The notes below the pieces were generated by a model, which did no database searches, was not told where the DNA came from, and worked only from the letters and a program-made list of their open reading frames with translations. 64,000 nucleotides of DNA from NCBI GenBank assembly GCA_017474385.1, contig JAFVHU010000046.1:1-64000 (forward strand), written 5' to 3'. This stretch comes from Afipia sp. GTDB taxonomy: Bacteria > Pseudomonadota > Alphaproteobacteria > Rhizobiales > Xanthobacteraceae. Shown here in pieces: positions 1-64,000 of the stretch. The position numbers and the translations under genes were made by a program. Each line of letters starts with the position of its first letter. The stretch's first letter is position 1.

Positions 1-1376
1 ACGGCTTCCACGACACGGCAAACGCCGTTGCGACCGTGATCTACACCCATTCGCTTCCGGCAGAATTCGCCGTGATGTGGTCGGGCTTCTTCAACTTTCT
101 CGGCGTGCTGCTGTCGAGCGGCGCGGTTGCCTTCGGCATCGTCTCGCTGCTGCCGGTCGAACTGATCCTTCAGGTCGGAAGCAGCGCCGGTTTCGCAATG
201 GTGTTCGCGCTCCTGATCGCAGCCATCGTCTGGAACCTGGGGACCTGGTACTTCGGTCTTCCGGCGTCGAGCTCGCACACGCTGATCGGCTCGATCATCG
301 GCGTCGGCATCGCCAATGCGGTGATGCGCGGCCGCGACGGCACCTCGGGCGTTGACTGGACCAAGGCCACGGAAATCGGCTACGCGCTTTTGCTTTCGCC
401 GCTGTTCGGCTTCTGCATGGCGGCGCTTCTGCTGCTCGTGTTGAAATTCGTTGTCCGCAATCCTGCGCTTTACGCTGCTCCGGAAGGCAACAAGCCGCCG
501 CCGCTGTGGATTCGCGGCATCCTCATTGCAACTTGCACCGGCGTCAGCTTCGCACACGGCTCAAACGACGGTCAGAAAGGCATGGGCCTTATCATGCTGA
601 TTCTGATCGGCACCGTGCCGACGGCCTATGCGCTGAACCGCGCTTTGCCAGAATCGCAGGTCGTCAAATTCCAGCAGACTTCAGCAGCAGCGTCCAAGGT
701 CATCGCAGCGAAGGGCGCCGGTCACAGCATTATCGGTGATCCCCGTCCGGCGGTGACTCAGTATGTCTCGCTGCACAAGATCAACGAAGGCACCTATCCG
801 TCGCTGGCGGTTCTCGTGAAGGAGGTCGGCGATCAGGTGCAGAAGTACAGCACGCTCAATAAGGTTCCTGCCGAGGCAGTGGGTAACACCCGCAACGACA
901 TGTACCTGACCTCGGAAGCCATCCGCTTCATGATGAAGGACAAGGAAAACGATCTCAGCAAGGAAGAGGTTGCGACGCTTAACGCCTACAAAGGCTCGCT
1001 CGACAGTGCCACGAAGTTCATCCCGACCTGGGTGAAAATCGCGGTGGCGATCGCGCTGGGCCTTGGCACCATGATCGGCTGGAAGCGTATCGTCATCACC
1101 GTTGGCGAGAAGATCGGCAAGACACACCTGACCTACGCGCAGGGTGCATCCGCCGAGCTCGTTGCAGCGGGAACGATTGGCGCGGCCGACATTTTCGGCC
1201 TTCCTGTCTCGACAACCCACGTGTTGTCGTCCGGTGTCGCGGGAACCATGGCGGCCAACGGATCGGGATTGCAGATGGCGACCATCCGCAACCTGCTGAT
1301 GGCCTGGGTGCTGACCCTGCCGGCGGCGATCTGCCTGTCCGCTGGCCTCTATGTGCTGTTCTCGCATCTGTTCTGA
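1..1376 (+). CDS. Inorganic phosphate transporter, PiT family (5' end outside window)
   Basis: Low-affinity metal-phosphate symporter of the inner membrane. The reading frame is already open at base 3 and encodes GFHDTANAVATVIYT, the N-terminal PiT signature, so the true start lies upstream of the window. A second half-repeat carries SFAHGSNDGQKGMG, the C-terminal PiT signature. Alternating hydrophobic segments flank a long hydrophilic middle region, an arrangement seen in bacterial PiT proteins with a large central loop. A strong hairpin terminator follows directly. Family assignment is secure; whether phosphate or a metal-phosphate complex is the preferred substrate cannot be read from sequence. 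Confidence 0.93.
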   Translation, partial: GFHDTANAVATVIYTHSLPAEFAVMWSGFFNFLGVLLSSGAVAFGIVSLLPVELILQVGSSAGFAMVFALLIAAIVWNLGTWYFGLPASSSHTLIGSIIGVGIANAVMRGRDGTSGVDWTKATEIGYALLLSPLFGFCMAALLLLVLKFVVRNPALYAAPEGNKPPPLWIRGILIATCTGVSFAHGSNDGQKGMGLIMLILIGTVPTAYALNRALPESQVVKFQQTSAAASKVIAAKGAGHSIIGDPRPAVTQYVSLHKINEGTYPSLAVLVKEVGDQVQKYSTLNKVPAEAVGNTRNDMYLTSEAIRFMMKDKENDLSKEEVATLNAYKGSLDSATKFIPTWVKIAVAIALGLGTMIGWKRIVITVGEKIGKTHLTYAQGASAELVAAGTIGAADIFGLPVSTTHVLSSGVAGTMAANGSGLQMATIRNLLMAWVLTLPAAICLSAGLYVLFSHLF

Positions 1377-1407
1377 TCTACTGCCGCAATAGCGGCAACA
1401 AACAACG

Positions 1408-1436
1408 AAAAGCCCGCGCTAAGCGCGGGCTTTTTT
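1408..1436 (+). terminator. Rho-independent terminator after the PiT gene
   Basis: A GC-rich 10-bp stem (AGCCCGCGCT pairing with its complement across a very short loop) is followed by six T residues. It lies about 35 bases after the PiT stop codon and before a convergent gene. Confidence 0.85.
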
Positions 1437-1484
1437 AACGACGCAGTTGCGAAAGTAAGGCTTGCTGCCAGAACAGTCCAGCGC

Positions 1485-1799
1485 TCAGTAATCCTTCTCC
1501 CGGTGCACGTCATGAACGACGATGCCCATGCCGGCCTCCGGCATGGCCAGCCATTCGCGCCGCTTCAGCGTGCGGCGAGTGTCCTCAAGGCCGCTCAGCC
1601 AGTGCTCGCGCATGGAGGTGGCGGAGAACTCGTGGTCCTTGGAATCGCCTTCATAGTCCTTCTGCTGATAGATTATCTGGAGAATGGTGATTTCCGGAAG
1701 ATCCGCAAAGCGATCGCCCAGCGCACGCTCGTGATCGGTCTGCTTGTCCTCCGGGATCTTCAGCAATGCTTTATAGAAGTCTGTCTTCAGATTGTTCAT
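1485..1799 (-). CDS. Stand-alone DUF3734 protein (C-terminal domain of patatin-like phospholipases)
   Basis: 104 residues. The central part (IYQQKDYEGDSKDHEFS followed by TSMREHW and DTRRTL) matches the DUF3734 domain normally found at the C-terminus of patatin-like phospholipases. No patatin domain is present: an in-frame stop lies six codons upstream of the ATG, and the lipase GxSxG motif is absent. The ribosome-binding site is weak. It may be a free-standing small protein or the remnant of a longer lipase gene. It is the terminal gene of a minus-strand group that continues with an enoyl-CoA hydratase. Function unknown. Confidence 0.7.
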   Translation of the reverse strand: MNNLKTDFYKALLKIPEDKQTDHERALGDRFADLPEITILQIIYQQKDYEGDSKDHEFSATSMREHWLSGLEDTRRTLKRREWLAMPEAGMGIVVHDVHREKDY

Positions 1800-1937
1800 G
1801 CGCTTATAGACCGTTCAGCCCGTTTTCCAGTACGTCTTTCATCCGGGGGGGCGTCGATCCCAACAATCCGACCCAGACAAGGCGTTGCTGCGGTGGTTGG
1901 CCTGCGCAGCACCTTCAACTACTAAAAGGGCAAACTA

Positions 1938-2723
1938 TCATCGCCCCTTGAAATTGCCTGCGCGACGCTCGGCAGTGGCCTTGATACCTTCCTGGAAGTC
2001 TTCGGTTTCGCGCAGCCAGGTCTGTTCGGCGAGTTCGTGGTCGGTTTGTGCCTTGACGCGGTCCGCAAGTCCCGCGCGCATCGTCGCGCGCGTCGACATC
2101 AATCCTAGCGGGGAGTTCTCGGCGATCTCATTTGCCAGCTTGAATGCTTCGGAACGCACCTGATCCTGCGGCACCAAAACGTTGGCGAGGCCCATCTTGA
2201 ACGCTTCTTCGCCGGTCACGCGGCGGCTGGTGTAGAACATCAGCGCTGCGTTGTTCTTTCCGATCACCTCAGGCAGCGTCACGGTCAGCCCGAAGCCGGG
2301 ATGAAATCCAAGCTTGGTAAAATTTGCAGCGAAGCGCGCCTCGGGGCAGGTGACGCGGAAATCGGCCGATACCGCAAGTCCCAATCCGCCGCCGATGGCT
2401 GCGCCCTGAACTGCCGCAACGATCGGCTTCTTGTTGCTGAAAACGCGGACGGCTTCGCGATAGAGGTCGCCGGTGGTTCCGTCGCCCGACGCTGCATCGC
2501 CGTCAAAACCCGCTGGCCGATTGAAATTTGCGCCGGCGCAGAAGGCTTTTCCTTGCGAGGCGAGCACCACGGCACGGGTGTCGATGTCCTGGTCGATCTC
2601 TCCGAGAGCGTCGGCGATCTGACGGATCAGGGACAGGTCGAAGAAATTCAGCGGCGGCCGGCGAATCTCGATCAGCGTGACGTGCCCATGTTTCTCGACG
2701 CCAATATCGGTAAAGCCGCTCAT
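1938..2723 (-). CDS. Enoyl-CoA hydratase/isomerase family protein
   Basis: 261 residues, the usual length for a single-domain crotonase. Crotonase-fold features are visible: GKAFCAGANF (oxyanion-hole strand, residues about 58-67) and AAIGGGLGLAVSADFRV (the second oxyanion-hole helix). It would hydrate or isomerise a 2-enoyl-CoA in fatty-acid or dicarboxylic-acid beta-oxidation. It is 27 bases downstream of an acyl-CoA dehydrogenase and probably co-transcribed with the two dehydrogenases. The exact substrate is unknown; many crotonase members catalyse other CoA reactions. Confidence 0.88.
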   Translation of the reverse strand: MSGFTDIGVEKHGHVTLIEIRRPPLNFFDLSLIRQIADALGEIDQDIDTRAVVLASQGKAFCAGANFNRPAGFDGDAASGDGTTGDLYREAVRVFSNKKPIVAAVQGAAIGGGLGLAVSADFRVTCPEARFAANFTKLGFHPGFGLTVTLPEVIGKNNAALMFYTSRRVTGEEAFKMGLANVLVPQDQVRSEAFKLANEIAENSPLGLMSTRATMRAGLADRVKAQTDHELAEQTWLRETEDFQEGIKATAERRAGNFKGR

Positions 2724-2750
2724 GAATTTTCCTCGTTCGATGTCGATTTG

Positions 2751-3911
2751 TTAACGCAGGCCAAGCCCGCGCGCGATGATGCCACGCAAGACTTCGGTGG
2801 TGCCGCCCTGAATCGTGAGTTTCGGTGCTGTCTTGATCGCGAATGCGAGCTGATCTTCCAGCGTCTGGTGATTGGAGGCATCAAAGTCGATGAAAGCGGC
2901 GAGGTCGCGCACGCGATGCGGAAGCTGCTGCTCCCAGATCGTGCCGATGTCCTTGACAATCGATGCTTCGACGACGGGTTCCTTGCCCGCCTGGAGCATG
3001 CCTGCGACAGAGACTGACATGCGGCGCATGGTGTGAAGCTGCGCGACCAGCCGGCCGATGCCTTCTGCGCCGCGCGTGTCAGGTGTTGGTCCTAGCGCAC
3101 GCACCAGTTCGGTCAGCACATAGTAGGTTTCAAGAAAGCGTTCCGGCCCGCTGCGCTCATAGGCCAATTCGCTTGTGGCCTGTTTCCAGGCGCCGTCGAT
3201 TTCGCCGAGGACGTGATCGTCCGGCATGAAGGCGTCCTGAAAGACGACTTCGTTGAATTCCTTCAGCCCGCTGATCTGCTCGATCGGATTGACCGCGATG
3301 CCGGGCGTCTTCATGTCGACGAGGAATTGCGTCAGGCCGTGACGCCGGTTCTCCTTGGTGGGCGGCGAGGTGCGGAAGATCGCGAGCATGTAGTCGGCCA
3401 TATGCGCCGAGGTGGTCCAGATCTTGGTGCCGTTGATCAGCCAGCCGCCGTCGGTCTTGGTGGCCTTTGTTTTCGCTGCGAACAGATCGGAGCCGGAGTT
3501 CGGCTCGCTCATGCCGATGGCGAAACAGACTTCGCCGTGGCAGATGCGCGGGACGATGTCCATCTTGATCCGCTCGTTGGCGTATTTGAGCAGCACCGGA
3601 CCGCTCTGGCGATCGGCGACGAAGAAGCGGCGGGTCGGAGCGTTGGCGATACGCATCTCTTCGGTAACGACATATCGTTCGAGAAATGTGCGTTCGTGGC
3701 CGCCGTACTTCTTTGGCCATGTCATGCCGATCCAGCCGCGCTGGCCGACCCGGCGGCTGAATTCCGGAACGTCGGTGTCTTCGCGCTGCGGCTCGTGTGG
3801 ATTGAAGGTGCCGGCGGCGATTTCCTCAGCGAGAAAGGCGCGCACCTCGTGCCGGAGCGTTTCGCATTCCTCGGGCAAACGAATTTGGTCAAAACGAAGC
3901 GCTGCGGTCAT
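2751..3911 (-). CDS. Acyl-CoA dehydrogenase (large-subunit type)
   Basis: 386 residues. FAD-dependent alpha,beta-dehydrogenation of an acyl-CoA is expected. Visible hallmarks are the mid-domain CFAIGMSEPNSGSD, the WTTSAH segment and the C-terminal IQGGTTEVLRGIIAR. An ATG at 3911 preceded by AAGGAAC is preferred to a start 13 codons earlier, because that longer version would overlap the upstream gene. The neighbour is a second, shorter acyl-CoA dehydrogenase, an arrangement seen for heterodimeric dehydrogenases such as the PimC/PimD pair of pimeloyl-CoA degradation; assignment to that pathway is only an inference. Confidence 0.9.
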   Translation of the reverse strand: MTAALRFDQIRLPEECETLRHEVRAFLAEEIAAGTFNPHEPQREDTDVPEFSRRVGQRGWIGMTWPKKYGGHERTFLERYVVTEEMRIANAPTRRFFVADRQSGPVLLKYANERIKMDIVPRICHGEVCFAIGMSEPNSGSDLFAAKTKATKTDGGWLINGTKIWTTSAHMADYMLAIFRTSPPTKENRRHGLTQFLVDMKTPGIAVNPIEQISGLKEFNEVVFQDAFMPDDHVLGEIDGAWKQATSELAYERSGPERFLETYYVLTELVRALGPTPDTRGAEGIGRLVAQLHTMRRMSVSVAGMLQAGKEPVVEASIVKDIGTIWEQQLPHRVRDLAAFIDFDASNHQTLEDQLAFAIKTAPKLTIQGGTTEVLRGIIARGLGLR

Positions 3912-3925
3912 GATCAGTTCCTTTG

Positions 3926-4984
3926 TCAGCGCGATGCGACCAGCGGCCACAGTTCGTCCGCGCCGCGCGCGGCAACGAATTTTCCAAGCTCGGTTGCCCA
4001 GTAACTTTCATGGCCGAAATCGTCGCGCCATCCCAGCGCGCGAAGCGTGTAGCGGTGCAGGATATGCTCCATCGAGAAGCCGATGGCGCCATGCACTTGA
4101 TGCGCGATTGCCGTGCCTTTCTCGGCGGCTTCCGCGCAGCGGACCTTTGCCGAGGCCGCTTCCAGAAATACCGCGTCATCGAACGACAAACCGTTCGCGA
4201 TCGCGTCAGCGGCCGATCCGGCTGCCGCGACGGCGGCAGCGACTTCGCCCGCGAGCCGCGCGAGATTGTGCTGCACCGCCTGGAATTTCGAGATCTGTTT
4301 TTCGAATGCGACACGCTCGTTCGAATAGCGCACGGTGATGTCGAGCATGGTCTCCAGTGCGCCAGCGATTTGCAGGCTGCGCACAGTCGCGCCCATTAAC
4401 ATCAGCGACGCGGGCGTCGTGCCGGGCGATGCCGGCTTGGACGAAAGAGGCCTGACGTTATCGAACGTGACGGTATTCGACGCGTCGCTGCCGAGACTCT
4501 CTCCAGCTTCAATACGGCATGCGGGGATTTCCACCAGCGCAATGGAATATCCCTTCGCGCCTTGTGCGATCACTGCGATATGCGCGGCCTCGGATGCAAA
4601 CGGCACGCCGCGAACCCGTCCGCTGAGCGAGCCATCCGCATTGATCGCGACCCGATCCTGTGGTCGCGCCGGAGCAACGGTCATTTTGCCGGCGGGTGAG
4701 GGAAGTCCGGCCTGCGCCAGCAGCCAGCCCGCGAGCATTGTTTCGACTAGCGGAACAGGTACCGCAAATCGGCCCGCTGAACCCGCAACGCTGAATCCGT
4801 CCGCGAGGCTCGCTCCGGAGCCATCGCAGTCTTCCGGTACCCATGACAGCGGTAGCCCTGCGTCGGCGAGCGCAGCCCAGAGCGGTGTTTTCCAGCCGTC
4901 GTTTGTCGCGTTGTTGAGGTTCTGAGCGTCGGCGAGGTCGGAAAAGATCCGTTCGGCGGTTTCCGCAACGATGTTTTCGGTCAC
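3926..4984 (-). CDS. Acyl-CoA dehydrogenase (small-subunit type)
   Basis: 352 residues. Recognisable acyl-CoA dehydrogenase parts are the ATVRSLQIAGALETMLD helix, YSNERVAFEKQISKFQAVQH (the conserved region that begins the C-terminal helical domain) and IAHQVHGAIGFSMEH. It is shorter and more divergent than its downstream neighbour, as is typical of the small partner of a paired dehydrogenase. First gene of the minus-strand unit that runs through the second dehydrogenase and the enoyl-CoA hydratase; spacing to the next start is 14 bases. Confidence 0.87.
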   Translation of the reverse strand: MTENIVAETAERIFSDLADAQNLNNATNDGWKTPLWAALADAGLPLSWVPEDCDGSGASLADGFSVAGSAGRFAVPVPLVETMLAGWLLAQAGLPSPAGKMTVAPARPQDRVAINADGSLSGRVRGVPFASEAAHIAVIAQGAKGYSIALVEIPACRIEAGESLGSDASNTVTFDNVRPLSSKPASPGTTPASLMLMGATVRSLQIAGALETMLDITVRYSNERVAFEKQISKFQAVQHNLARLAGEVAAAVAAAGSAADAIANGLSFDDAVFLEAASAKVRCAEAAEKGTAIAHQVHGAIGFSMEHILHRYTLRALGWRDDFGHESYWATELGKFVAARGADELWPLVASR

Positions 4985-5228
4985 GCTAGGATGCCTTTAC
5001 TGCCAGCTCTGAAGACCTGCGCCATTTGACTGTCAGTCATCAAAGTCCTGCACATCTTCTTGCCCAGCAGTCGAGCCGGGATATGGTTTTTTGCAACGCA
5101 ACTAGCGTCGGATGGGGTGCCAGCCAGCGGCTGAAAGCAATGAAATGACGTTGTCAGGAACGGTATCCCTTCGCTCCGAATGGTGTCAAATCAGGTCAGG
5201 TTTTCGGAAATGGTACGGCGGAGGCCGT

Positions 5229-5672
5229 TCACCCGCTCCGGGGCGTTCGTTGAAGCTCTGCTATCTCGCGTCTCAGCGCGAACTTCTCCGCGAAATTCCG
5301 GGTGACGTCGCGTAGAACGGCAACCGTTCCGTCAGGCAGACCGCGTTCGTCGCGTAGCATCACGATCGTAAATTCAACGGAGATGCGCTGACCGCTTTTG
5401 GTTAGTGCCGGAACCGAGAGCAGATCGCCAGTGCCATAGCGGCTTACGCCGGTCTCCATCGTGTGCCGATAACCGGCCCAGTGGCGCGCTCTGAGATTCT
5501 CGGGGATGATGAAATCGAGCGGCTGCCGCATTGCTTCATCGGACGAGAACCCGAAAATTCGCTCGGCTCCGGGATTCCAGAACGTAACGGCGCCGTCACG
5601 GTCGGTTGCGATGATGGCGTCTGATGCGGATGCCAGTAACGCATCGGCGAGACAGGCTGGAGAGACGATCAT
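5229..5672 (-). CDS. Small PAS-domain protein
   Basis: 147 residues from the chosen ATG, which has AAGAGA upstream; a longer frame beginning with TTG 19 codons earlier is less likely. A single PAS fold is visible: ASASDAIIATDRDGAVTFWN, then GAERIFGFSSDEAM, then a PAC-like segment ending VAVLRDVTRNFAEKFALR. There is no kinase, cyclase or DNA-binding output domain, so it is a stand-alone sensor module or an adaptor. The ligand or cofactor cannot be told from sequence. It is separated by about 240 bases from the acyl-CoA dehydrogenase gene and is probably its own unit. Confidence 0.82.
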   Translation of the reverse strand: MIVSPACLADALLASASDAIIATDRDGAVTFWNPGAERIFGFSSDEAMRQPLDFIIPENLRARHWAGYRHTMETGVSRYGTGDLLSVPALTKSGQRISVEFTIVMLRDERGLPDGTVAVLRDVTRNFAEKFALRREIAELQRTPRSG

Positions 5673-5995
5673 GTGTTCTCTTGTATCAGGAATTCCGGGT
5701 ATTAATGGCCTATTATGAGCAGTTGTCAAAAGAGGTCAAAGCCCGGCGGAAAGGCCGTTTAAGGTGGCTTCGCCGCAGACCTGCACCTCACAAAACCCCG
5801 TTTACCCGGAATGCAGCGCATGCCTCGCATGCGCTAAAATGGTAGCCTCGCCAAACGGCTAAGGATGGTCTTTCGCTCCTGCCACAACAAAGATACGATC
5901 AAGGAATATCGGCGATGGCCGGTAGATGAATTCACCGATCGTATAATCGATTCCATCCATTTCTACGCAAGAACGCGCCAGCCAAGGGAAACGTC
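5673..5995. other. Intergenic region between the PAS gene and the aldehyde dehydrogenase gene
   Basis: 323 bases between divergent genes. A TATAAT hexamer at 5942-5947, about 50 bases before the aldehyde dehydrogenase start, is a possible -10 element, but no convincing -35 box lies 16-18 bases upstream. No other gene or repeat was recognised here. Confidence 0.4.
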
Positions 5996-7426
5996 ATGAC
6001 CAATCGTATGCAGTTCTATATCGACGGTAGCTGGGTCGACCCCGCCGTCAAGAAGTCCATTCCTGTCGTGAATCCGGCGACGGAAGAGGCGATTTATGAG
6101 ATTGCAGTTGGATCGAAAGCCGACGTCGATAAGGCTGTCGCCGCCGCTCGCCGCGCATTCGAGACCTTCTCGCAGACCAGCCGCGAGGAGCGCGTCGCGC
6201 TGCTCGAGAAGATTATCGCGGTCTACAAGACCCGCATGAAGGACATCGGCGCTGCGGTGTCCGACGAAATGGGCGCGCCGCTGCCGATGGCTGAGAAGAT
6301 GCAGGCCGGCGCCGGCCTTGGCCATCTCGCATCGACGCTCGAAGTTCTCAAGAACTACGAGTTCGAGGAGCCGATCGGCTCCGCCGTCGTGGTGCGCGAA
6401 CCGGTCGGTGTGATCGGTATGATCACGCCATGGAACTGGCCGCTCAATCAGATCGCCTGCAAGGTCGCGCCTGCGATCGCGGCTGGCTGCACCATGATCC
6501 TGAAGCCGTCGGAATACACGCCGTCGTCGGCGTTGATCTTCGCGGAAATCCTGCATGAAGCGGGCGTGCCGAAGGGTGTCTTCAATCTGATCAACGGCCT
6601 CGGCCCGGATGTCGGCGTTGCCATGAGCGAACATCCCGGGATCGACATGATCTCGTTCACCGGCTCGACCCGCGCCGGTATCGATGTCGCGAAGCGCGCG
6701 GCTAACACCGTGAAGCGCGTCAGCCAGGAACTGGGCGGCAAGTCGCCGAATATCATTCTCGATGACGCTGATTTCACGAAGGCCGTGACCGGCGGCGTTG
6801 CGCACATGTTCAACAACTCCGGCCAATCCTGCAACGCGCCTTCGCGCATGATCGTGCCGCAGGCGAAGATCAAGGAGATCGCGGCGATCGCCAAGGCCGT
6901 CGCCGACAAGACCAAGGCGGGCGATCCGCGCGCCGAGGGGACCACGATCGGTCCCGTTGTCAACCGCATCCAGTGGGACAAGATTCAAGGTCTGATCCAG
7001 AAGGGCATCGACGAGGGGGCCACGCTGGTCGCCGGTGGTCCCGGTTTGCCGGAAGGTGTCAACAAGGGCTTCTACGTTCGCCCGACCATCTTCTCGGATG
7101 TCACCAGTGACATGACGATTGCCAACGAGGAAATCTTCGGACCGGTTCTCGTGATCATGGGTGCGAAGGACGAGGCGGAAGCCGTGAAGATCGGCAACGA
7201 CACGCCATACGGACTTGCAGGTTACGTCTCTGCCGGCACCGTCGAGCGTGCACGCAAGGTCGGCCGTCAGCTCCGTGCCGGAAACGTCAACCTCAACGGC
7301 GTGCCGAACGAGCGCACTGCTCCGTTTGGCGGCTACAAGCAGTCGGGCAACGGCCGCGAGTGGGGCAAGTTCGGCCTCGAGGAGTATCTCGAAGCGAAGG
7401 CGATCGCTGGCTTCAACGCCGCCTGA
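5996..7426 (+). CDS. NAD(P)-dependent aldehyde dehydrogenase family protein
   Basis: 476 residues, standard length for the superfamily. The catalytic Cys is residue 279 in NSGQSCNAPSRM; the general-base Glu lies in SQELGGKSPNIIL; TPWNWPLNQ and FTGSTRAG form cofactor-binding motifs. The C-terminus GGYKQSGNGREWG is also typical. It oxidises an aldehyde to a carboxylic acid. The start has a good AAGGGAA ribosome-binding site. Together with the following 3-hydroxyisobutyrate-dehydrogenase-like gene it may act in valine or alcohol/aldehyde metabolism, but the catalytic loop is not diagnostic of methylmalonate-semialdehyde dehydrogenase. Confidence 0.93.
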   Translation: MTNRMQFYIDGSWVDPAVKKSIPVVNPATEEAIYEIAVGSKADVDKAVAAARRAFETFSQTSREERVALLEKIIAVYKTRMKDIGAAVSDEMGAPLPMAEKMQAGAGLGHLASTLEVLKNYEFEEPIGSAVVVREPVGVIGMITPWNWPLNQIACKVAPAIAAGCTMILKPSEYTPSSALIFAEILHEAGVPKGVFNLINGLGPDVGVAMSEHPGIDMISFTGSTRAGIDVAKRAANTVKRVSQELGGKSPNIILDDADFTKAVTGGVAHMFNNSGQSCNAPSRMIVPQAKIKEIAAIAKAVADKTKAGDPRAEGTTIGPVVNRIQWDKIQGLIQKGIDEGATLVAGGPGLPEGVNKGFYVRPTIFSDVTSDMTIANEEIFGPVLVIMGAKDEAEAVKIGNDTPYGLAGYVSAGTVERARKVGRQLRAGNVNLNGVPNERTAPFGGYKQSGNGREWGKFGLEEYLEAKAIAGFNAA

Positions 7427-7442
7427 GGTCGTTCGTATGATG

Positions 7443-7472
7443 ATGCCGGCGCGGGTTTACTCGCGCCGGCAT
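7443..7472 (+). terminator. Perfect 11-bp hairpin after the aldehyde dehydrogenase gene
   Basis: ATGCCGGCGCG and its exact reverse complement are separated by 8 bases and followed by AT-rich sequence (AATTATT) without a true T run. It could be a weak terminator or an mRNA-stabilising hairpin between this gene and the next one downstream. Confidence 0.55.
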
Positions 7473-7498
7473 AATTATTCCATGACCAGTACGGATCG

Positions 7499-8398
7499 AT
7501 GAGCGCCATGGCGACACCCGACACTGTTGTCTTTGTAGGTCTGGGTCAGATGGGTCTGCCCATGGCGAAGCGTTGCATCGCTGCCGGTTTCAAGGTTCGC
7601 GGTGCCGACCCGTCATTACCCGCGCGCGATGCGCTTGCGGCTGCGGGCGGAGAAGTCTTCGCGAGCGGACGCGAAGCCGCAAAGGATGCATCGATTGTCA
7701 TCACCATGCTGCCGGACAGCAAAATCGTGCGCGAGGCTGTGCTTGGTGAGCAGGGCGTAGCCGACGTCCTTGCGAAGAATGCGCTGATCATCGACATGAG
7801 TTCATCGGTGCCGGTCGATACGCAGTCGCTCGGTAAGGATCTCGCCGCGCGCGGGATCGCGCTGATCGATGCACCGGTGTCCGGCGGCGTCAAGCGCGCC
7901 ATCGACGGCACGCTGTCGATCATGGCCGGAGGTGACGCTGCGCTTGTCGAGCGAGCGAAACCGGTGCTGCAAGCCATGGCGAAATCCGTGTTCGCGACCG
8001 GGCCGCTTGGATCGGGCCATGCGATGAAAGCGTTGAACAACTATGTCTCCGCCGCCGGACTCGTCGCAGCCTGCGAAGCATTGCTGATTGGCCGCCGTTT
8101 CGGTCTGCAACCGGACACGGTTATTGACGTACTCAATGCTTCGACCGGCAAGAACAACTCCACCGACGTCAAGATGAAGCAGTTCGTGATCTCGGAGACG
8201 TTCGCGTCAGGTTTTTCGCTGGCCCTGATGGCCAAGGATTTGCGCATAGCCGCCGATTTGTCGAAACTCGTCGGGCTCGATCCGTCGAATGCAGAAACCA
8301 TCGCGGCGTTCTGGGAGAACGCCAAGGCTGCGCTCGACAAGAACGCCGATCACACCGACATCTATCGCTTCATCGCGTCGGCGGTTCGATATCGCTGA
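7499..8398 (+). CDS. NAD-dependent 3-hydroxyisobutyrate dehydrogenase-like protein
   Basis: 299 residues of the beta-hydroxyacid dehydrogenase family. The N-terminal Rossmann motif is VFVGLGQMGLPMAKR; the substrate-binding signature is DAPVSGGVKRAIDGTL; the catalytic Lys lies in GHAMKALNNYVSA, and the conserved NASTGKNNST follows. Family members oxidise 3-hydroxyisobutyrate, tartronate semialdehyde or related acids. The adjacency to an aldehyde dehydrogenase fits a valine-catabolic role, but substrate is inferred only. A second in-frame ATG lies three codons downstream. Confidence 0.9.
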   Translation: MSAMATPDTVVFVGLGQMGLPMAKRCIAAGFKVRGADPSLPARDALAAAGGEVFASGREAAKDASIVITMLPDSKIVREAVLGEQGVADVLAKNALIIDMSSSVPVDTQSLGKDLAARGIALIDAPVSGGVKRAIDGTLSIMAGGDAALVERAKPVLQAMAKSVFATGPLGSGHAMKALNNYVSAAGLVAACEALLIGRRFGLQPDTVIDVLNASTGKNNSTDVKMKQFVISETFASGFSLALMAKDLRIAADLSKLVGLDPSNAETIAAFWENAKAALDKNADHTDIYRFIASAVRYR

Positions 8399-8413
8399 CG
8401 TGCAGCCCGGCGC

Positions 8414-11248
8414 CTATTTCAAGGCGCTTTGAACGGCCGCATCGATGGCCGCGAGGCCGTTCGCCACATCGCCCGTGATGTGAAGCCGCAGCGCGCGCCG
8501 GCCGCGTTCCGCCAGCACATCGAAGTCGCCGCGCGCCTGCGCCGCCTCGATGACGCCGAAACTTATTTTCTGTCCGGGCACATCGAGATCGGCGGCGTTG
8601 TCCGACGTGATCTGCAAGAACACGCCGTTGTTCGGTCCACCCTTGTAGGCCTGTCCGGTGGAATGCAGAAAGCGTGGCCCGAAGCCGACACATGTCGCGG
8701 CCTGTTTGCTGTCGCGGATCGCCATGCGAATGCTCTGTATCGCGGCGATGTTGGCGTCGCTACGGTCGAGATACGCGAGGGTGGCCACATAGTCACCAGC
8801 CTTGATGCGGGCAAGATGCGCCTTGAGCCATGACGCCAGATCGCTGCCAGCGCCTGCCTTGCGCAATGCGTCTGCGTTTGCCGCATCGGTGTAAATTGCA
8901 ATCGCGCCGCCGGTTGCGACAGATGTTTCAGCAGGCAATGCGCCTGATGTCTCGAACGCGGACGTCAGTTCCCGCGTCTTAACCTTCGCAGCTTCGACGT
9001 CTGGCTGATCGAACGGATTGACGCCCATCACCGCGCCGGCCACTGCGGTCGCGATCTCGAAGCGGAAGAACTCCTGTCCGATATGCGCGGGGCTCGTCAT
9101 GGCGATGCGGACGACAGGATGTCCTGCCGCCTCCAGCGCGGCCAGCGCCGTTTCACGCGCGTTATCGCTATCGTCCTTCAGCCGCAGGTCGATGAACACG
9201 CGATCCTTGCCGTAAATCTCCGGCTTGCCGAGAGGCTCGCCTTCAAGCGGGATCAGCGCCTTGCCGTTCTTGCCGGTGGATTCGGCGATCAACTGCTCAG
9301 CCCACGCGCCGAAATCCGCGATGCGCTTCGATCCGGTCAGGGTGAGCTTGTCGCGGCCATGCTTGGCGGCAGCAGCGAGTGCCAGCCCCAGTTGAACGCC
9401 CGGATTTTCCGCAGGCGGCACATCGGGACCGCAGGAGCGCACCATCGCGCTCGCAAGACCGAGAAACTCCGGGATATCGATTCCAGCCGCAGCGGCCGAT
9501 ACAAGGCCGAACGGCGAGAGCACCGAGTAACGCCCGCCAATAGTCGGCTCGCCGTGGAATATCTGCGCAAAGCCGCGTGCGGTGGCCACCTTTTCAAGCG
9601 AAGAGCCCGGATCGGTTACGGCAATAAAACGCTCGGCGGCCTTTGCGCCTGCGCGAACAAAGAAATATTCCATCAGCGCGTTTGGCTCGGTAGTGCCGCC
9701 GGATTTGCTCGACACGATGAACAGCGTCTTGTCGAGATCGATCGCGGCTTCGGTCCGCCGGACCTGCGCGGGATCGGTCGAGTCCAGAATGCGCAGCTTC
9801 GGAAAGCCGTCGATCTGCCCATAGGTTTCGGCGAGCACTTCCGGGCCGAGACTCGAACCGCCCATGCCGAGCACGATGACGTCGGTGAAATTCTTGCTCT
9901 TCACCCATCCTGAGAACGCGATATAGCGCTCGATCTCGTTCTGCTCGCGCGCCACGACATCGAGCCAGCCGAGCCATTTGGCTTCGTCGCCACCGGTCCA
10001 CACCTTCGCATCGCGTTGCCACAACGCGCGGATGGTGCCGCTTGCACGCCAGCGCTCCAACAGCGCCTTGGCATCCTTCTCGATCTCTACCGGCAGTTTG
10101 ATGGTCTGCGCATCGATGCGCGAACCGAGGATCGCCGCACGCTTCTGCGCAACAGCGCCAAGCAGCTTGTCAAAAGCCTCGGCGAACAACTGCACGCCAT
10201 CGTCGACCAGCACGTCGGTAATCGCGTCCAGCGAAATGCCGCTTTTCGCGAGCTCCGCGAGAATACGCTCGGCCTCAGGGACGTTTTGTTCAAGACTGTC
10301 GCGCGGCTTGCCGTGGTCGCGGAAGGCATCGAGGGTTGCGGGCGGCACGGTGTTCACCGTATCGCGTCCGATCAGTTCCTCGACATACAGAACGTCGCTG
10401 TACGCCTTGTTCTTGGTGCCGGTCGACGCCCACAGCAGGCGCTGGACCTGCGCGCCTTTTGCCGCGAGCTTCTTCCAGCGCTCGCTTCCGATCACTTTCA
10501 GATAGTGTTGATGCGCCAGCTTGGCGTTGGCGATAGCGACCTTGCCTTTGAGAGCTTCGAGTCGTGCTTTTTCATCGCCATTTGCAGCGGCAATCTTGCC
10601 ATCGAGCTGATTGTCGACGGTCGTGTCGATACGGCTGACGAAAAAGCTGGCCACGCTGGCGATGCGCTTCGGATCGCCGCCGCCTGCGATGAAGGCTTCG
10701 AGGCCGGAGATATAGGCTTCGAGAACTTCCGCATACATTTTCTGCGAGAACAGCAGCGTGACGTTGATGCTGATACCCTGCGAAATCAGCGCGCGGATCG
10801 CGGGCACGCCTTCGCGTGTTCCGGGCACCTTCACCATCAGGTTGTCGCGGCCGACGTCTTTCCAGAGCCGCTGTGCCTCGGCGATGGTGCCGTCGGTATC
10901 GCGCGCGAGATAAGGCGAGACTTCGAGACTGACATAGCCGTCAGCGCCCTTCAGTTCGTCATAGACCGAATGCAGCGCATCCGCTGCGCGCTGAATGTCT
11001 TCCACGGCGAGGGCTTCATAAAGATCACCCACCGGACGGTCGCGTTCTTTCAGGAGCGCAGAGACGGCCTCGTCATACTCGTTGCTGCCACCGATCGCCT
11101 TTTCAAAGATCGAGGGATTGGATGTGACGCCGCGCACCCCATCGCTTTCGACCAGCGCCTTGAGTTCGCCATTGGCGATGAAACCGCGTGCAAGGAAATC
11201 GAGCCAGATCGCCTGGCCGTGAGTCGTGAGAGCTTTAACTGGGTTCAT
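8414..11248 (-). CDS. Bifunctional transaldolase / glucose-6-phosphate isomerase
   Basis: 944 residues, the sum of two enzymes. Residues about 1-370 are transaldolase (GVTSNPSIFEKAI; the Schiff-base Lys in NLMVKVPGTREG). The remainder is phosphoglucose isomerase-like (GMGGSSLGPEVLAETYG; VSSKSGGTTEPNALMEYF; a distal region with GVNPFDQPDVEAAK). It links the pentose-phosphate pathway to glycolysis/gluconeogenesis in the cytoplasm. The ATG at 11248 is chosen because the protein then begins MNPVKALTTHGQAIWLDFL, a typical transaldolase N-terminus; a longer start lacks a ribosome-binding site. Such Tal-Pgi fusions are known in Rhizobiales. It stands alone, convergent with the upstream plus-strand gene. 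Confidence 0.95.
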   Translation of the reverse strand: MNPVKALTTHGQAIWLDFLARGFIANGELKALVESDGVRGVTSNPSIFEKAIGGSNEYDEAVSALLKERDRPVGDLYEALAVEDIQRAADALHSVYDELKGADGYVSLEVSPYLARDTDGTIAEAQRLWKDVGRDNLMVKVPGTREGVPAIRALISQGISINVTLLFSQKMYAEVLEAYISGLEAFIAGGGDPKRIASVASFFVSRIDTTVDNQLDGKIAAANGDEKARLEALKGKVAIANAKLAHQHYLKVIGSERWKKLAAKGAQVQRLLWASTGTKNKAYSDVLYVEELIGRDTVNTVPPATLDAFRDHGKPRDSLEQNVPEAERILAELAKSGISLDAITDVLVDDGVQLFAEAFDKLLGAVAQKRAAILGSRIDAQTIKLPVEIEKDAKALLERWRASGTIRALWQRDAKVWTGGDEAKWLGWLDVVAREQNEIERYIAFSGWVKSKNFTDVIVLGMGGSSLGPEVLAETYGQIDGFPKLRILDSTDPAQVRRTEAAIDLDKTLFIVSSKSGGTTEPNALMEYFFVRAGAKAAERFIAVTDPGSSLEKVATARGFAQIFHGEPTIGGRYSVLSPFGLVSAAAAGIDIPEFLGLASAMVRSCGPDVPPAENPGVQLGLALAAAAKHGRDKLTLTGSKRIADFGAWAEQLIAESTGKNGKALIPLEGEPLGKPEIYGKDRVFIDLRLKDDSDNARETALAALEAAGHPVVRIAMTSPAHIGQEFFRFEIATAVAGAVMGVNPFDQPDVEAAKVKTRELTSAFETSGALPAETSVATGGAIAIYTDAANADALRKAGAGSDLASWLKAHLARIKAGDYVATLAYLDRSDANIAAIQSIRMAIRDSKQAATCVGFGPRFLHSTGQAYKGGPNNGVFLQITSDNAADLDVPGQKISFGVIEAAQARGDFDVLAERGRRALRLHITGDVANGLAAIDAAVQSALK

Positions 11249-11540
11249 ACCGTCTCTGGGGGATTTGGCGGGGGCGGGAAGGGGGACGTTCGATCTCATT
11301 CAGCCAGCATAGACCGCCTATAGGGCAGGATTATAGAGAGTGCCACCGGCAGCCGGATTTTTTGCTGAAACATGGGAGAAGGATTTCCGCCTGGCGCCTC
11401 TCAGAATAGGAAGACTCTCTCCATTTTTCGCCGTGCGGGCAAGAATATCCTTAGTTTTTCAACGATATGGACCCCCTGCAACAGGGCGAATAGATATTTG
11501 TTCTCCAGACCTTATCGATTGTAGGCAAGGAAACTCCGTT

Positions 11541-12590
11541 ATGCCCGGTATCCCGATCTCCGCTGGTTTTGCGATTGGTCTCGCATTCGGCGTCGTCGGT
11601 CTTCTCAGCGGCTTCTGCCTGATGAGCAGCCTTCGCGACTGGTGGACCGTGAACGATGGCCGCAAGGTCCGCAGCTACGCGCTGGCGCTGGCCGTGGCGA
11701 TCCTGGGAACCCAGTTGGTTGCGGGCGTGGGCCTCGTCGATATCGCCAAGTCGATCTATCTCCAGCCTTCATTCTCTGCCCCGCTGATCTTCGCGGGTGG
11801 CTTGCTGTTCGGCTTCGGCATGGTTCTGTCCAACGGTTGCGCTTCGCGCGCGCTCGTCCTGCTCGGCAAGGGCAATCTTCGCTCGCTGGTCGTGATCGCC
11901 ATCATCGGCATCGCTGCGCAGATGACCCTGAAGGGATTGATCGCGCCCGCGCGTCTCGCCTTCCTCCAGGCCACGCAGACCACGCCCGCCGCCGTCTCGG
12001 CGCCGGCGCTGCTCGCCACTTTCGGCATCGACGAGTTTGTGGCCCGTATCGCCGTGACGTTGATTGTGGTCGGCGGGTTGTTGATCTTCGCTTTCTCCGA
12101 TCGCCAGTTCCGCCGCGCCTATGGTCAGATCGCCGCTGGTCTTGCGGTCGGTCTTCTGGTCACCGCCGGCTGGCTCGCGACCGGCTGGCTCGGCGCCGAT
12201 GACTTCAATCCAATTCCGGTGACGTCGCTCTCCTTCGTCTCGCCGATCGCCGATACGTTGCAGTACACGATGCTCTCGACCGGCCTGACGCTGAACTTCG
12301 GCGTCGCGCTGGTGGTTGGCGTGCTCTCCGGCAGCGTCCTGACGGCAGTTCTGACCGGGCGCTTCAAGCTTGAGGGCTATACGTCTCCGAGCCACATGGT
12401 GCGCTCGATTTCCGGCGCGGCGTTGATGGGTATCGGTGGCGCGATGGCTTATGGCTGCTCGATCGGGCAGGGACTGACCGGCTTGTCGACGCTGGGAATG
12501 CCGTCGTTCATCGCGGTTGCCGGAATCGTGTCGGGCGCTGCGCTCGGCATTCGCGGCGCGGTCGTCATTCCGGCGCTGGCAACGCGCTAA
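11541..12590 (+). CDS. YeeE/YedE-family permease, SoxT-like (first copy)
   Basis: 349 residues of almost continuous transmembrane helices. YeeE/YedE motifs are visible: LSGFCLMSSLRDWW near the N-terminus, FGMVLSNGCASRALVLLGKGNLRSL in the middle (conserved NGCASR and GxGNLRS), and MGIGGAMAYGCSIGQGLTG (conserved GCSIGQG) near the end. The Cys residues in these motifs are the ones used for thiosulfate passage in characterised YeeE proteins. ATG at 11541 has AAGGAAA upstream; earlier in-frame starts have no support. With the second copy at 13.2-14.3 kb this gives two SoxT-type permeases in one sox island. Confidence 0.88.
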   Translation: MPGIPISAGFAIGLAFGVVGLLSGFCLMSSLRDWWTVNDGRKVRSYALALAVAILGTQLVAGVGLVDIAKSIYLQPSFSAPLIFAGGLLFGFGMVLSNGCASRALVLLGKGNLRSLVVIAIIGIAAQMTLKGLIAPARLAFLQATQTTPAAVSAPALLATFGIDEFVARIAVTLIVVGGLLIFAFSDRQFRRAYGQIAAGLAVGLLVTAGWLATGWLGADDFNPIPVTSLSFVSPIADTLQYTMLSTGLTLNFGVALVVGVLSGSVLTAVLTGRFKLEGYTSPSHMVRSISGAALMGIGGAMAYGCSIGQGLTGLSTLGMPSFIAVAGIVSGAALGIRGAVVIPALATR

Positions 12591-12699
12591 CGGCAATATC
12601 CGTTTCCCGCACGTTCACTGGAACGTTTCTGGCAAATGGCTTGTTCTCTTAACAGCGCTCCGGCATCCTCCGGCGCGTTGTCGCCAGAGGCAAGCCATT

Positions 12700-13164
12700 A
12701 TGAATCGCCGTGAACTTTTTGTCGCCGCTACAGGCCTTGCGTTGATCTCGGCCATGTCGCGTCCTGCGCAGGCGCAGACAAAGGCCAAGCCTCCCGAGGA
12801 CAAGCCGTTCGCAGAGCATTTCATTGCGCTGCAACTGTCCGACTCCGATCCGAAAAAGCAGCGGCTGGTGCTGAGCGTCGCCAGCAATCTTCAGAAAGCC
12901 TACGGGCAAGACAAGATTGCGATCGAGGTGGTGACGTTCGGACCGGGCATCGATCTCTTGCGTGACTCCAGCGAGAATCGTCAATTGGTGGACAGTCTCG
13001 TCACGCAGGGTGTCCGCTTCGATGTCTGCGGCAACACGCTTGACACCATTGAACATGAGACAGGGCAGCGGCCGAAAATCAATCCGCATGCCGTTGAGGT
13101 GCAGGTCGGCGTCGGGCAACTGCTGATCCTGAGCGAGAACGGCTACACCGTCATTCGTCCCTGA
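12700..13164 (+). CDS. Exported DsrE-family protein (first copy)
   Basis: 154 residues. The N-terminus MNRRELFVAATGLALI with a following AQA-type cleavage region indicates export (the RR pair hints at Tat). The mature part resembles DsrE/YchN-like sulfur-relay proteins: KQRLVLSVASNLQKAYG, IAIEVVTFGPGIDLLR, GVRFDVCGNTLDTI. The single Cys in RFDVCGNTL is a candidate sulfur-carrying residue. It follows the SoxT-like permease by about 110 bases and probably forms one unit with it. A periplasmic role in sulfur trafficking is inferred from context. Confidence 0.78.
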   Translation: MNRRELFVAATGLALISAMSRPAQAQTKAKPPEDKPFAEHFIALQLSDSDPKKQRLVLSVASNLQKAYGQDKIAIEVVTFGPGIDLLRDSSENRQLVDSLVTQGVRFDVCGNTLDTIEHETGQRPKINPHAVEVQVGVGQLLILSENGYTVIRP

Positions 13165-13172
13165 TCCAATAT

Positions 13173-14282
13173 CTATTCCGCAGGACCGCTTTTGCCGAGC
13201 AGATTAGCCCAGCGGCGCTGAATGATGTCGCGCGGCGAGCCGTCGACCAGAATGGCGATACCAAGCCGCGCGCCGACAATCATGCCGCCAATCGCGAGCG
13301 GCGCGGATAACGCGAGCATCGATCCGGCGGTCAGTCCCTGACCGATGGTGCAGCCGCCGGCGAGAATGCCGCCGATGCCCATCAGCAGGCCGCCGCCGAG
13401 ATGACGCCGCATCTCGTGATCGTCGTCGAACGCCTCCCAGCGCAATTCGGCTGAACGCCATGCGGCAAGCCATGATCCAGCGATGACGCCGAAAACGCTG
13501 GCGACGCCGAAGTCGGCGAAATTCGCAACATTCAGCAGGCCCGCGTACAGCGCCTTGCCGACGGTGGACACGAACGTCAGGCTTTGCGGACGCGCCGGGC
13601 CTGCGAACTCATCCACGAGCGACACCGTGACGATCCATCCAGCGACGATCAGGATGCCGAGTACAACTCCGGCCGAGAGCAGCCGGGGCGCGCGTCTCAG
13701 CCGTGGATCACGCAATGCGAGCCAGCACAATCCGGCCCCTGCGATTGTTGCAAGGATCATGCGCGTATCGATGCCGACAAGCTGCGACGACAGCGATGCG
13801 ATGTCGGCGCGCGTGCCAGCGGGCATGGGCAGTGACAGCGATTCCAGAAACTCGATCCGGAATCCGGCAAAGATTCCGCGCAGCGTGGCGTAGGCCGCAG
13901 CGCCCAGGATCAGAACTACAACAAGGCTGCGCAGGTCGCCGGTGCCGAGCCGTACCAGCGAGCCGAAGCCGCAGGTGCCGACCATCGCCATGCCGATGCC
14001 GAACATCACGCTGCCGATCACGATGGCAACCAGCGGCAAGGCGGCGGGTGTGTAAGTCACGAGGTCAGGATCAAGGATACCGCCGACGACAAGCGCCTGC
14101 GTTCCGAGAATGGCGATGCCGAGCGCCAGCCCGAACACGCGCAGCCGCCGGCTGTCGCCGCCCATCAGCGCATCTTCGATGGCGCCGAAGGTGCACAGCC
14201 GCGCGTGGCGCACGGCAAAGCCTGCGGCCGCGCCGATGGCGAAGCCGCCGAGTGCTTGCATCCAGGCAGACATATTCTGCAT
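13173..14282 (-). CDS. soxT: YeeE/YedE-family permease SoxT (second copy)
   Basis: 369 residues, multi-spanning. Conserved motifs: AVRHARLCTFGAIEDALMGG, GMAMVGTCGFGSLVRLGTGD and GIGGILAGGCTIGQGLTAGS, each with a Cys in the position typical of sulfur-compound permeases. The start has GGGAGAAA 6 bases upstream. It is the last gene of a soxS-soxR-soxT unit. In Hyphomicrobium a SoxT paralogue works with SoxR in thiosulfate sensing, so one of the two copies here could be a signalling rather than a transport protein; this is inference. Confidence 0.88.
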   Translation of the reverse strand: MQNMSAWMQALGGFAIGAAAGFAVRHARLCTFGAIEDALMGGDSRRLRVFGLALGIAILGTQALVVGGILDPDLVTYTPAALPLVAIVIGSVMFGIGMAMVGTCGFGSLVRLGTGDLRSLVVVLILGAAAYATLRGIFAGFRIEFLESLSLPMPAGTRADIASLSSQLVGIDTRMILATIAGAGLCWLALRDPRLRRAPRLLSAGVVLGILIVAGWIVTVSLVDEFAGPARPQSLTFVSTVGKALYAGLLNVANFADFGVASVFGVIAGSWLAAWRSAELRWEAFDDDHEMRRHLGGGLLMGIGGILAGGCTIGQGLTAGSMLALSAPLAIGGMIVGARLGIAILVDGSPRDIIQRRWANLLGKSGPAE

Positions 14283-14355
14283 GGCGTTTCTCCCGGACCG
14301 GCGCGACGTAAAGGCCTTGCGGGCCGTGTAGCGTCCGCCTGCCGTTGCGGCAGGT

Positions 14356-14733
14356 TTATTTCTTGTCTGCGGTCTCCACCGGCGCGCAGAAAATATCGTA
14401 GACCACCGAGATCACCCGGCGGACGTCCTCGTTAGCGAGGCTGTAGTAGATCGTCTTGCCGTTGCGCCGCGTATCGACCATGCCATCGTAACGCAGCCGC
14501 GCGAGTTGCTGAGACACCGCCGACTGCCGCAGCGACAGGATATTCTCAAGCTCGGTGACCGACCGTTCGCGTTCGGCCAGCAGGCAAAGCAGCAGCAGGC
14601 GATTCTCGTGCGAGAGCGCCTTGAGAAAATTGCTAGCCTTGCGCGCCTTGCGCATCAACTGGTCGAGTTCGGGCGAATACTCCGCGCCGTCGCGGAGTTC
14701 GGTTTCCAGTTCGGATGAAAGGATCGATGTCAT
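14356..14733 (-). CDS. soxR: ArsR-family transcriptional repressor SoxR
   Basis: 125 residues from ATG 14733; an upstream TTG start is less likely. The winged-helix domain runs from about residue 30 to 105: KALSHENRLLLLCLLAERE, then SVTELENILSLRQSAVSQQL (recognition helix) and RNGKTIYYSL (wing). SoxR repressors control sox genes through two cysteines; here Cys in LLCLLAE and in YDIFCAPVE near the C-terminus are present and compatible with a persulfide/disulfide switch. It is encoded between soxS and soxT, and a palindromic site lies in the soxS-soxV divergent region. Confidence 0.88.
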   Translation of the reverse strand: MTSILSSELETELRDGAEYSPELDQLMRKARKASNFLKALSHENRLLLLCLLAERERSVTELENILSLRQSAVSQQLARLRYDGMVDTRRNGKTIYYSLANEDVRRVISVVYDIFCAPVETADKK

Positions 14734-14756
14734 AGGCGTAGCTTTCAAACGGTGGA

Positions 14757-15164
14757 TCAGATTCGGTTCGGTTCGCGCGTCGCGGTCTGTAACTTCGCCG
14801 CAAGCGCGTCGAGCAGTCCCCAGAACGCATTGTCGTTGCTGTAGCCGGTGATGCGCCCGATCTCGCGGCCTTGATCCACCACCACAAACGTCGGTGTGAA
14901 GCGCACCGGCGAGGCGAGGGCAACGCCGCTCATTTTCTGGTTCTGGATATCGACCCGCCGCAGCGGAAGCGCCTTGGCTTCGTCGGTCCGGTCATACAGC
15001 GCACCGACATCGCGCTCCCATCGCTGGCAGTAGATGCATCCGGCCTGCTCGAACATCACAAGCTCGGACGCACTCGCCAATGCGGGCCAAAGTCCGCCCG
15101 CCGCAAACGCGATAGCTGCCATACCTGAGGTTTTTGCGCGCAATCCTGCAAACATGTGATACAT
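14757..15164 (-). CDS. soxS: Periplasmic thioredoxin-like protein SoxS
   Basis: About 135 residues. A signal peptide (hydrophobic stretch GMAAIAFAAGGLWPALASAS) precedes a thioredoxin fold with the redox motif CIYC in MFEQAGCIYCQRWE and the cis-Pro segment RFTPTFVVVDQG. SoxS keeps SoxY active by reducing it. The start is uncertain: ATG 15164 and ATG 15155 are both possible and neither has a clear ribosome-binding site, so translation from a very short leader is possible. It leads the soxS-soxR-soxT unit and is divergent from soxV. Confidence 0.85.
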   Translation of the reverse strand: MYHMFAGLRAKTSGMAAIAFAAGGLWPALASASELVMFEQAGCIYCQRWERDVGALYDRTDEAKALPLRRVDIQNQKMSGVALASPVRFTPTFVVVDQGREIGRITGYSNDNAFWGLLDALAAKLQTATREPNRI

Positions 15165-15185
15165 ATACACGAATTCGCATGTATC
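15158..15185. promoter_or_regulatory. Candidate SoxR operator between soxS and soxV
   Basis: Inverted repeat GATACAT / ATGTATC with a 14-base spacer containing the palindrome CGAATTCG. It lies in the only divergent promoter region of the soxSRT / soxVW genes and overlaps the soxS start codon. ArsR-type repressors bind such AT-rich inverted repeats; binding by SoxR is inferred from position. Confidence 0.5.
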
Positions 15186-15204
15186 TGCCAGAGCCGGGAA
15201 ATCC

Positions 15205-15948
15205 GTGGTTTCTTCAATTTCTTTCGTGGGGGCGCTGGGGGCGGGGGTGCTGTCGTTCCTCTCACCCTGCGTTTTGCCGCTGGTGCCGCCGTATCTGTGT
15301 TTCCTGGCGGGTATCAGCCTCGATGACCTGACGCACGAGGACAAGGCACGCGGCTGGCGGCCGGACTGGCGCGTGGTCGCGCTGTCGTTCGCATTCGTGC
15401 TCGGCTTCGCGACGGTGTTCGTCGCGCTCGGCGCGTCGGCTTCGGCGCTGGGTAAAACCATCACCGCGTATTTCGACACGCTCGCGATCATCGCAGGTGT
15501 GATCATCATTATCCTCGGTCTACATTTCCTTGGGCTGTTTCGGATCGGGCTTCTGTTTCGCGAAGCGCGGTTTCAGACCGTGGCAAAGCCGGCGGGATTT
15601 CTCGGCGCCTACATCGTCGGTCTTGCTTTCGCGTTCGGCTGGACCCCGTGCGTCGGGCCGGTGCTGGCCGCGATCCTTGTGGTCGCGGGGATCGAGGGAT
15701 CGGCGGCACGCGGCGCGTTGCTGCTCGGGGCCTATGCGCTCGGGATCGGCATTCCGTTCATGCTGGCGTCGCTGTTCTCGGGACCGTTCATGCGGATGAT
15801 GGCGCGGCTGCGCGGCCGCATGGGGACTATCGAAAAGGTGATCGGCGGCGCTCTTGTGCTGACCGGTGTGCTGTTTTTGACTGGCGGCATGCCGCGTATC
15901 GCCGGTTGGCTGCTGGAAACATTTCCGGTGTTTGGATCAGTCGGGTGA
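15205..15948 (+). CDS. soxV: CcdA/DsbD-type thiol-disulfide transporter SoxV
   Basis: 247 residues with six predicted membrane helices. The two redox Cys residues of CcdA proteins are visible in LSFLSPCVLPLVPPYL near the N-terminus and GWTPCVGPVLAAIL in the middle. It transfers electrons from cytoplasmic thioredoxin to periplasmic SoxW/SoxS to maintain SoxY. A GTG start at 15205 is used since no in-frame ATG lies upstream; a GGGAA stretch precedes it. soxW follows 20 bases later in the same unit. Confidence 0.92.
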   Translation: MVSSISFVGALGAGVLSFLSPCVLPLVPPYLCFLAGISLDDLTHEDKARGWRPDWRVVALSFAFVLGFATVFVALGASASALGKTITAYFDTLAIIAGVIIIILGLHFLGLFRIGLLFREARFQTVAKPAGFLGAYIVGLAFAFGWTPCVGPVLAAILVVAGIEGSAARGALLLGAYALGIGIPFMLASLFSGPFMRMMARLRGRMGTIEKVIGGALVLTGVLFLTGGMPRIAGWLLETFPVFGSVG

Positions 15949-15968
15949 CGCGACAGAGGGAGGCTCTT

Positions 15969-16556
15969 GTGCCCAACAACAAAAAACTTCTGACCCGGCG
16001 GCATGCCATGGCCGCGCTTGGCGTCGCGGCTTTGAGCCTGCGCGCTGCGCCGACGCTTGCAAAGGCGACGCTCGGCGATGACGGCATCTACCACATGGAC
16101 TGGTATCTCGACAGTTTCCTCGATGTGTCCGAGGATCTGACCGGGGCGGCCGCGAAGGGCAAGCGCTTTGCGATCATGTGGGGCCTGAAGGGCTGTCCGG
16201 CCTGCAAGCGGATGCACGAGGTGCATATGCAGGACCCGAAGATCGAGGGTTACATCCGCGACAATTTCGAAATCCTTCATCTCAACCATATCGGCGCGCG
16301 TGAGGTCACCGACTTCGACGGACGCAAGCGCAGCGAGAAGGCCTTCGGTGAGGCCTATGGCGTCCGTTTCACGCCGACCATTCAGTTTTTTCCCGAGAAG
16401 ACCGACGGACTTGCCGCACGTAGCGGCCAGGCGCGAGAAGTCGCCCGCATGCCGGGACTGCTGGAGCCGAACGAGTTTCTCGCGATGTTTCGCTATGTGC
16501 GCGAGAAGGGTTACGAGTCGTCACCGTTCCCGGAGTGGCTCAAGCGGCAGGCGTGA
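15969..16556 (+). CDS. soxW: Periplasmic thioredoxin SoxW
   Basis: 195 residues from a GTG with a near-perfect GAGGGAGG site. The N-terminus (LLTRRHAMAALGVAALSL) resembles a Tat or Sec signal. The thioredoxin motif is CPAC in WGLKGCPACKRMHEVHM, and GVRFTPTIQFFPE carries the cis-Pro. It accepts electrons from SoxV and reduces periplasmic sulfur-oxidation partners. It is immediately downstream of soxV. Confidence 0.9.
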   Translation: MPNNKKLLTRRHAMAALGVAALSLRAAPTLAKATLGDDGIYHMDWYLDSFLDVSEDLTGAAAKGKRFAIMWGLKGCPACKRMHEVHMQDPKIEGYIRDNFEILHLNHIGAREVTDFDGRKRSEKAFGEAYGVRFTPTIQFFPEKTDGLAARSGQAREVARMPGLLEPNEFLAMFRYVREKGYESSPFPEWLKRQA

Positions 16557-16612
16557 GGTTTTCTTTTCCCCACAGAGGGGAGATAAACGAGCATCGCGCA
16601 ATCTCTCTCCAC

Positions 16613-16826
16613 GTCGTCCCCGCGAAAGCGGGGACCCATTGCTCCTCGAAACGTAATTGATGTTGCGTCATCCTGAGGTGCGAGCCGCGCTTGCGGCGAG
16701 CCTCGAAGGATGCGCGGCCGCATGTCGCCGTCGTCCTTCGAGGCTCGCAAGTGCTCGCACCTCAGGATGACGGCGATCTGCGCTCTCGTTCGGTGGTTAT
16801 GGGTCCCCGCTTTCGCGGGGACGACA
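16613..16826. repeat. Paired REP-like palindromes (REPIN-type), copy 1
   Basis: A 26-base palindromic unit (GTCGTCCCCGCGAAAGC followed by its complement-like arm GGGGACCCA) at 16613-16638 recurs inverted at 16801-16826. The same inverted pair occurs again at 33.7-33.8 kb. Between the two units lies another inverted repeat, so the structure is nested. Confidence 0.8.
16666..16772. repeat. Inverted repeat of the CGTCATCCTGAGG family
   Basis: The arm CGTCATCCTGAGGTGCGAG is matched by its reverse complement at 16754-16772, with an inner pair CCTCGAAGGA / TCCTTCGAGG. A degenerate relative lies at 49856-49962. Such intergenic palindromes are common in this bacterial group. Confidence 0.8.
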
Positions 16827-16862
16827 TCGCGTATTTGGCGCGCACTCTACCTAACTCACAGG

Positions 16863-16953
16863 TTGTCATCACCGGGCTTGTCCCGGTGATCCCGATCAGG
16901 TGAGCACGGTGCCCTCGTTATCGGGATGGCCGGAACAAGTCCGGCCATGACAA
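16863..16953 (+). repeat. 91-bp direct repeat, left copy
   Basis: Begins TTGTCATCACCGGGCTTG and ends CCGGCCATGACAA. It is nearly identical, base for base, to 17545-17635 in the same orientation; a handful of substitutions separate them. Internally it contains two hairpins (ACCGGG..CCCGGT and GGCCGGA..TCCGGCC). Related but diverged palindromes occur at 27411-27498 and 44175-44260. Confidence 0.85.
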
Positions 16954-17544
16954 CAGTTTTATGATCCGCGACCTGTTGTCGTCATTCCAGATTCTATTTT
17001 CAAACAGCCACGCGTATTTGCTCTCGCGCCATGTGCGAGGTGTGAGCTTTTAGTCGCGCCCCTCAAGCGCGCGCGAGGCCTGCCTCGTTCGCGCCCTCAA
17101 TATGAGGGGCATGGAGCGCCGCAAGGCGCACCTTTTGTTGTCTCGCTTCCGGCATCGCATGCGAAGCGATGGTCTCCGGAAAGCGCATCGCCTTGCGGCG
17201 CTCCATTGCGGGATTTTGGGCGAGGGGACCGTACTTCCGGGTGCGGACGGGAGAGCTAATCATCCCTGATCCGGACGGCTTTCGCCGCCTTCATCCGCGC
17301 CGCGTCCAGCCGCGAACGGCAGAGCCACATAGTTGGCCCGGACGGTGACCCCAGCCTCCCGGACAGCGTGTGTGCGTCACACGCGCGCGGGCGCCGCATC
17401 CTGCTCCGCTTCATGAGCGCCCTCGAGAAGCGCCCCTCACGAACAGGACATGGCGAACATAAGAGAGGCTCAGAGTGCGGGGATGCGTATCCCCATCACG
17501 AAATGTTGCAGGAGGGGTTTCGCCTGTGGAGCGATATCTCACAG
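16954..17544. other. Non-coding structured segment between two direct repeats
   Basis: 591 bases with no recognisable gene. A long hairpin has perfect 17-bp arms at 17112-17128 and 17189-17205 (TGGAGCGCCGCAAGGCG and its complement), with an inner stem TTCCGG / CCGGAA. An open frame of 52 codons runs through the hairpin from 17111 but has no ribosome-binding site and resembles no known protein. The segment is bounded on both sides by the 91-bp direct repeats. It could be a composite repeat, a structured RNA, or a remnant mobile element. Confidence 0.55.
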
Positions 17545-17635
17545 TTGTCATCACCGGGCTTGTCCCGGTGATCCCGGTCAGGTGAGCACGGTGCCTTGGT
17601 TATCGGGATGGCCGGAACAAGTCCGGCCATGACAA
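17545..17635 (+). repeat. 91-bp direct repeat, right copy
   Basis: Same sequence family and orientation as 16863-16953. It ends about 47 bases before the stop codon of the convergent heme-binding-protein gene. Confidence 0.85.
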
Positions 17636-17682
17636 TCGCGTAGGTCTTATCTTTATGAGGCAATATCTATTGGTGCTGCGTT

Positions 17683-18180
17683 TCAAAAATCCAGCTTGTC
17701 GCTGATCGCGGCGATGCCGGCCTTGGCGCAGGCCTCGTCCGCGTCGCCGCCCGGTGCGCCGGAGACGCCGATGCCGCCGAGCATGGTGCCGCCGGATTCG
17801 ATCACCACGCCGCCGCCGATCACCACGACGTTGGGAAGATTGCGCAGGCCCTGCATCGCAGGGGCTTGCGTGGCCGTATTGAGGTCGTTGGTGCTGCTCT
17901 TGAAGCTGACCGCGGTCCACGCCTTGCCGGTCGCGGTGGGCGGCGTGTGTGCGCCCGCGAAGCGGTCGCGCAACATCACCTGCGGCACGCCGAAACGATC
18001 GACCACGGCGACTGCGACCTGATAGCCGCGCTTGCGGCAATCAGCGAGCGCGGCCTTCGCCGCGTCCAGCGCGATCTCCGGGCTGAGCGATTTGTAGGTG
18101 ACGGTCGCATCCTGCGCGCGCGCCGGAGCCGAGGCGAGGGCGCAGACAGCCGCCATCGCGAGCAGATAGTGCACCTTCAT
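17683..18180 (-). CDS. Exported GlcG/HbpS-family heme-binding-type protein
   Basis: 165 residues with a signal peptide (LLAMAAVCALASAPARAQ). The mature part matches the GlcG/HbpS (DUF336) fold: AALADCRKRGYQVAVAVVDR, FAGAHTPPTATGKAWTA, GGGVVIESGGTMLGGIGVSG and the terminal GDADEACAKAGIAAI. Family members bind heme or related ligands. A GGAG site precedes the ATG. It follows soxX by 29 bases in the soxA-soxX unit, suggesting an accessory role with the SoxXA cytochrome, such as heme delivery or protection; that role is inference. Confidence 0.85.
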   Translation of the reverse strand: MKVHYLLAMAAVCALASAPARAQDATVTYKSLSPEIALDAAKAALADCRKRGYQVAVAVVDRFGVPQVMLRDRFAGAHTPPTATGKAWTAVSFKSSTNDLNTATQAPAMQGLRNLPNVVVIGGGVVIESGGTMLGGIGVSGAPGGDADEACAKAGIAAISDKLDF

Positions 18181-18209
18181 CTCGTTATCTCCGCCTTGCT
18201 TCCAGCCGG

Positions 18210-18845
18210 TTACTTGTTGACCGGCGATTCCGGATCGAACAGCAGCGCGACGAGATCCTTGATCTGCTGCTCGCTGAGCACCTTGTTGGCCCCAAAGCGC
18301 GGCATGTTGGAGCATGCGAACACGGCCTGCGAGTCGTAGATCTTGGTGAAGGCGTTCTTGATCTCATCGGGCGCGTATTTGCGGTCCTTGCCGTAGTTGG
18401 TCAGGCTCGGGCCGAGCGTGCCGAAGGAGACTTCGGACTTTTCCAACTGATGGCAGGCGTAGCAGTTGCCGCCCGCGACCGTATCCGGCGGATCGGAGAA
18501 CTGTCCGCCGCGGCCGTTGTTGGCGACCTTGCGGCCTTCCTTCCAGTCGCCGAGGAATTTTCCATCGGCGGGATAGACAACCTTCGCAAGTTCGCGCTGC
18601 ACGATCTTGTCGGCTTCCGCCGACGGCACGTTGTTGTGATAGGCGTTGCAGGCCTTCAGCGTCTCGTCCGGAACGATGCGGTCCTGCCATTCTTGCGGCG
18701 CCTTGCCGAACGTCGCCTTCACATAGGCATCGACGATCGCCGGGTCCACGGCCTTCGGCGCGGTCTGCGCGGACGCCGCGAAGGGAAGGGCGGTGACAAT
18801 GCCTGCGGCGAGAGCCAGCGCTGCGATTTTCAAAGATGTTGTCAT
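18210..18845 (-). CDS. soxX: Sulfur-oxidising cytochrome c subunit SoxX
   Basis: 211 residues with signal peptide. One heme-binding motif CYACH (Cys128-His132) and an axial Met181 in CSNMPRFG are visible. Cys at about 66 and 178 lie outside the heme motif. SoxX with SoxA forms the periplasmic SoxXA complex that attaches thiosulfate to the SoxY carrier Cys. The ATG at 18845 has AGAGGAG upstream. It starts 14 bases after soxA ends and is clearly co-transcribed with it. Confidence 0.94.
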   Translation of the reverse strand: MTTSLKIAALALAAGIVTALPFAASAQTAPKAVDPAIVDAYVKATFGKAPQEWQDRIVPDETLKACNAYHNNVPSAEADKIVQRELAKVVYPADGKFLGDWKEGRKVANNGRGGQFSDPPDTVAGGNCYACHQLEKSEVSFGTLGPSLTNYGKDRKYAPDEIKNAFTKIYDSQAVFACSNMPRFGANKVLSEQQIKDLVALLFDPESPVNK

Positions 18846-18859
18846 GATGCGCTCCTCTC

Positions 18860-19684
18860 TCAACGCTTGATCGACGGGACGTTGATTTCGCCGCCCGCGG
18901 CCTGCTTCTGCAGGAACACGGTCAGCGCGGTGAGCGCGTCGGAGGCATATTCAGGCACCGGCCAGCGCTGCTGCCGGTAACAGTCCCACAGGCGATGCTG
19001 CATGGTGCGCAGCGCGCCCTGCGACACGCGATAGGTCGGCCAGCTCGCCATGGTTTCCTGCGGCAGCTTGCCGGGCTTCGACAGGTCCGGCAGGCCCTGA
19101 AGCCGGATGCGCTTGCCGTCCTCGGAGTGACAGGTGGCGCAGGAGAAATCGTTCACGCCGCCGCGCCGATAGAACAGCGCTTCGCCGACGGCGGCCATTT
19201 CCTGCTCTTTCGGATGGCTGAGCGGAACGTCGATCTTCATGCCGCTCGATTTGTTGGCGATGAAGGCAGTGAGATCTTCCATGTCGGACGCGCGGCCGGG
19301 GCCGGAAAACCGGCGGGCGATCACGTCCTTGGTGTCGAGGCCCTGAACATTCGTCATGCACCACAGCAGGCGCTGCTCAAGATCCATGACCTTGTCGGCA
19401 TCCTTGAAATAACGCGGCAGCTTGGCGAACGCGCCTTCCAGCTTGCCCGGGCCTTCGCCGAGATCGCAGGTCTCAAGCGAAACCTCCTTGGTCCCGCGCT
19501 TCTGGCCCCAGAGAACCTCGCCGCGATCGACCGCCAGAAAACCGGGGTTGGACATCGGATCGGAAATCATCGCGCGATAGCGCTCGATTTCCTTTTCGCT
19601 CGCGTCCTGTGCGTAAACGGGCGCGCTCGATGCGCACATCAAAATGGCAAAGGCGATTGCCGACCGAATCGTGGTCCGTCTCAT
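18860..19684 (-). CDS. soxA: Sulfur-oxidising cytochrome c subunit SoxA (single-heme form)
   Basis: 274 residues with signal peptide ending near VYAQ. One heme motif CATCH (Cys182-His186) is present. Cys235 in [11 protein letters not shown] is the conserved Cys that ligates the active-site heme as a persulfide. The N-terminal domain keeps Cys73 and Cys109 but lacks a CXXCH, so the first heme of diheme SoxA proteins is missing and these cysteines may form a disulfide, as in other monoheme SoxA proteins. First gene of the soxA-soxX-GlcG unit, divergent from soxYZBCD. Confidence 0.94.
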
Positions 19685-19761
19685 TCTTGGTCCTCCCCTC
19701 CGTCAGGCCGTCTGCGCGGCCCTTTCGGTTCCTTGTCCAGTTCAGCACTGTGAACCGAATA

Positions 19762-19923
19762 CTAGTGTCCCGAATCCGAAGTTCGTTTTACTTCGCAGCA
19801 CTTTTCGAACGAACTTCGGATTCGAAGGACACTAGATGTTATGAATTCCAGTGTGGTTTTGGTTCGCAAGTCCGCAAAAGTGTGCGCTGCAGAAAAATGC
19901 GGACTTGCGAACCACCACACTGG
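19762..19923. repeat. Composite double-hairpin repeat, copy 1 (in the sox divergent promoter region)
   Basis: Two adjacent imperfect hairpins: the first bounded by CTAGTGTCC / GGACACTAG with inner arms GAATCCGAAGTTCG, the second bounded by CCAGTGTGG / CCACACTGG with inner arms TTCGCAAGTCCGCA. The whole unit is repeated, reverse-complemented, at 47153-47319. It fills much of the 362-base gap between soxA and soxY. Downstream of it a TATAAT (19950-19955) may serve soxY, although no properly spaced -35 was found. No transposase is encoded, so it looks like a non-autonomous MITE/REPIN-like element. Confidence 0.8.
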
Positions 19924-20046
19924 TACATCTTTACATTCAAGAAAAAGAATATAATGATGTGAGCGGATCATGATAGATCAGGCTTGGCATCGTCAAGCGA
20001 TACTATCGTCAAGGGATGCAAAAGACTCCCGCAGGAGGAATCGTCG

Positions 20047-20511
20047 ATGAATTTGGAGTTCACTGAACCAACGCGCCGTGAAGCGCTGACGCTTGCGGCG
20101 ATCGCCGGGCTGACCGCTGTGCTCGCGCCGAAAATGGTGTTCGCGGATGAAGCCGCGGTCGCGGCCGAGATCAAGAAGCTTTACGGCGACAAGAAACTCG
20201 ACAGCGGCAAGATCAAGCTCGACGTCCCCGAGATCGCCGAGAACGGCCTCGTGGTGCCGGTCAATGTCGACGTCGAAAGCCCGATGACCGATTCGGACTA
20301 CGTGAAGGCGGTGCATGTGTTCGCCGACGGCAATCCGCTGCCCGGCGTCGTCACCTACAAGTTCACGCCGGCCTGCGGCAAGGCCTCCGCATCGACGCGC
20401 ATGCGCCTCGCGCAGACCCAGAACATCGTCTGCGTTGCGGAGATGTCGAACGGCAGCCTCTACATGACGAAAGCCAATGTGAAGGTCACCATCGGCGGCT
20501 GCGGCGGCTGA
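20047..20511 (+). CDS. soxY: Thiosulfate-oxidation carrier protein SoxY
   Basis: 154 residues. N-terminal signal of Tat type (PTRREALTLAAIAGL). The C-terminus ends in GGCGG with the carrier Cys at residue 152, on which sulfur intermediates are held during the Sox cycle. Start chosen by a consensus AGGAGGAA site. First gene of the soxYZBCD operon; soxZ follows after 42 bases. Confidence 0.96.
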   Translation: MNLEFTEPTRREALTLAAIAGLTAVLAPKMVFADEAAVAAEIKKLYGDKKLDSGKIKLDVPEIAENGLVVPVNVDVESPMTDSDYVKAVHVFADGNPLPGVVTYKFTPACGKASASTRMRLAQTQNIVCVAEMSNGSLYMTKANVKVTIGGCGG

Positions 20512-20553
20512 TCGGCGGCTCACAAGAACAACAATCAGGCGAGGAATTTTCCC

Positions 20554-20880
20554 ATGGCAGCACCCACCCCGCGCGTTCGCGTTCCAGCCACGGCGAAGGC
20601 CGGCGAACTGATCGAAATCAAGACCCTCATTTCGCACGAAATGGAATCGGGCCAGCGCAAGGACTCGGCCGGCAAGGTCGTGCCGCGCAAGATCATCAAC
20701 AAGTTCTCGGCGACGTTCAACGGCAAGCCGGTGTTCGAGGCGGACTGGAATCCGGCGATCTCGGCGAATCCGTATCAGTCGTTTTTCTACAAGGCGTCCG
20801 AGACCGGCGAGTTCACCTTCACCTGGAAGGATGACGACGGTTCGGAATACACGACCAAGAACAAGCTGACGGTCGGCTGA
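20554..20880 (+). CDS. soxZ: Thiosulfate-oxidation carrier partner SoxZ
   Basis: 108 residues with no signal peptide, as expected since SoxZ is exported in complex with Tat-targeted SoxY. Motifs typical of SoxZ are KAGELIEIKTLISHEMESGQ, FNGKPVFEADW and FTFTWKDDDG. It forms the SoxYZ heterodimer. A GAGGAA site precedes the ATG. Confidence 0.96.
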   Translation: MAAPTPRVRVPATAKAGELIEIKTLISHEMESGQRKDSAGKVVPRKIINKFSATFNGKPVFEADWNPAISANPYQSFFYKASETGEFTFTWKDDDGSEYTTKNKLTVG

Positions 20881-20959
20881 TTTTTTAGCGCGAGTTTCTC
20901 GCGCGAGCGCAAAGTTTCTAAAAAACATTCCCTTCGCGAGAAGGGATCAAGGGTGGACC

Positions 20960-22657
20960 ATGATATCGAGGCGGGATTTCCTGCAGGCGACCGCGGCTGC
21001 GTCCGCGCTGACGATCGGGAGCGGGCTCGGCTCGCTCGGACGGGTGGCCGCGCAGCAGCGCCTGACGCAGGCCGACATCACGCGGTTCGATCCGCTGGGC
21101 ACGGTGACCATCCTCTACGTCGCCGACAATCATGCGCAATTGATGCCGCTGTATTTCCGCGAGCCGTCGGTCAATCTCGGCGTCGGCGCGGACAAGGGTT
21201 TGCCGCCGCATCTCACCGACGCGGAGTTCCGGAAGTATTTCAACATCGCCGCCGGATCGGCGGATGCCTATGCGCTGACCGCCGATGATTTCGTCTCGCT
21301 GGCGCGCAACTACGGCCGCATGGGCGGCATGGACCGCGTTGCGACGCTGATCAATGCGGTGCGCGCCGAGCGCGGCGAGGACAAGGTGCTGCTGCTCGAC
21401 GGCGGCGACACCTGGCAGGGAAGCTGGACCTCGTTGCAGACCAAGGCGCAGGACATGGTCGATGTCATGTCGGCGCTGAAGGTCGACGCCATGGTCGGGC
21501 ATTGGGAATTCACCTACGGCGCTGAGCGCGTCAAGGAGATCGCCGAGAAGGCGCCGTTCGCATTTCTCGCGCAGAACATCCGCGACAACGAATGGCAGGA
21601 GCCAGTGTTCGAGGCGCGCAAGATGTTCGAGAAGGGCGGCGCGAAGATTGCCGTGATCGGACAGGCGCTGCCGCGCACGGCGGTCGCCAATCCGCGCTGG
21701 ATGTTCCCGAAATGGGAATTCGGTATCCGCGAAGAGGACATGCAGAAGCAGGTCGACGAGGCGCGCGCCGAGGGCGCGCAGATCGTCGTTCTTCTGTCGC
21801 ACGACGGCTTCGATGTCGACCGCAAGCTCGCGGGCCGGGTCAAGGGCCTCGACGTGATTCTGACCGCGCATACCCATGATGCGATGCCGGGTCTGGTACG
21901 TGTCGGCGATACGGTGCTGGTCGCGACCGGCTCGCATGGCAAGTTCGTCTCGCGTCTCGATATCGAGGTGAAGGACAAGAAGATCGCGGGTGTCCGCTTC
22001 AAGCTGATGCCGGTGTTCACCGACGCGATCAAGCCGGATGGCGCAATGACCGCGCTGGTCGAGAAGGTGAGAGCCCCGTTCGCCAAGGATCTGGCGCGTG
22101 TGGTGGGCAAAACCGACTCGCTCTTGTATCGCCGCGGTAATTTCAACGGCACCTTCGACGATCTGATCTGCGACGCGATGCTGTCGGAGCGGGATGCCGA
22201 GATCGCGTTGTCGCCAGGGTTCCGCTGGGGCGGCACGCTGATTCCGGACAGCCCGATCACATGGGAAGACGTGACCAACGCCACTGCGATCACCTATCCG
22301 AACTGCTATCGCAACCAGATGACCGGCGCGCAGCTCAAGGAAATCCTCGAAGACGTCGCCGACAACATCTTCCACCCCGATCCGTACTTCCAGGGCGGCG
22401 GCGACATGGTCCGCATCGGCGGCATGGGTTACTCGATCGATGTTTCGAAGCCGATGGGCTCGCGCATCTCCGAATTGACGCATCTGAAATCCGGCAAGCC
22501 GATCGAGGCCGCGAAGAGCTACAGCGTCGCGGGCTGGGCCAGTGTCAACGAAGGCACGCAGGGTCCGCCGATCTGGGACGTCGTGTCGGCGCACATCTCG
22601 AAGCGCGGCACCGTGAAGGTCGAACCGAACACCGCCGTCAAAGTCTCAGGCGTCTGA
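20960..22657 (+). CDS. soxB: Thiosulfohydrolase SoxB
   Basis: 565 residues. Tat signal MISRRDFLQATAAASAL. Metallophosphatase-like dimetal site: VADNHAQLMPLYFREPS, LLDGGDTWQGSWTS, AMVGHWEFTYG (the GNHE-box equivalent with a GHWE variant) and ILTAHTHDAMP. SoxB hydrolyses the sulfonate group from SoxY-bound thiosulfate, releasing sulfate in the periplasm. Length is normal. It sits between soxZ and soxC in the usual order. Confidence 0.96.
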   Translation: MISRRDFLQATAAASALTIGSGLGSLGRVAAQQRLTQADITRFDPLGTVTILYVADNHAQLMPLYFREPSVNLGVGADKGLPPHLTDAEFRKYFNIAAGSADAYALTADDFVSLARNYGRMGGMDRVATLINAVRAERGEDKVLLLDGGDTWQGSWTSLQTKAQDMVDVMSALKVDAMVGHWEFTYGAERVKEIAEKAPFAFLAQNIRDNEWQEPVFEARKMFEKGGAKIAVIGQALPRTAVANPRWMFPKWEFGIREEDMQKQVDEARAEGAQIVVLLSHDGFDVDRKLAGRVKGLDVILTAHTHDAMPGLVRVGDTVLVATGSHGKFVSRLDIEVKDKKIAGVRFKLMPVFTDAIKPDGAMTALVEKVRAPFAKDLARVVGKTDSLLYRRGNFNGTFDDLICDAMLSERDAEIALSPGFRWGGTLIPDSPITWEDVTNATAITYPNCYRNQMTGAQLKEILEDVADNIFHPDPYFQGGGDMVRIGGMGYSIDVSKPMGSRISELTHLKSGKPIEAAKSYSVAGWASVNEGTQGPPIWDVVSAHISKRGTVKVEPNTAVKVSGV

Positions 22658-22726
22658 TGCAGGACATTTCTATGCGCCATCACGCTCAACACATTCACGT
22701 ATCGAGATAAATAGAAAGGATGCCGC

Positions 22727-24004
22727 ATGAGTGACAAATCATCTGCGGATATTCTCAACCGCCGGAAATTCCTCGGCGCAGCGGGTCTCGCCGGTGCAGG
22801 CGCTGCACTCGGCGCGATGCCCGCGATGGCGGAAGGCGCCAAGCCTGATCCGTTGATCACGGACGTACAGGACTGGAATCGCTATCTCGGCGACGGCGTC
22901 GACAAGAAGCCTTACGGCGTGCCGTCGAAGTTCGAGAAGAACGTGATCCGCCGCGATGTGCCGTGGCTGACGGCGTCGCCGGAATCCTCCGTCAACTTCA
23001 CGCCGCTGCACGAACTCGACGGCATCATCACGCCGTCGGGCCTGTACTTCGAGCGGCATCACTCCGGCGTCGCGGAGATCAATCCCGCCGACCATCGTCT
23101 GATGATCAACGGCCTCGTGGACAAGCCTTTGGTGTTCACAATGGACGACATCAAGCGCATGCCGCGCATGAACAAGGTCTACTTCCTCGAATGCGCGGCG
23201 AATTCCGGCATGGAGTGGCGCGGCGCGCAGCTCAACGGCTGCCAGTTCACCCACGGCATGGTGCACAACGTGATGTACACCGGCGTCTCGCTGAAGACGA
23301 TGCTGGATGAAGCGGGCCTGAAGCCGAATGCGAAGTGGCTGATGCTCGAAGGCGCGGACGCCGCCGGCATGAACCGTTCGCTGCCGGTCGAGAAGGCGCT
23401 GAACGATTGCATGCTCGCGTTTGCGATGAACGGCGAGGCGCTGCGGCCCGAGCAGGGCTATCCGCTGCGCGCGGTGATCCCTGGCTGGGAAGGCAATCTC
23501 TGGGTGAAGTGGCTGCGCCGCATCGAGGTTGGCGACCAGCCGTGGCAGACCCGCGAGGAAACGTCGAAATACACCGACCTGCTGGCTGACGGCCGCTCGC
23601 GCAAGCACACCTTCATCATGGATGCGAAGTCGGTGGTGACCAATCCGTCGCCGCAGGCGCCGCTGAAACACAAGGGCCGCAACGTTCTGAGCGGGCTCGC
23701 ATGGTCCGGCCGCGGCACGGTCAAGCGCGTCGACGTCACGATGGATGGCGGCCGCAACTGGCAGACCGCGCGCATCGACGGGCCGGTGCTGGATAAGTCG
23801 CTGGTGCGTTTCTATGTCGACTTCGACTGGAACGGTCAGGAGTTGATGATCCAGTCCCGCGCGATGGATTCGACCGGCTACGTGCAGCCGACCAAGGACG
23901 AACTGCGCAAGGTGCGCGGCGTCAATTCGATCTACCACAACAACGGCATTCAGACCTGGCTGGTGCGTTCAGGCGGGGAGACTGAAAATGTCGAGATTGG
24001 CTAA
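22727..24004 (+). CDS. soxC: Sulfur dehydrogenase molybdenum subunit SoxC
   Basis: 425 residues. Tat signal (NRRKFLGAAGLAGAG). Molybdopterin-binding oxidoreductase fold of the sulfite-oxidase family; the molybdenum-ligating Cys is residue 156 in VYFLECAANSGMEWRGAQ. The C-terminal dimerisation domain includes LAWSGRGTVKRVDVTMDGG. With SoxD it oxidises the SoxY-bound sulfane sulfur, giving full oxidation to sulfate without sulfur globules. It overlaps soxD by 17 bases. Confidence 0.95.
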   Translation: MSDKSSADILNRRKFLGAAGLAGAGAALGAMPAMAEGAKPDPLITDVQDWNRYLGDGVDKKPYGVPSKFEKNVIRRDVPWLTASPESSVNFTPLHELDGIITPSGLYFERHHSGVAEINPADHRLMINGLVDKPLVFTMDDIKRMPRMNKVYFLECAANSGMEWRGAQLNGCQFTHGMVHNVMYTGVSLKTMLDEAGLKPNAKWLMLEGADAAGMNRSLPVEKALNDCMLAFAMNGEALRPEQGYPLRAVIPGWEGNLWVKWLRRIEVGDQPWQTREETSKYTDLLADGRSRKHTFIMDAKSVVTNPSPQAPLKHKGRNVLSGLAWSGRGTVKRVDVTMDGGRNWQTARIDGPVLDKSLVRFYVDFDWNGQELMIQSRAMDSTGYVQPTKDELRKVRGVNSIYHNNGIQTWLVRSGGETENVEIG

Positions 24005-24692
24005 GCTCGCCGCATTCGCTTTGTTGTGTGGCGCGGCGCTCGCAGTTGCGAACTCGCCAATCGGAGCGCAGCAAATTGCCGCACAGGCCGCCGTGAAGAC
24101 CTCGCCTAAGCTCGGGCTTGGACGTCCGGCGCTGCCGGACGAAATCAAGGCGTGGGACACCGCCGTGCGGCCGGACGGCAAGGGCCTTCCGCCGGGCAAG
24201 GGCACGGTGAAGCAGGGAGACGTGATTTTTCAGGCGCAGTGCGCGTCCTGTCATGGCGAATTCGGCGAGGGCGTAGGGCGCTGGCCGGTGCTCGCCGGGG
24301 GCGCGGGGACGCTGAAGGCGGATCGTCCGGACAAGACCATCGGTTCGTTCTGGCCGGACCTGTCCACGGTGTTCGATTACATCCAGCGCGCCATGCCGTA
24401 TGGCAACGCCCGGTCGCTCTCGAATGATGACGTTTATGCTCTCACAGCCTACCTTCTCAGCATGAATGACGTCATCAAGAACGAAAATTTCGAATTGAAT
24501 GACAAGAACTTTACGTCCATCAAGATGCCGAATGCGTCAGCCTTTTATGACGACGATCGCGAGACCGCTGAAAAGCAGTTCTGGAAAAAAGACCCGTGCA
24601 TGAAGGATTGCCGCAGCGCACCGAAGGTGACCGGCCGGGCGATTTCGGTCGATGTGACACCCGACAGCAAGGCCGGACCGAAGGTCGATTGA
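23988..24692 (+). CDS. soxD: Sulfur dehydrogenase cytochrome subunit SoxD (single-heme form)
   Basis: 234 residues with signal peptide. A single heme motif CASCH (Cys85-His89) and AMPYGNARSLSNDDVYALTAY, typical for SoxD, are present. The second cytochrome domain of the longer diheme SoxD proteins is absent; instead the C-terminus has two Cys in DPCMKDCRSAPK. It carries electrons from SoxC to soluble cytochrome c. The stop codon overlaps the start of the following cytochrome gene (TGATG). Confidence 0.94.
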   Translation: MSRLAKLAAFALLCGAALAVANSPIGAQQIAAQAAVKTSPKLGLGRPALPDEIKAWDTAVRPDGKGLPPGKGTVKQGDVIFQAQCASCHGEFGEGVGRWPVLAGGAGTLKADRPDKTIGSFWPDLSTVFDYIQRAMPYGNARSLSNDDVYALTAYLLSMNDVIKNENFELNDKNFTSIKMPNASAFYDDDRETAEKQFWKKDPCMKDCRSAPKVTGRAISVDVTPDSKAGPKVD

Positions 24693-25003
24693 TGAGGCAG
24701 CCGTCGGCGAAAGCGCTGCTTTTCGTTCTGACGGCGGGGCTTGCGCTGGACAATGCCGCTGCTGCCGGTGACCGCGAACTGGGACAATATCTGTCGTCGG
24801 AATGCGTGACCTGCCATCGTGCCTCGGGCCAGAACGCGCAGGGCATTCCGAAGATCAATGGATGGCCGGAAGACCAGTTCGTCGCGGTGATGAACGCCTA
24901 CAAGGACAAGCAGCGGGACAATCCGGTGATGCAAACCATCGCAGGGCGTCTCGGGACTGATGACATCGCGGCTCTGGCGGCTTATTTCAGTATGCAGAAA
25001 TAA
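24692..25003 (+). CDS. Small exported class I cytochrome c (SoxE-like)
   Basis: 103 residues. Signal peptide (LLFVLTAGLALDNAAA) then a single heme motif CVTCH in SSECVTCHRASGQ; a Met in NPVMQTIAGRLG is the likely distal ligand. It is coupled to soxD by a TGATG overlap and lies before soxF, so it could be the electron acceptor of SoxCD or the cytochrome partner of the SoxF flavoprotein. Naming as SoxE is by position only. Confidence 0.88.
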   Translation: MRQPSAKALLFVLTAGLALDNAAAAGDRELGQYLSSECVTCHRASGQNAQGIPKINGWPEDQFVAVMNAYKDKQRDNPVMQTIAGRLGTDDIAALAAYFSMQK

Positions 25004-25025
25004 CGTTTCAACATCGGAGGTTGTC

Positions 25026-25544
25026 ATGACAGACCAAAAGGGTTCGGCGACGCGGCGCAGCGTCATCATCGGAGCCGCCGGCGGTCTGGTTGCGGCAACG
25101 GCGCAGGCCGCGCCGCAGTCTGTGTCCATGGCGGACCTGAAGAAGGAAGGCGATGTCGCCTGCCTCTATCATTGCGACTACGGCGACAACGCGCGCTTCG
25201 CCCAGACGCTGAACAACATCTCCAATCATTATTCGGTCTACGGCTCCGATCCGTTCGGGCTGCAACTGGTCATCGTCGCGCACAGCGTTTCGGTGAAGTA
25301 TTTCCTGAGCACACTGGAAGGTACGCCCTGGAAGGACGAGACCATCGATCCGGCGCTGTTCGAGCGCGTCACCGCGCTCGCCAAGAACGGCCTCAAGGTC
25401 CTCCTGTGCGAGATCACCTTCCAACGGCTGAAGCTCGACAAGGCCAAGGTGAAGGACGCGCCGTTCATCAGCTTCGTGCCGTCGGGTGTCGCCACGGTCG
25501 CGGCGCTGCAATCGAAAGGCTTTGCGTACCTCAAGGTCGGCTGA
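25026..25544 (+). CDS. Exported DsrE-family protein (second copy)
   Basis: 172 residues. The N-terminus SATRRSVIIGAAGGLVAATA is a Tat-like signal. The body resembles DsrE-type proteins: VACLYHCDYGDNARFAQTL, LQLVIVAHSVSVKYFL, LAKNGLKVLLCEITFQRL. Three Cys residues (two in the N-terminal CLYHC pair and one in LLCEIT) could carry sulfur. A consensus GGAGG site precedes the ATG. It lies between the small cytochrome and soxF. Periplasmic sulfur relay is inferred. Confidence 0.8.
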   Translation: MTDQKGSATRRSVIIGAAGGLVAATAQAAPQSVSMADLKKEGDVACLYHCDYGDNARFAQTLNNISNHYSVYGSDPFGLQLVIVAHSVSVKYFLSTLEGTPWKDETIDPALFERVTALAKNGLKVLLCEITFQRLKLDKAKVKDAPFISFVPSGVATVAALQSKGFAYLKVG

Positions 25545-25596
25545 TCCGGCCGGCCTGCTGAATCGGACTTTTCATAAAACATACTGGAGAGACATC

Positions 25597-26871
25597 ATGA
25601 GCATCAGTCGTCGGCAGTTGATTTCAGGATCGGCATCGTTCGCGGGCGTCATGATGTTCGGTGCGCCCGCGGTACTCGGGCAGGCCAAGCCGCGTGTCGT
25701 GGTAATCGGCGGTGGCGCGGGCGGCGTCACCGCGGCGAAATACATCGCCAAGGACAGCGGCGGCGCGATTGCCGTCACGCTGATTGAGCCCAATGCGAAG
25801 TACCAGACCTGCTTCCACAGCAATCTCTATCTCGGCGGCGTGCGGGACTATCCTTCCATCACCCACGGCTACGGCGCGGTGAAGAAGCACGGCGTCACTG
25901 TCGTTGCAGACCGGGCGATGAAGATTGATCGCGACAAGAAAGAAGTCATTCTCGCCAACGGCAAGAAGCTGCCCTACGACCGCCTCGTGGTCTCGCCGGG
26001 CATCGACCTCAAATACGATTCCGTTCCGGGCTGGTCGCAGGCCGCGGAAGAAAAGATGCCGCACGCCTGGAAGCCGGGCGCGCAGACGCTGCTCTTGAAG
26101 AAACGCCTCGATGCGGTGCCCAACGGCGGCGTCATTGTGATGATCGCTCCGCCCAATCCCTACCGCTGCCCGCCGGGTCCCTACGAGCGCGTCTCGATGA
26201 TGGCTCATGCGCTGAAGAAGGCGCGCAAGGACCGCTCCAAGATCATCGTGATCGATCCGAAGGAAAGCTTCTCCAAGCAGGCGCTGTTTCAGGAGGGCTG
26301 GGAGAAGCACTACAAGGGCATGGTCGAATGGCTCGGCCCCAAGGTCCATGATGGATTGAAGTCGGTCGATCCCAAGACCAACACGGTGGTAACCGGGTTC
26401 GAGACCTACAAGAACGCGGCGCTGGTCAATGTCATTCCGGCGCAGATGGCCGGGGCGATCGCGCGGGATGCCGGCCTCGCCAACACCACCGGTTACTGCG
26501 CCATCGATCCCACCAATATGAAGTCGTCGGCCGATCCCAATATCTACATTCTCGGAGATGCTTGCATCGCCGGCGACATGCCGAAGTCCGCGTTCTCCGC
26601 CAACAGCCAGGCCAAGGTCGCCGCCATGATGATCCGGGGCGAACTGGTGTCGGCGCGCACATTCCCGGCGCGCTACACCAATACCTGCTGGAGCATGATC
26701 GACACTGACGATTGCGTGAAGATCGGCGGCGCCTACGAGCCCAAGGACGGCAAGATCACCGCATCGTCGACGTTCGTCTCGAAGACCGGCGAGGATGCCG
26801 AGTTGCGCAAACAAACGCAGGTGGAAAACATGGGCTGGTATGCCGGAATTACAGCCGATATGTTTTCCTGA
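25597..26871 (+). CDS. soxF: Sulfide dehydrogenase flavoprotein SoxF (FccB-type)
   Basis: 424 residues. Tat signal SRRQLISGSASFAG; FAD-binding VVVIGGGAGGVTAAKYI at about residues 34-50. The two redox Cys expected in flavocytochrome c sulfide dehydrogenases are visible in YRCPPGPYERVSM and YTNTCWSMID. The segment IYILGDACIAGDMPKSAFSA is the second FAD motif. It oxidises sulfide (or recovers stalled SoxY) and passes electrons to a cytochrome c, probably one of the adjacent ones. A GGAGAG site precedes the ATG. Confidence 0.93.
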   Translation: MSISRRQLISGSASFAGVMMFGAPAVLGQAKPRVVVIGGGAGGVTAAKYIAKDSGGAIAVTLIEPNAKYQTCFHSNLYLGGVRDYPSITHGYGAVKKHGVTVVADRAMKIDRDKKEVILANGKKLPYDRLVVSPGIDLKYDSVPGWSQAAEEKMPHAWKPGAQTLLLKKRLDAVPNGGVIVMIAPPNPYRCPPGPYERVSMMAHALKKARKDRSKIIVIDPKESFSKQALFQEGWEKHYKGMVEWLGPKVHDGLKSVDPKTNTVVTGFETYKNAALVNVIPAQMAGAIARDAGLANTTGYCAIDPTNMKSSADPNIYILGDACIAGDMPKSAFSANSQAKVAAMMIRGELVSARTFPARYTNTCWSMIDTDDCVKIGGAYEPKDGKITASSTFVSKTGEDAELRKQTQVENMGWYAGITADMFS

Positions 26872-26979
26872 TATGTTCATCATCGACGGAACCCGCCGCG
26901 TCGTGGCGGGTTCCGGTTACGTCTCCCGCCTCACGTTCCCCACCAGCCAGCTTCCTGCCCGCTCCAAAGGTCAAAACAG

Positions 26980-27372
26980 ATGATTGCTCGTTCGCTTGCC
27001 GCCGCCTTCGCTCTTGCCGCCGTCAGCTTCGCCGGCACCGCCAACGCACAGGACGTTGCCGCGGGTGAGAAGTCCTTCAACAAGTGCCGCGCCTGCCATC
27101 AGGTCGGCGAGATCGCCAAGAACAGCGTCGGTCCCGAGTTGAACGGATTGTTCGGCCGCAAGTCCGGAAGTGTTGCCGCCTACAATTATTCCGACGCCAA
27201 CAAGAATTCCGGCATCACCTGGGACGATGCGGTGTTCGCCGACTACATCAAGGACCCGAAGGCCAAGATTCCGGGCACCAAGATGGCGTTTGCCGGCATC
27301 AAGAAGGAAGATGAGATCAAGGATCTCACCGCTTACCTCAAGCAGTTCGGTGCCGACGGGAAGAAGAAGTAA
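26980..27372 (+). CDS. Exported cytochrome c (c2/c550 type)
   Basis: 130 residues. Cleavable signal peptide ending TANAQ, heme motif CRACH (Cys36-His40), class I features GPELNGLFGRKSGS and axial Met in PGTKMAFAGIKKEDE, then LTAYLKQFG. It is a likely soluble electron acceptor for SoxXA, SoxCD and SoxF, delivering electrons to the terminal oxidase. It ends the sox island about 110 bases after soxF. Confidence 0.92.
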   Translation: MIARSLAAAFALAAVSFAGTANAQDVAAGEKSFNKCRACHQVGEIAKNSVGPELNGLFGRKSGSVAAYNYSDANKNSGITWDDAVFADYIKDPKAKIPGTKMAFAGIKKEDEIKDLTAYLKQFGADGKKK

Positions 27373-27410
27373 GCGTCCCTTCAGGCGACTGGCCTTTCAA
27401 CACATTCAAT

Positions 27411-27498
27411 CGTCATCACCGGGCTTGACCCGGTGATCCACGTTTTGCCTGTAACAGAAGTGAAGACGTGGATGGCCGGGTCAAGCCCGGCCATGACG
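27411..27498. repeat. Intergenic palindrome of the CGTCAT-CCGGGC family
   Basis: The arm CGTCATCACCGGGCTTGACC has a matching arm ending GGCCGGGTCAAGCCCGGCCATGACG in inverted order, with an inner pair ATCCACGT / ACGTGGAT. Related to 44175-44260 and more distantly to the 91-bp repeats. It separates the convergent cytochrome and metE genes and may act as a bidirectional terminator. Confidence 0.75.
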
Positions 27499-27518
27499 AT
27501 CTGTGATAATGTTGTCTG

Positions 27519-29858
27519 CTACGCCCCGCGCGCCTGCCTTGCCGCCTCGACCATGTTGGTCAGCGCCGACCTGACCTCGGGCCAGCCACGCGTCTTGAGC
27601 CCGCAATCCGGATTGATCCAGATCTGCTCCGGCGACAGGTTGCGGCGCGCCTTGGCGATCAGCTCCATCATTTCCGGCACCTCCGGCACGCGCGGCGAGT
27701 GGATGTCGTAGACGCCGGGTCCGATTTCGTTCGGATACTTGTAGGTCACGAAGGCGTCGAGCAACTCCATCTTCGAGCGTGAGGTCTCGATCGAGATCAC
27801 GTCGGCGTCCATCGCGCCGATGGCATCGATGATGTCGTTGAACTCGGCGTAGCACATGTGGGTGTGGATCTGGGTTTCGTCCTTCACGCCGGCTTGCGAA
27901 ATCTTGAAGCACTCCACCGCCCAGTCGAGATAGGCTTTCCAGTCGCCCTTGCGCAGCGGCAGGCCCTCGCGCAACGCCGGCTCGTCGATCTGGATCACGC
28001 CGATGCCGGCCTTTTCGAGATCGGTCACCTCGTCGCGCAGCGCGAACGCGATCTGGCGGCAGACCTGATCGCGGCCGAGATCGTCGCGCACGAATGACCA
28101 TTGCAGCATGGTGACCGGGCCGGTGAGCATGCCCTTCATCGGCAGCGTGGTGAGCGACTGCGCGTAGGACGACCAGCCCACCGTCATGGGCTTCGGACGC
28201 GAGACGTCGCCGAAGATGATCGGCGGGCGGACGTAGCGCGAGCCGTAACTCTGCACCCAGCCGTGCTTGGTGAAGGCATAGCCCGACAGTTGCTCGCCGA
28301 AATACTGCACCATGTCGTTGCGCTCGAATTCGCCGTGCACCAGCACGTCGATGCCGATGTCCTCCTGCCAGCGCACGGCTTTCTCGGTTTCCGTGCGCAG
28401 AAACGCATCGTAGTCGGTATCGCTGAGCAGGCCCTTGGCGTGGGCGGCACGCGCCTTGCGCACCTGCTCGGTCTGCGGGAACGAGCCGATGGTTGTGGTG
28501 GGGAACGAGGGCAGGCCGAGCACCTTGCTCTGGAGCTTCTGCCGCGCGCTGAACGGGCTCGTGCGTTGCGACAGAGCGGGCGAGGTATCAGCCGCGCGGG
28601 ACGTCACCGCCGGATTGTGAATTTTCGGTGAGGAGACGCGCTTTTTCGCGGCATCATCGGAGGCCGCAAGCTCATTCTTGATGGCATCACGTCCCAACGA
28701 CAGCCCGCGGCTGAGCGCCGCCAGTTCGCCCATCTTCTGCACCGAGAAGGCAAGCCAGCTTTCCAGATCCGCATCGAGATCAGTTTCCTGGTTGAGATCA
28801 ATCGGCACGTGCAGCATCGAGCACGACGGCGCAATCTGGATCCGGTCCACGCCGCTGCGCGCGGCGATGGCCTTTCCGGCGAGATCGAGAACCTTTGTAA
28901 GGTCGGCGCGCCAGATGTTGCGGCCGTCGATCACACCGAGCGACAGCACGAGATCGGCTGGCACCTTCTTCAGCACCGTTTCGATCTGGCCTTTGCCGCG
29001 CACCAGATCGAGATGCACGCCGGCGACAGGCTGGCTCAAGGCCAGGCCCTCGTTATCGCCCAGCGCGCCGAAATAGCTTGCGAGCATGATCTTGATCTTC
29101 GGAGCCTTCTGCGCGAACTCGGCAAAGGTCTTGATAATCGCGGTCTTTTCCTCCGCGTCGAGATCAAGCACCAGACACGGCTCGTCGATCTGCACCCAGT
29201 CCGCGCCTTCGGCGGCGAGCTTGTTGAGCACCTCGATGTAGACCGGCAGCAGCTTCGGCAACAGCGACAGCCGGTTCTCGCCCTTGCCGAGCTTGAGGAA
29301 GGTGACGGGGCCGACCAGCACCGGCCGGGTCTGGATGCCGAGCGCTTTTGCCTCGCGGTATTCGTCGATCGCCTTGGTGGAGGCGAGGGCGAAGGTCTGA
29401 TCCCTGGCGAATTCCGGCACCATGTAGTGATAGTTGGTGTCGAACCACTTGGTCATTTCCTGCGCGGGCACGCCATGGCCATGGCTATGGCCATGGGTGC
29501 AGCCGTCGTCGTGGCCCACATCTTTCTGGCTGCCGCGCGCCATCGCGAAATAGGTCTCGAACGACACCGGCCCGCCGGTCCAGCCGTAGATTTTCGGAAT
29601 CGCGCCGACCATGGCGCTGGTGTCGAGCACCTGGTCGTAGAGCGAGAAATCGTTCGACGGGATCACGGTGACGCCGAGATCGCGCTGACGCGTCCAGTTG
29701 TCGGCGCGGATTTTCGCAGCGGCCTCGCGCAGCGCGGCCTCATCGATCTTGCCGGACCAGAATTTCTCAAGCGCGATTTTCAGTTCGCGGCGTGGGCCGA
29801 TACGCGGCACGCCGAGCGTGGCGACAGGAATGGAAGCAGTGGAAACAGAACCCGACAT
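27519..29858 (-). CDS. metE: Cobalamin-independent methionine synthase MetE
   Basis: 779 residues. It transfers a methyl group from methyltetrahydropteroyltriglutamate to homocysteine without B12. Typical segments are [19 protein letters not shown] at the N-terminus, [24 protein letters not shown], and the zinc/homocysteine site with [12 protein letters not shown] and [11 protein letters not shown]. An unusual His-rich stretch, [13 protein letters not shown], is inserted in the N-terminal half. The ATG at 29858 is preferred over earlier frames that run into the riboswitch leader. A cobalamin riboswitch upstream implies repression when B12 is available. Confidence 0.96.
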
Positions 29859-29969
29859 TGCAAAACCCCGTGATGTTGGGGCAGGGCCGGACATGCGCGA
29901 ACAACAGAGACGGCCGGGCCGTTCTCTCGCAAGCGACACACCGGGGCATCCCGCCCGTGGACGTTATGT

Positions 29970-30163
29970 GATCGCGGCAGGTCTCCTGGCTCACGGGTCG
30001 ATGCCAGTGTCCGGCCTTCCCGAGGCTTTCGCCTCAGTGGCATCGATGGACGAGGCTCACCGTTTACAGTTGCGGGGGCAGCTCCGGAATTGCGCGATCC
30101 AACTGGACCCCGCGCACCGCATTCCCTCTTGGCTCCGGACCACCGATCCGCAGAACCGCGATG
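29970..30163 (-). promoter_or_regulatory. Cobalamin riboswitch upstream of metE
   Basis: Read on the minus strand: a P1 stem (TCGCGG with CCGCGA), the conserved core GCTGCCCCCGCAACTGTAA, GCCACTG, GGGAAGG, and the B12 box GAGCCAGGAGACCTGCCG at 29975-29992. These are the hallmark conserved elements of the cobalamin riboswitch. The metE start lies about 115 bases downstream. A CCCC...GGGG hairpin just before the metE ATG, with the GGGG near the ribosome-binding position, suggests control of translation start. Confidence 0.95.
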
Positions 30164-30450
30164 GTCAAGTTATGGGAAGCGGCTTGAGCCGGGTCAAAGG
30201 GAAAGCTTCCCACTGCGATGACGAGGAGCGACGGGGCGAGGTGCGTGGGCAGAAATGTGATGGCGTCGCCGCCGCTGATTCTTGTCCGTGCGTCTCGGCG
30301 GAGGCGTCACGAAACGCCTTGGCCTCTGAAACAGAATCGACGCACTCTGCTCGCGTGCTGAGAAACGCCGATTTCTCGGAGCTTCGGGGATAACGGGGAC
30401 GCTTGTTAATCTCTTGTTGACTCTTTCGGCCTTATATCACCACATGTAGA

Positions 30451-30645
30451 TGTCACGGTCCGCTGGATGTCAAAATCTAGTGGCTAAGAGGGAAGCCGGT
30501 GAACTGCGCTCTGATGCAGCAATTCCGGCGCTGCCCCCGCAACTGTAAGCAGTGAGTTGATTCCGAACGAAGTCACTGATGCCTGATCCGCATCGGGAAG
30601 ACCGGACTCAGCGACGACCTGCGAGCCAGGAGACCTGCCGCGACA
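30451..30645 (+). promoter_or_regulatory. Cobalamin riboswitch upstream of nrdA
   Basis: Plus-strand elements: P1 stem TGTCACGG with CCGCGACA, GGGAAGCCGGTGAA, CGCTGCCCCCGCAACTGTAA, GTCACTG, CGGGAAG and the B12 box GAGCCAGGAGACCTGCCG at 30623-30640. Downstream, a CCCCC tract and a GGGG near the nrdA start could form a helix that hides the ribosome-binding site. The 16-base block at 30652-30667 is identical to one at 29950-29965 in the metE leader. It implies B12-dependent repression of the nrdAB ribonucleotide reductase. Confidence 0.95.
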
Positions 30646-30765
30646 CCAAAGAACGTCCACGGGCGGGGTGTCCGGCGGTCGCGTGCTTCGGTGCGTCCGC
30701 GCGCCGCGACAACGCGCCTTTCGGCCCAAGCCCCCAAAAAATTGCAACACGCACGGGGTCTGCCG

Positions 30766-33684
30766 ATGTCACTCTCTCTTGAACGCGAAGCCGCCAAATC
30801 CGCTCCTCTCATTCAGTTGCGTTCCGAGTCACTGGCCGTCCCTGCCGCCACACCGCCGTTGCAGGTCATTCGCCGCAACGGCACGGTCTCGCCGTTCGAC
30901 GCGAGCAAGATCTCGATCGCGATGACCAAGGCGTTCCTCGCGGTCGAAGGGCACACCGCAGCGGCGTCGCGCCGTATTCACGAGGTGATCGAGCAACTGA
31001 CCAACGAAGTGGTGAACGCGCTGACCCGCCGGATCGGCGAGGGACGCACCTTCCATATCGAGGATGTGCAGGATCAGGTCGAACTGGCGCTGATGCGCAG
31101 CGAACACCACAAGGTCGCCCGCGCCTATGTGCTCTACCGCGATGAACGTCAGCGCCAGCGTGCCGAAGAGGCGGCCGCCAAACCGGTCAAGACTTCGTCC
31201 GAGCCGCAGCTGCATGTGACATTGGGCAACGGCACGCGCGTGCCGCTCGACGTCGATCGCCTGACGCTGATCATTCAGGAAGCTTGCGCAAATCTCGACG
31301 GTGTCGATGCCGCGCCGGTTCTGGCCGAGACCCGCCGCAATCTCTATGACGGCATCAGCCAGGACGAACTGGCGCTCGCGGGCATCATGGCAGCGCGCAC
31401 GCTCGTGGAGCAGGAGCCAAACTACGCTTATGTCAGCGCGCGCCTGCTGCTCGACAAGCTGCGCACCGAAGTGCTCTCGTTTGTCCACGGCACGCCGATC
31501 AACGCCACACAGGCGGATATGACGGTACGCTACGTCGAGTATTTCCCGGTCTATGTCAAAAAGGGCATCGAAGCCGAACTGCTCGATCCTGAACTGGCGC
31601 GTTATGACCTGAAGCGGATTGCAGCGGCGCTGAAGCCGGAGCGCGATCTCTCGTTCCAGTTTCTCGGTTTGCAGACGCTGTACGATCGCTATTTCCTGCA
31701 CGAGAACGGCAACCGGATCGAGCTGCCGCAGGCGTTCTTCATGCGCGTCGCCATGGGTCTTGCGATCCGTGAGATCGACCGCGAAGCGCGGGCCATCGAG
31801 TTCTACAACCTGCTGTCGTCGTTCGACTTCATGGCGTCGACGCCGACGCTGTTCAACTCCGGCACGCTGCGTCCTCAATTGTCGTCCTGCTTCCTGACCA
31901 CGGTGGCCGACGATCTCGACGGCATCTTCAAGTCGGTGAAGGACAATGCGCTGCTGGCGAAATATTCCGGCGGTCTCGGCAACGACTGGACCCGCGTGCG
32001 CGGCCTCGGCGCCCACATCAAGGGCACCAACGGCGAAAGCCAGGGCGTGGTGCCGTTCCTGAAAGTCGCCAACGACACCGCGATTGCGGTCAATCAGGGC
32101 GGCAAGCGCAAGGGCGCGGTCTGCGCCTATCTCGAGACCTGGCATGTCGACATCGAGGAATTCCTCGATCTTCGCAAGAACACCGGCGACGACCGCCGCC
32201 GCACCCACGACATGAACACCGCGAACTGGGTGCCGGATCTGTTCATGCAGCGCGTCGAAGCGGACGGCGAATGGACGCTGTTCTCGCCCGACGAGACGCC
32301 GGACCTGCACGATCTTTACGGCAAGGCGTTCGCTGCGCGTTACGCGTTCTATGAGGACAAGGCCGCACGCGGCGAGATGCGTGTGTTCAAGAAGCTGCGC
32401 GCCACAGACCTGTGGCGCCGCATGCTGACCATGCTGTTCGAGACCGGACATCCGTGGATCACCTTCAAGGACCCCTGCAACCTGCGCTCGCCGCAGCAGC
32501 ATGTCGGTGTCATCCACTCATCGAATCTCTGCACCGAGATCACGCTGAACACGTCGGACGACGAGGTTGCGGTGTGCAATCTCGGCTCAGTGAACCTGCT
32601 CAACCATGTGGGCGAGGGCGGCATCGATCATGCACGGCTGAAGCGGACGATTTCGACCGCGATGCGGATGCTCGACAATGTCATCGACATCAATTTCTAC
32701 ACCATTCCGGAAGCACGCCGCTCGAACCTGCAACATCGTCCGGTCGGTCTTGGCCTGATGGGCTTCCAGGACGCGCTGCATGCGCTGCGGATTCCGATGG
32801 CGTCGGACGCCGCTGTCGCTTTCGCCGACACCAGCATGGAAGCGATTTCGTTCCACGCCATTACGGCGTCGGTCGATCTTGCCGCCGAGCGCGGACAGTA
32901 TCCGTCGTTCAAGGGGTCGCTGTGGAGCCGGGGCATCCTGCCGATCGACTCCATCGAGCTTCTGGCCGATGCACGCGGCGGTCTTGACGTCGATTGGTCG
33001 GCAACGCTGGACTGGACGGCGCTGCGCGCGCGGGTGCAGTCGGTCGGCATGCGCAACTCAAACGTGATGGCGATTGCGCCGACCGCGACCATCTCCAACA
33101 TCTGCGGCGTGGCGCAGTCGATCGAGCCCGCCTACCAGAACCTTTATGTCAAATCGAACATGTCCGGCGACTTCACCGAAGTGAACGAATTTCTCGTTCG
33201 CGACCTGAAGGCGCGCGGCCTGTGGGACGAGGTGATGGTCTCCGACCTGAAATACTTCGACGGCAGCGTCGGCTCGATCGATCGCATCCCTGACGATCTG
33301 AAGCTGCTCTACGCCACGGCGTTCGAGATCGACAGCACGTGGCTGATCGAAGCGGCGGCGCGGCGGCAGAAGTGGATCGATCAGGCGCAGTCGCTCAATC
33401 TCTACATCGCCAATCCGTCGGGCAAGAAGCTCGATCAACTGTATCGGCTGGCGTGGGCGCGCGGCCTGAAGACCACCTATTACCTGCGCTCGCGCAGCGC
33501 CACCCATGTGGAGAAATCGACGCTGAAGGGCACCGACGGAAAGCTCAATGCGGTGTCGTCATCGTCGCTGGCTTCGATGCCGGTGAACAAGCCGATCGTC
33601 GTGCCGCAGGCCTCGACCGCGCCGGATCTGTCCGATGCGGTGGCGTGCTCGATCGACAATCCCGATTGTGAGGCGTGCCAGTAG
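30766..33684 (+). CDS. nrdA: Ribonucleoside-diphosphate reductase alpha subunit NrdA (class I)
   Basis: 972 residues. Two ATP-cone domains are visible at the N-terminus (beginning near VIRRNGTVSPFDASKISIAM and near VTLGNGTRVPLDVDRLTLI). The catalytic centre includes Cys375 (QLSSCFL) and Cys604 (VAVCNLGS) as the redox pair and NLCTE with Asn587, Cys589 and Glu591. The C-terminal CEAC pair (968/971) is the thioredoxin-accessible Cys pair. ATG 30766 has a GGGG site and follows the riboswitch; longer frames would begin inside the leader. It reduces ribonucleotides together with the nrdB product. Confidence 0.95.
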   Translation: MSLSLEREAAKSAPLIQLRSESLAVPAATPPLQVIRRNGTVSPFDASKISIAMTKAFLAVEGHTAAASRRIHEVIEQLTNEVVNALTRRIGEGRTFHIEDVQDQVELALMRSEHHKVARAYVLYRDERQRQRAEEAAAKPVKTSSEPQLHVTLGNGTRVPLDVDRLTLIIQEACANLDGVDAAPVLAETRRNLYDGISQDELALAGIMAARTLVEQEPNYAYVSARLLLDKLRTEVLSFVHGTPINATQADMTVRYVEYFPVYVKKGIEAELLDPELARYDLKRIAAALKPERDLSFQFLGLQTLYDRYFLHENGNRIELPQAFFMRVAMGLAIREIDREARAIEFYNLLSSFDFMASTPTLFNSGTLRPQLSSCFLTTVADDLDGIFKSVKDNALLAKYSGGLGNDWTRVRGLGAHIKGTNGESQGVVPFLKVANDTAIAVNQGGKRKGAVCAYLETWHVDIEEFLDLRKNTGDDRRRTHDMNTANWVPDLFMQRVEADGEWTLFSPDETPDLHDLYGKAFAARYAFYEDKAARGEMRVFKKLRATDLWRRMLTMLFETGHPWITFKDPCNLRSPQQHVGVIHSSNLCTEITLNTSDDEVAVCNLGSVNLLNHVGEGGIDHARLKRTISTAMRMLDNVIDINFYTIPEARRSNLQHRPVGLGLMGFQDALHALRIPMASDAAVAFADTSMEAISFHAITASVDLAAERGQYPSFKGSLWSRGILPIDSIELLADARGGLDVDWSATLDWTALRARVQSVGMRNSNVMAIAPTATISNICGVAQSIEPAYQNLYVKSNMSGDFTEVNEFLVRDLKARGLWDEVMVSDLKYFDGSVGSIDRIPDDLKLLYATAFEIDSTWLIEAAARRQKWIDQAQSLNLYIANPSGKKLDQLYRLAWARGLKTTYYLRSRSATHVEKSTLKGTDGKLNAVSSSSLASMPVNKPIVVPQASTAPDLSDAVACSIDNPDCEACQ

Positions 33685-33690
33685 TACCGT

Positions 33691-33820
33691 GTCGTCCCCG
33701 CGAAAGCGGGGACCCACACTTCTAATGTGGGTCTGAGTTCAACGAGCCCGCGCCGCCAACACACTTAACTTCAAGTCGATGTTTGCAAAGCACTGGGTCC
33801 CCGCTTTCGCGGGGACGACA
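33691..33820. repeat. Paired REP-like palindromes (REPIN-type), copy 2, between nrdA and nrdB
   Basis: The 26-base unit at 33691-33716 and its inverted copy at 33795-33820 match the pair at 16.6-16.8 kb. The spacer between them is unrelated to the spacer in copy 1. It lies inside the nrdA-nrdB gap, so the two genes are transcribed either through a hairpin or separately. Confidence 0.85.
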
Positions 33821-33844
33821 TCGAGATAATACTAGGAACACCCC

Positions 33845-34993
33845 ATGCTCGACTGGTCCGAAACCTCACCGAACAAAGCCATCAATTCGCTTCCGCCCAT
33901 CCTCACCGGCCAATCTGCCGTAATCGATCAGACCGGCCTTGATCCAACAGGGCTCGGAACCATCGACCGCAAGGGCGGCCGCGTGTCGGTCGACGACAAG
34001 GCGATGATCAACTGCCGCGCCGACGTCAATCAGTTGCTGCCGTTGAAATACAAGTGGGCATGGGAGAAGTATCTCGCCGGCTGCAACAACCACTGGATGC
34101 CGACCGAAGTCTCGATGCAGGCCGACATCGCGCTGTGGAAATCACGCGATGGCCTGACCGACGACGAGCGCCGCGCCATCAAGCGCAATCTGGGTTTCTT
34201 TGCAGCTTCGGAAAGCCTCGTCGCCAACAACATCGTGCTGGCGATCTATCGCCATCTGACCAACCCGGAATGCCGCCAGTACCTGCTGCGGCAGGCATTC
34301 GAGGAGGCGGTGCACACCCACACCTTCCAGTACATCGTCGAAAGCCTCGGCCTTGATGAGGGCGAACTGTTCAACATGTACCGTGAGGTGCCATCGATTA
34401 CCGACAAGGCGGCGTGGGCGCTGAAGCACACGCAGAATCTCGACAACCCGGATTTCAAGACCGGCACTCCGGAGTCGGATCAGGCGTTCCTGCGTGATCT
34501 GGTCGCGTTCTACGTGATCTTCGAGGGGATGTGGTTCTACACCGGCTTCGCGCAGATCCTGTCGCTCGGCCGCCGCAACAAGATGGTCGGCATCGCCGAG
34601 CAGTACCAGTACATCCTGCGCGATGAGTCCATTCACCTGAATTTCGGCATCGACGTCATCAACCAGATCAAGATGGAAAATCCGCATCTGTGGACGCCAA
34701 AGTTCCAGGACGAGGTGCGCGGCATGATCCGCGAGGCGGCCGAACTGGAAGCGGCCTACAGCCGGGACACCATGCCGCGCGGATTCCTCGGCCTCAACGC
34801 GGCGCTGTGCGAGCAGTACATGCACTTCATCGCCAACCGCCGCTGCGCCCAGCTTGGACTGACCCGCGTGTTCGACGAGACCGACAATCCGTTCCCGTGG
34901 ATGTCGGAGGCGATGGACCTGAAGAAGGAGAAGAATTTCTTCGAGACCCGCGTGATCGAGTACCAGAACGGCGGCGCGCTGAGTTGGGAATGA
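33845..34993 (+). CDS. nrdB: Ribonucleoside-diphosphate reductase beta subunit NrdB, class Ic type
   Basis: 382 residues. The diiron-carboxylate fold is clear: [43 protein letters not shown], and the C-terminal [14 protein letters not shown]. At the radical position Tyr is replaced by Phe161 (three residues after the His157 ligand plus one), and the first metal ligand is Glu88 instead of Asp. Both are diagnostic of class Ic enzymes (Chlamydia trachomatis type), which use a Mn/Fe cofactor instead of a tyrosyl radical. The overall sequence also resembles the chlamydial protein. It belongs with nrdA under the same riboswitch. Confidence 0.94.
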
Positions 34994-35066
34994 ATTGTTA
35001 ATCTTTGCCGCCGCGCGGTGCCGAAAGCGCGTGCAACCCTCGCAACTGCGCACAATCTTTGCAGGA

Positions 35067-35092
35067 AACGCCCGTTAAGCGGGCGTTTTTTG
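35067..35092 (+). terminator. Rho-independent terminator after nrdB
   Basis: AACGCCCG and CGGGCGTT form an 8-bp stem with a 5-base loop, followed by a run of six T residues. It lies about 75 bases after the nrdB stop. Confidence 0.88.
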
Positions 35093-35206
35093 CTGCGTGA
35101 GGTAGCAATTTACGGGGTGTTATTCAATTTTGTTTACCTTGAGGCACTTTACGCCGGTTGGTGGCCGGCACGTTTGGCATGCAAAGAGAATTTTTGGGGG
35201 TTGGGA

Positions 35207-37255
35207 ATGGGCTGGTTCAAAAGCACTCCGGCAAAGCAGAAGACCAATGTCAGCTTTCTCTCCAACCTGCGATTCCGAACCAAGATCATGCTCGGTTTCA
35301 TCACCGTGCTGGGCATCTCCGCGATCAACATGGGCGTCGCCTATTTCGGCTTTGAGCGCATCGCCGAGGGCGTTCAGTCCTATCAAGGCATCGTCGCCGA
35401 GACCGACAGCGCCCGTGACATCGACCGCGAACTCGCGGCGTATCAGCTTCTCGCACGTTATTATGTGACGACCGGCCTTCCCGCCGACGAGGAGGCTGCG
35501 CGCGCCGCCGAGAAGAGTCTCGGCGATGCGATCGAGCGCGCGGCCCGGGTCGCCAGCGCCGGAAACCGGAAGAGCGTTCTCAACCTTTCCGCCAGCTACA
35601 GCGAATTCGCCGGGCTGTTCGGCGAGGTCATCAAGCTCAAGACCGAGAACGCCGCGATCGCGTCGAACCAGTTGCTCCGGATGGGCAACGTGATCCGCTA
35701 CAAGTTTGACGATCTGGCGGATACCGCAATTCTCGCCGGTCTGACGTCGATCCAGCAGAACGCGAAGGAACTGGCGACCCACTCGGCGTCCATCACGTCC
35801 AACATCAGCAACTACGTCCTGCGTCCCGACGCCGCCGTCGCCAACAGCGTCAATGCCCGCATGCAGCTTCTGAAGAACAGCTTCAGCACGCTGACGGCCG
35901 ACGACGCGAAGCTCGCCTCGAAGATTGCGGAGATCACCCAGGAACTCGATGCCTACAAGGTGGCATTTACAAAATTCGTGGAGAACACCGCGAAGATCGC
36001 AGCACTGTCGACGAAGATGAACGAGGCCGCCTCCGCGGTGACGCAGGAGGCCAAGACCATCAAGGACGGTTTGCTCGCACAGCAAAGCCGGCTTGCGAAG
36101 GAATCCGCCGAGGCTGCGCACACCACCGGCACATTCGTGACCATTCTCGGCGGTGGCGGCATCGCGCTCGGCGCGTTCCTCGCATGGATGCTGGGCCGCG
36201 GAATTTCGCGGCCGATGATCGGTATGTGCGATGCGATGCGTCAGCTCGCCGGCGGCAATTTCGATGTCGTCCTGCCGGGTCTCGGCCGCAGGGATGAAAT
36301 CGGCGAGATGGCGGGCGCGGTCGAGGAATTCAAGATGCGCGCCGTCGCCAAGGCGCAGAGCGAGGCGGCGGAACGCGAGGAACATGGCAAGTCCGCCACC
36401 GCAGCGCGTAGCGCCGAGCTTCATCGCTTCGCCGACAATTTCGAAACCGCCGTCGGCGGCATCGTGTCGAGCGCGTCGGCGTCGGCAAGCCAGCTCGAAT
36501 CGTCCGCGACCACCCTGACGCGCACCGTCGAGGCGACCCAGATGCTGTCGGGCAAGGTCGCAGGCGCCTCCGAGGAAGCCTCGTCCAACGTGCAGTCAGT
36601 GGCGGCGGCGACGGAAGAGCTCTCGGCGTCCGTCGTCGAGATCGGCCGTCAGGTTCAGGAGTCGAGCCGCATCGCCGCCGCGGCGGTGTCGCAGGCCGAA
36701 GCAACCGACGCGCGCATCGCCAAGCTGTCGCGCGCGGCGCAGGAAATCGGCGACGTGGTCAAGCTGATTACGGCGATTGCCGAGCAGACCAACCTGCTGG
36801 CGCTGAACGCCACCATCGAGGCGGCGCGGGCGGGCGAGGCGGGACGCGGCTTTGCCGTCGTCGCATCCGAAGTGAAATCGCTGGCAAGCCAGACCGCAAA
36901 GGCGACCGACGAGATTTCGTCGCACATCGCCGGGATGCAGAGCGCCACGCAGGAATCGGTTTTCGCCATCAAGGAAATCGGCCAGACCATCGGCCAGATT
37001 TCAAAGATCGCCGGCAACATCGCCGCCGCCATCGAGCAACAAAGCAACGCGACAACCGAGATCGCCCGCAACGTCCAGAGCGCCGCAGGCGGCACGCTGG
37101 AGATCGCGGAGGGCATCTCCGAGGTCAACCGCGGCGCAAGCGAGACCGGCACGGCGTCGGGCGAAGTGCTGAATTCGGCGCAGACGCTGGCGGTCGAAAG
37201 CACGCGCCTGCGTCAGGAGCTCGATCGCTTCATGGCGAATATCCGCGCGGCGTGA
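35207..37255 (+). CDS. Methyl-accepting chemotaxis protein
   Basis: 682 residues from the ATG with a G-rich upstream site; the frame is open further upstream but no good start is there. Two membrane helices (about residues 27-47 and 309-330) enclose a roughly 260-residue all-helical periplasmic sensor, perhaps of the HBM type. A HAMP domain follows and then the signalling domain with the conserved tip [20 protein letters not shown] from about residue 526. It detects an unknown ligand and signals to CheA/CheW. No che genes lie nearby. Confidence 0.93.
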
Positions 37256-37260
37256 TGTCT

Positions 37261-37385
37261 TCCCCAACCTCGCCCCGTTCTTACGGGGAGAGGTCGGATT
37301 GCAAAGCAATCCGGGTGAGGGGCTTTCTTAGCGAGTAAAAATGCCCCTCACCCCACCCCTCCCCCCGCAAGCGGGGAGAGGGAGC
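37261..37385. repeat. Intergenic palindromes of the CTCTCCCCG family, copy 1
   Basis: Hairpins such as CCCCGTTCTTACGGGGAG and CCCCGCAAGCGGGG plus GGATTGCAAAGCAATCC, arranged as a nested inverted structure. Related copies are at 46034-46173 and 55800-55852. It fills the gap between the convergent chemoreceptor and MarR genes. Confidence 0.75.
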
Positions 37386-37438
37386 AAATCGCGGTAATCA
37401 TTCAAATCCATAGCGCGCAGGCACGCGCATATGAAACT

Positions 37439-37918
37439 CTAATACGCATCCTTCTTGGCGCGTGCGTCTTTCGCGGTCTGCACGAGATTGAGCTGCTGCT
37501 CGATCTTGCCGAGCGCGTTTGCGAACTCCTTCCGCTCGGCCGCCGTGAGGCATGACAGGATGTCCTGTTCCTTGCGGAGCAGGCGGGGAATAAGCTCCTC
37601 ATAGAGCGCGTGGCCCTTGCGGGTGAGCTGCAAGGCAAGCTCGCGGCGGTCATCGACATTCTCGACGCGTTCGATCAGTTGCTGTTCCAGCAGGTGGGCG
37701 ACGGCGCGGCTGATGGTCGATTTATGCGTCCGCGTGCAATAGGCGATATATTGCGCCGTGCAGGCGTCATCGCGGAAACCGAGCGTCGCCATCACCCGCC
37801 ATTCGGGAATATCGAGGCCGTAGCGCTCGCTATACTCGCTGGAGAGTTCCGCGCTGACCTCCGCGGCCAGCCGGTTCAGCCGGAACGGCACGAATTTGAA
37901 AAGATCGAGCTTGGTCAA
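37439..37918 (-). CDS. MarR-family transcriptional regulator
   Basis: About 159 residues. The winged-helix region covers EWRVMATLGF, QYIAYCTRTHKSTISRAVAHL (recognition helix) and VENVDDRRELALQLT (wing DDRR motif). The start is uncertain: no ATG lies near the expected N-terminus, so a TTG at 37918 giving TKLDLFKFVPFRL is proposed. It is divergent from the FAD-monooxygenase gene, and a perfect inverted repeat lies between them. It probably represses the monooxygenase/homogentisate operon in the absence of an aromatic acid. Confidence 0.82.
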   Translation of the reverse strand: MTKLDLFKFVPFRLNRLAAEVSAELSSEYSERYGLDIPEWRVMATLGFRDDACTAQYIAYCTRTHKSTISRAVAHLLEQQLIERVENVDDRRELALQLTRKGHALYEELIPRLLRKEQDILSCLTAAERKEFANALGKIEQQLNLVQTAKDARAKKDAY

Positions 37919-37960
37919 GGAAAACGTCCATTTTGGCCAGGGGCGGGTCTGGTCCAGTTG

Positions 37961-37974
37961 GTTGCAGTTGCAAC
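37961..37974. promoter_or_regulatory. Candidate MarR operator
   Basis: Perfect inverted repeat GTTGCA-GT-TGCAAC in the divergent gap between the MarR gene and the monooxygenase gene. Its size and position suit a MarR-type dimer; binding is inferred. Confidence 0.55.
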
Positions 37975-38058
37975 GATAATAGCCTTGGTCTATCCTGATG
38001 GCCAGAGCTTCGTTCAAGAAGCCCGCAACGGGTGAATTAGCCAAATCAGGGACGAGAC

Positions 38059-39681
38059 GTGCCGGTATCACGGATTATTCAGTTCGGCTATCGCCGCCAT
38101 TCCGATCAGGATCGGACGGCGGCGGATGCTGCGCGTCACCCGGTGGTGGTGGTCGGGGCCGGCCCGGTCGGGCTGACGCTGGCGATCGATCTGGCGCAGC
38201 GGGGACACAGCGTTGTGCTGCTCGACGACGCGGATCGCATCGGCGACGGCTCCCGCGCCATCTGCTTCTCGAAACGTTCGCTGGAACTGTGGGACCGTCT
38301 CGGGGTCGGCGAGCGCATGGTGGAGAAGGGCGTGGTCTGGAAGGTCGGCAAGATCTTCCTGAACGACGACATGCTCTACCGGTTCGATCTGTTGCCGGAA
38401 GACGGCCACAAGATGCCGGCCTTCATCAATCTCCAGCAGTATTATGCCGAAGCCTTTCTGGTCGATCGCGTTCAGGAATTGCCGCAGGTCGACCTGCGCT
38501 GGCGAAACAAGGTCGTCGGCCTCGACCAGCGCAACGATCATGTGGTGCTGGCGATCGACACGCCGGACGGGCGCTATCACCTCAAGGCAGATTATGTTGT
38601 CGCCTGTGACGGCGCGCGCTCGGCGCTGCGCGGCTTTGTCGGCGCGGAATTCACCGGTGAGGTGTTCGAGGATCAGTTTCTGATCGCCGACGTCAAGATG
38701 ACCGCGGAATTTCCGACCGAGCGCTGGTTCTGGTTCGATCCGCCGTTCCATTCCGGCCAGTCCGCGCTGCTGCATCGTCAGCCGGATGACGTCTGGCGGA
38801 TCGATCTGCAACTCGGGCCGGATGCCGATCCCGCCGTCGAGCGGCTGCCGGAGAATGTGCGGCCACGGATCGAGCGCATGCTGGGCCATGCGAAGTTCGA
38901 TTTCGAATGGATTTCGATCTACAAGTTCCAGTGCCGCCGCATGCAGCGCTTCGTCCATGAGCGCGTGATCTTCGCCGGCGATTCGGCGCATCAGGTGTCG
39001 CCGTTCGGTGCGCGCGGCGCGAATTCCGGGCTTGAGGACGCGGAAAATGTCGCGTGGAAGCTGTCGCTGATCCTGCGCGGCGATGCGCCGGTGTCGCTGC
39101 TGGGTAGCTACGAGATCGAGCGCAGTGCCGCTGCGGACGAAAATATCCGTGCCTCGACCCGCTCGACCGATTTCATTGCGCCACACTCGAAGCAGGAGCG
39201 CCGGATGCGGCAGGCGGTATTGAGGCTTGCGAAGGAAACCGAATTCGCCAAGCGCATGGTCAACGGCGGTCGTTTGTCGACGCCGTCGATTTATAACTCC
39301 CCGCTGTCGACACCGGACACTGACGTCTGGGCCGCGGGTCCGCGTCCGGGCGCGCAGATGATCGACGCGCCGCTGGCGGCCGCAAGCGGCGAGCCGATCT
39401 ATCTCACTGAGGCTTTCAGGCGGGGCGGCGGGGGCTTTGTCCTGCTGCAATCGGGAACCAATGGCGGCGACCGGCCGGGTTGTCATTCCATCCATATTGG
39501 CGAAAGCGCTCCGCTGCGCGATGCGTCGGGACTGTTTGCGAAGCGGTACGATGCATCCGAGGGCGCAGCCTATCTGCTGCGGCCGGATGGTTATGTCGCG
39601 GCGCGCTTCCGGAAGCCGACGCAAGAGGCTGTGGGAGCCGCCATCGCACGCGCCAGCGCGCAACCAAGGGCCGTGCCATGA
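38059..39681 (+). CDS. FAD-dependent aromatic monooxygenase (MhpA/MhaA-like)
   Basis: 540 residues of the phenol-hydroxylase/PheA-TfdB flavoprotein group. FAD motifs: VVVVGAGPVGLTLAIDLAQR (GxGxxG), CDGARSALRGFVG (DG motif) and FAGDSAHQVSPFGARGANSG (GD motif). A GTG start has AGGGACGAG upstream. It hydroxylates a phenolic ring using NAD(P)H and O2. Because the next genes degrade homogentisate, a likely reaction is conversion of 3-hydroxyphenylacetate to homogentisate, as done by MhaA with a small partner MhaB; this substrate is inferred. Confidence 0.87.
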   Translation: MPVSRIIQFGYRRHSDQDRTAADAARHPVVVVGAGPVGLTLAIDLAQRGHSVVLLDDADRIGDGSRAICFSKRSLELWDRLGVGERMVEKGVVWKVGKIFLNDDMLYRFDLLPEDGHKMPAFINLQQYYAEAFLVDRVQELPQVDLRWRNKVVGLDQRNDHVVLAIDTPDGRYHLKADYVVACDGARSALRGFVGAEFTGEVFEDQFLIADVKMTAEFPTERWFWFDPPFHSGQSALLHRQPDDVWRIDLQLGPDADPAVERLPENVRPRIERMLGHAKFDFEWISIYKFQCRRMQRFVHERVIFAGDSAHQVSPFGARGANSGLEDAENVAWKLSLILRGDAPVSLLGSYEIERSAAADENIRASTRSTDFIAPHSKQERRMRQAVLRLAKETEFAKRMVNGGRLSTPSIYNSPLSTPDTDVWAAGPRPGAQMIDAPLAAASGEPIYLTEAFRRGGGGFVLLQSGTNGGDRPGCHSIHIGESAPLRDASGLFAKRYDASEGAAYLLRPDGYVAARFRKPTQEAVGAAIARASAQPRAVP

Positions 39682-39908
39682 CACTCTCGACGCAATCGAA
39701 TTTCACCGATCCCGACACCGCCTATCGGCTGGTGGTGGAGGCGCATCGCGGCCTCCGCGATGAGGACAGCGTATCGCTGGATACGGCGCTGGTTTTGATT
39801 CTGGCCAATCATATCGGTGATGTTGAGGTGCTGCGCGAAGCGATTGCGCTGGCGAAGCGCCAGCTCGGCCAAAGCGGCAAAACGAATTCAGAAAAGGACG
39901 CAAAATGA
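39678..39908 (+). CDS. Small DUF2783 protein, possible monooxygenase coupling partner
   Basis: 76 residues: NFTDPDTAYRLVVEAHRGL, VSLDTALVLILANHIGDVEVL, IALAKRQLG. It matches the small DUF2783 type found beside FAD monooxygenases. Start and stop overlap both neighbours as ATGA, so translation is coupled to the monooxygenase before it and the MBL protein after it. Equivalent position and size to the small coupling protein of two-component 3-hydroxyphenylacetate 6-hydroxylase; function is inferred from this. Confidence 0.78.
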   Translation: MTLSTQSNFTDPDTAYRLVVEAHRGLRDEDSVSLDTALVLILANHIGDVEVLREAIALAKRQLGQSGKTNSEKDAK

Positions 39909-40861
39909 GCGCAAAGGGTTTCGCCTCGACCGGAGACATGACGGAGAAGAAAATCACTTTCTCCGAAATCGGCCCGGACATCTATGCCTTCACCGCGGAG
40001 GGCGATCCCAATACGGCGGTGATCGTCGGCGACGATGGCTGCATCGTGTTCGACGCGCAGGCGACGCCGGCGATGGCCAAGAGCGTGATCGAGCGCGTCA
40101 AGACCGTAACTGACAAGCCGATCAAATATGTCGTGCTGTCGCATTATCATGCCGTGCGTGTACTCGGCGCGTCGGCCTACAAGGCGCAGGGAATCGTGGC
40201 TTCGTCCGAAACCCAGCGGCTGATCGTCGAGCGCGGCAAGCAGGACTGGGACTCCGAGTACGGCCGGTTTCCACGTCTGTTCCAGGATGCCGAAAGCATT
40301 CCCGGACTGACCTGGCCGACAATCACCTTCGATACCGGCATGACGCTCTATCTCGGCAAGCGCGAGGTGCAACTGATGCATCTCGGCGCGGGTCACACGT
40401 CGGGCGATATCGTGGCCTGGGTGCCTGATGCGCAGGTGATGTGCTCCGGCGACCTGATTGAGTTTCATTCAGCCTGCTATTGCGGCGATGCGCTGCTGCG
40501 CGAGTGGCCGCTGACCCTGAACGAAATCCGCGAGTTCAATCCGAAGGCGGTCGCGCCCGGACGTGGCGACGCGCTGAAGGGCACAGCGACGGTGAACGAG
40601 GCTATCGCCATGACGCGCGACTTCGTCGGCTCCCTGTACGGTGCGGCGGAACTGGCGGTGGCGAAGGGGCGTTCACTCAAGGAGACCATGGCCGCGACCC
40701 GCGAGGTGATGGACCCGAAGTTCTCCTCCTTCGCGATCTACGAACACTGCCTGCCGTTCAATGTCTCGCGCGCCTACGACGAGGCATCCGGGATCGACGA
40801 TCCGGTGATCTGGACCGACAAGCGCGACCGCGAAATGTGGGCTGCTCTGCAAGGAGGATAG
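39905..40861 (+). CDS. MBL-fold hydrolase with altered metal motif
   Basis: 318 residues. The metallo-beta-lactamase fold is visible: [52 protein letters not shown] and [11 protein letters not shown]. The usual HxHxDH motif reads HYHAVR, so the Asp and third His are missing; His in GAGHTSGD and Asp in SGDLIE remain. It could hydrolyse an ester or thioester with a single metal, or act on another substrate. Coupled by ATGA to DUF2783 and 4 bases ahead of hmgA. Confidence 0.85.
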
Positions 40862-40865
40862 TGCG

Positions 40866-42212
40866 ATGAACGTCAACACCGCTCCTGGCGCTGTGAATCG
40901 CAACGCCGTCAATGTCACGCCGGGCTATATGTCCGGCTTCGGCAACAGCTTCGAGACCGAGGCGCTGGCCGGCGCCTTGCCCATCGGCCGCAACTCGCCG
41001 CAGCGCTGCGCCTACGGGCTCTATGCCGAGCAACTCTCGGGCTCGCCGTTCACTGCGCCGCGCGGCACCAACGAACGCTCGTGGCTGTATCGCATCCGCC
41101 CGTCGGTGAAGCACTCGGGTCGCTTTACCAAAGTGGATGCGAAGCACTGGCGCACCGCGCCGTGCACCGAATACGACATGCCGATCGCGCAACTGCGCTG
41201 GGACCCGGTGCCGATGCCGAAGGAAGATCAGACCTTCCTGCAAGGCGTCTACACCATGACCACGGCGGGCGACGCCAACACCCAGGCCGGCATGGCGGCG
41301 CACATCTATCTCATCACCAAATCGATGGTGGATCAGCATTTCTACAATGCCGACGGCGAACTGATGTTCGTTCCGCAGGACGGCAACCTGCGCATTGTCA
41401 CCGAGTTCGGCATTATCGACATTGAGCCCGGTGAGATCGCCGTGATCCCGCGCGGCGTCAAATTCCGCGTTGAAATTCCGGGTGGTCCGGCGCGCGGTTA
41501 TCTCTGCGAGAATTATGGTGGCGCGTTCACGCTGCCGGAGCGCGGACCGATTGGTGCGAACTGTCTGGCGAACTCTCGCGATTTCCTGACTCCGGTGGCG
41601 GCCTATGAGGACAAGGAGACGCCGACCGAGTTGTTCGTGAAGTGGGGCGGCTCGCTGTTCGTGACCAAGCTGCCGTATTCGCCCATCGACGTGGTGGCGT
41701 GGCACGGCAACTATGCACCGTACAAGTATGACCTGCGCACGTTCTCGCCGGTCGGCGCCATTGGTTTCGATCATCCCGATCCGTCGATCTTCACCGTGCT
41801 GACCTCGCCGTCGGAAACGGCGGGCACCGCGAATATCGACTTCGTGATCTTCCCGGAGCGCTGGGCCGTGGCGGAGAACACCTTCCGTCCGCCGTGGTAT
41901 CACATGAACATCATGTCGGAGTTCATGGGGCTGATCTACGGCGTCTACGATGCAAAGCCGCAGGGCTTCGTGCCGGGCGGCATCAGCCTGCACAACATGA
42001 TGCTGCCGCACGGGCCGGACCGCGAGGCGTTCGATCACGCCAGCAACGGCGAGCTGAAGCCTGTGAAGCTCACAGGTACCATGGCCTTCATGTTCGAGAC
42101 GCGGTTTCCGCAGCGCGTGACCGAATATGCCGCGACCACCAGCGCGCTGCAGGATGACTACGCCGATTGCTGGCAGGGGCTGGAGCGCCGCTTCGACCCG
42201 TCGAAGCCTTGA
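40866..42212 (+). CDS. hmgA: Homogentisate 1,2-dioxygenase HmgA
   Basis: 448 residues, standard length. Iron ligands match His346 and Glu352 in [15 protein letters not shown] and His382 in [12 protein letters not shown]. It opens the ring of homogentisate to maleylacetoacetate, the central step of tyrosine/phenylalanine catabolism. An AAGGAGG site precedes the ATG. It is within the operon that runs from the monooxygenase to fahA. Confidence 0.97.
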
Positions 42213-42222
42213 GCGGTTTCGC

Positions 42223-42861
42223 ATGAGTGACGCTGTTCTTTACGGTTACTTCCGCTCGACGGCGGCCTATCGCGTGCGCATTGCGCTCGGTCTCAAGGGA
42301 CTGAGCGCGGATCACCGCTTCGTCCATCTGCGCAAGGGCGAGCAGACGCAGCCCGCTTATCGCAAGATCAATCCGGCCGGCCTCGTGCCGTACTGGATCG
42401 ACGACGATCTCGAACTGGCGCAGTCGATTGCGATCATCGAATACCTCGATGAGATGCATCCGCAGCCGCCGCTGCTGCCGCCGGACGCGAAGGGGCGGGC
42501 GATTGCCCGCGAGATTGCGCTGGTGGTCGCGAGCGATATTCATCCCATCGGCAACTTACGCGTGCTGAACCGACTGATCGACATGGGCGTCGATGAGGCA
42601 ACGCGCGCGGCGTGGTCGAAGCACTGGATCGAGACCGGCTTCGATGCGGTTGAAGCGCGGCTGGCGCATCTGCCGGGACCGTTCGCGCTTGGCGACAAGC
42701 CGACGCTGGCGGATATCTGCCTTGTGCCGCAGGTCTTCAACGCGCGCCGTTTCGGCGTCGATCTGACACCTTACAAGCGTATCGTGGCGCTGGATGCCGC
42801 CGCTGCAAAACTCGACGCCTTTGCCGCCGCCGAACCGGGCCGCCAGCCCGACGCCGAATAA
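42223..42861 (+). CDS. maiA: Maleylacetoacetate isomerase (zeta-class GST)
   Basis: 212 residues. Zeta-class glutathione-transferase N-terminus YGYFRSTAAYRVRIALGLKG, NPAGLVPYWIDDD and SIAIIEYLDEMHPQPPLLP for the GSH site; GDKPTLADICLVPQVFNARR in the C-terminal domain. It isomerises maleylacetoacetate to fumarylacetoacetate. The ATG lies 10 bases after hmgA and 3 bases before the fahA start. Confidence 0.95.
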   Translation: MSDAVLYGYFRSTAAYRVRIALGLKGLSADHRFVHLRKGEQTQPAYRKINPAGLVPYWIDDDLELAQSIAIIEYLDEMHPQPPLLPPDAKGRAIAREIALVVASDIHPIGNLRVLNRLIDMGVDEATRAAWSKHWIETGFDAVEARLAHLPGPFALGDKPTLADICLVPQVFNARRFGVDLTPYKRIVALDAAAAKLDAFAAAEPGRQPDAE

Positions 42862-42864
42862 CGG

Positions 42865-44145
42865 ATGGATACAATGCACCCCAACGATCCCAAGCTGCGC
42901 TCTTTCATCCAGGTCGATCCCTCGTCGGATTTTCCGATCCAGAACCTGCCCTATGGCGTGTTCTTCACACCGGAGCAGCCGGATCTGCGCGTCGGCGTGG
43001 CCATCGGCGATTTCGTTCTTGATCTTGCGGTGCTGGAAGCGGCGGGCCTGCTGCGCGTGCATGGTGCGACGAATGTCTTCAACAGTCCGTCGCTCAATGC
43101 CTTCATGGCGCTCGGTCCGAAGGTGTGGACCAAGACCCGCGCCCGTATCAGCGAACTGCTGCGGCATGACAATCCGGAACTGCGCGACAATGCGGATCTG
43201 TGCAAACGCGCGCTGGTTCCGCAGAATTTCGCGGACATGCACATGCCGATCGCCGTGCAGGGTTTCACCGACTTCTATTCGTCGAAGGAACACGCCACCA
43301 ATGTCGGCATCATGTTCCGCGGCAAGGACAATGCCTTGATGCCCAACTGGCTGTCGATTCCGATCGGCTACAACGGCCGTGCATCGACCGTCGTGGTGAG
43401 CGGCACGCCGATCCGCCGCCCGCGCGGACAGCTCAAGCCGCCGACGGCGGAGCAACCGACCTTCGGCCCCTGCAAGCGGCTCGATTTCGAACTGGAGATG
43501 GGCGTTGTCATCGGGCAGGCGTCCGCCATGGGCGAGATGCTCACCGAGAAGCAGGCCGAGGAGATGATCTTCGGATTCACGCTGCTGAACGACTGGAGCG
43601 CGCGCGATATCCAGGCGTGGGAGTATGTGCCGCTCGGGCCGTTTCAGGCAAAAGCCTTCGGCACCTCGATCAGCCCGTGGATTGTGACCCGCGAAGCGCT
43701 GGAGCCGTTTCGTGTCAATGGTCCGGCGCAGGACCCAAAGCCGCTGCCGTATTTGCAGCAGAAGGGCGCACACAACTACGATCTGCAACTCGCGGTCGAT
43801 CTCAAGACTGAAGCAATGCAAGAGTCAGCCGCCATCTGCCGCACCAACTTCAAATACATGTACTGGTCGTCGGTGCAGCAGCTCGTTCATCACGCCTCAT
43901 CAGGCTGCGCGATGAATGTCGGCGATCTTTTGGGCTCAGGGACGATCAGCGGCCCCGAGAAGAGCGAGCGCGGCAGCATGCTCGAATTGAGCTGGGGCGG
44001 TACCGAGCCGCTCGATCTCGGCAATGGCGTGCAGCGCTCGTTCCTCGAAGACGGCGACTCGCTGACCATGCGTGGCTGGTGTCAGGGCAACGGCTATCGC
44101 ATCGGCTTCGGTCAGGTCGAGGGGACGATCCTTCCGTCGCTGTAG
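42865..44145 (+). CDS. fahA: Fumarylacetoacetase FahA
   Basis: 426 residues, the length of a full two-domain FAH. N-terminal SH3-like domain (PYGVFFTPEQPDLRVGVAIG) and C-terminal catalytic domain with FTDFYSSKEHATNVGIMFRG, LDFELEMGVVIG, LLNDWSARDIQAWEYVPLGP, and SGTISGPEKSERGSMLEL. It hydrolyses fumarylacetoacetate to fumarate and acetoacetate, the last step of the pathway. Last gene of the operon. Confidence 0.97.
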   Translation: MDTMHPNDPKLRSFIQVDPSSDFPIQNLPYGVFFTPEQPDLRVGVAIGDFVLDLAVLEAAGLLRVHGATNVFNSPSLNAFMALGPKVWTKTRARISELLRHDNPELRDNADLCKRALVPQNFADMHMPIAVQGFTDFYSSKEHATNVGIMFRGKDNALMPNWLSIPIGYNGRASTVVVSGTPIRRPRGQLKPPTAEQPTFGPCKRLDFELEMGVVIGQASAMGEMLTEKQAEEMIFGFTLLNDWSARDIQAWEYVPLGPFQAKAFGTSISPWIVTREALEPFRVNGPAQDPKPLPYLQQKGAHNYDLQLAVDLKTEAMQESAAICRTNFKYMYWSSVQQLVHHASSGCAMNVGDLLGSGTISGPEKSERGSMLELSWGGTEPLDLGNGVQRSFLEDGDSLTMRGWCQGNGYRIGFGQVEGTILPSL

Positions 44146-44174
44146 ACGTTCGATCCGTTTTCAGATTTATCCGC

Positions 44175-44260
44175 CGTCATGCCCGGGCTTGTCCCGGGCA
44201 TCCACGTTCTGGGGATGCTTCTGTTAGACGTGGATGGCCGGGACAAGCCCGGCCATGACG
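44175..44260. repeat. Intergenic palindrome of the CGTCAT-CCGGGC family
   Basis: Begins CGTCATGCCCGGGCTTGTCC and ends GGACAAGCCCGGCCATGACG, with inner ATCCACGT / ACGTGGAT arms. It lies at the convergent junction of fahA and the Lrp gene and may stop transcription from both sides. Relative of 27411-27498. Confidence 0.78.
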
Positions 44261-44275
44261 AGATTGGAAATCGCA

Positions 44276-44755
44276 TTATGAATTTGTGAGCTTCCGTATC
44301 GGCAGCTTGCGCGTGGTCTTCAGGCGGTCGAGCACGATCGACGAGCGCACATGCGCGACGCTCTCATGCGGCATCAGCAAATTGTTGACAATGTCGGACA
44401 GGCTCTTGAGATCGCTCAGCACCACTTTCAGCAGATAGTCAGCGTCGCCGGTCAGCGAATAGGCTTCCTGGATTTCATCCACGCGCCGCATCAGGTCGCG
44501 AAAGCGCTTGGCGTTGTTCGGCGAGTGCGTCGCCAGCGTGATCTGGATGAAGGCCAGCACGTTGAAGCCGAGCGCTTCGCTGGCAAGGTCGGCGTGATAG
44601 CCGGCGATCACCTTCTCGTCTTCCAGCCGCGTGCGGCGGCGTGAGCATTGCGACGCCGACAGACCCGCGAGATCGGCGAGTTGCTGATTGGTCAGGCGGC
44701 CGTCATCCTGAAGCGCGGCGAGGATTTTGAGGTCGAAACCATCCAGCGAAGTCAT
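44276..44755 (-). CDS. Lrp/AsnC-family transcriptional regulator
   Basis: 159 residues from ATG 44755. N-terminal HTH: LDGFDLKILAALQDDGRLTN followed by LADLAGLSASQCSRRRTRLE; C-terminal RAM domain: LGFNVLAFIQITLA, EAYSLTGDADYLLKVVLSDL. It is divergent from hppD and probably regulates it, perhaps in response to tyrosine, phenylalanine or a derivative. Confidence 0.92.
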   Translation of the reverse strand: MTSLDGFDLKILAALQDDGRLTNQQLADLAGLSASQCSRRRTRLEDEKVIAGYHADLASEALGFNVLAFIQITLATHSPNNAKRFRDLMRRVDEIQEAYSLTGDADYLLKVVLSDLKSLSDIVNNLLMPHESVAHVRSSIVLDRLKTTRKLPIRKLTNS

Positions 44756-44771
44756 GCGCGAAAGCCCTCTC

Positions 44772-44830
44772 ATATGCACGATATGTGCACAATTTTGGCA
44801 TATCGCGCCTCATTATGCACGCCTGTTGCA
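44772..44830. promoter_or_regulatory. Clustered TGCA-containing boxes in the lrp-hppD divergent region
   Basis: Four TGCA tetramers (ATATGCAC, ATGTGCAC, TTATGCAC and TTGCATC) and a GCATAT occur within 59 bases, spaced roughly at one to three helical turns, in AT-rich sequence. Lrp-type regulators bind arrays of such degenerate palindromes. Function is inferred from position. Confidence 0.45.
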
Positions 44831-44903
44831 TCAAAAGCGGCTCATGATCGCCTCAAGATCAGCAGGAATCGCCAGCGAAGAAGACTGGCAAGAGGAGATC
44901 GCC

Positions 44904-46028
<1,125 letters not shown>

Positions 46029-46033
46029 ATTTT

Positions 46034-46173
46034 CTCCCTCTCCCCGTTTACGGGGAGAGGGTTGGGGTGAGGGGGAATATGATCTGCACCATAAGCCCCT
46101 TACCCGGCTTGCCATAGCGCGTCGAAGACGCGCTATGGCAATCCGACCTCTCCCCGCCTGCGGGGAGAGGTGA
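46034..46173. repeat. Intergenic palindromes of the CTCTCCCCG family, copy 2
   Basis: CCCTCTCCCCGTTTACGGGGAGAGG and CCTCTCCCCGCCTGCGGGGAGAGG type hairpins flank an inner stem CCATAGCGCGTC / GACGCGCTATGG. Located between the convergent hppD and DMT-permease genes. Confidence 0.8.
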
Positions 46174-46208
46174 AGGCACGCTCGTAATGACGATCGATAC
46201 TGGCGGGC

Positions 46209-47105
46209 TTAAGTCTTGGCTTGTGCCGGTGCCGCCGTTCCCGAGCGCTTCAGGTTGAGCAGGTTGCCGGTCAGGATCAGCGCCGCGCCGACGACGGTCG
46301 CGGCGTCGAGACGCTCCGAATAGAGCAGCCAGCCAAGCGTCGCCGAGAGCGGCACGCGAAGAAAGTCCATCGGCACCACCACCGTTGCGTCGGCATAGCG
46401 CATCGCCTGCGCGAAGCAGTAGTGCGAATACGTTCCGCAGAACGCGATCACAAGAATCCACGGCCAGACATGAGCCGATGGCCAGTGCCAGGTGTAGACC
46501 GCCGGGACCAGCCCGATGGCTGATTGGATCACCAGCATCCAGAAGATGATGACGAGGACCGTATCGGTGCGGGTGAGGGATTTCACCATCACGATTGCGG
46601 CGCCAAAACCCATCGCGGCCAGCACCATGATCAACTGGCCCGGACTGATCTGCGCGGCGCCGGGCTGCACGATGACGACCACGCCGATCAGTCCCAGTAC
46701 GATCGCGAGCACTTTCCAGACGTTCAGGCGCTCGCCGATGAAACTGACGGCCAGCAGCGCGGTCCAGATCGGCATGGTGAATTCGATGGCGACCACCTGC
46801 GCGAGCGGGATCAGCGTCAGCGCCAGAAACCAGCCATACTGCGCGGCGTAGTGGACGATGTTGCGGACGATATGCGTGAGCGGCCGCGATGTTTTCATGC
46901 GCGCGAGGCCGCCGCTCACGTGGATCAGCGGGTAGAGCATCAGCAGGCCGATGACCGAACGCATTTCCATGATCTGAAACACGTTGAGTTCACGGGTGGC
47001 TTCGCGCCCGGCGACCAGCAGCACCAGCATCAGGGTCAGCCAGCCGGCCATCCAGCCGGCGGCCTTCGCATTGGAAGGCTGCATCGCAACGACCGATTGC
47101 GTCAC
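46209..47105 (-). CDS. EamA/DMT-family permease
   Basis: 298 residues with about ten hydrophobic segments in two EamA repeats (e.g. LTLMLVLLVAGREATRELNV, LAIVLGLIGVVVIVQPG, MGFGAAIVMVKSLTRTDTVL, WLLYSERLDAATVVGAALI). Drug/metabolite exporters of this group move amino acids, nucleobases or other small molecules. A GTG at 47105 preceded by GGGGG is used; the ATG at 47084 is the alternative. Substrate unknown. Confidence 0.86.
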   Translation of the reverse strand: MTQSVVAMQPSNAKAAGWMAGWLTLMLVLLVAGREATRELNVFQIMEMRSVIGLLMLYPLIHVSGGLARMKTSRPLTHIVRNIVHYAAQYGWFLALTLIPLAQVVAIEFTMPIWTALLAVSFIGERLNVWKVLAIVLGLIGVVVIVQPGAAQISPGQLIMVLAAMGFGAAIVMVKSLTRTDTVLVIIFWMLVIQSAIGLVPAVYTWHWPSAHVWPWILVIAFCGTYSHYCFAQAMRYADATVVVPMDFLRVPLSATLGWLLYSERLDAATVVGAALILTGNLLNLKRSGTAAPAQAKT

Positions 47106-47152
47106 ATGCGCCCCCGTGCTGCACCGCAAATCAACATCGCAGGTCCCCCGAT

Positions 47153-47319
47153 CTGGTGTGGTGGTTCGCAAGTCCGCATCACTTTCGCAGCACGTTCTGT
47201 TTTGCGGACTTGCGAGCCAAAACCACACCAGAATTATAGGTTTCTGGTGTCCTTTCGAATCCGAAGTTCGCCTAAGTGGGCGCTGCAAAATGAAGCGAAC
47301 ATCGGATTCGGGACACCAG
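47153..47319. repeat. Composite double-hairpin repeat, copy 2 (reverse orientation)
   Basis: Hairpin bounded by CTGGTGTGG / CCACACCAG (inner arms TTCGCAAGTCCGCA) followed by hairpin bounded by CTGGTGTCC / GGACACCAG (inner arms GAATCCGAAGTTCG). Order and sequence are the reverse complement of 19762-19923. The remainder of the 375-base gap between the DMT permease and the M20 gene holds nothing further that was recognised. Confidence 0.8.
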
Positions 47320-47480
47320 TGGATGGCCTGCTTACGCAATCTCTTTTCAGCCCGCAACATCGCGAAACTCGCAGCAGGCCCGTCAAGTTTGCATTGTGAA
47401 TCGGCCACTGAGTCTGCAACCATCGGGGCGAGCGGGGCGTCAGTTCCTGCCGTAAAACAAGCAAAACGAGAGGACACGCC

Positions 47481-48614
47481 TTGATCGATCCCGCCTCATT
47501 GCCGTTCGATACCGAGACCATGCTGACGGGCCTGCGCCCGTGGATCGAATGCGAAAGCCCGACCTGGGATGCCACCGCGGTCAACCGCATGCTTGAACTT
47601 GCCGCGCGTGACATGGCGATCAGCGGCGCCACGATTGAGACCATTGCCGGACGGCAGGGCTTTGGCGGCTGCATCCGCGCGCGGTTTCCTCACCCAAAGC
47701 AGGGGCAGCCGGGCATCCTGATCGCCGGGCATATGGACACGGTTCATCCGATCGGGACGCTGGAAAAACTGCCGTGGCGGCGCGAGGGCAGCAAATGCTA
47801 CGGCCCCGGAATTCTTGATATGAAGGGCGGCAACTACGCCTCGCTCGAAGCGATCCGGCAACTGGCCAAAGCGTCGATCACCACACCGCTGCCAGTGACG
47901 GTTCTGTTCACGCCTGACGAGGAAGTCGGAACGCCGAGCACGCGCGACATCATTGAAGCCGAAGCTGCGCGCAACAAATACGTGCTGGTGCCGGAGCCGG
48001 CGTTCAAGAATGCCGGCGTCATCACCGGCCGCTACGCGATTGCGCGGTTCAATCTGGAAGCGGCTGGCAAGCCGAGCCACGCCGGCGCAACGCTCGCGGC
48101 GGGCCGCTCGGCGATCCGTGAGATGGCCCGGCAGATCATCGCCATCGACGGCATGACCGGCGATGACTGCACTTTCAGCGTCGGCGTGGTGCATGGCGGG
48201 CAGTGGGTCAACTGCGTGGCCTCGAGTTGCCGCGGCGAAGCGCTGAGCATGGCGAAACGTCAGGCCGATCTCGACCGCGGTGTCGAGCGAATGCTGGCGC
48301 TGAACGGCACATCAAACGATGTCACATTCAAGGTGACGCGCGGCGTGACGCGGCCGGTCTGGGAGCCGAATGCCGGCACCATGGCGCTTTATGAACAGGC
48401 GCGCGCGGTGGGCGCGAAACTCGGCCTCGATCTGATCCAGGGCAGTTCGGGCGGCGGTTCCGATGGAAACTTCACCGGGGCAATGGGCCTGCCGACGCTC
48501 GATGGTCTCGGTGTTCGCGGTGCGGACTACCACACGCTGAACGAGCATATCGAAGTCGATAGCCTGGTCGAACGCGGAAGGTTGATGGCCGGTCTCTTGG
48601 CCAGCCTGCAATGA
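47481..48614 (+). CDS. M20-family metallopeptidase (glutamate carboxypeptidase-like)
   Basis: 377 residues. Zinc-site motifs: LIAGHMDTVHPIG, YGPGILDMKGGNYAS and FTPDEEVGTPSTRD, then VLVPEPA; the distal GSSGGGSDGNFTGAMG is also typical. A TTG start with GAGAGGA upstream is favoured; the next ATG is 13 codons later. It cleaves a C-terminal residue such as glutamate from a small peptide or folate-like compound. Followed in the same direction by a second M20 gene. Confidence 0.9.
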   Translation: MIDPASLPFDTETMLTGLRPWIECESPTWDATAVNRMLELAARDMAISGATIETIAGRQGFGGCIRARFPHPKQGQPGILIAGHMDTVHPIGTLEKLPWRREGSKCYGPGILDMKGGNYASLEAIRQLAKASITTPLPVTVLFTPDEEVGTPSTRDIIEAEAARNKYVLVPEPAFKNAGVITGRYAIARFNLEAAGKPSHAGATLAAGRSAIREMARQIIAIDGMTGDDCTFSVGVVHGGQWVNCVASSCRGEALSMAKRQADLDRGVERMLALNGTSNDVTFKVTRGVTRPVWEPNAGTMALYEQARAVGAKLGLDLIQGSSGGGSDGNFTGAMGLPTLDGLGVRGADYHTLNEHIEVDSLVERGRLMAGLLASLQ

Positions 48615-48678
48615 TTTGCCAAGATGAGCCGCGCGCTCAGGCTTTGTCATAATTATCATACGAACGGGATGACGCCGC

Positions 48679-49845
48679 ATGTCCAATATCGAGCTGATCG
48701 AAAGCTATACTGACGAACTCATTGCCATCCGCCGCGATCTTCATGCTCATCCCGAAATCGGCTTCGAGGAGCATCGCACGTCCGGCATCGTCGCGGAGAA
48801 ACTTGCTAGCTGGGGCATCGAGGTGCATCGCGGTCTCGGCGGCACCGGCGTCGTCGGTCTCTTGAAAGGCAAGGGCAACGGCAAAAAGCGGATCGGCTTG
48901 CGCGCCGACATGGACGCGCTGCCGATGGAAGAAAAGACCAATCTGAGCTGGCGCTCGACCATTACCGATCGCTTCCACGGCTGCGGCCATGACGGCCACA
49001 CCACCATTCTGCTCGGCACCGCGCGTTATCTGGCCGAGACGCGCAACTTCGACGGCACCGTGGCTTTTATTTTCCAACCCGCCGAAGAGGGACTTGGCGG
49101 TGCGCGTGCGATGATCAAGGACGGCCTATTCGAGAAGTTTCCGCTCGATGAGGTTTATGGGCTGCACAACGCGCCGCAGCTCAATCCGGGTCAGGTCGCG
49201 GTCTTTCCGGGGCCGAGCATGGCCTGCGCGGATTTCTTCGACATCACCATCACCGGTTATGGCAGCCACGGCGCGATGCCGGAAATGTCGCGCGATCCCG
49301 TGGTGATCGCAATGACGCTGGGTCAGGCGTTGCAGACCATCGTCAGCCGCAATGTCGATCCGCTCAAATCCGCGGTGCTGTCGATCACGCAGATTCATGC
49401 GGGCTCGGCCTACAACGTCATTCCGGGCGAGGCGACACTAGCCGGCACCGTGCGCACCTTTTCCGAGAAGGTCCGCGAACAGATCCGCGACCGGATGCGC
49501 ACCATCGCGGCGGGCATGGCCGCGGCGTTTCAGGTCGAGATCAAGGTCGAGATTCGCGACATCTTCTCGGTGCTGATCAATCACGAGGCGCAGGCGCATT
49601 TCGTGGCGGATGTGGCGCGGGATGTTGTCGGCAACGACAATGTGCTGACGACGCCGACGCCGAAAATGGGCAGCGAGGATTTCGCCGACATGTTGTTGAA
49701 GGTGCCGGGCGCCTATTTCTGGCTGGGCCACGAGGGATCGGTGCCGCTGCACAATCCGGGTTTCATCCTTGACGACGGAATCCTGCCTGTTGGCGCAAGC
49801 CTGTTCTCGCGCATCATCGAGCAGCGGATGCCGATGGTGGCGTGA
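48679..49845 (+). CDS. M20-family amidohydrolase (hippurate hydrolase-like)
   Basis: 388 residues. Motifs IRRDLHAHPEIGFEEHRT, LRADMDALPMEE, HGCGHDGHTTILLGTAR, FQPAEEGLGGARAM, and TPKMGSEDFADML, which are those of the HipO/AmhX group. It hydrolyses N-acyl amino acids or similar amides in the cytoplasm. It starts about 65 bases after the preceding M20 gene. Confidence 0.93.
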   Translation: MSNIELIESYTDELIAIRRDLHAHPEIGFEEHRTSGIVAEKLASWGIEVHRGLGGTGVVGLLKGKGNGKKRIGLRADMDALPMEEKTNLSWRSTITDRFHGCGHDGHTTILLGTARYLAETRNFDGTVAFIFQPAEEGLGGARAMIKDGLFEKFPLDEVYGLHNAPQLNPGQVAVFPGPSMACADFFDITITGYGSHGAMPEMSRDPVVIAMTLGQALQTIVSRNVDPLKSAVLSITQIHAGSAYNVIPGEATLAGTVRTFSEKVREQIRDRMRTIAAGMAAAFQVEIKVEIRDIFSVLINHEAQAHFVADVARDVVGNDNVLTTPTPKMGSEDFADMLLKVPGAYFWLGHEGSVPLHNPGFILDDGILPVGASLFSRIIEQRMPMVA

Positions 49846-49855
49846 AGATTGGATC

Positions 49856-49962
49856 CGTCATCCTGAGGTGTGCGCTCTCGCGCGCCTCGAAGGATGACGG
49901 TGCAATGGAAATGCCGCCGCCCTTCGAGGCCTCCGCTTCGCTACGGCTCCTCAGGGTGACGG
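49856..49962. repeat. Inverted repeat of the CGTCATCCTGAGG family, copy 2
   Basis: CGTCATCCTGAGGTG is matched imperfectly by CTCCTCAGGGTGACGG at the far end, with inner CCTCGAAGGATG / CCCTTCGAGG arms. Degenerate relative of 16666-16772, at a convergent gene junction. Confidence 0.7.
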
Positions 49963-49966
49963 CATC

Positions 49967-50821
49967 CTAGCTGTCGGAAGTTTGCGCGAATAGCTGCCGG
50001 ACCAGCGTCGTCAGCCGGCCCGTGGGGGAAGCCAGTTCATCCATCATGGTGAAATGGTTCGCCTTCGGGATTTCCTCATAGATCACCGGCAAGCCATACG
50101 TCGCGCGATGTGCGGCGTAGTCGGCGGACTGCTTGCGCAGCAACGGTAATTCTCCGCTTCCCGCCACGATGACGAGCGGCTTGTTCACGCCGCCGGGATT
50201 TCGCATCGGCGAGTTGCGCTGGATCGTTGCGTCATCGAGATTGAGTTTGGCATTCAGATAGCTGTGGCTGATCGGCTCCAGATCATAAATGCCGCTGATC
50301 AGAAGCCCGGCCTTGATATGGGGATGGCCGAGCGACATCGATGATAGGTGCCCGCCGGCCGACCAGCCCGATACGATCATCTTGTTCGGGTCGCCGCCTA
50401 ACGTGGGCAGTTCGGTCACAAGGTAATCGATGCCGGTGCGAACCTCGTCCACGATCTGATCGAGGGTGGCATCGGGCGCGAGCGTATAGCCGATCAGGGC
50501 GACGTTGATGCCATGAGCCATCGGGCCCGCCGCGCAGAAGGTGAAGTTCTCCTTCGCGCGCGTCTGCCAGTAGCCGCCGTGAATGAAGACCAGCGTTGGG
50601 CCGCCGTCTCTTGCTTTCAGGAAATCGATCCGGTTGCGGTCGCGCGGTCCGTAGCGAAGATCGAGGGATTGCGGATGCCGGGCCCGCATCTCTGCGGAAA
50701 GACGATCCCACTCCGCAATAATGGACGCGGTCTCGGACACATGAAGCGTGTTGTTGAAGCCGAGATCGAGCTGTTCCTGCGTCAGCTTGCGCCAATCCGG
50801 TGCATCGATGGGCGCGCTCAT
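49967..50821 (-). CDS. Alpha/beta hydrolase, arylformamidase-like
   Basis: 284 residues. LVFIHGGYWQTRAKENF carries the HGGYW oxyanion motif of kynurenine-formamidase-like enzymes; the nucleophile elbow is VSGWSAGGHLSSM; the late His is in KANHFTMMDEL. An upstream CGGAGAT supports ATG 50821. It may deformylate N-formylkynurenine or hydrolyse an unrelated amide/ester; no other kynurenine-pathway gene is adjacent. Upstream lies an MFS transporter in the same direction. Confidence 0.85.
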   Translation of the reverse strand: MSAPIDAPDWRKLTQEQLDLGFNNTLHVSETASIIAEWDRLSAEMRARHPQSLDLRYGPRDRNRIDFLKARDGGPTLVFIHGGYWQTRAKENFTFCAAGPMAHGINVALIGYTLAPDATLDQIVDEVRTGIDYLVTELPTLGGDPNKMIVSGWSAGGHLSSMSLGHPHIKAGLLISGIYDLEPISHSYLNAKLNLDDATIQRNSPMRNPGGVNKPLVIVAGSGELPLLRKQSADYAAHRATYGLPVIYEEIPKANHFTMMDELASPTGRLTTLVRQLFAQTSDS

Positions 50822-50888
50822 GAGAACATCTCCGGTTTCATCGTTTCGTGATGATCGCAACTGCCAGGCATCGGCGCAACCCGCTTGT

Positions 50889-52115
50889 TTATTGTCGGAG
50901 CGCAGGGACGACGAGAAACGGGATCATGCCGAGGATCACGCTGATCAGGGCAAACAGCAGCAGCGCATCGTAATTTCCCGTCATGTCGTGGATCAGGCCG
51001 CCGGCCCATGAGCCGAACGCCGAGCCAAGACCACTGCCGATGACAATCGTTCCATAGATCGTGCCGACGCGCTCGCCGCGGAAAATCTTCATCGCGGTTG
51101 CCGTGATCAGCGGGCCGCGCGAGCCGATCATGCTGCCGAATATCACGACGAACGCGGTCAGAAGCCAGAAATTAGGATACGATTTCAGCAGCCAGAGCAG
51201 GCCGATGCCGATGATCGACAGGGCATAACTGAACAGCACCGAGCGGCGGCGGCCGATAACTCCGTCGAGCCAGGTAACGCCGAGCATGCCGAACAGCAGC
51301 ACCACGCCGCTGAATCCCCATGCGGTCGCGGCCTGCAGCGGCGGGAATCCGGCGTCGACCAGATAGGCGACGATCTGGGCCGAGAGCGCGAACATGCCGA
51401 CAGCGGTGAAGAAGAATGTGCAGAACAGCGCCCAGAACGCGTGATGACGCATGGCGCTGAGCAACGTCCAGCCTTCGTCAAGGACTTCGGCGGCCGTGCT
51501 CCTGGCCAGCGTGACCGAACCCGACGCGAACAATTTCCACGGCAGCAACAGCAGCGGCACTAGCAGGATCAGCGCGGTCCCGCCGAAGATCTGATACGCG
51601 CCGCGCCAGCCCACGCGGTCGATCAGAACCTGCGACAGCGGCAACAGGATCAGCACGCCGGCGCCGGTCGCGGAGTAGACCACGGCCATCGCGGTCGGCA
51701 GTTTCGGGCCGAACCACCGGCCCAGCAGGATCGAATTCGGGACGTTGCCGATACAGGCGATGCCGAAACCGGCGCACAGGCCGAGACTCACCTGAAACTG
51801 CCAGAGCTGCTGCGCATAGGCGGCGGCGAGAAATGCGCTGCCGAGCAACAGCAACCCCAATGAGTAGACGACGCGGGGGCCCGATCGGTCGAACAGCCGG
51901 CCGATGACGGGGGCGGACAGGCCGCCGGCGAGGGCTGCCAGCGAGTAGATCGAGATGATTTCCGCCCGGTCCCAGCCGAAGCTCTGGGAAATCGGCAGCA
52001 AGAAGACGGTGAAGCTTTCGCCGAGCCCGCGGCCGAGCACCGACAGGGCGAAACACAGCGCCAGCACATTGAGGGCGATGTGCACCGGCTTCATGCCCGG
52101 TTTGATGGGCTTCAT
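50889..52115 (-). CDS. MFS transporter
   Basis: 408 residues with twelve predicted helices; loop motif GGLSAPVIGRLFDRSGPR and the YSATGAGVLILLPLSQ region are typical of the monocarboxylate/oxalate-formate-type major facilitator group. It probably imports an organic acid. It lies between the arylformamidase-like gene and the GntR gene, all in one direction, and may belong to the GntR-controlled cassette. Confidence 0.88.
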   Translation of the reverse strand: MKPIKPGMKPVHIALNVLALCFALSVLGRGLGESFTVFLLPISQSFGWDRAEIISIYSLAALAGGLSAPVIGRLFDRSGPRVVYSLGLLLLGSAFLAAAYAQQLWQFQVSLGLCAGFGIACIGNVPNSILLGRWFGPKLPTAMAVVYSATGAGVLILLPLSQVLIDRVGWRGAYQIFGGTALILLVPLLLLPWKLFASGSVTLARSTAAEVLDEGWTLLSAMRHHAFWALFCTFFFTAVGMFALSAQIVAYLVDAGFPPLQAATAWGFSGVVLLFGMLGVTWLDGVIGRRRSVLFSYALSIIGIGLLWLLKSYPNFWLLTAFVVIFGSMIGSRGPLITATAMKIFRGERVGTIYGTIVIGSGLGSAFGSWAGGLIHDMTGNYDALLLFALISVILGMIPFLVVPALRQ

Positions 52116-52224
52116 CGGGCAGGCCCGGAGAGCGGATCGCGATTCATATCTCTATGAACCGCAATTCGGCGGCCGGGAGCAGGTGCAGTTTGCGAATGCG
52201 CCTATGCAATCGCGCGCGGCGCGG

Positions 52225-52929
52225 TCAGAGATGCTTCATCCCGAACTGGTCCAGCAGCGGCAGGAGTTCGCTGCGCGCGCGCCGCCGGTGATTTTGGGCT
52301 TCGCTGCACGACAGCATCGCATCGCCGCTCTTGATGGCGGCAATGAGCGCCTGATGCTCCTTGAGCGATTTGGTTGGCTTGGCGCGCAGGCGGAGGGTCA
52401 TCATCCGTGCGCGGTGCGATTGATCCATGATGGTGTTGGCGAGGCGGGCGAGGCGCGTATTGCCGCTGCCGTCGATCAGGGCGCGATGAAAGCGATCGTC
52501 TGCGCGCGCCCATGCGTCGAGTTCGTCGCGCTGCAACGCGGCTTTCATTTCGGCGTTGATGTCCTCCAGCGCCGCGACGATAGGGCGGCGGTCCTTCGGG
52601 CTCATGGCGGCGATCAGTTCAGCGGCCATGCCCTCGAGGGCGATGATCACGTCATAGACCTCGCGCATATCGTCCGGCGACAGCGCCAGAACGGTAACGC
52701 CGCGTTTGGGCAGAACCCGCACCAGGCCTTCTTCCTGAAGCCGGATCAGCGCCTCATGAACGGGGGTCCGGCTCATGCCGAGCCGGAGCGCGATTTCCTG
52801 CTCCGAGCCCTGGTAACCGGGCGCGAAGGCGTTGTCGCGAATGGCGTTCTTCAGCGCCTGATAGGCGTCGGCGACAAGCGAGGGTGCCTTGGCAAGCGGC
52901 TCTGCGGTGGGCGTTTTGAGGCGACTCAT
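52225..52929 (-). CDS. GntR-family (FadR/FCD subgroup) transcriptional regulator
   Basis: 234 residues from ATG 52929 with an AGGAAC site. Winged-helix domain: ALKNAIRDNAFAPG, QEIALRLGMSRTPVHEALIR and VRVLPKRGVTVL; FCD ligand domain with VYDVIIALEGMAAELIA, DDRFHRALIDGSGN and EHQALIAAIKSGD. The His-rich positions suggest a metal-assisted organic-acid site. It is divergent from the tartrate-dehydrogenase-like gene, with a perfect palindrome between them. Confidence 0.92.
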   Translation of the reverse strand: MSRLKTPTAEPLAKAPSLVADAYQALKNAIRDNAFAPGYQGSEQEIALRLGMSRTPVHEALIRLQEEGLVRVLPKRGVTVLALSPDDMREVYDVIIALEGMAAELIAAMSPKDRRPIVAALEDINAEMKAALQRDELDAWARADDRFHRALIDGSGNTRLARLANTIMDQSHRARMMTLRLRAKPTKSLKEHQALIAAIKSGDAMLSCSEAQNHRRRARSELLPLLDQFGMKHL

Positions 52930-52989
52930 GTCCGTTCCTGGCTGCAAGTTCCTTATAGCGGCTAGCCTGTGGCCGGCGCGAGGTCTCTT

Positions 52990-53028
52990 GACATCCATAC
53001 CATCTTCCATGGAAGATGACATCCATAA
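52990..53028. promoter_or_regulatory. Candidate GntR operator
   Basis: An 18-base perfect palindrome CATCTTCCATGGAAGATG (53001-53018) is framed by two direct repeats GACATCCATA (52990-52999 and 53019-53028). It lies between the GntR gene and the dehydrogenase gene; autoregulation and control of the cassette are inferred. Confidence 0.6.
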
Positions 53029-53120
53029 CGTGCGGCCGGTGACAGGCGGCTGGAGGGCCTGCCGGCCCGTTCAGCCACGGCGGCTCGCGTCTGCGATTCA
53101 ACCAAACGAACGGATTCAGC

Positions 53121-54203
53121 GTGAAGACTTATCGAATTGCGGCCATACCGGGCGACGGCATCGGCTCCGAAGTGATCTCCGCCGGCGTGGAAGCGCTGAA
53201 TGCCTGCGCCAAGCGCGATGGCGGATTTGCTTTCGCGTTCGATCATTTCGACTGGGGATCGGAGCGCTACAAAAAGACCGGCGCATTCATGCCGGACAAC
53301 GGACGCGACCTGATCAGGAAGCATGATGCGATCCTGTTCGGCTCGGCCGGTGTGCCGGACGTGCCCGATCACGTCACACTTTGGGGGCTGCGGCTCGCGA
53401 TCTGCCAGCCGTTCGATCAGTACGCCAACGTCCGGCCGACCCGCATTCTGCCGGGCATCGTCAGCCCGCTGCGCAATGTATCCGGACCGGAACTGGACTG
53501 GGTGATCGTGCGCGAGAACTCCGAAGGCGAGTATGCCGGTGTCGGCGGCCGGGTGCATCGCGGGTTGCCCGAGGAAGCCGCCACCGATGTGTCGATGTTC
53601 ACCCGCGCGGGCGTGGCGCGCATCATGCGCTTTGCGTTCGCGCTGGCGCGGTCACGGCCGCGCAAATTTCTGACCGTCGTGACTAAATCGAATGCCCAGC
53701 GTCACGCGATGGTGATGTGGGACGAGATTGCTGCCGAGGTCGCCCGCGAATTTCCCGATGTCACATGGGACAAGATGCTGGTCGACGCCATGACCATGCG
53801 GATGACACTCAAGCCCGAAACCCTCGACACCATCGTTGCGACCAATCTGCATGCCGATATTCTCTCGGATCTGGCCGCAGCACTGGCGGGCTCGCTCGGC
53901 ATCGCGCCGACGGCCAATCTGAATCCCGAGCGGACATTCCCGTCGATGTTCGAGCCGATCCATGGCTCGGCCTTCGACATCATCGGCAAAGGGATCGCGA
54001 ATCCGATCGGCACATTCTGGTCCAGCGTCATGATGCTGGAGCATCTCGGCGAACCCTCCGCCGCGGCGCGGCTGATGCGGGCCATCGAAAAAGTGACCGC
54101 GGACAAATCGCTGCACACGCCGGACCTCGGCGGAAAGGCAAGAACCGCCGACGTCACCAAGGCGGTGTGCGATGCGTTGGCCGGAGATAATCAGGCCAAC
54201 TAG
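53121..54203 (+). CDS. Tartrate / D-malate-type dehydrogenase (isocitrate-dehydrogenase family)
   Basis: 360 residues. IDH/IPMDH fold: IAAIPGDGIGSEVISAG, WVIVRENSEGEYAGVGGRVH (substrate-binding Arg-Glu-Asn), VVTKSNAQRHAMVMWDE, LVDAMTMRM, NLHADILSDLAAALAGSLG and FEPIHGSAFDIIGKG. This pattern fits the tartrate dehydrogenase/D-malate dehydrogenase group and not isocitrate or 3-isopropylmalate. GTG start. It acts with NAD and a divalent metal. First gene of a plus-strand cassette controlled by the GntR protein. Confidence 0.88.
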   Translation: MKTYRIAAIPGDGIGSEVISAGVEALNACAKRDGGFAFAFDHFDWGSERYKKTGAFMPDNGRDLIRKHDAILFGSAGVPDVPDHVTLWGLRLAICQPFDQYANVRPTRILPGIVSPLRNVSGPELDWVIVRENSEGEYAGVGGRVHRGLPEEAATDVSMFTRAGVARIMRFAFALARSRPRKFLTVVTKSNAQRHAMVMWDEIAAEVAREFPDVTWDKMLVDAMTMRMTLKPETLDTIVATNLHADILSDLAAALAGSLGIAPTANLNPERTFPSMFEPIHGSAFDIIGKGIANPIGTFWSSVMMLEHLGEPSAAARLMRAIEKVTADKSLHTPDLGGKARTADVTKAVCDALAGDNQAN

Positions 54204-54289
54204 ACAAAACAAGCGGAACCGGCCGCAGAGCCGGACCAGCAAGCCAAAGAAGAAAAGAAGGCAAGGAAACAAACCAAGGGGAGAACGCG

Positions 54290-55279
54290 ATGCGGAAGCT
54301 GTTCGTCGGGTTTGCAGGTTCGGTTGCGGCGGCGTTGCTGTCGATGTCGGCAATGGGACCCGCCGCAGCGCAAGGCTTTCCGTCGCGTCCGATCACTCTG
54401 ATCGTCCCGGCCGCAGCGGGTGGACCGACCGATGCGGTGTCCCGCCTTGTTGCGGAGTCGATGGGACGAACGCTCGGCCAGCAAATCGTGGTGGAGAATG
54501 TCGGCGGTGCCGGCGGCACCATCGGCATGACCCGCGTGGCGAAGTCTCTCGCCGACGGCTACATGGTGACGGTCTGGCATATCGCGCAGGCGACCGCGCC
54601 GTCGCTCTACGATAACCTCCGCTACAACGTGATCGACGATTTCGATTCCATCGGCCGCATCGCGGACGTGCCGATGACGATTGTCGGCAAGAGCGGTCTT
54701 GAACCGAAGACCGCCAAGGAACTGATCGACTGGATCAAGCAGAAGAAAACCGCGGTGACCTACGCCCACGCGGGAATCGGTTCGGCCTCGCATCTGTGCG
54801 CGATCATGTTCATGAGCGCCATCGACACCCAGATGACGGCCTTGTCTTACCGCGGAACCGGGCCGGCGATGTCGGACTTGCTCGGCGGCCAGTTCGACAT
54901 GATGTGCGACCAGACCACGACCACCACGGCGCAGATCAAGGATTCCAAGATCAAGGGGTATGCTGCGACCACCAAGGAGCGGCTGAAGATTCTCCCTGAT
55001 CTCCCGACGCTCGACGAAGCCGGGCTGAAGAATTTCGAAGTGGCCGCATGGCATGCGATGTGGGCGCCGAAGGGATTGCCGGCCGACGTCCAGAAGAAAC
55101 TGAGCGATGCTTTGCAGACCGCGCTGAAAGATCCGAAAGTCATCGAGCGCCTGGCGGCGCTCGGCATCGAGCCGGTGAAGCCGGAGCAGGCGACGCCGCA
55201 GGCGCTGTCCGCCCATCTCAAGGCTGAAGTCGCGAAATGGTCGCCGGTGATTCAGGCGTCGGGCGCGAAGGGAAACTAA
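54290..55279 (+). CDS. TTT-family (Bug) periplasmic solute-binding protein
   Basis: 329 residues. Signal peptide ending AAAQ, then FPSRPITLIVPAAAGGPTDAVSR, GQQIVVENVGGAGGTIG, and HLCAIMFMSAI, typical Bug/TctC-like residues. It captures a carboxylated metabolite for a tripartite tricarboxylate transporter. No TctA/TctB membrane genes lie nearby, so it may work with permeases encoded elsewhere or with the MFS protein. About 86 bases after the dehydrogenase gene. Confidence 0.9.
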   Translation: MRKLFVGFAGSVAAALLSMSAMGPAAAQGFPSRPITLIVPAAAGGPTDAVSRLVAESMGRTLGQQIVVENVGGAGGTIGMTRVAKSLADGYMVTVWHIAQATAPSLYDNLRYNVIDDFDSIGRIADVPMTIVGKSGLEPKTAKELIDWIKQKKTAVTYAHAGIGSASHLCAIMFMSAIDTQMTALSYRGTGPAMSDLLGGQFDMMCDQTTTTTAQIKDSKIKGYAATTKERLKILPDLPTLDEAGLKNFEVAAWHAMWAPKGLPADVQKKLSDALQTALKDPKVIERLAALGIEPVKPEQATPQALSAHLKAEVAKWSPVIQASGAKGN

Positions 55280-55389
55280 CCCTCGGATGTGTCATAGCGG
55301 CGCGGCAGAACCGGCAATTGTCGGATCGGCACGCAGCCGCTAAAGCCTGTTGCATTATCCCATCATCAATCGAAGTCTTGGAGAGCGTC

Positions 55390-55785
55390 ATGAGCGGTGA
55401 AAGCGAACAATTCAAAAAGGGTCTGGCCGTCCGTCGCGACGTTCTGGGCAAGGATTACGTCGACGGCAGCATCGCCAAGGCCGACGACTTCATGATGGCG
55501 TTCCAGAACATCACCACCGAATGGTGCTGGGGCTATGCCTGGACCCGTCCGGGCCTCGACCGCAAGACCCGCAGCATGCTCAACCTCGCCATGCTGACGG
55601 CGCTGAAGGCGCCCAATGAGATCAAGCTCCATGTCAAAGGCGCGCTGACCAACGGCGTGAGCGTCGAGGAGATCAAGGAAGTCCTGCTGCACGCCACCGT
55701 GTACAGCGGCATTCCCGCTGGCCTCGAGGCCTTCAAGGCCGCGCACGAAGTGCTCAAGGCCGAAGGCGCGCTGGACAAGAAGTAG
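55390..55785 (+). CDS. Carboxymuconolactone decarboxylase-family protein
   Basis: 131 residues. Features of the PcaC/AhpD-like fold: AVRRDVLGKDYVDGSIAKAD, EWCWGYAWTRPGLDRKTRSM, NLAMLTALKAPNEIKLHVKG, VSVEEIKEVLLHATVYSGIP. It lacks the CXXC of AhpD-type peroxidase proteins, so decarboxylase/lactonase-like activity is more probable. Start supported by GGAGAG. It ends the GntR cassette. Confidence 0.88.
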   Translation: MSGESEQFKKGLAVRRDVLGKDYVDGSIAKADDFMMAFQNITTEWCWGYAWTRPGLDRKTRSMLNLAMLTALKAPNEIKLHVKGALTNGVSVEEIKEVLLHATVYSGIPAGLEAFKAAHEVLKAEGALDKK

Positions 55786-55799
55786 GGGGGCTTCTTTCA

Positions 55800-55852
55800 C
55801 CTCTCCCCGTTTACGGGGAGAGGTCGGATCGCGCAGCGATCCGGGTGAGGGA
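55800..55852. repeat. Intergenic palindromes of the CTCTCCCCG family, copy 3
   Basis: CCTCTCCCCGTTTACGGGGAGAGG-type hairpin followed by GGATCGCGCAGCGATCC. Shorter version of 37261-37385 and 46034-46173, at a convergent junction. Confidence 0.78.
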
Positions 55853-55910
55853 GCGCATCGGCTCGTTGCGTGAAACGCAATGAGGATTTTGTTGTGCGAG
55901 GCTACGCCCG

Positions 55911-56604
<694 letters not shown>

Positions 56605-56618
<14 letters not shown>

Positions 56619-57348
56619 GAGCGTCCTCCGTCTTGCCGATATAGGCTTCGATCACTTTCGGATTCTTCACGATTTCCTCGGGCGGTCCGACGGCGATGAT
56701 CTCGCCGAAATTCATCGCGATCACCCGCGACACCAGCGCCATGAATTCGCGCAGCTTGTGTTCGATCAGCAGGATGGTCAGGTTTTCTTCGCGGTGCAGG
56801 CGCCTGATGAGTTGCGCCAGCGGCTCGATCTCGCTGGAGCCGAGGCCTGCGAACGGCTCATCCAGCAGCAGCAAGTCCGGCCGGGTCGCCAGCGCGCGGG
56901 CAATTTCAAGCCGCCGCAAGTCGCCGTAAGGAAGCGTTTCGACCGGCTCTGCGCCGCGCCCGCCGAGGCCGACCTGTTCAAGCAGATGGCGCGCGCGTTC
57001 TTCCTTGTCATGATCCTGATGTGCGCGGGGCGACATGCAGGCGACGAGAACATTCTCCAGCAGGTTCATGCCCACAAAAGGACGGCAGAGCTGGAAGGTC
57101 CGCGCCATGCCGCGGTTGACGACCTTGTAGGGCGCGAGTCCTTGCACAGCTTCACCGTTGAATGTGACAGCTCCGGATGTGGGCGCCATAAAGCCGGTGA
57201 GCATATTGAACAGGGTGGTCTTCCCGGCGCCGTTCGGCCCGAGGATGCCGGTCAGTTCGCCCTTTTGCAGCGTGAAGGTCGCGTTCTTGACGGCGGTGAG
57301 GCCGCCGAAGCGCTTGGTGACATCGTTGACTTCGAGCAGCACCGTCAT
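56605..57348 (-). CDS. ABC transporter ATP-binding protein, LivG type
   Basis: 247 residues. Walker A GILGPNGAGKTTLFNML, a signature region ETLPYGDLRRLEIARAL typical of LivG, Walker B DLLLLDEPFAGLGSSE, and LIEHKLREFMAL. ATG 57348 is chosen from the typical start MTVLLEVNDVTKRFGGL; upstream frame runs into the permease gene. Coupled by short overlaps with both neighbours. Confidence 0.93.
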
Positions 57349-58274
57349 CGGAAACGCTCCGTCAGCCGGCGCCAGAGCGGCGCGATCATGCCGTTCGGCA
57401 GGAAGAACAGGATCAGCATCAGGGTGAGAGTGTAGATCCACAGGCGATACTCGCCGAACCCGCGCAGCATTTCGGTGAGCAGCGTGAGCAGGATCGCGGC
57501 GATCGCTGCGCCATAGATCGAGCCGATGCCGCCGACGTAGCACATGATGATGACGGTGATGGACACCACCACCGAGAACAGCGGCGGGGAGACCTGAAGC
57601 TGGTAGTGCGCATAGAGCGCGCCGCCGAGCCCGGCGAACGCCGCGCTGATGGCCAGCGATGCGATCTTGTAGAACGTCACGTTGATGCCTGCCGCCTGGC
57701 AGGTCGCCTCATCGCCGCGAATGGCGCGCAGCAGCAGGCCCCAGTGGGATTGCGCCAGAAGCACCAGCACGATCACGGTGACCACAAGAATCGCCAGCAC
57801 GAGCCAGTAGTAGTGAAGCGGATTGCGCATCAGCGGTTCGAGACCGTACAGGCCTTCTTCGCCGCCGGTCTGTTCCCAGAAGATCAGGCACAGCCGTTGC
57901 AGGATCGCGGAGGCCGACAGCATCGCCAGTGCGAAGTAGGGACCACGCAGGCGCAATGTCGGGAAGCCGACAATCAGGCTGAAGGCGACCGCGATCACGA
58001 CCGCCGCCGGCAGGCTGTACCACGGGTTGGTGAACCAGATCGTGGCCATGAAGCCCGCGGTATAGGCGCCTGCGCCGATGAACAGCGAGTGGCCGAAATT
58101 TTCGCGGCCGGTGAGACCCGACATGAAATCCCAGCTCGAAGCCCAGATGCCGTAGATGACGCAGACGGTCAGCACGCCGGTGAGATAGTTGCTGGAGATC
58201 AGAACAGGCGCAAGGGCGAGGATGGCGATGACGGCAATTCCGCCGGCGATGTCGATCGGTGAAATCTGCCGCAT
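57345..58274 (-). CDS. ABC transporter permease, LivM type
   Basis: 309 residues with about eight to ten membrane segments. Family motifs SWDFMSGLTGRENFGHSLFI, FPTLRLRGPYFALAMLSASA, RAIRGDEATCQAAGINVTFYK and YVGGIGSIYGA. Start and stop overlap by ATGA with the LivG gene. Inner-membrane pore subunit of the importer. Confidence 0.93.
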   Translation of the reverse strand: MRQISPIDIAGGIAVIAILALAPVLISSNYLTGVLTVCVIYGIWASSWDFMSGLTGRENFGHSLFIGAGAYTAGFMATIWFTNPWYSLPAAVVIAVAFSLIVGFPTLRLRGPYFALAMLSASAILQRLCLIFWEQTGGEEGLYGLEPLMRNPLHYYWLVLAILVVTVIVLVLLAQSHWGLLLRAIRGDEATCQAAGINVTFYKIASLAISAAFAGLGGALYAHYQLQVSPPLFSVVVSITVIIMCYVGGIGSIYGAAIAAILLTLLTEMLRGFGEYRLWIYTLTLMLILFFLPNGMIAPLWRRLTERFR

Positions 58275-58275
58275 G

Positions 58276-59130
58276 TCAGAACGCCGCCCGCCGTCCGAGA
58301 ATTCCGGACGGTCTGATCATGAGGGTGATGACGACCGCGACCAGCGAGACCAGTTCGGTCCAGGATGTCGATATCAGATAGGCCACGATGGTTTCCGAAT
58401 AACCGAGGATCAGCGAAGCGATGATGCTGCCGGGGATCGAGCCCAGTCCGCCGACGATGACGATAGCGAACGCCTTCACCATCGGCAGCAGGCCCATGGT
58501 CGGCTGCACCGTGAGAAACGGCGAGACCAGTACGCCCGCGAACGCCGCGGTGCCTGCCGAGATTGCCATCACAATGGAGAAGATGCGGTTGGTCGGTATG
58601 CCCATGTACTGGGCTGCTTCCGGGTCCTGCGACACCGCGAGAATGGCCGCGCCGAGCCGCGTGCGCTGAATGAACAGCCAGAGCAGCAGCAGCACCAGCA
58701 CGCTCATGACCAGTGCGAGCAGCCGCTGTCCGCCGATGTCGACGCCGCCGATCGAGATCTTGTCGGCCACGAAAGAGGGGACGTTGCGGTATTCGGAGCC
58801 GAAGGTGATGAACAGCGCCTGTTCCACAGCGAGCGAGACCGCCAGCGTGATCATCAGCACGGCGAGTTGCGACGCGCGCAGCGGCCGGACCAGAAACCGT
58901 TCCATCAGCACGCCGAAGCCCGCGACGAGCAGAACGGCCAGCGGCGCTGCGATAATCAGCGGAAAGTTCAGCAGCGATGTGAAGACGTAGGCGGCGTAGG
59001 CGCCGAGCGCGTAGAACGAGCCGTGAGCCAGATTGAGGATGCGGGCCACGCCGAAGATGAGCGTGAAGCCCACCGCGAGCAGCGCATAGATTGCGCTGGA
59101 CACAGCGCCGTAGATCAGGATTTCGAGCAT
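58276..59130 (-). CDS. ABC transporter permease, LivH type
   Basis: 284 residues. LivH features: GAVSSAIYALLAVGFTLIFG, ARILNLAHGSFYALGAYAAY, MGIPTNRIFSIVMAISAGTA and VGGLGSIPGSIIASLILGY. It begins the livHMGF-ordered minus-strand unit after the binding-protein gene and ends one base before the LivM start. Confidence 0.93.
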   Translation of the reverse strand: MLEILIYGAVSSAIYALLAVGFTLIFGVARILNLAHGSFYALGAYAAYVFTSLLNFPLIIAAPLAVLLVAGFGVLMERFLVRPLRASQLAVLMITLAVSLAVEQALFITFGSEYRNVPSFVADKISIGGVDIGGQRLLALVMSVLVLLLLWLFIQRTRLGAAILAVSQDPEAAQYMGIPTNRIFSIVMAISAGTAAFAGVLVSPFLTVQPTMGLLPMVKAFAIVIVGGLGSIPGSIIASLILGYSETIVAYLISTSWTELVSLVAVVITLMIRPSGILGRRAAF

Positions 59131-59232
59131 AACCGCCTGCTACTTTTTGGACGTAAGTTGAAGGCGGAGCCTCCGGTGACTGCGGCCGGTAAGTTCGTTA
59201 CCGGCCGCCGTTCTCACGACATCAAGTGCAGT

Positions 59233-60450
59233 TCAGTTCATCCAGGGCGGCGGGATCATCTTTCCCGTTTCGGAGGCCTTCGGCCACACGACGATGCGTG
59301 CGCCATCCTTCTGCCATTGCGCGAACAGCAGGTTCTGCAGGCCGGGGCCAGTCTTCACATCATGAACTTCGTCGAACTGGATCTTGCCGGCGATGCCGAC
59401 ATAGTCCGTCTTCTCGAGTTCCTTGATCACCGCATTCGGCTCGACCGAGTTGGCGCGCTTCACGGCTTCCGCGTAGACATAGATCGCATCGTAAGCGCCG
59501 ACACCGGTGTAGACAGGTGCGGTTCCGAAGCGTTTGACGAACTCATCCCAGAACGGGATGGTCTTGGGCGTCAGCTCGGCGCGGGTTGCGAACAGGCCGA
59601 CAGTCTCGGACAGCGCCTTGCCGCTGACGCGGGTGAAGAAGTCCGCGTCCTGGCTCTTCACGTCGATGCCGCCGATCGGAATCGGCACCTGCGCGTCATG
59701 CCACTGCTTGACGAAGATGTCCGAGGAGGCGTGCGACAGGATAACGATCAGATACTGCGCGCCGCTCGATTTGACCTTCGCAAACAGCGGCGAGAAGTCC
59801 GACGTCGAGGTGTCGAAGAACTCGGCCATCGGCACTTCAGTGCCGGCCTCGACCGCGCCCTTCTTCAGGATCGGCACCAGATCCTGCACCCACTTGGCGT
59901 TCTCGCCGACGATGGCTATCTTCTTCAGGCCCATCTCGCCCTTCAGCTTGCCGCTGATGAAGTCCACCAGCGCGCGAGCCTGATGGCCGGCATGGATCGG
60001 GGACACGCGGAAGATGTACTTGTAGTTTTCGTAGTCGGCCTTCACCTTTGCGGTGATCGCGGGAGATGCCGCGCCGACCCCGAGATAGATTGTCTTCGCA
60101 TTGGAAATGTGCGGCAACTGGGCCAGCGTGACGCCGCTGGTGTAACCGCCGATCAGCACATCGACCTTGTCGTCGGCTGTGAGTTTCTTGATCGCAGCGA
60201 TACCCTGTTCGGGATTCTCGGTTTCGTCAGCGGCAACCATTTCGAGCTTCCGGCCGACGAGTCCGCCTTTGCTGTTGATGTCCTCGATCGCCATCTTGAT
60301 GGCGTTCTGCGTGTCGCGGCCGACCTGAAGCTGGACCGAGGTCGGAACGCCGATCTTGATGGACTGCTGGGCCGAGGCCGGGGTTGGAGTGAGAAGGGCG
60401 CCGGCGCTGACGATGCTCGCACTTGCGAGCAGGCTGAGAAATGACTTCAT
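59233..60450 (-). CDS. ABC transporter substrate-binding protein, LivK-like
   Basis: 405 residues. Signal peptide ending TPASAQ, then IKIGVPTSVQLQVGRDTQ, AIEDINSKGGLVGRKLEM and LIGGYTSGVTLAQLPHIS, the type I periplasmic-binding fold of the HAAT family. An AGGGAGAA site precedes ATG 60450. First gene of the importer unit. Ligand unknown. Confidence 0.92.
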   Translation of the reverse strand: MKSFLSLLASASIVSAGALLTPTPASAQQSIKIGVPTSVQLQVGRDTQNAIKMAIEDINSKGGLVGRKLEMVAADETENPEQGIAAIKKLTADDKVDVLIGGYTSGVTLAQLPHISNAKTIYLGVGAASPAITAKVKADYENYKYIFRVSPIHAGHQARALVDFISGKLKGEMGLKKIAIVGENAKWVQDLVPILKKGAVEAGTEVPMAEFFDTSTSDFSPLFAKVKSSGAQYLIVILSHASSDIFVKQWHDAQVPIPIGGIDVKSQDADFFTRVSGKALSETVGLFATRAELTPKTIPFWDEFVKRFGTAPVYTGVGAYDAIYVYAEAVKRANSVEPNAVIKELEKTDYVGIAGKIQFDEVHDVKTGPGLQNLLFAQWQKDGARIVVWPKASETGKMIPPPWMN

Positions 60451-60711
60451 GCGTTTCTCCCTGATGCATCTGAATTCGAGTTCGATGCTTTTTATTGCGG
60501 CGACAGACTGCTGGCCGGACAAGTTCAAGTCAAGCAAAGATCGGATGAATGCAGCGCAGGTCTGTTTGAAACGGATTTTGCTTCGGCGCAGCAGGAACAA
60601 TTGCTGGCACGCGTTAATGTTGCGATGCCAAAAATCACGATGCCTGCAAATTCATCGCAGGCTATTTGATTTTTCGCGCGGCCGCTCGGCGATGTACCCG
60701 GTAAAAAGCCG

Positions 60712-62118
60712 TTACGGATTGCGATGCTCGGCCATGAAGCTTTCAAATCGCGGATCGCCGACATGCGCGATATTGACGCGCATCGCGGGGCGGGCAGGTG
60801 AAGCGTCCGGATTGAAGGCCGAACCGGGCGCCAGCAAAATGCTCCGTTCCGCGGCGACACGCGACAACTGCTTGTCATCGATGTGCGCCGGCAATGCGCA
60901 CCACATGTAAAATCCGCCGCGCGGCTGGCCGAACACCGGCAAGCCGAGCCGCGCCAGGCTGTCGTTCGCCTGGCGGGTGGCGGCTTCGATGCGGCCGGTC
61001 AAGCGCTTGAGATGGCCGCGATAACGTCCGCTCGTGATCAGATCGTAAATGATCTGCTCGATGTAGCCCGAACTGTTGGCGCGCGTGATCATCTTGAGAT
61101 CGGCGAGCCGCGCGACGGTATCGGCATCAGCGGCGATGTATCCCGACCGAAGACTGGCGGAGAGCGTCTTGGCGAAGGTGCCGACATAGATCACGCGGTC
61201 GAGCTGATCGAGCGCGGCGAGGCGGGGGCTGTTGTTCGGCAACACATCGGCGAACGGATCTGAGTCCACGATCCGCAGATTGTGCTCCGTCGCGGTGCGC
61301 AGCAGACGATAGGCGACCGGCAGTGTAATCGAACATCCGGTCGGGTTGTGCGCGAGCGATTGCGTGAAGAACATCCGCGCGCCGGTGCTCGCGGCTTTGG
61401 CGGCAAGATCGTCAGGGTCCGGTCCATCTACTGTCCGCCGCACGCCGATCAGCCGCGCCTTGGCCAGCCGCAATTTCCCGAACAGCGGATAGTAACCGGG
61501 ATTGTCGACAAGGACGGGATCGCCGGGCTCGACATACTGACGCACGATCATGTCGAGCGCGTCGTTCGCGCCTTGAGTCAAAAGAACCTGCGTCGGCTCC
61601 GCGCCGATCGATCGTTCTGCGAGAAGACCGGCGATGCGCTGGCGCAGCGGCAGCAGGCCGTAGGGACTGCCGTAACTTTCCGGGAGATTGCGCTGGCCGG
61701 GCCGGCTGACCGGCCGCAGATAAGGACCGACTTCCGAACCTTCCATCCAGGCCGCGGGCGGGCGTCCGTCGCCGACGCGGACCTCGTAGCGTTTCTCGAG
61801 TTGCTCGCGCAGCAGCCAGACGCTGTCGACGGCTTCGACCTTCGCCGGCTCGATGGCCTCCGCGCGTTTGGGACGATGAAGCGAGACATAAAAGCCTGAG
61901 CCCGGCTTGCTCTCGATCTGGCCCGACGCCACCAGCCGCTCATACGCATCGACGATGGTATTCTTTGACGCCCCGAACAATTCCGATGCGCCACGGATCG
62001 ACGGCAGCCGTTCGCCGGGCCGGATCGCGCCGCGTTCAATCCGCGCAATGATCGCATCGACGATGGTTTCGATGCGCGATCGCGCGGGACCTCCGCCGGA
62101 AATGGAAACTGTACCCAT
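60712..62118 (-). CDS. MocR-type regulator (GntR HTH fused to aminotransferase domain)
   Basis: 468 residues. N-terminal GntR winged helix (IDAIIARIERGAIRPGERL-like segment, then IRGASELFGASKNTIVDAYE), then an aminotransferase class I domain with AHNPTGCSITL, VDSDPFADVL, GTFAKTLSASLRSGYIA (PLP-binding Lys in FAKTL) and RGGFYMWCALP. MocR proteins sense amines or amino acids through PLP. The ATG at 62118 gives MGTVSISGGG; an upstream TTG is less likely. It is divergent from the HMG-CoA reductase gene and may control it and the transporters. Confidence 0.92.
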   Translation of the reverse strand: MGTVSISGGGPARSRIETIVDAIIARIERGAIRPGERLPSIRGASELFGASKNTIVDAYERLVASGQIESKPGSGFYVSLHRPKRAEAIEPAKVEAVDSVWLLREQLEKRYEVRVGDGRPPAAWMEGSEVGPYLRPVSRPGQRNLPESYGSPYGLLPLRQRIAGLLAERSIGAEPTQVLLTQGANDALDMIVRQYVEPGDPVLVDNPGYYPLFGKLRLAKARLIGVRRTVDGPDPDDLAAKAASTGARMFFTQSLAHNPTGCSITLPVAYRLLRTATEHNLRIVDSDPFADVLPNNSPRLAALDQLDRVIYVGTFAKTLSASLRSGYIAADADTVARLADLKMITRANSSGYIEQIIYDLITSGRYRGHLKRLTGRIEAATRQANDSLARLGLPVFGQPRGGFYMWCALPAHIDDKQLSRVAAERSILLAPGSAFNPDASPARPAMRVNIAHVGDPRFESFMAEHRNP

Positions 62119-62240
62119 GCCGCGAATGGTACGGACCTTCCTGAAATTGTGCAAAGCGTTCCTTGTGGTGTACCCCCATCACCATACAGTTTCCGCAGCC
62201 GAAAATCCCCTCAAGAGGACCTCGGTTCGGGAGACGCTGA

Positions 62241-63524
62241 ATGACTGTTGCAAGGCACGGGGCAAACCGCAGTTCGCGGATTGCAGGATTTCACCGCAAG
62301 TCGCCGCAGGAGCGGCTCGATCTGGTGTCGTCGTTTGCGGGCCTCGATCCCGCGACCGCCGCTCATCTCGCCGACATGGGAAATCTGTCGCCGCAACTCG
62401 CCGACAAGATGATCGAGAACGTCATCGCCACCATGAATGTGCCGATCGGCATCGCGACCAATGTGAAGGTCGATGGCGAGGATGTGCTGATTCCGATGGC
62501 GACCGAGGAATCCTCCGTCGTCGCCGCAGTCTGCAATGCATCGCGCCAGACCTACGATGCAGGCTTCACGACCTCGGTCTCCGGTACGCTGATGATCGCG
62601 CAGGTGCAGGCCGTCGATGTGCCCGATCCTTATGCCGCGCGGCTTCGGCTTCTGGAAAAGCGCGACGAGATCAAGGCGATCTGCGACGCCTGCGATCCGC
62701 TGCTGGTCAAGCTCGGCGGCGGCTTCCGCGATGTCGAGGTGCGGATTCTCGATACGCTCGGCGGGCCGATGGTCATCACGCATCTGATTGTCGATACCCG
62801 AGATGCGATGGGCGCCAACGCCGTCAACACCATGGCGGAGAAAATCGCGCCGCATATCGCGACATGGAGCGGAGGGCGGGTGTTCCTGCGGATTCTCTCC
62901 AATCTCGCCGACCGTCGGCTGGCGCGCGCCCATGCGGTGTGGAAGCTGGCCGATATCGGCGGGGAGAGCGTGCGCGATGGCATCATCAGCGCGTATCAGT
63001 TCGCTGAAGCCGATCCGTATCGCGCCGCCACCCACAACAAGGGCATCATGAACGGCATCAGTGCGGTCATTCTCGCGACCGGCAACGATACGCGCGCGGT
63101 GGAAGCCGGCGCACATGCCTACGCCGCACGCGGCGGACGCTACACCAGCCTGACGCGCTACGAGATCAACAAGGACGGCGATTTGAGCGGCTCGATCGAA
63201 TTGCCGCTCGCGGTTGGTCTGATCGGCGGCGCGACGAAAATCCATCCGACCGCGCAGGCGTGTCTGAAGATTCTCGGCGTCACCACCGCTGAACGGCTGG
63301 CGCGCATCATCGCGGCTGTGGGGCTGGCGCAGAATTTCTCGGCACTCAAGGCGCTTGCCACGGTGGGCATCCAGTCCGGCCACATGGCGCTGCATGCGCA
63401 GAACATTGCGATCATGGCCGGTGCTGTCGGCGACGAGGTCGAAGCTGTGGCGAAAGTGCTGGTCGAGCGCAAAGCCGTGCGCATCGATACTGCACAGGAG
63501 GTATTGGAAGTCATTCGGCGCTAA
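62241..63524 (+). CDS. Hydroxymethylglutaryl-CoA reductase, class II (degradative)
   Basis: 427 residues of the class II HMG-CoA reductase family. Catalytic residues are visible: Glu in PMATEESSVVAA, Lys in ATHNKGIMNGIS, Asp in ATGNDTRAVEAG and His in QSGHMALHAQN. The N-terminus (FHRKSPQERLDLVSSFAGL) is like that of Pseudomonas MvaA, which oxidises mevalonate to HMG-CoA in mevalonate catabolism. In alphaproteobacteria that use the MEP pathway for isoprenoids, a degradative role is expected. Flanked by a MocR regulator and a binding protein. Confidence 0.93.
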   Translation: MTVARHGANRSSRIAGFHRKSPQERLDLVSSFAGLDPATAAHLADMGNLSPQLADKMIENVIATMNVPIGIATNVKVDGEDVLIPMATEESSVVAAVCNASRQTYDAGFTTSVSGTLMIAQVQAVDVPDPYAARLRLLEKRDEIKAICDACDPLLVKLGGGFRDVEVRILDTLGGPMVITHLIVDTRDAMGANAVNTMAEKIAPHIATWSGGRVFLRILSNLADRRLARAHAVWKLADIGGESVRDGIISAYQFAEADPYRAATHNKGIMNGISAVILATGNDTRAVEAGAHAYAARGGRYTSLTRYEINKDGDLSGSIELPLAVGLIGGATKIHPTAQACLKILGVTTAERLARIIAAVGLAQNFSALKALATVGIQSGHMALHAQNIAIMAGAVGDEVEAVAKVLVERKAVRIDTAQEVLEVIRR

Positions 63525-63579
63525 GACATTCCGGCGAAGCCCGGACAAACACATAAGAAAGTCAAACGGGAGGATAACA

Positions 63580-64000
63580 ATGATGAAATCAAAATCGGCT
63601 CTTCTGGCAGGCGCCGCGATGTTTCTGTCGCTTGTGGCTCCGGCGCAGGCGCAGATCGCCAACAACACCATCAAGCTCGGCGTGCTGACGGATCTCACCG
63701 GCATCGCGACCGATTCCACAGGCTCAGGTTCGGTTGCAGCCGCGAAACTCGCGATCGAGGACTTCAAGGCTGAGAAGCCGGACATCAAGGTCGAACTCGT
63801 TCAGGCGGATCACCAGAACAAGGCGGACATCGGCGGTGCGATTGCGCGCCGCTGGATGGACATCGACAAGATCGATGCGATCCTCGATGTGCCGTTCTCG
63901 TCGGTGGCGCTGGCGGTGCAGGAAGCCACGCGCGGATCGAAAACCGCGTTCATTGCATCGGGCCCCGGCTCGTCGCTGCTGACCGGAGAAAAGTGTTCGC
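63580..64000 (+). CDS. ABC transporter substrate-binding protein (3' end outside window)
   Basis: 140 residues visible before the window ends. Signal peptide MMKSKSALLAGAAMFLSL ending AQAQ, then NTIKLGVLTDLTGIATDSTG, AAKLAIEDFK and QADHQNKADIGGAIARRW, the type I periplasmic-binding fold. A GGGAGGA site precedes the ATG, and a second ATG follows directly. It starts 55 bases after the HMG-CoA reductase gene and likely belongs to the same unit, so its ligand may be mevalonate or a related acid; that is a guess from position. Confidence 0.9.
   Translation, partial: MMKSKSALLAGAAMFLSLVAPAQAQIANNTIKLGVLTDLTGIATDSTGSGSVAAAKLAIEDFKAEKPDIKVELVQADHQNKADIGGAIARRWMDIDKIDAILDVPFSSVALAVQEATRGSKTAFIASGPGSSLLTGEKCS

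Follow-up and report, generated by a model that had tools for sequence, protein, structure and literature searches.

Cobalamin riboswitches precede a class Ic-type ribonucleotide reductase locus and a divergent metE in an Afipia genome

Why should an alphaproteobacterium encode a ribonucleotide reductase (RNR) whose R2 subunit carries phenylalanine in the place of the radical tyrosine, and under which conditions would it call on such an enzyme? We addressed this question at the nrdAB locus of Afipia sp., in a stretch of 64,000 nucleotides (contig JAFVHU010000046.1, positions 1 to 64,000; hereafter the window), for which a sequence-only reading had proposed a class Ic enzyme of chlamydial appearance, acquired or kept as a B12-independent reductase.

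Class and residues of the R2 subunit

The assignment rests on one gene and two of its codons:

33845..34993, + strand: nrdB, class Ic-type R2 subunit, 382 aa (intact frame, profile matches, alignment)
34211..34213, + strand: codon of E123, the first metal ligand, in AASESLV (aligned with C. trachomatis E89; Asp in 72 of 72 rows with Y161)
34325..34327, + strand: codon of F161 (aligned with C. trachomatis F127; Tyr in class Ia/Ib)

The frame is real and intact, as originally called, and its 382-residue product matches PF00268 (315 bits) and NCBIfam NF005550 (681 bits; cut-off 309); it is the only PF00268 protein that the search of the assembled genome turned up. Based on alignment with C. trachomatis NrdB and with Tyr-type NrdB proteins, we identified the metal ligands as E123, E154, H157, E227, E261 and H264, which align in that order with C. 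trachomatis E89, E120, H123, E193, E227 and H230, while W84, Y256 and Y373 align with W51, Y222 and Y338; the ligand and relay roles of the C. trachomatis residues are those that we presume for them. F161 falls on C. trachomatis F127, which bears out the proposed replacement of the radical tyrosine. The claim that the first metal ligand is glutamate rather than aspartate stood in its substance, the residue being aligned on C. trachomatis E89, and failed in its position, since this ligand had been placed at E88 (in WMPTEV) and the alignment puts it at E123. We rejected E88 as a ligand: all 33 F-type rows (our own among them) and all 52 Y-type rows have it, and because it is common to both it discriminates nothing. 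The class Ic conclusion survives this error, since E123, which does hold that place, is a glutamate as well.

According to the available part of one account (PMC8463856), a Phe/Glu pairing denotes class Ic, Tyr/Asp class Ia/Ib and Tyr/Glu class Id. By this rule, and with the ligand corrected, NrdB is class Ic-type by sequence: it has F161 and E123, and thus Phe/Glu rather than the Tyr/Glu of class Id, it keeps the other ligands and the C-terminal relay residue Y373, and its NrdA partner is present. The pairing is strict among 167 aligned NrdB rows (our own, the two solved structures from Saccharopolyspora erythraea and C. trachomatis, and 164 relatives), which are not 167 independent genomes because some are the same genome (L097/L218, L043/L160 and L053/L170): F161 occurs with E123 in 95 (E/F rows, among them our own and both solved structures), Y161 with D123 in 72 (D/Y rows), and there are no mixed rows. 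The main F-type is also marked by T87 and T160, where the Y-type has Q87 and A/S160. A Mn/Fe cofactor is predicted from these residues only. Mn would occupy site 1 of NrdB and Fe site 2, and reaction with O2 would yield a Mn(IV)/Fe(III) centre that, in place of a tyrosyl radical, would start radical transfer to NrdA.

The control region between nrdA and metE

Upstream of nrdB lie its partner gene, a divergent metE and, between these two, a pair of riboswitches:

27519..29858, - strand: metE, B12-independent methionine synthase, 779 aa from the likely ATG (TIGR01371, 1085 bits; cut-off 930)
29959..30175, - strand: second, divergent cobalamin riboswitch, before metE (Rfam RF00174, 124.4 bits)
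30439..30656, + strand: cobalamin riboswitch aptamer before nrdA (Rfam RF00174, 131.2 bits)
30661..30670, + strand: conserved element GGGCGGGGTG, directly 3' of the aptamer, proposed L13 partner of the C-rich L5 loop of the aptamer
30731..30758, + strand: CCCCC...GGGG just 5' of the nrdA start, proposed ribosome-site sequestor
30766..33684, + strand: nrdA, catalytic subunit, 972 aa from the likely ATG, with two N-terminal ATP-cone stretches

NrdA matches NCBIfam NF005544 with 1734 bits, and its two ATP-cone stretches agree with the multiple cones noted before. We chose the ATG at 30766 as its start, in agreement with the aligned leaders; the mechanical open reading frame starts at GTG 30691. 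Control of nrdB is probably shared with nrdA, although the 160-nt gap between the two genes, which carries a palindromic repeat, speaks against this. This 16-base repeat, CCCCGCGAAAGCGGGG, occurs in facing pairs at 33696-33711 (+) / 33799-33814 (-) and at 16618-16633 (+) / 16805-16820 (-), spaced by about 90 and 170 bases, with a fifth, imperfect copy at 37361; the pair between nrdA and nrdB could affect their co-expression. On its other side, metE adjoins a thiosulfate-oxidation cluster (18210-26871) with SoxX, SoxA, SoxB and SoxC by NCBIfam; the product of 25486-26871 scores against a sulfide quinone reductase model, but falls far short of the cut-off.

Both aptamers score above the RF00174 gathering score of 31.5 bits, and they are the only RF00174 matches reported for the assembled genome, which is 84% complete and for which 150 of 234 first-look candidates were scored. 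The 3' end of the nrdA riboswitch lies 110 nt upstream of nrdA. When we aligned 20 leaders (18 of 26 from the order, together with our own nrdA and metE leaders), GGGCGGG[GA]TG directly followed the aptamer in all 20, against 0.01 expected in shuffles, and CCCC...GGGG stood just upstream of the start codon in 19, against 0.66 expected; both patterns were picked after the alignment had been seen, the leaders are related by descent, and the elements (in short form CCCCC/GGGG and GGGCGGGG) hardly vary among them. The loop names L5 and L13 and the kissing-loop idea are assumptions that we apply to these leaders. With B12 bound, the GGGCGGGGTG element would pair with the L5 loop of the aptamer and leave the C-run to cover the G-rich ribosome site; with no B12, the same element would compete for the C-run, and the ribosome site would open. 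The direction of the switch, off with B12, is predicted by analogy with known riboswitches, and control of the leaders is presumably translational rather than transcriptional. No terminator-like site was found on the + strand of the nrdA leader (30657-30766). One such site lies in the metE leader (29922-29910; 7 in the region against 4.6 expected), so that control of metE could be transcriptional. A pattern scan of the region found no promoter-like sites, and an NrdR-box consensus pattern gave no matches.

The B12-dependent counterparts of both enzymes are encoded elsewhere in the genome, NrdJ at C117 (2355 bits; cut-off 1737) and MetH at C57 (438 bits). Together with the riboswitches before nrdA and metE, they strongly support the suggestion that the reductase is kept as a B12-independent enzyme. 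We conclude that the locus is probably a B12-independence module, in which B12-switched class Ic-type nrdAB and metE back up NrdJ and MetH. When adenosylcobalamin is plentiful, the leaders would fold shut and the cell would use NrdJ, a class II RNR, and MetH; under B12 shortage, the leaders would open, and MetE and NrdAB would take over. The bacterium is possibly an importer rather than a maker of B12, given that CobS (PF02654) had no match in the genome and that only the two RF00174 matches were reported; the absence of CobS is no proof of B12 auxotrophy, because the assembly is 84% complete and the alphaproteobacterial control, Caulobacter, was also negative.

Relatives of NrdB and the distribution of the riboswitch

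The impression that the protein looks chlamydial was overstated. NrdB is 59% identical to the C. trachomatis protein, against 87% to the R2 subunit of S. erythraea (PDB 6y2n), its closest solved relative, and 60-70% to the Tyr-type (D/Y) enzymes. Among named genomes, an Afipia MAG (L149) comes closest, with an NrdB of 96% identity; its metE is likewise divergent, and both genes are preceded by a B12-box pattern (pattern match only). NrdB matches were found in 33 of 249 genomes of the order (E <= 1e-20) and in 62 of 398 genomes of a phylum sample (E <= 1e-90); of the 33, 27 (own included) carry the close form, and the other 6 match solely through a distant form of about 30%. Horizontal acquisition is compatible with this patchy distribution (27/249 genomes of the order) and with the 87% identity to an actinobacterial protein.

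For trees, we culled the 167 rows to 130 (at 96% identity) and to 52 (at 87% identity), with our own copy (L064) removed. When the trait columns were left out, the alphaproteobacterial and actinobacterial E/F rows, together with L095, Halothiobacillus and Guyparkeria, formed one 25-row group with support of 100/99; our own row lies inside it and C. trachomatis outside, on a long branch of unsure placement. Without C. trachomatis, the E/F rows occupy one side of a branch (support 80/82); with it, the E/F pair of L206 and L211 is placed among gammaproteobacteria of the D/Y type, with 3 changes. A single E/F clade is not rejected (p-AU 0.29). The pair (L206, labelled Endozoicomonas, and L211, labelled Salinisphaera) comprises gammaproteobacterial NrdB proteins that are 91% alike and carry E123 and F161 on a D/Y-type Q87 background, and it possibly represents a second origin of the class Ic site, as far as these sequences indicate.

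Within the order, a riboswitch in the same sense lies 70-135 nt before the projected nrdA start in 26 of the 27 other loci (the exception being G064). At the other E/F loci scanned, Rfam found the riboswitch in L092-L094 (3/3), in two MAGs labelled Acidobacteria (L171 and L176; 2/2) and at 19 of 28 actinobacterial E/F loci, the misses being 7 Amycolatopsis and 2 Nocardiopsis. None was found at L150, L175 and L177 (0/3), nor at L203, L205, L206 and L211, labelled as gammaproteobacterial genera, and L095 and L096, which belong to the same phylum as Afipia and a different class (0/6 together). Among the Rfam-scanned loci, the riboswitch thus precedes 51 of 70 E/F loci (own included) versus 0 of 39 D/Y loci (p 2e-15, kinship not corrected), these 39 being part of the D/Y set, with L097 and L218 as one contig and L207 without an nrdA match in the locus. 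Riboswitch control of E/F enzymes is not universal. At other named alphaproteobacterial loci, a B12-box pattern (pattern only) stands before nrdA in 21 of 23; in the two misses, L156 and L162, the upstream DNA is truncated, and both were left out of the riboswitch counts. The simple B12-box pattern missed the actinobacterial riboswitches that Rfam found. One genome of the order (G243) has two class Ic nrdAB copies (L057 and L062), each with a cobalamin riboswitch of its own.

Using PF08267 at E < 1e-100, a limit that we set ourselves (33 genomes pass the family cut-off), we found MetE in 30 of 249 genomes of the order, namely 21 of 27 with class Ic and 9 of 222 others (p 2e-18, kinship not corrected), which leaves 6 of the 27 class Ic genomes without metE at this limit. 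The gene was matched in the fetched stretch of 13 of the 27 other loci of the order, and in 5 of the 27 (L038, L041, L045, L046 and L060) it stands head to head with nrdA, with one riboswitch per gene.

The presence of NrdJ beside class Ic is not specific, because NrdJ is nearly universal in the order: it scores above cut-off in 222 of 249 genomes, and all 26 genomes of close relatives match its model at E = 0. In the 28 actinobacterial E/F genomes, a class II RNR match above cut-off was found in 26; of the other two, L194 has the riboswitch and no class II match, and L190 has class II pieces below cut-off only. Five further E/F genomes (L150, L175, L203, L206 and L211) have neither a class II match above cut-off nor the riboswitch, and 11, including all 9 actinobacterial misses, have NrdJ and no riboswitch. 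Across 37 named E/F genomes, the association between riboswitch and NrdJ is only suggestive (p 0.066, L190 counted as present). Named D/Y genomes have NrdJ in 9 of 13; six of the 13 were scanned with Rfam, none of which has a riboswitch before nrdA (0/6) and 4 of which have NrdJ; the riboswitch therefore cannot be predicted from NrdJ alone. As an observation in its own right, the class II matches in the L190 genome (G633), which also has a class Ic locus led by a riboswitch, are split into several pieces over two contigs and represent either a decayed NrdJ or assembly errors.

Known systems, alternatives and meaning

Control of B12-independent RNR and methionine synthase by B12 is already known. 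The available part of PMC545781 refers to this mode of control as described before for the B12-independent isozymes of both enzymes, and predicts that B12, through B12 elements, represses nrdDG in those delta-proteobacteria that have NrdJ; this resembles our locus in setting a B12-independent RNR under predicted B12 repression beside NrdJ, and differs in that NrdDG is not a class I RNR. The accessible text of PMC2211319 places metE under B12 elements. A further precedent is S. coelicolor nrdABS, a B12 riboswitch-controlled, B12-independent RNR that backs up NrdJ (Borovok 2006, as cited in the available part of PMC4991794); it shares with our locus the B12 riboswitch before the nrdA of a back-up enzyme, and unlike ours it is described as class Ia. 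That ordinary Streptomyces nrdABS might be class Ic was not supported: of 61 genomes sampled from the genus to which S. nanshensis belongs, 58 matched solely through a distant NrdB (30-35% identity) and 2 not at all, and the 29 distant loci that were read, out of the 58, are all D/Y, a result at the level of the genus rather than for S. coelicolor itself. The only close E/F NrdB in this sample is that of S. nanshensis (1/61 genomes; L181); it is of the class Ic type, and divergent cobalamin riboswitches lie ahead of its nrdA.

Of the solved enzymes, S. erythraea R2 shares the E/F pairing and ligands, and a cobalamin riboswitch precedes nrdA at the Saccharopolyspora loci L180 and L197; unlike ours, it is actinobacterial and, in the part of PMC7467353 available, known from its crystal structure. 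The class Ic R2 of C. trachomatis (PDB 1syy, 4d8f) is like NrdB in its six ligands, the Phe, W51, Y222 and Y338, and unlike it in overall sequence and in its uncertain place in the tree. In the literature searched, no report linking class Ic to a B12 riboswitch was found among the matches listed, in the portions of text that these covered. The main 2003 paper on the B12 regulon may already include some such nrdAB leaders.

Three other explanations bear on what the enzyme is and what it is for. That NrdB might be an R2-like ligand-binding oxidase (R2lox), also a Mn/Fe user according to the accessible part of PMC6399176, is extremely improbable: its weak matches to NCBIfam R2lox models (31-54 bits) are far below cut-offs of 194 and up, the RNR model is exceeded at 681 versus 309, nrdA adjoins, and the C-terminal Y373 is kept. 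An Fe/Fe or Mn/Mn cofactor despite the Phe/Glu residues is unlikely. The metal is not fixed by residues, and the available part of the account of the S. erythraea 6y2n structure gives no answer as to the metal; against this, NrdB agrees with the Mn/Fe enzyme of C. trachomatis in all six ligands and in F161, W84, Y256 and Y373. We also regard it as quite unlikely that the class Ic-type RNR serves mainly in oxidative or iron stress, with the riboswitch only as fine-tuning. Such a role, which for oxidative stress is the view of the sequence-only reading, would fit class Ic cofactors, which lack a tyrosyl radical and can be activated by H2O2 (PMC8463856, in the part available), and S. coelicolor nrdABS is also raised in oxidative stress, as the available text of PMC4991794 has it; however, among the sites sought (riboswitch and NrdR-box), the control elements found at our locus are B12 riboswitches, and the divergent neighbour of nrdA is metE.

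In the parts of reviews available to us, class Ic RNR is discussed from C. trachomatis. The Phe/Glu type described here occurs in numerous genomes that bear the names of free-living genera, where B12 riboswitches precede it and NrdJ accompanies it, and suggests a different reason for class Ic, namely that cobalt chemistry is being replaced. The locus also points to further class Ic enzymes worth study, and the 95 E/F and 72 D/Y rows, with no mixed form, make a natural set for the site change from Tyr/Asp to Phe/Glu. Returning to the B12-independence module, we tentatively put forward, as a reading with somewhat less than an even chance of being right, that the Phe/Glu RNR of this clade moves between Alphaproteobacteria and Actinobacteria in a B12-independence cassette (riboswitch and nrdAB, in many genomes also a riboswitch-led metE), and that its Mn/Fe chemistry mainly frees DNA synthesis from cobalt and B12 rather than from iron or superoxide. 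If this is true, cobalamin scarcity would trigger a metal swap, from Co to Mn/Fe for dNTPs and from MetH to MetE for methionine, which in this bacterium would be run from one bidirectional control region.
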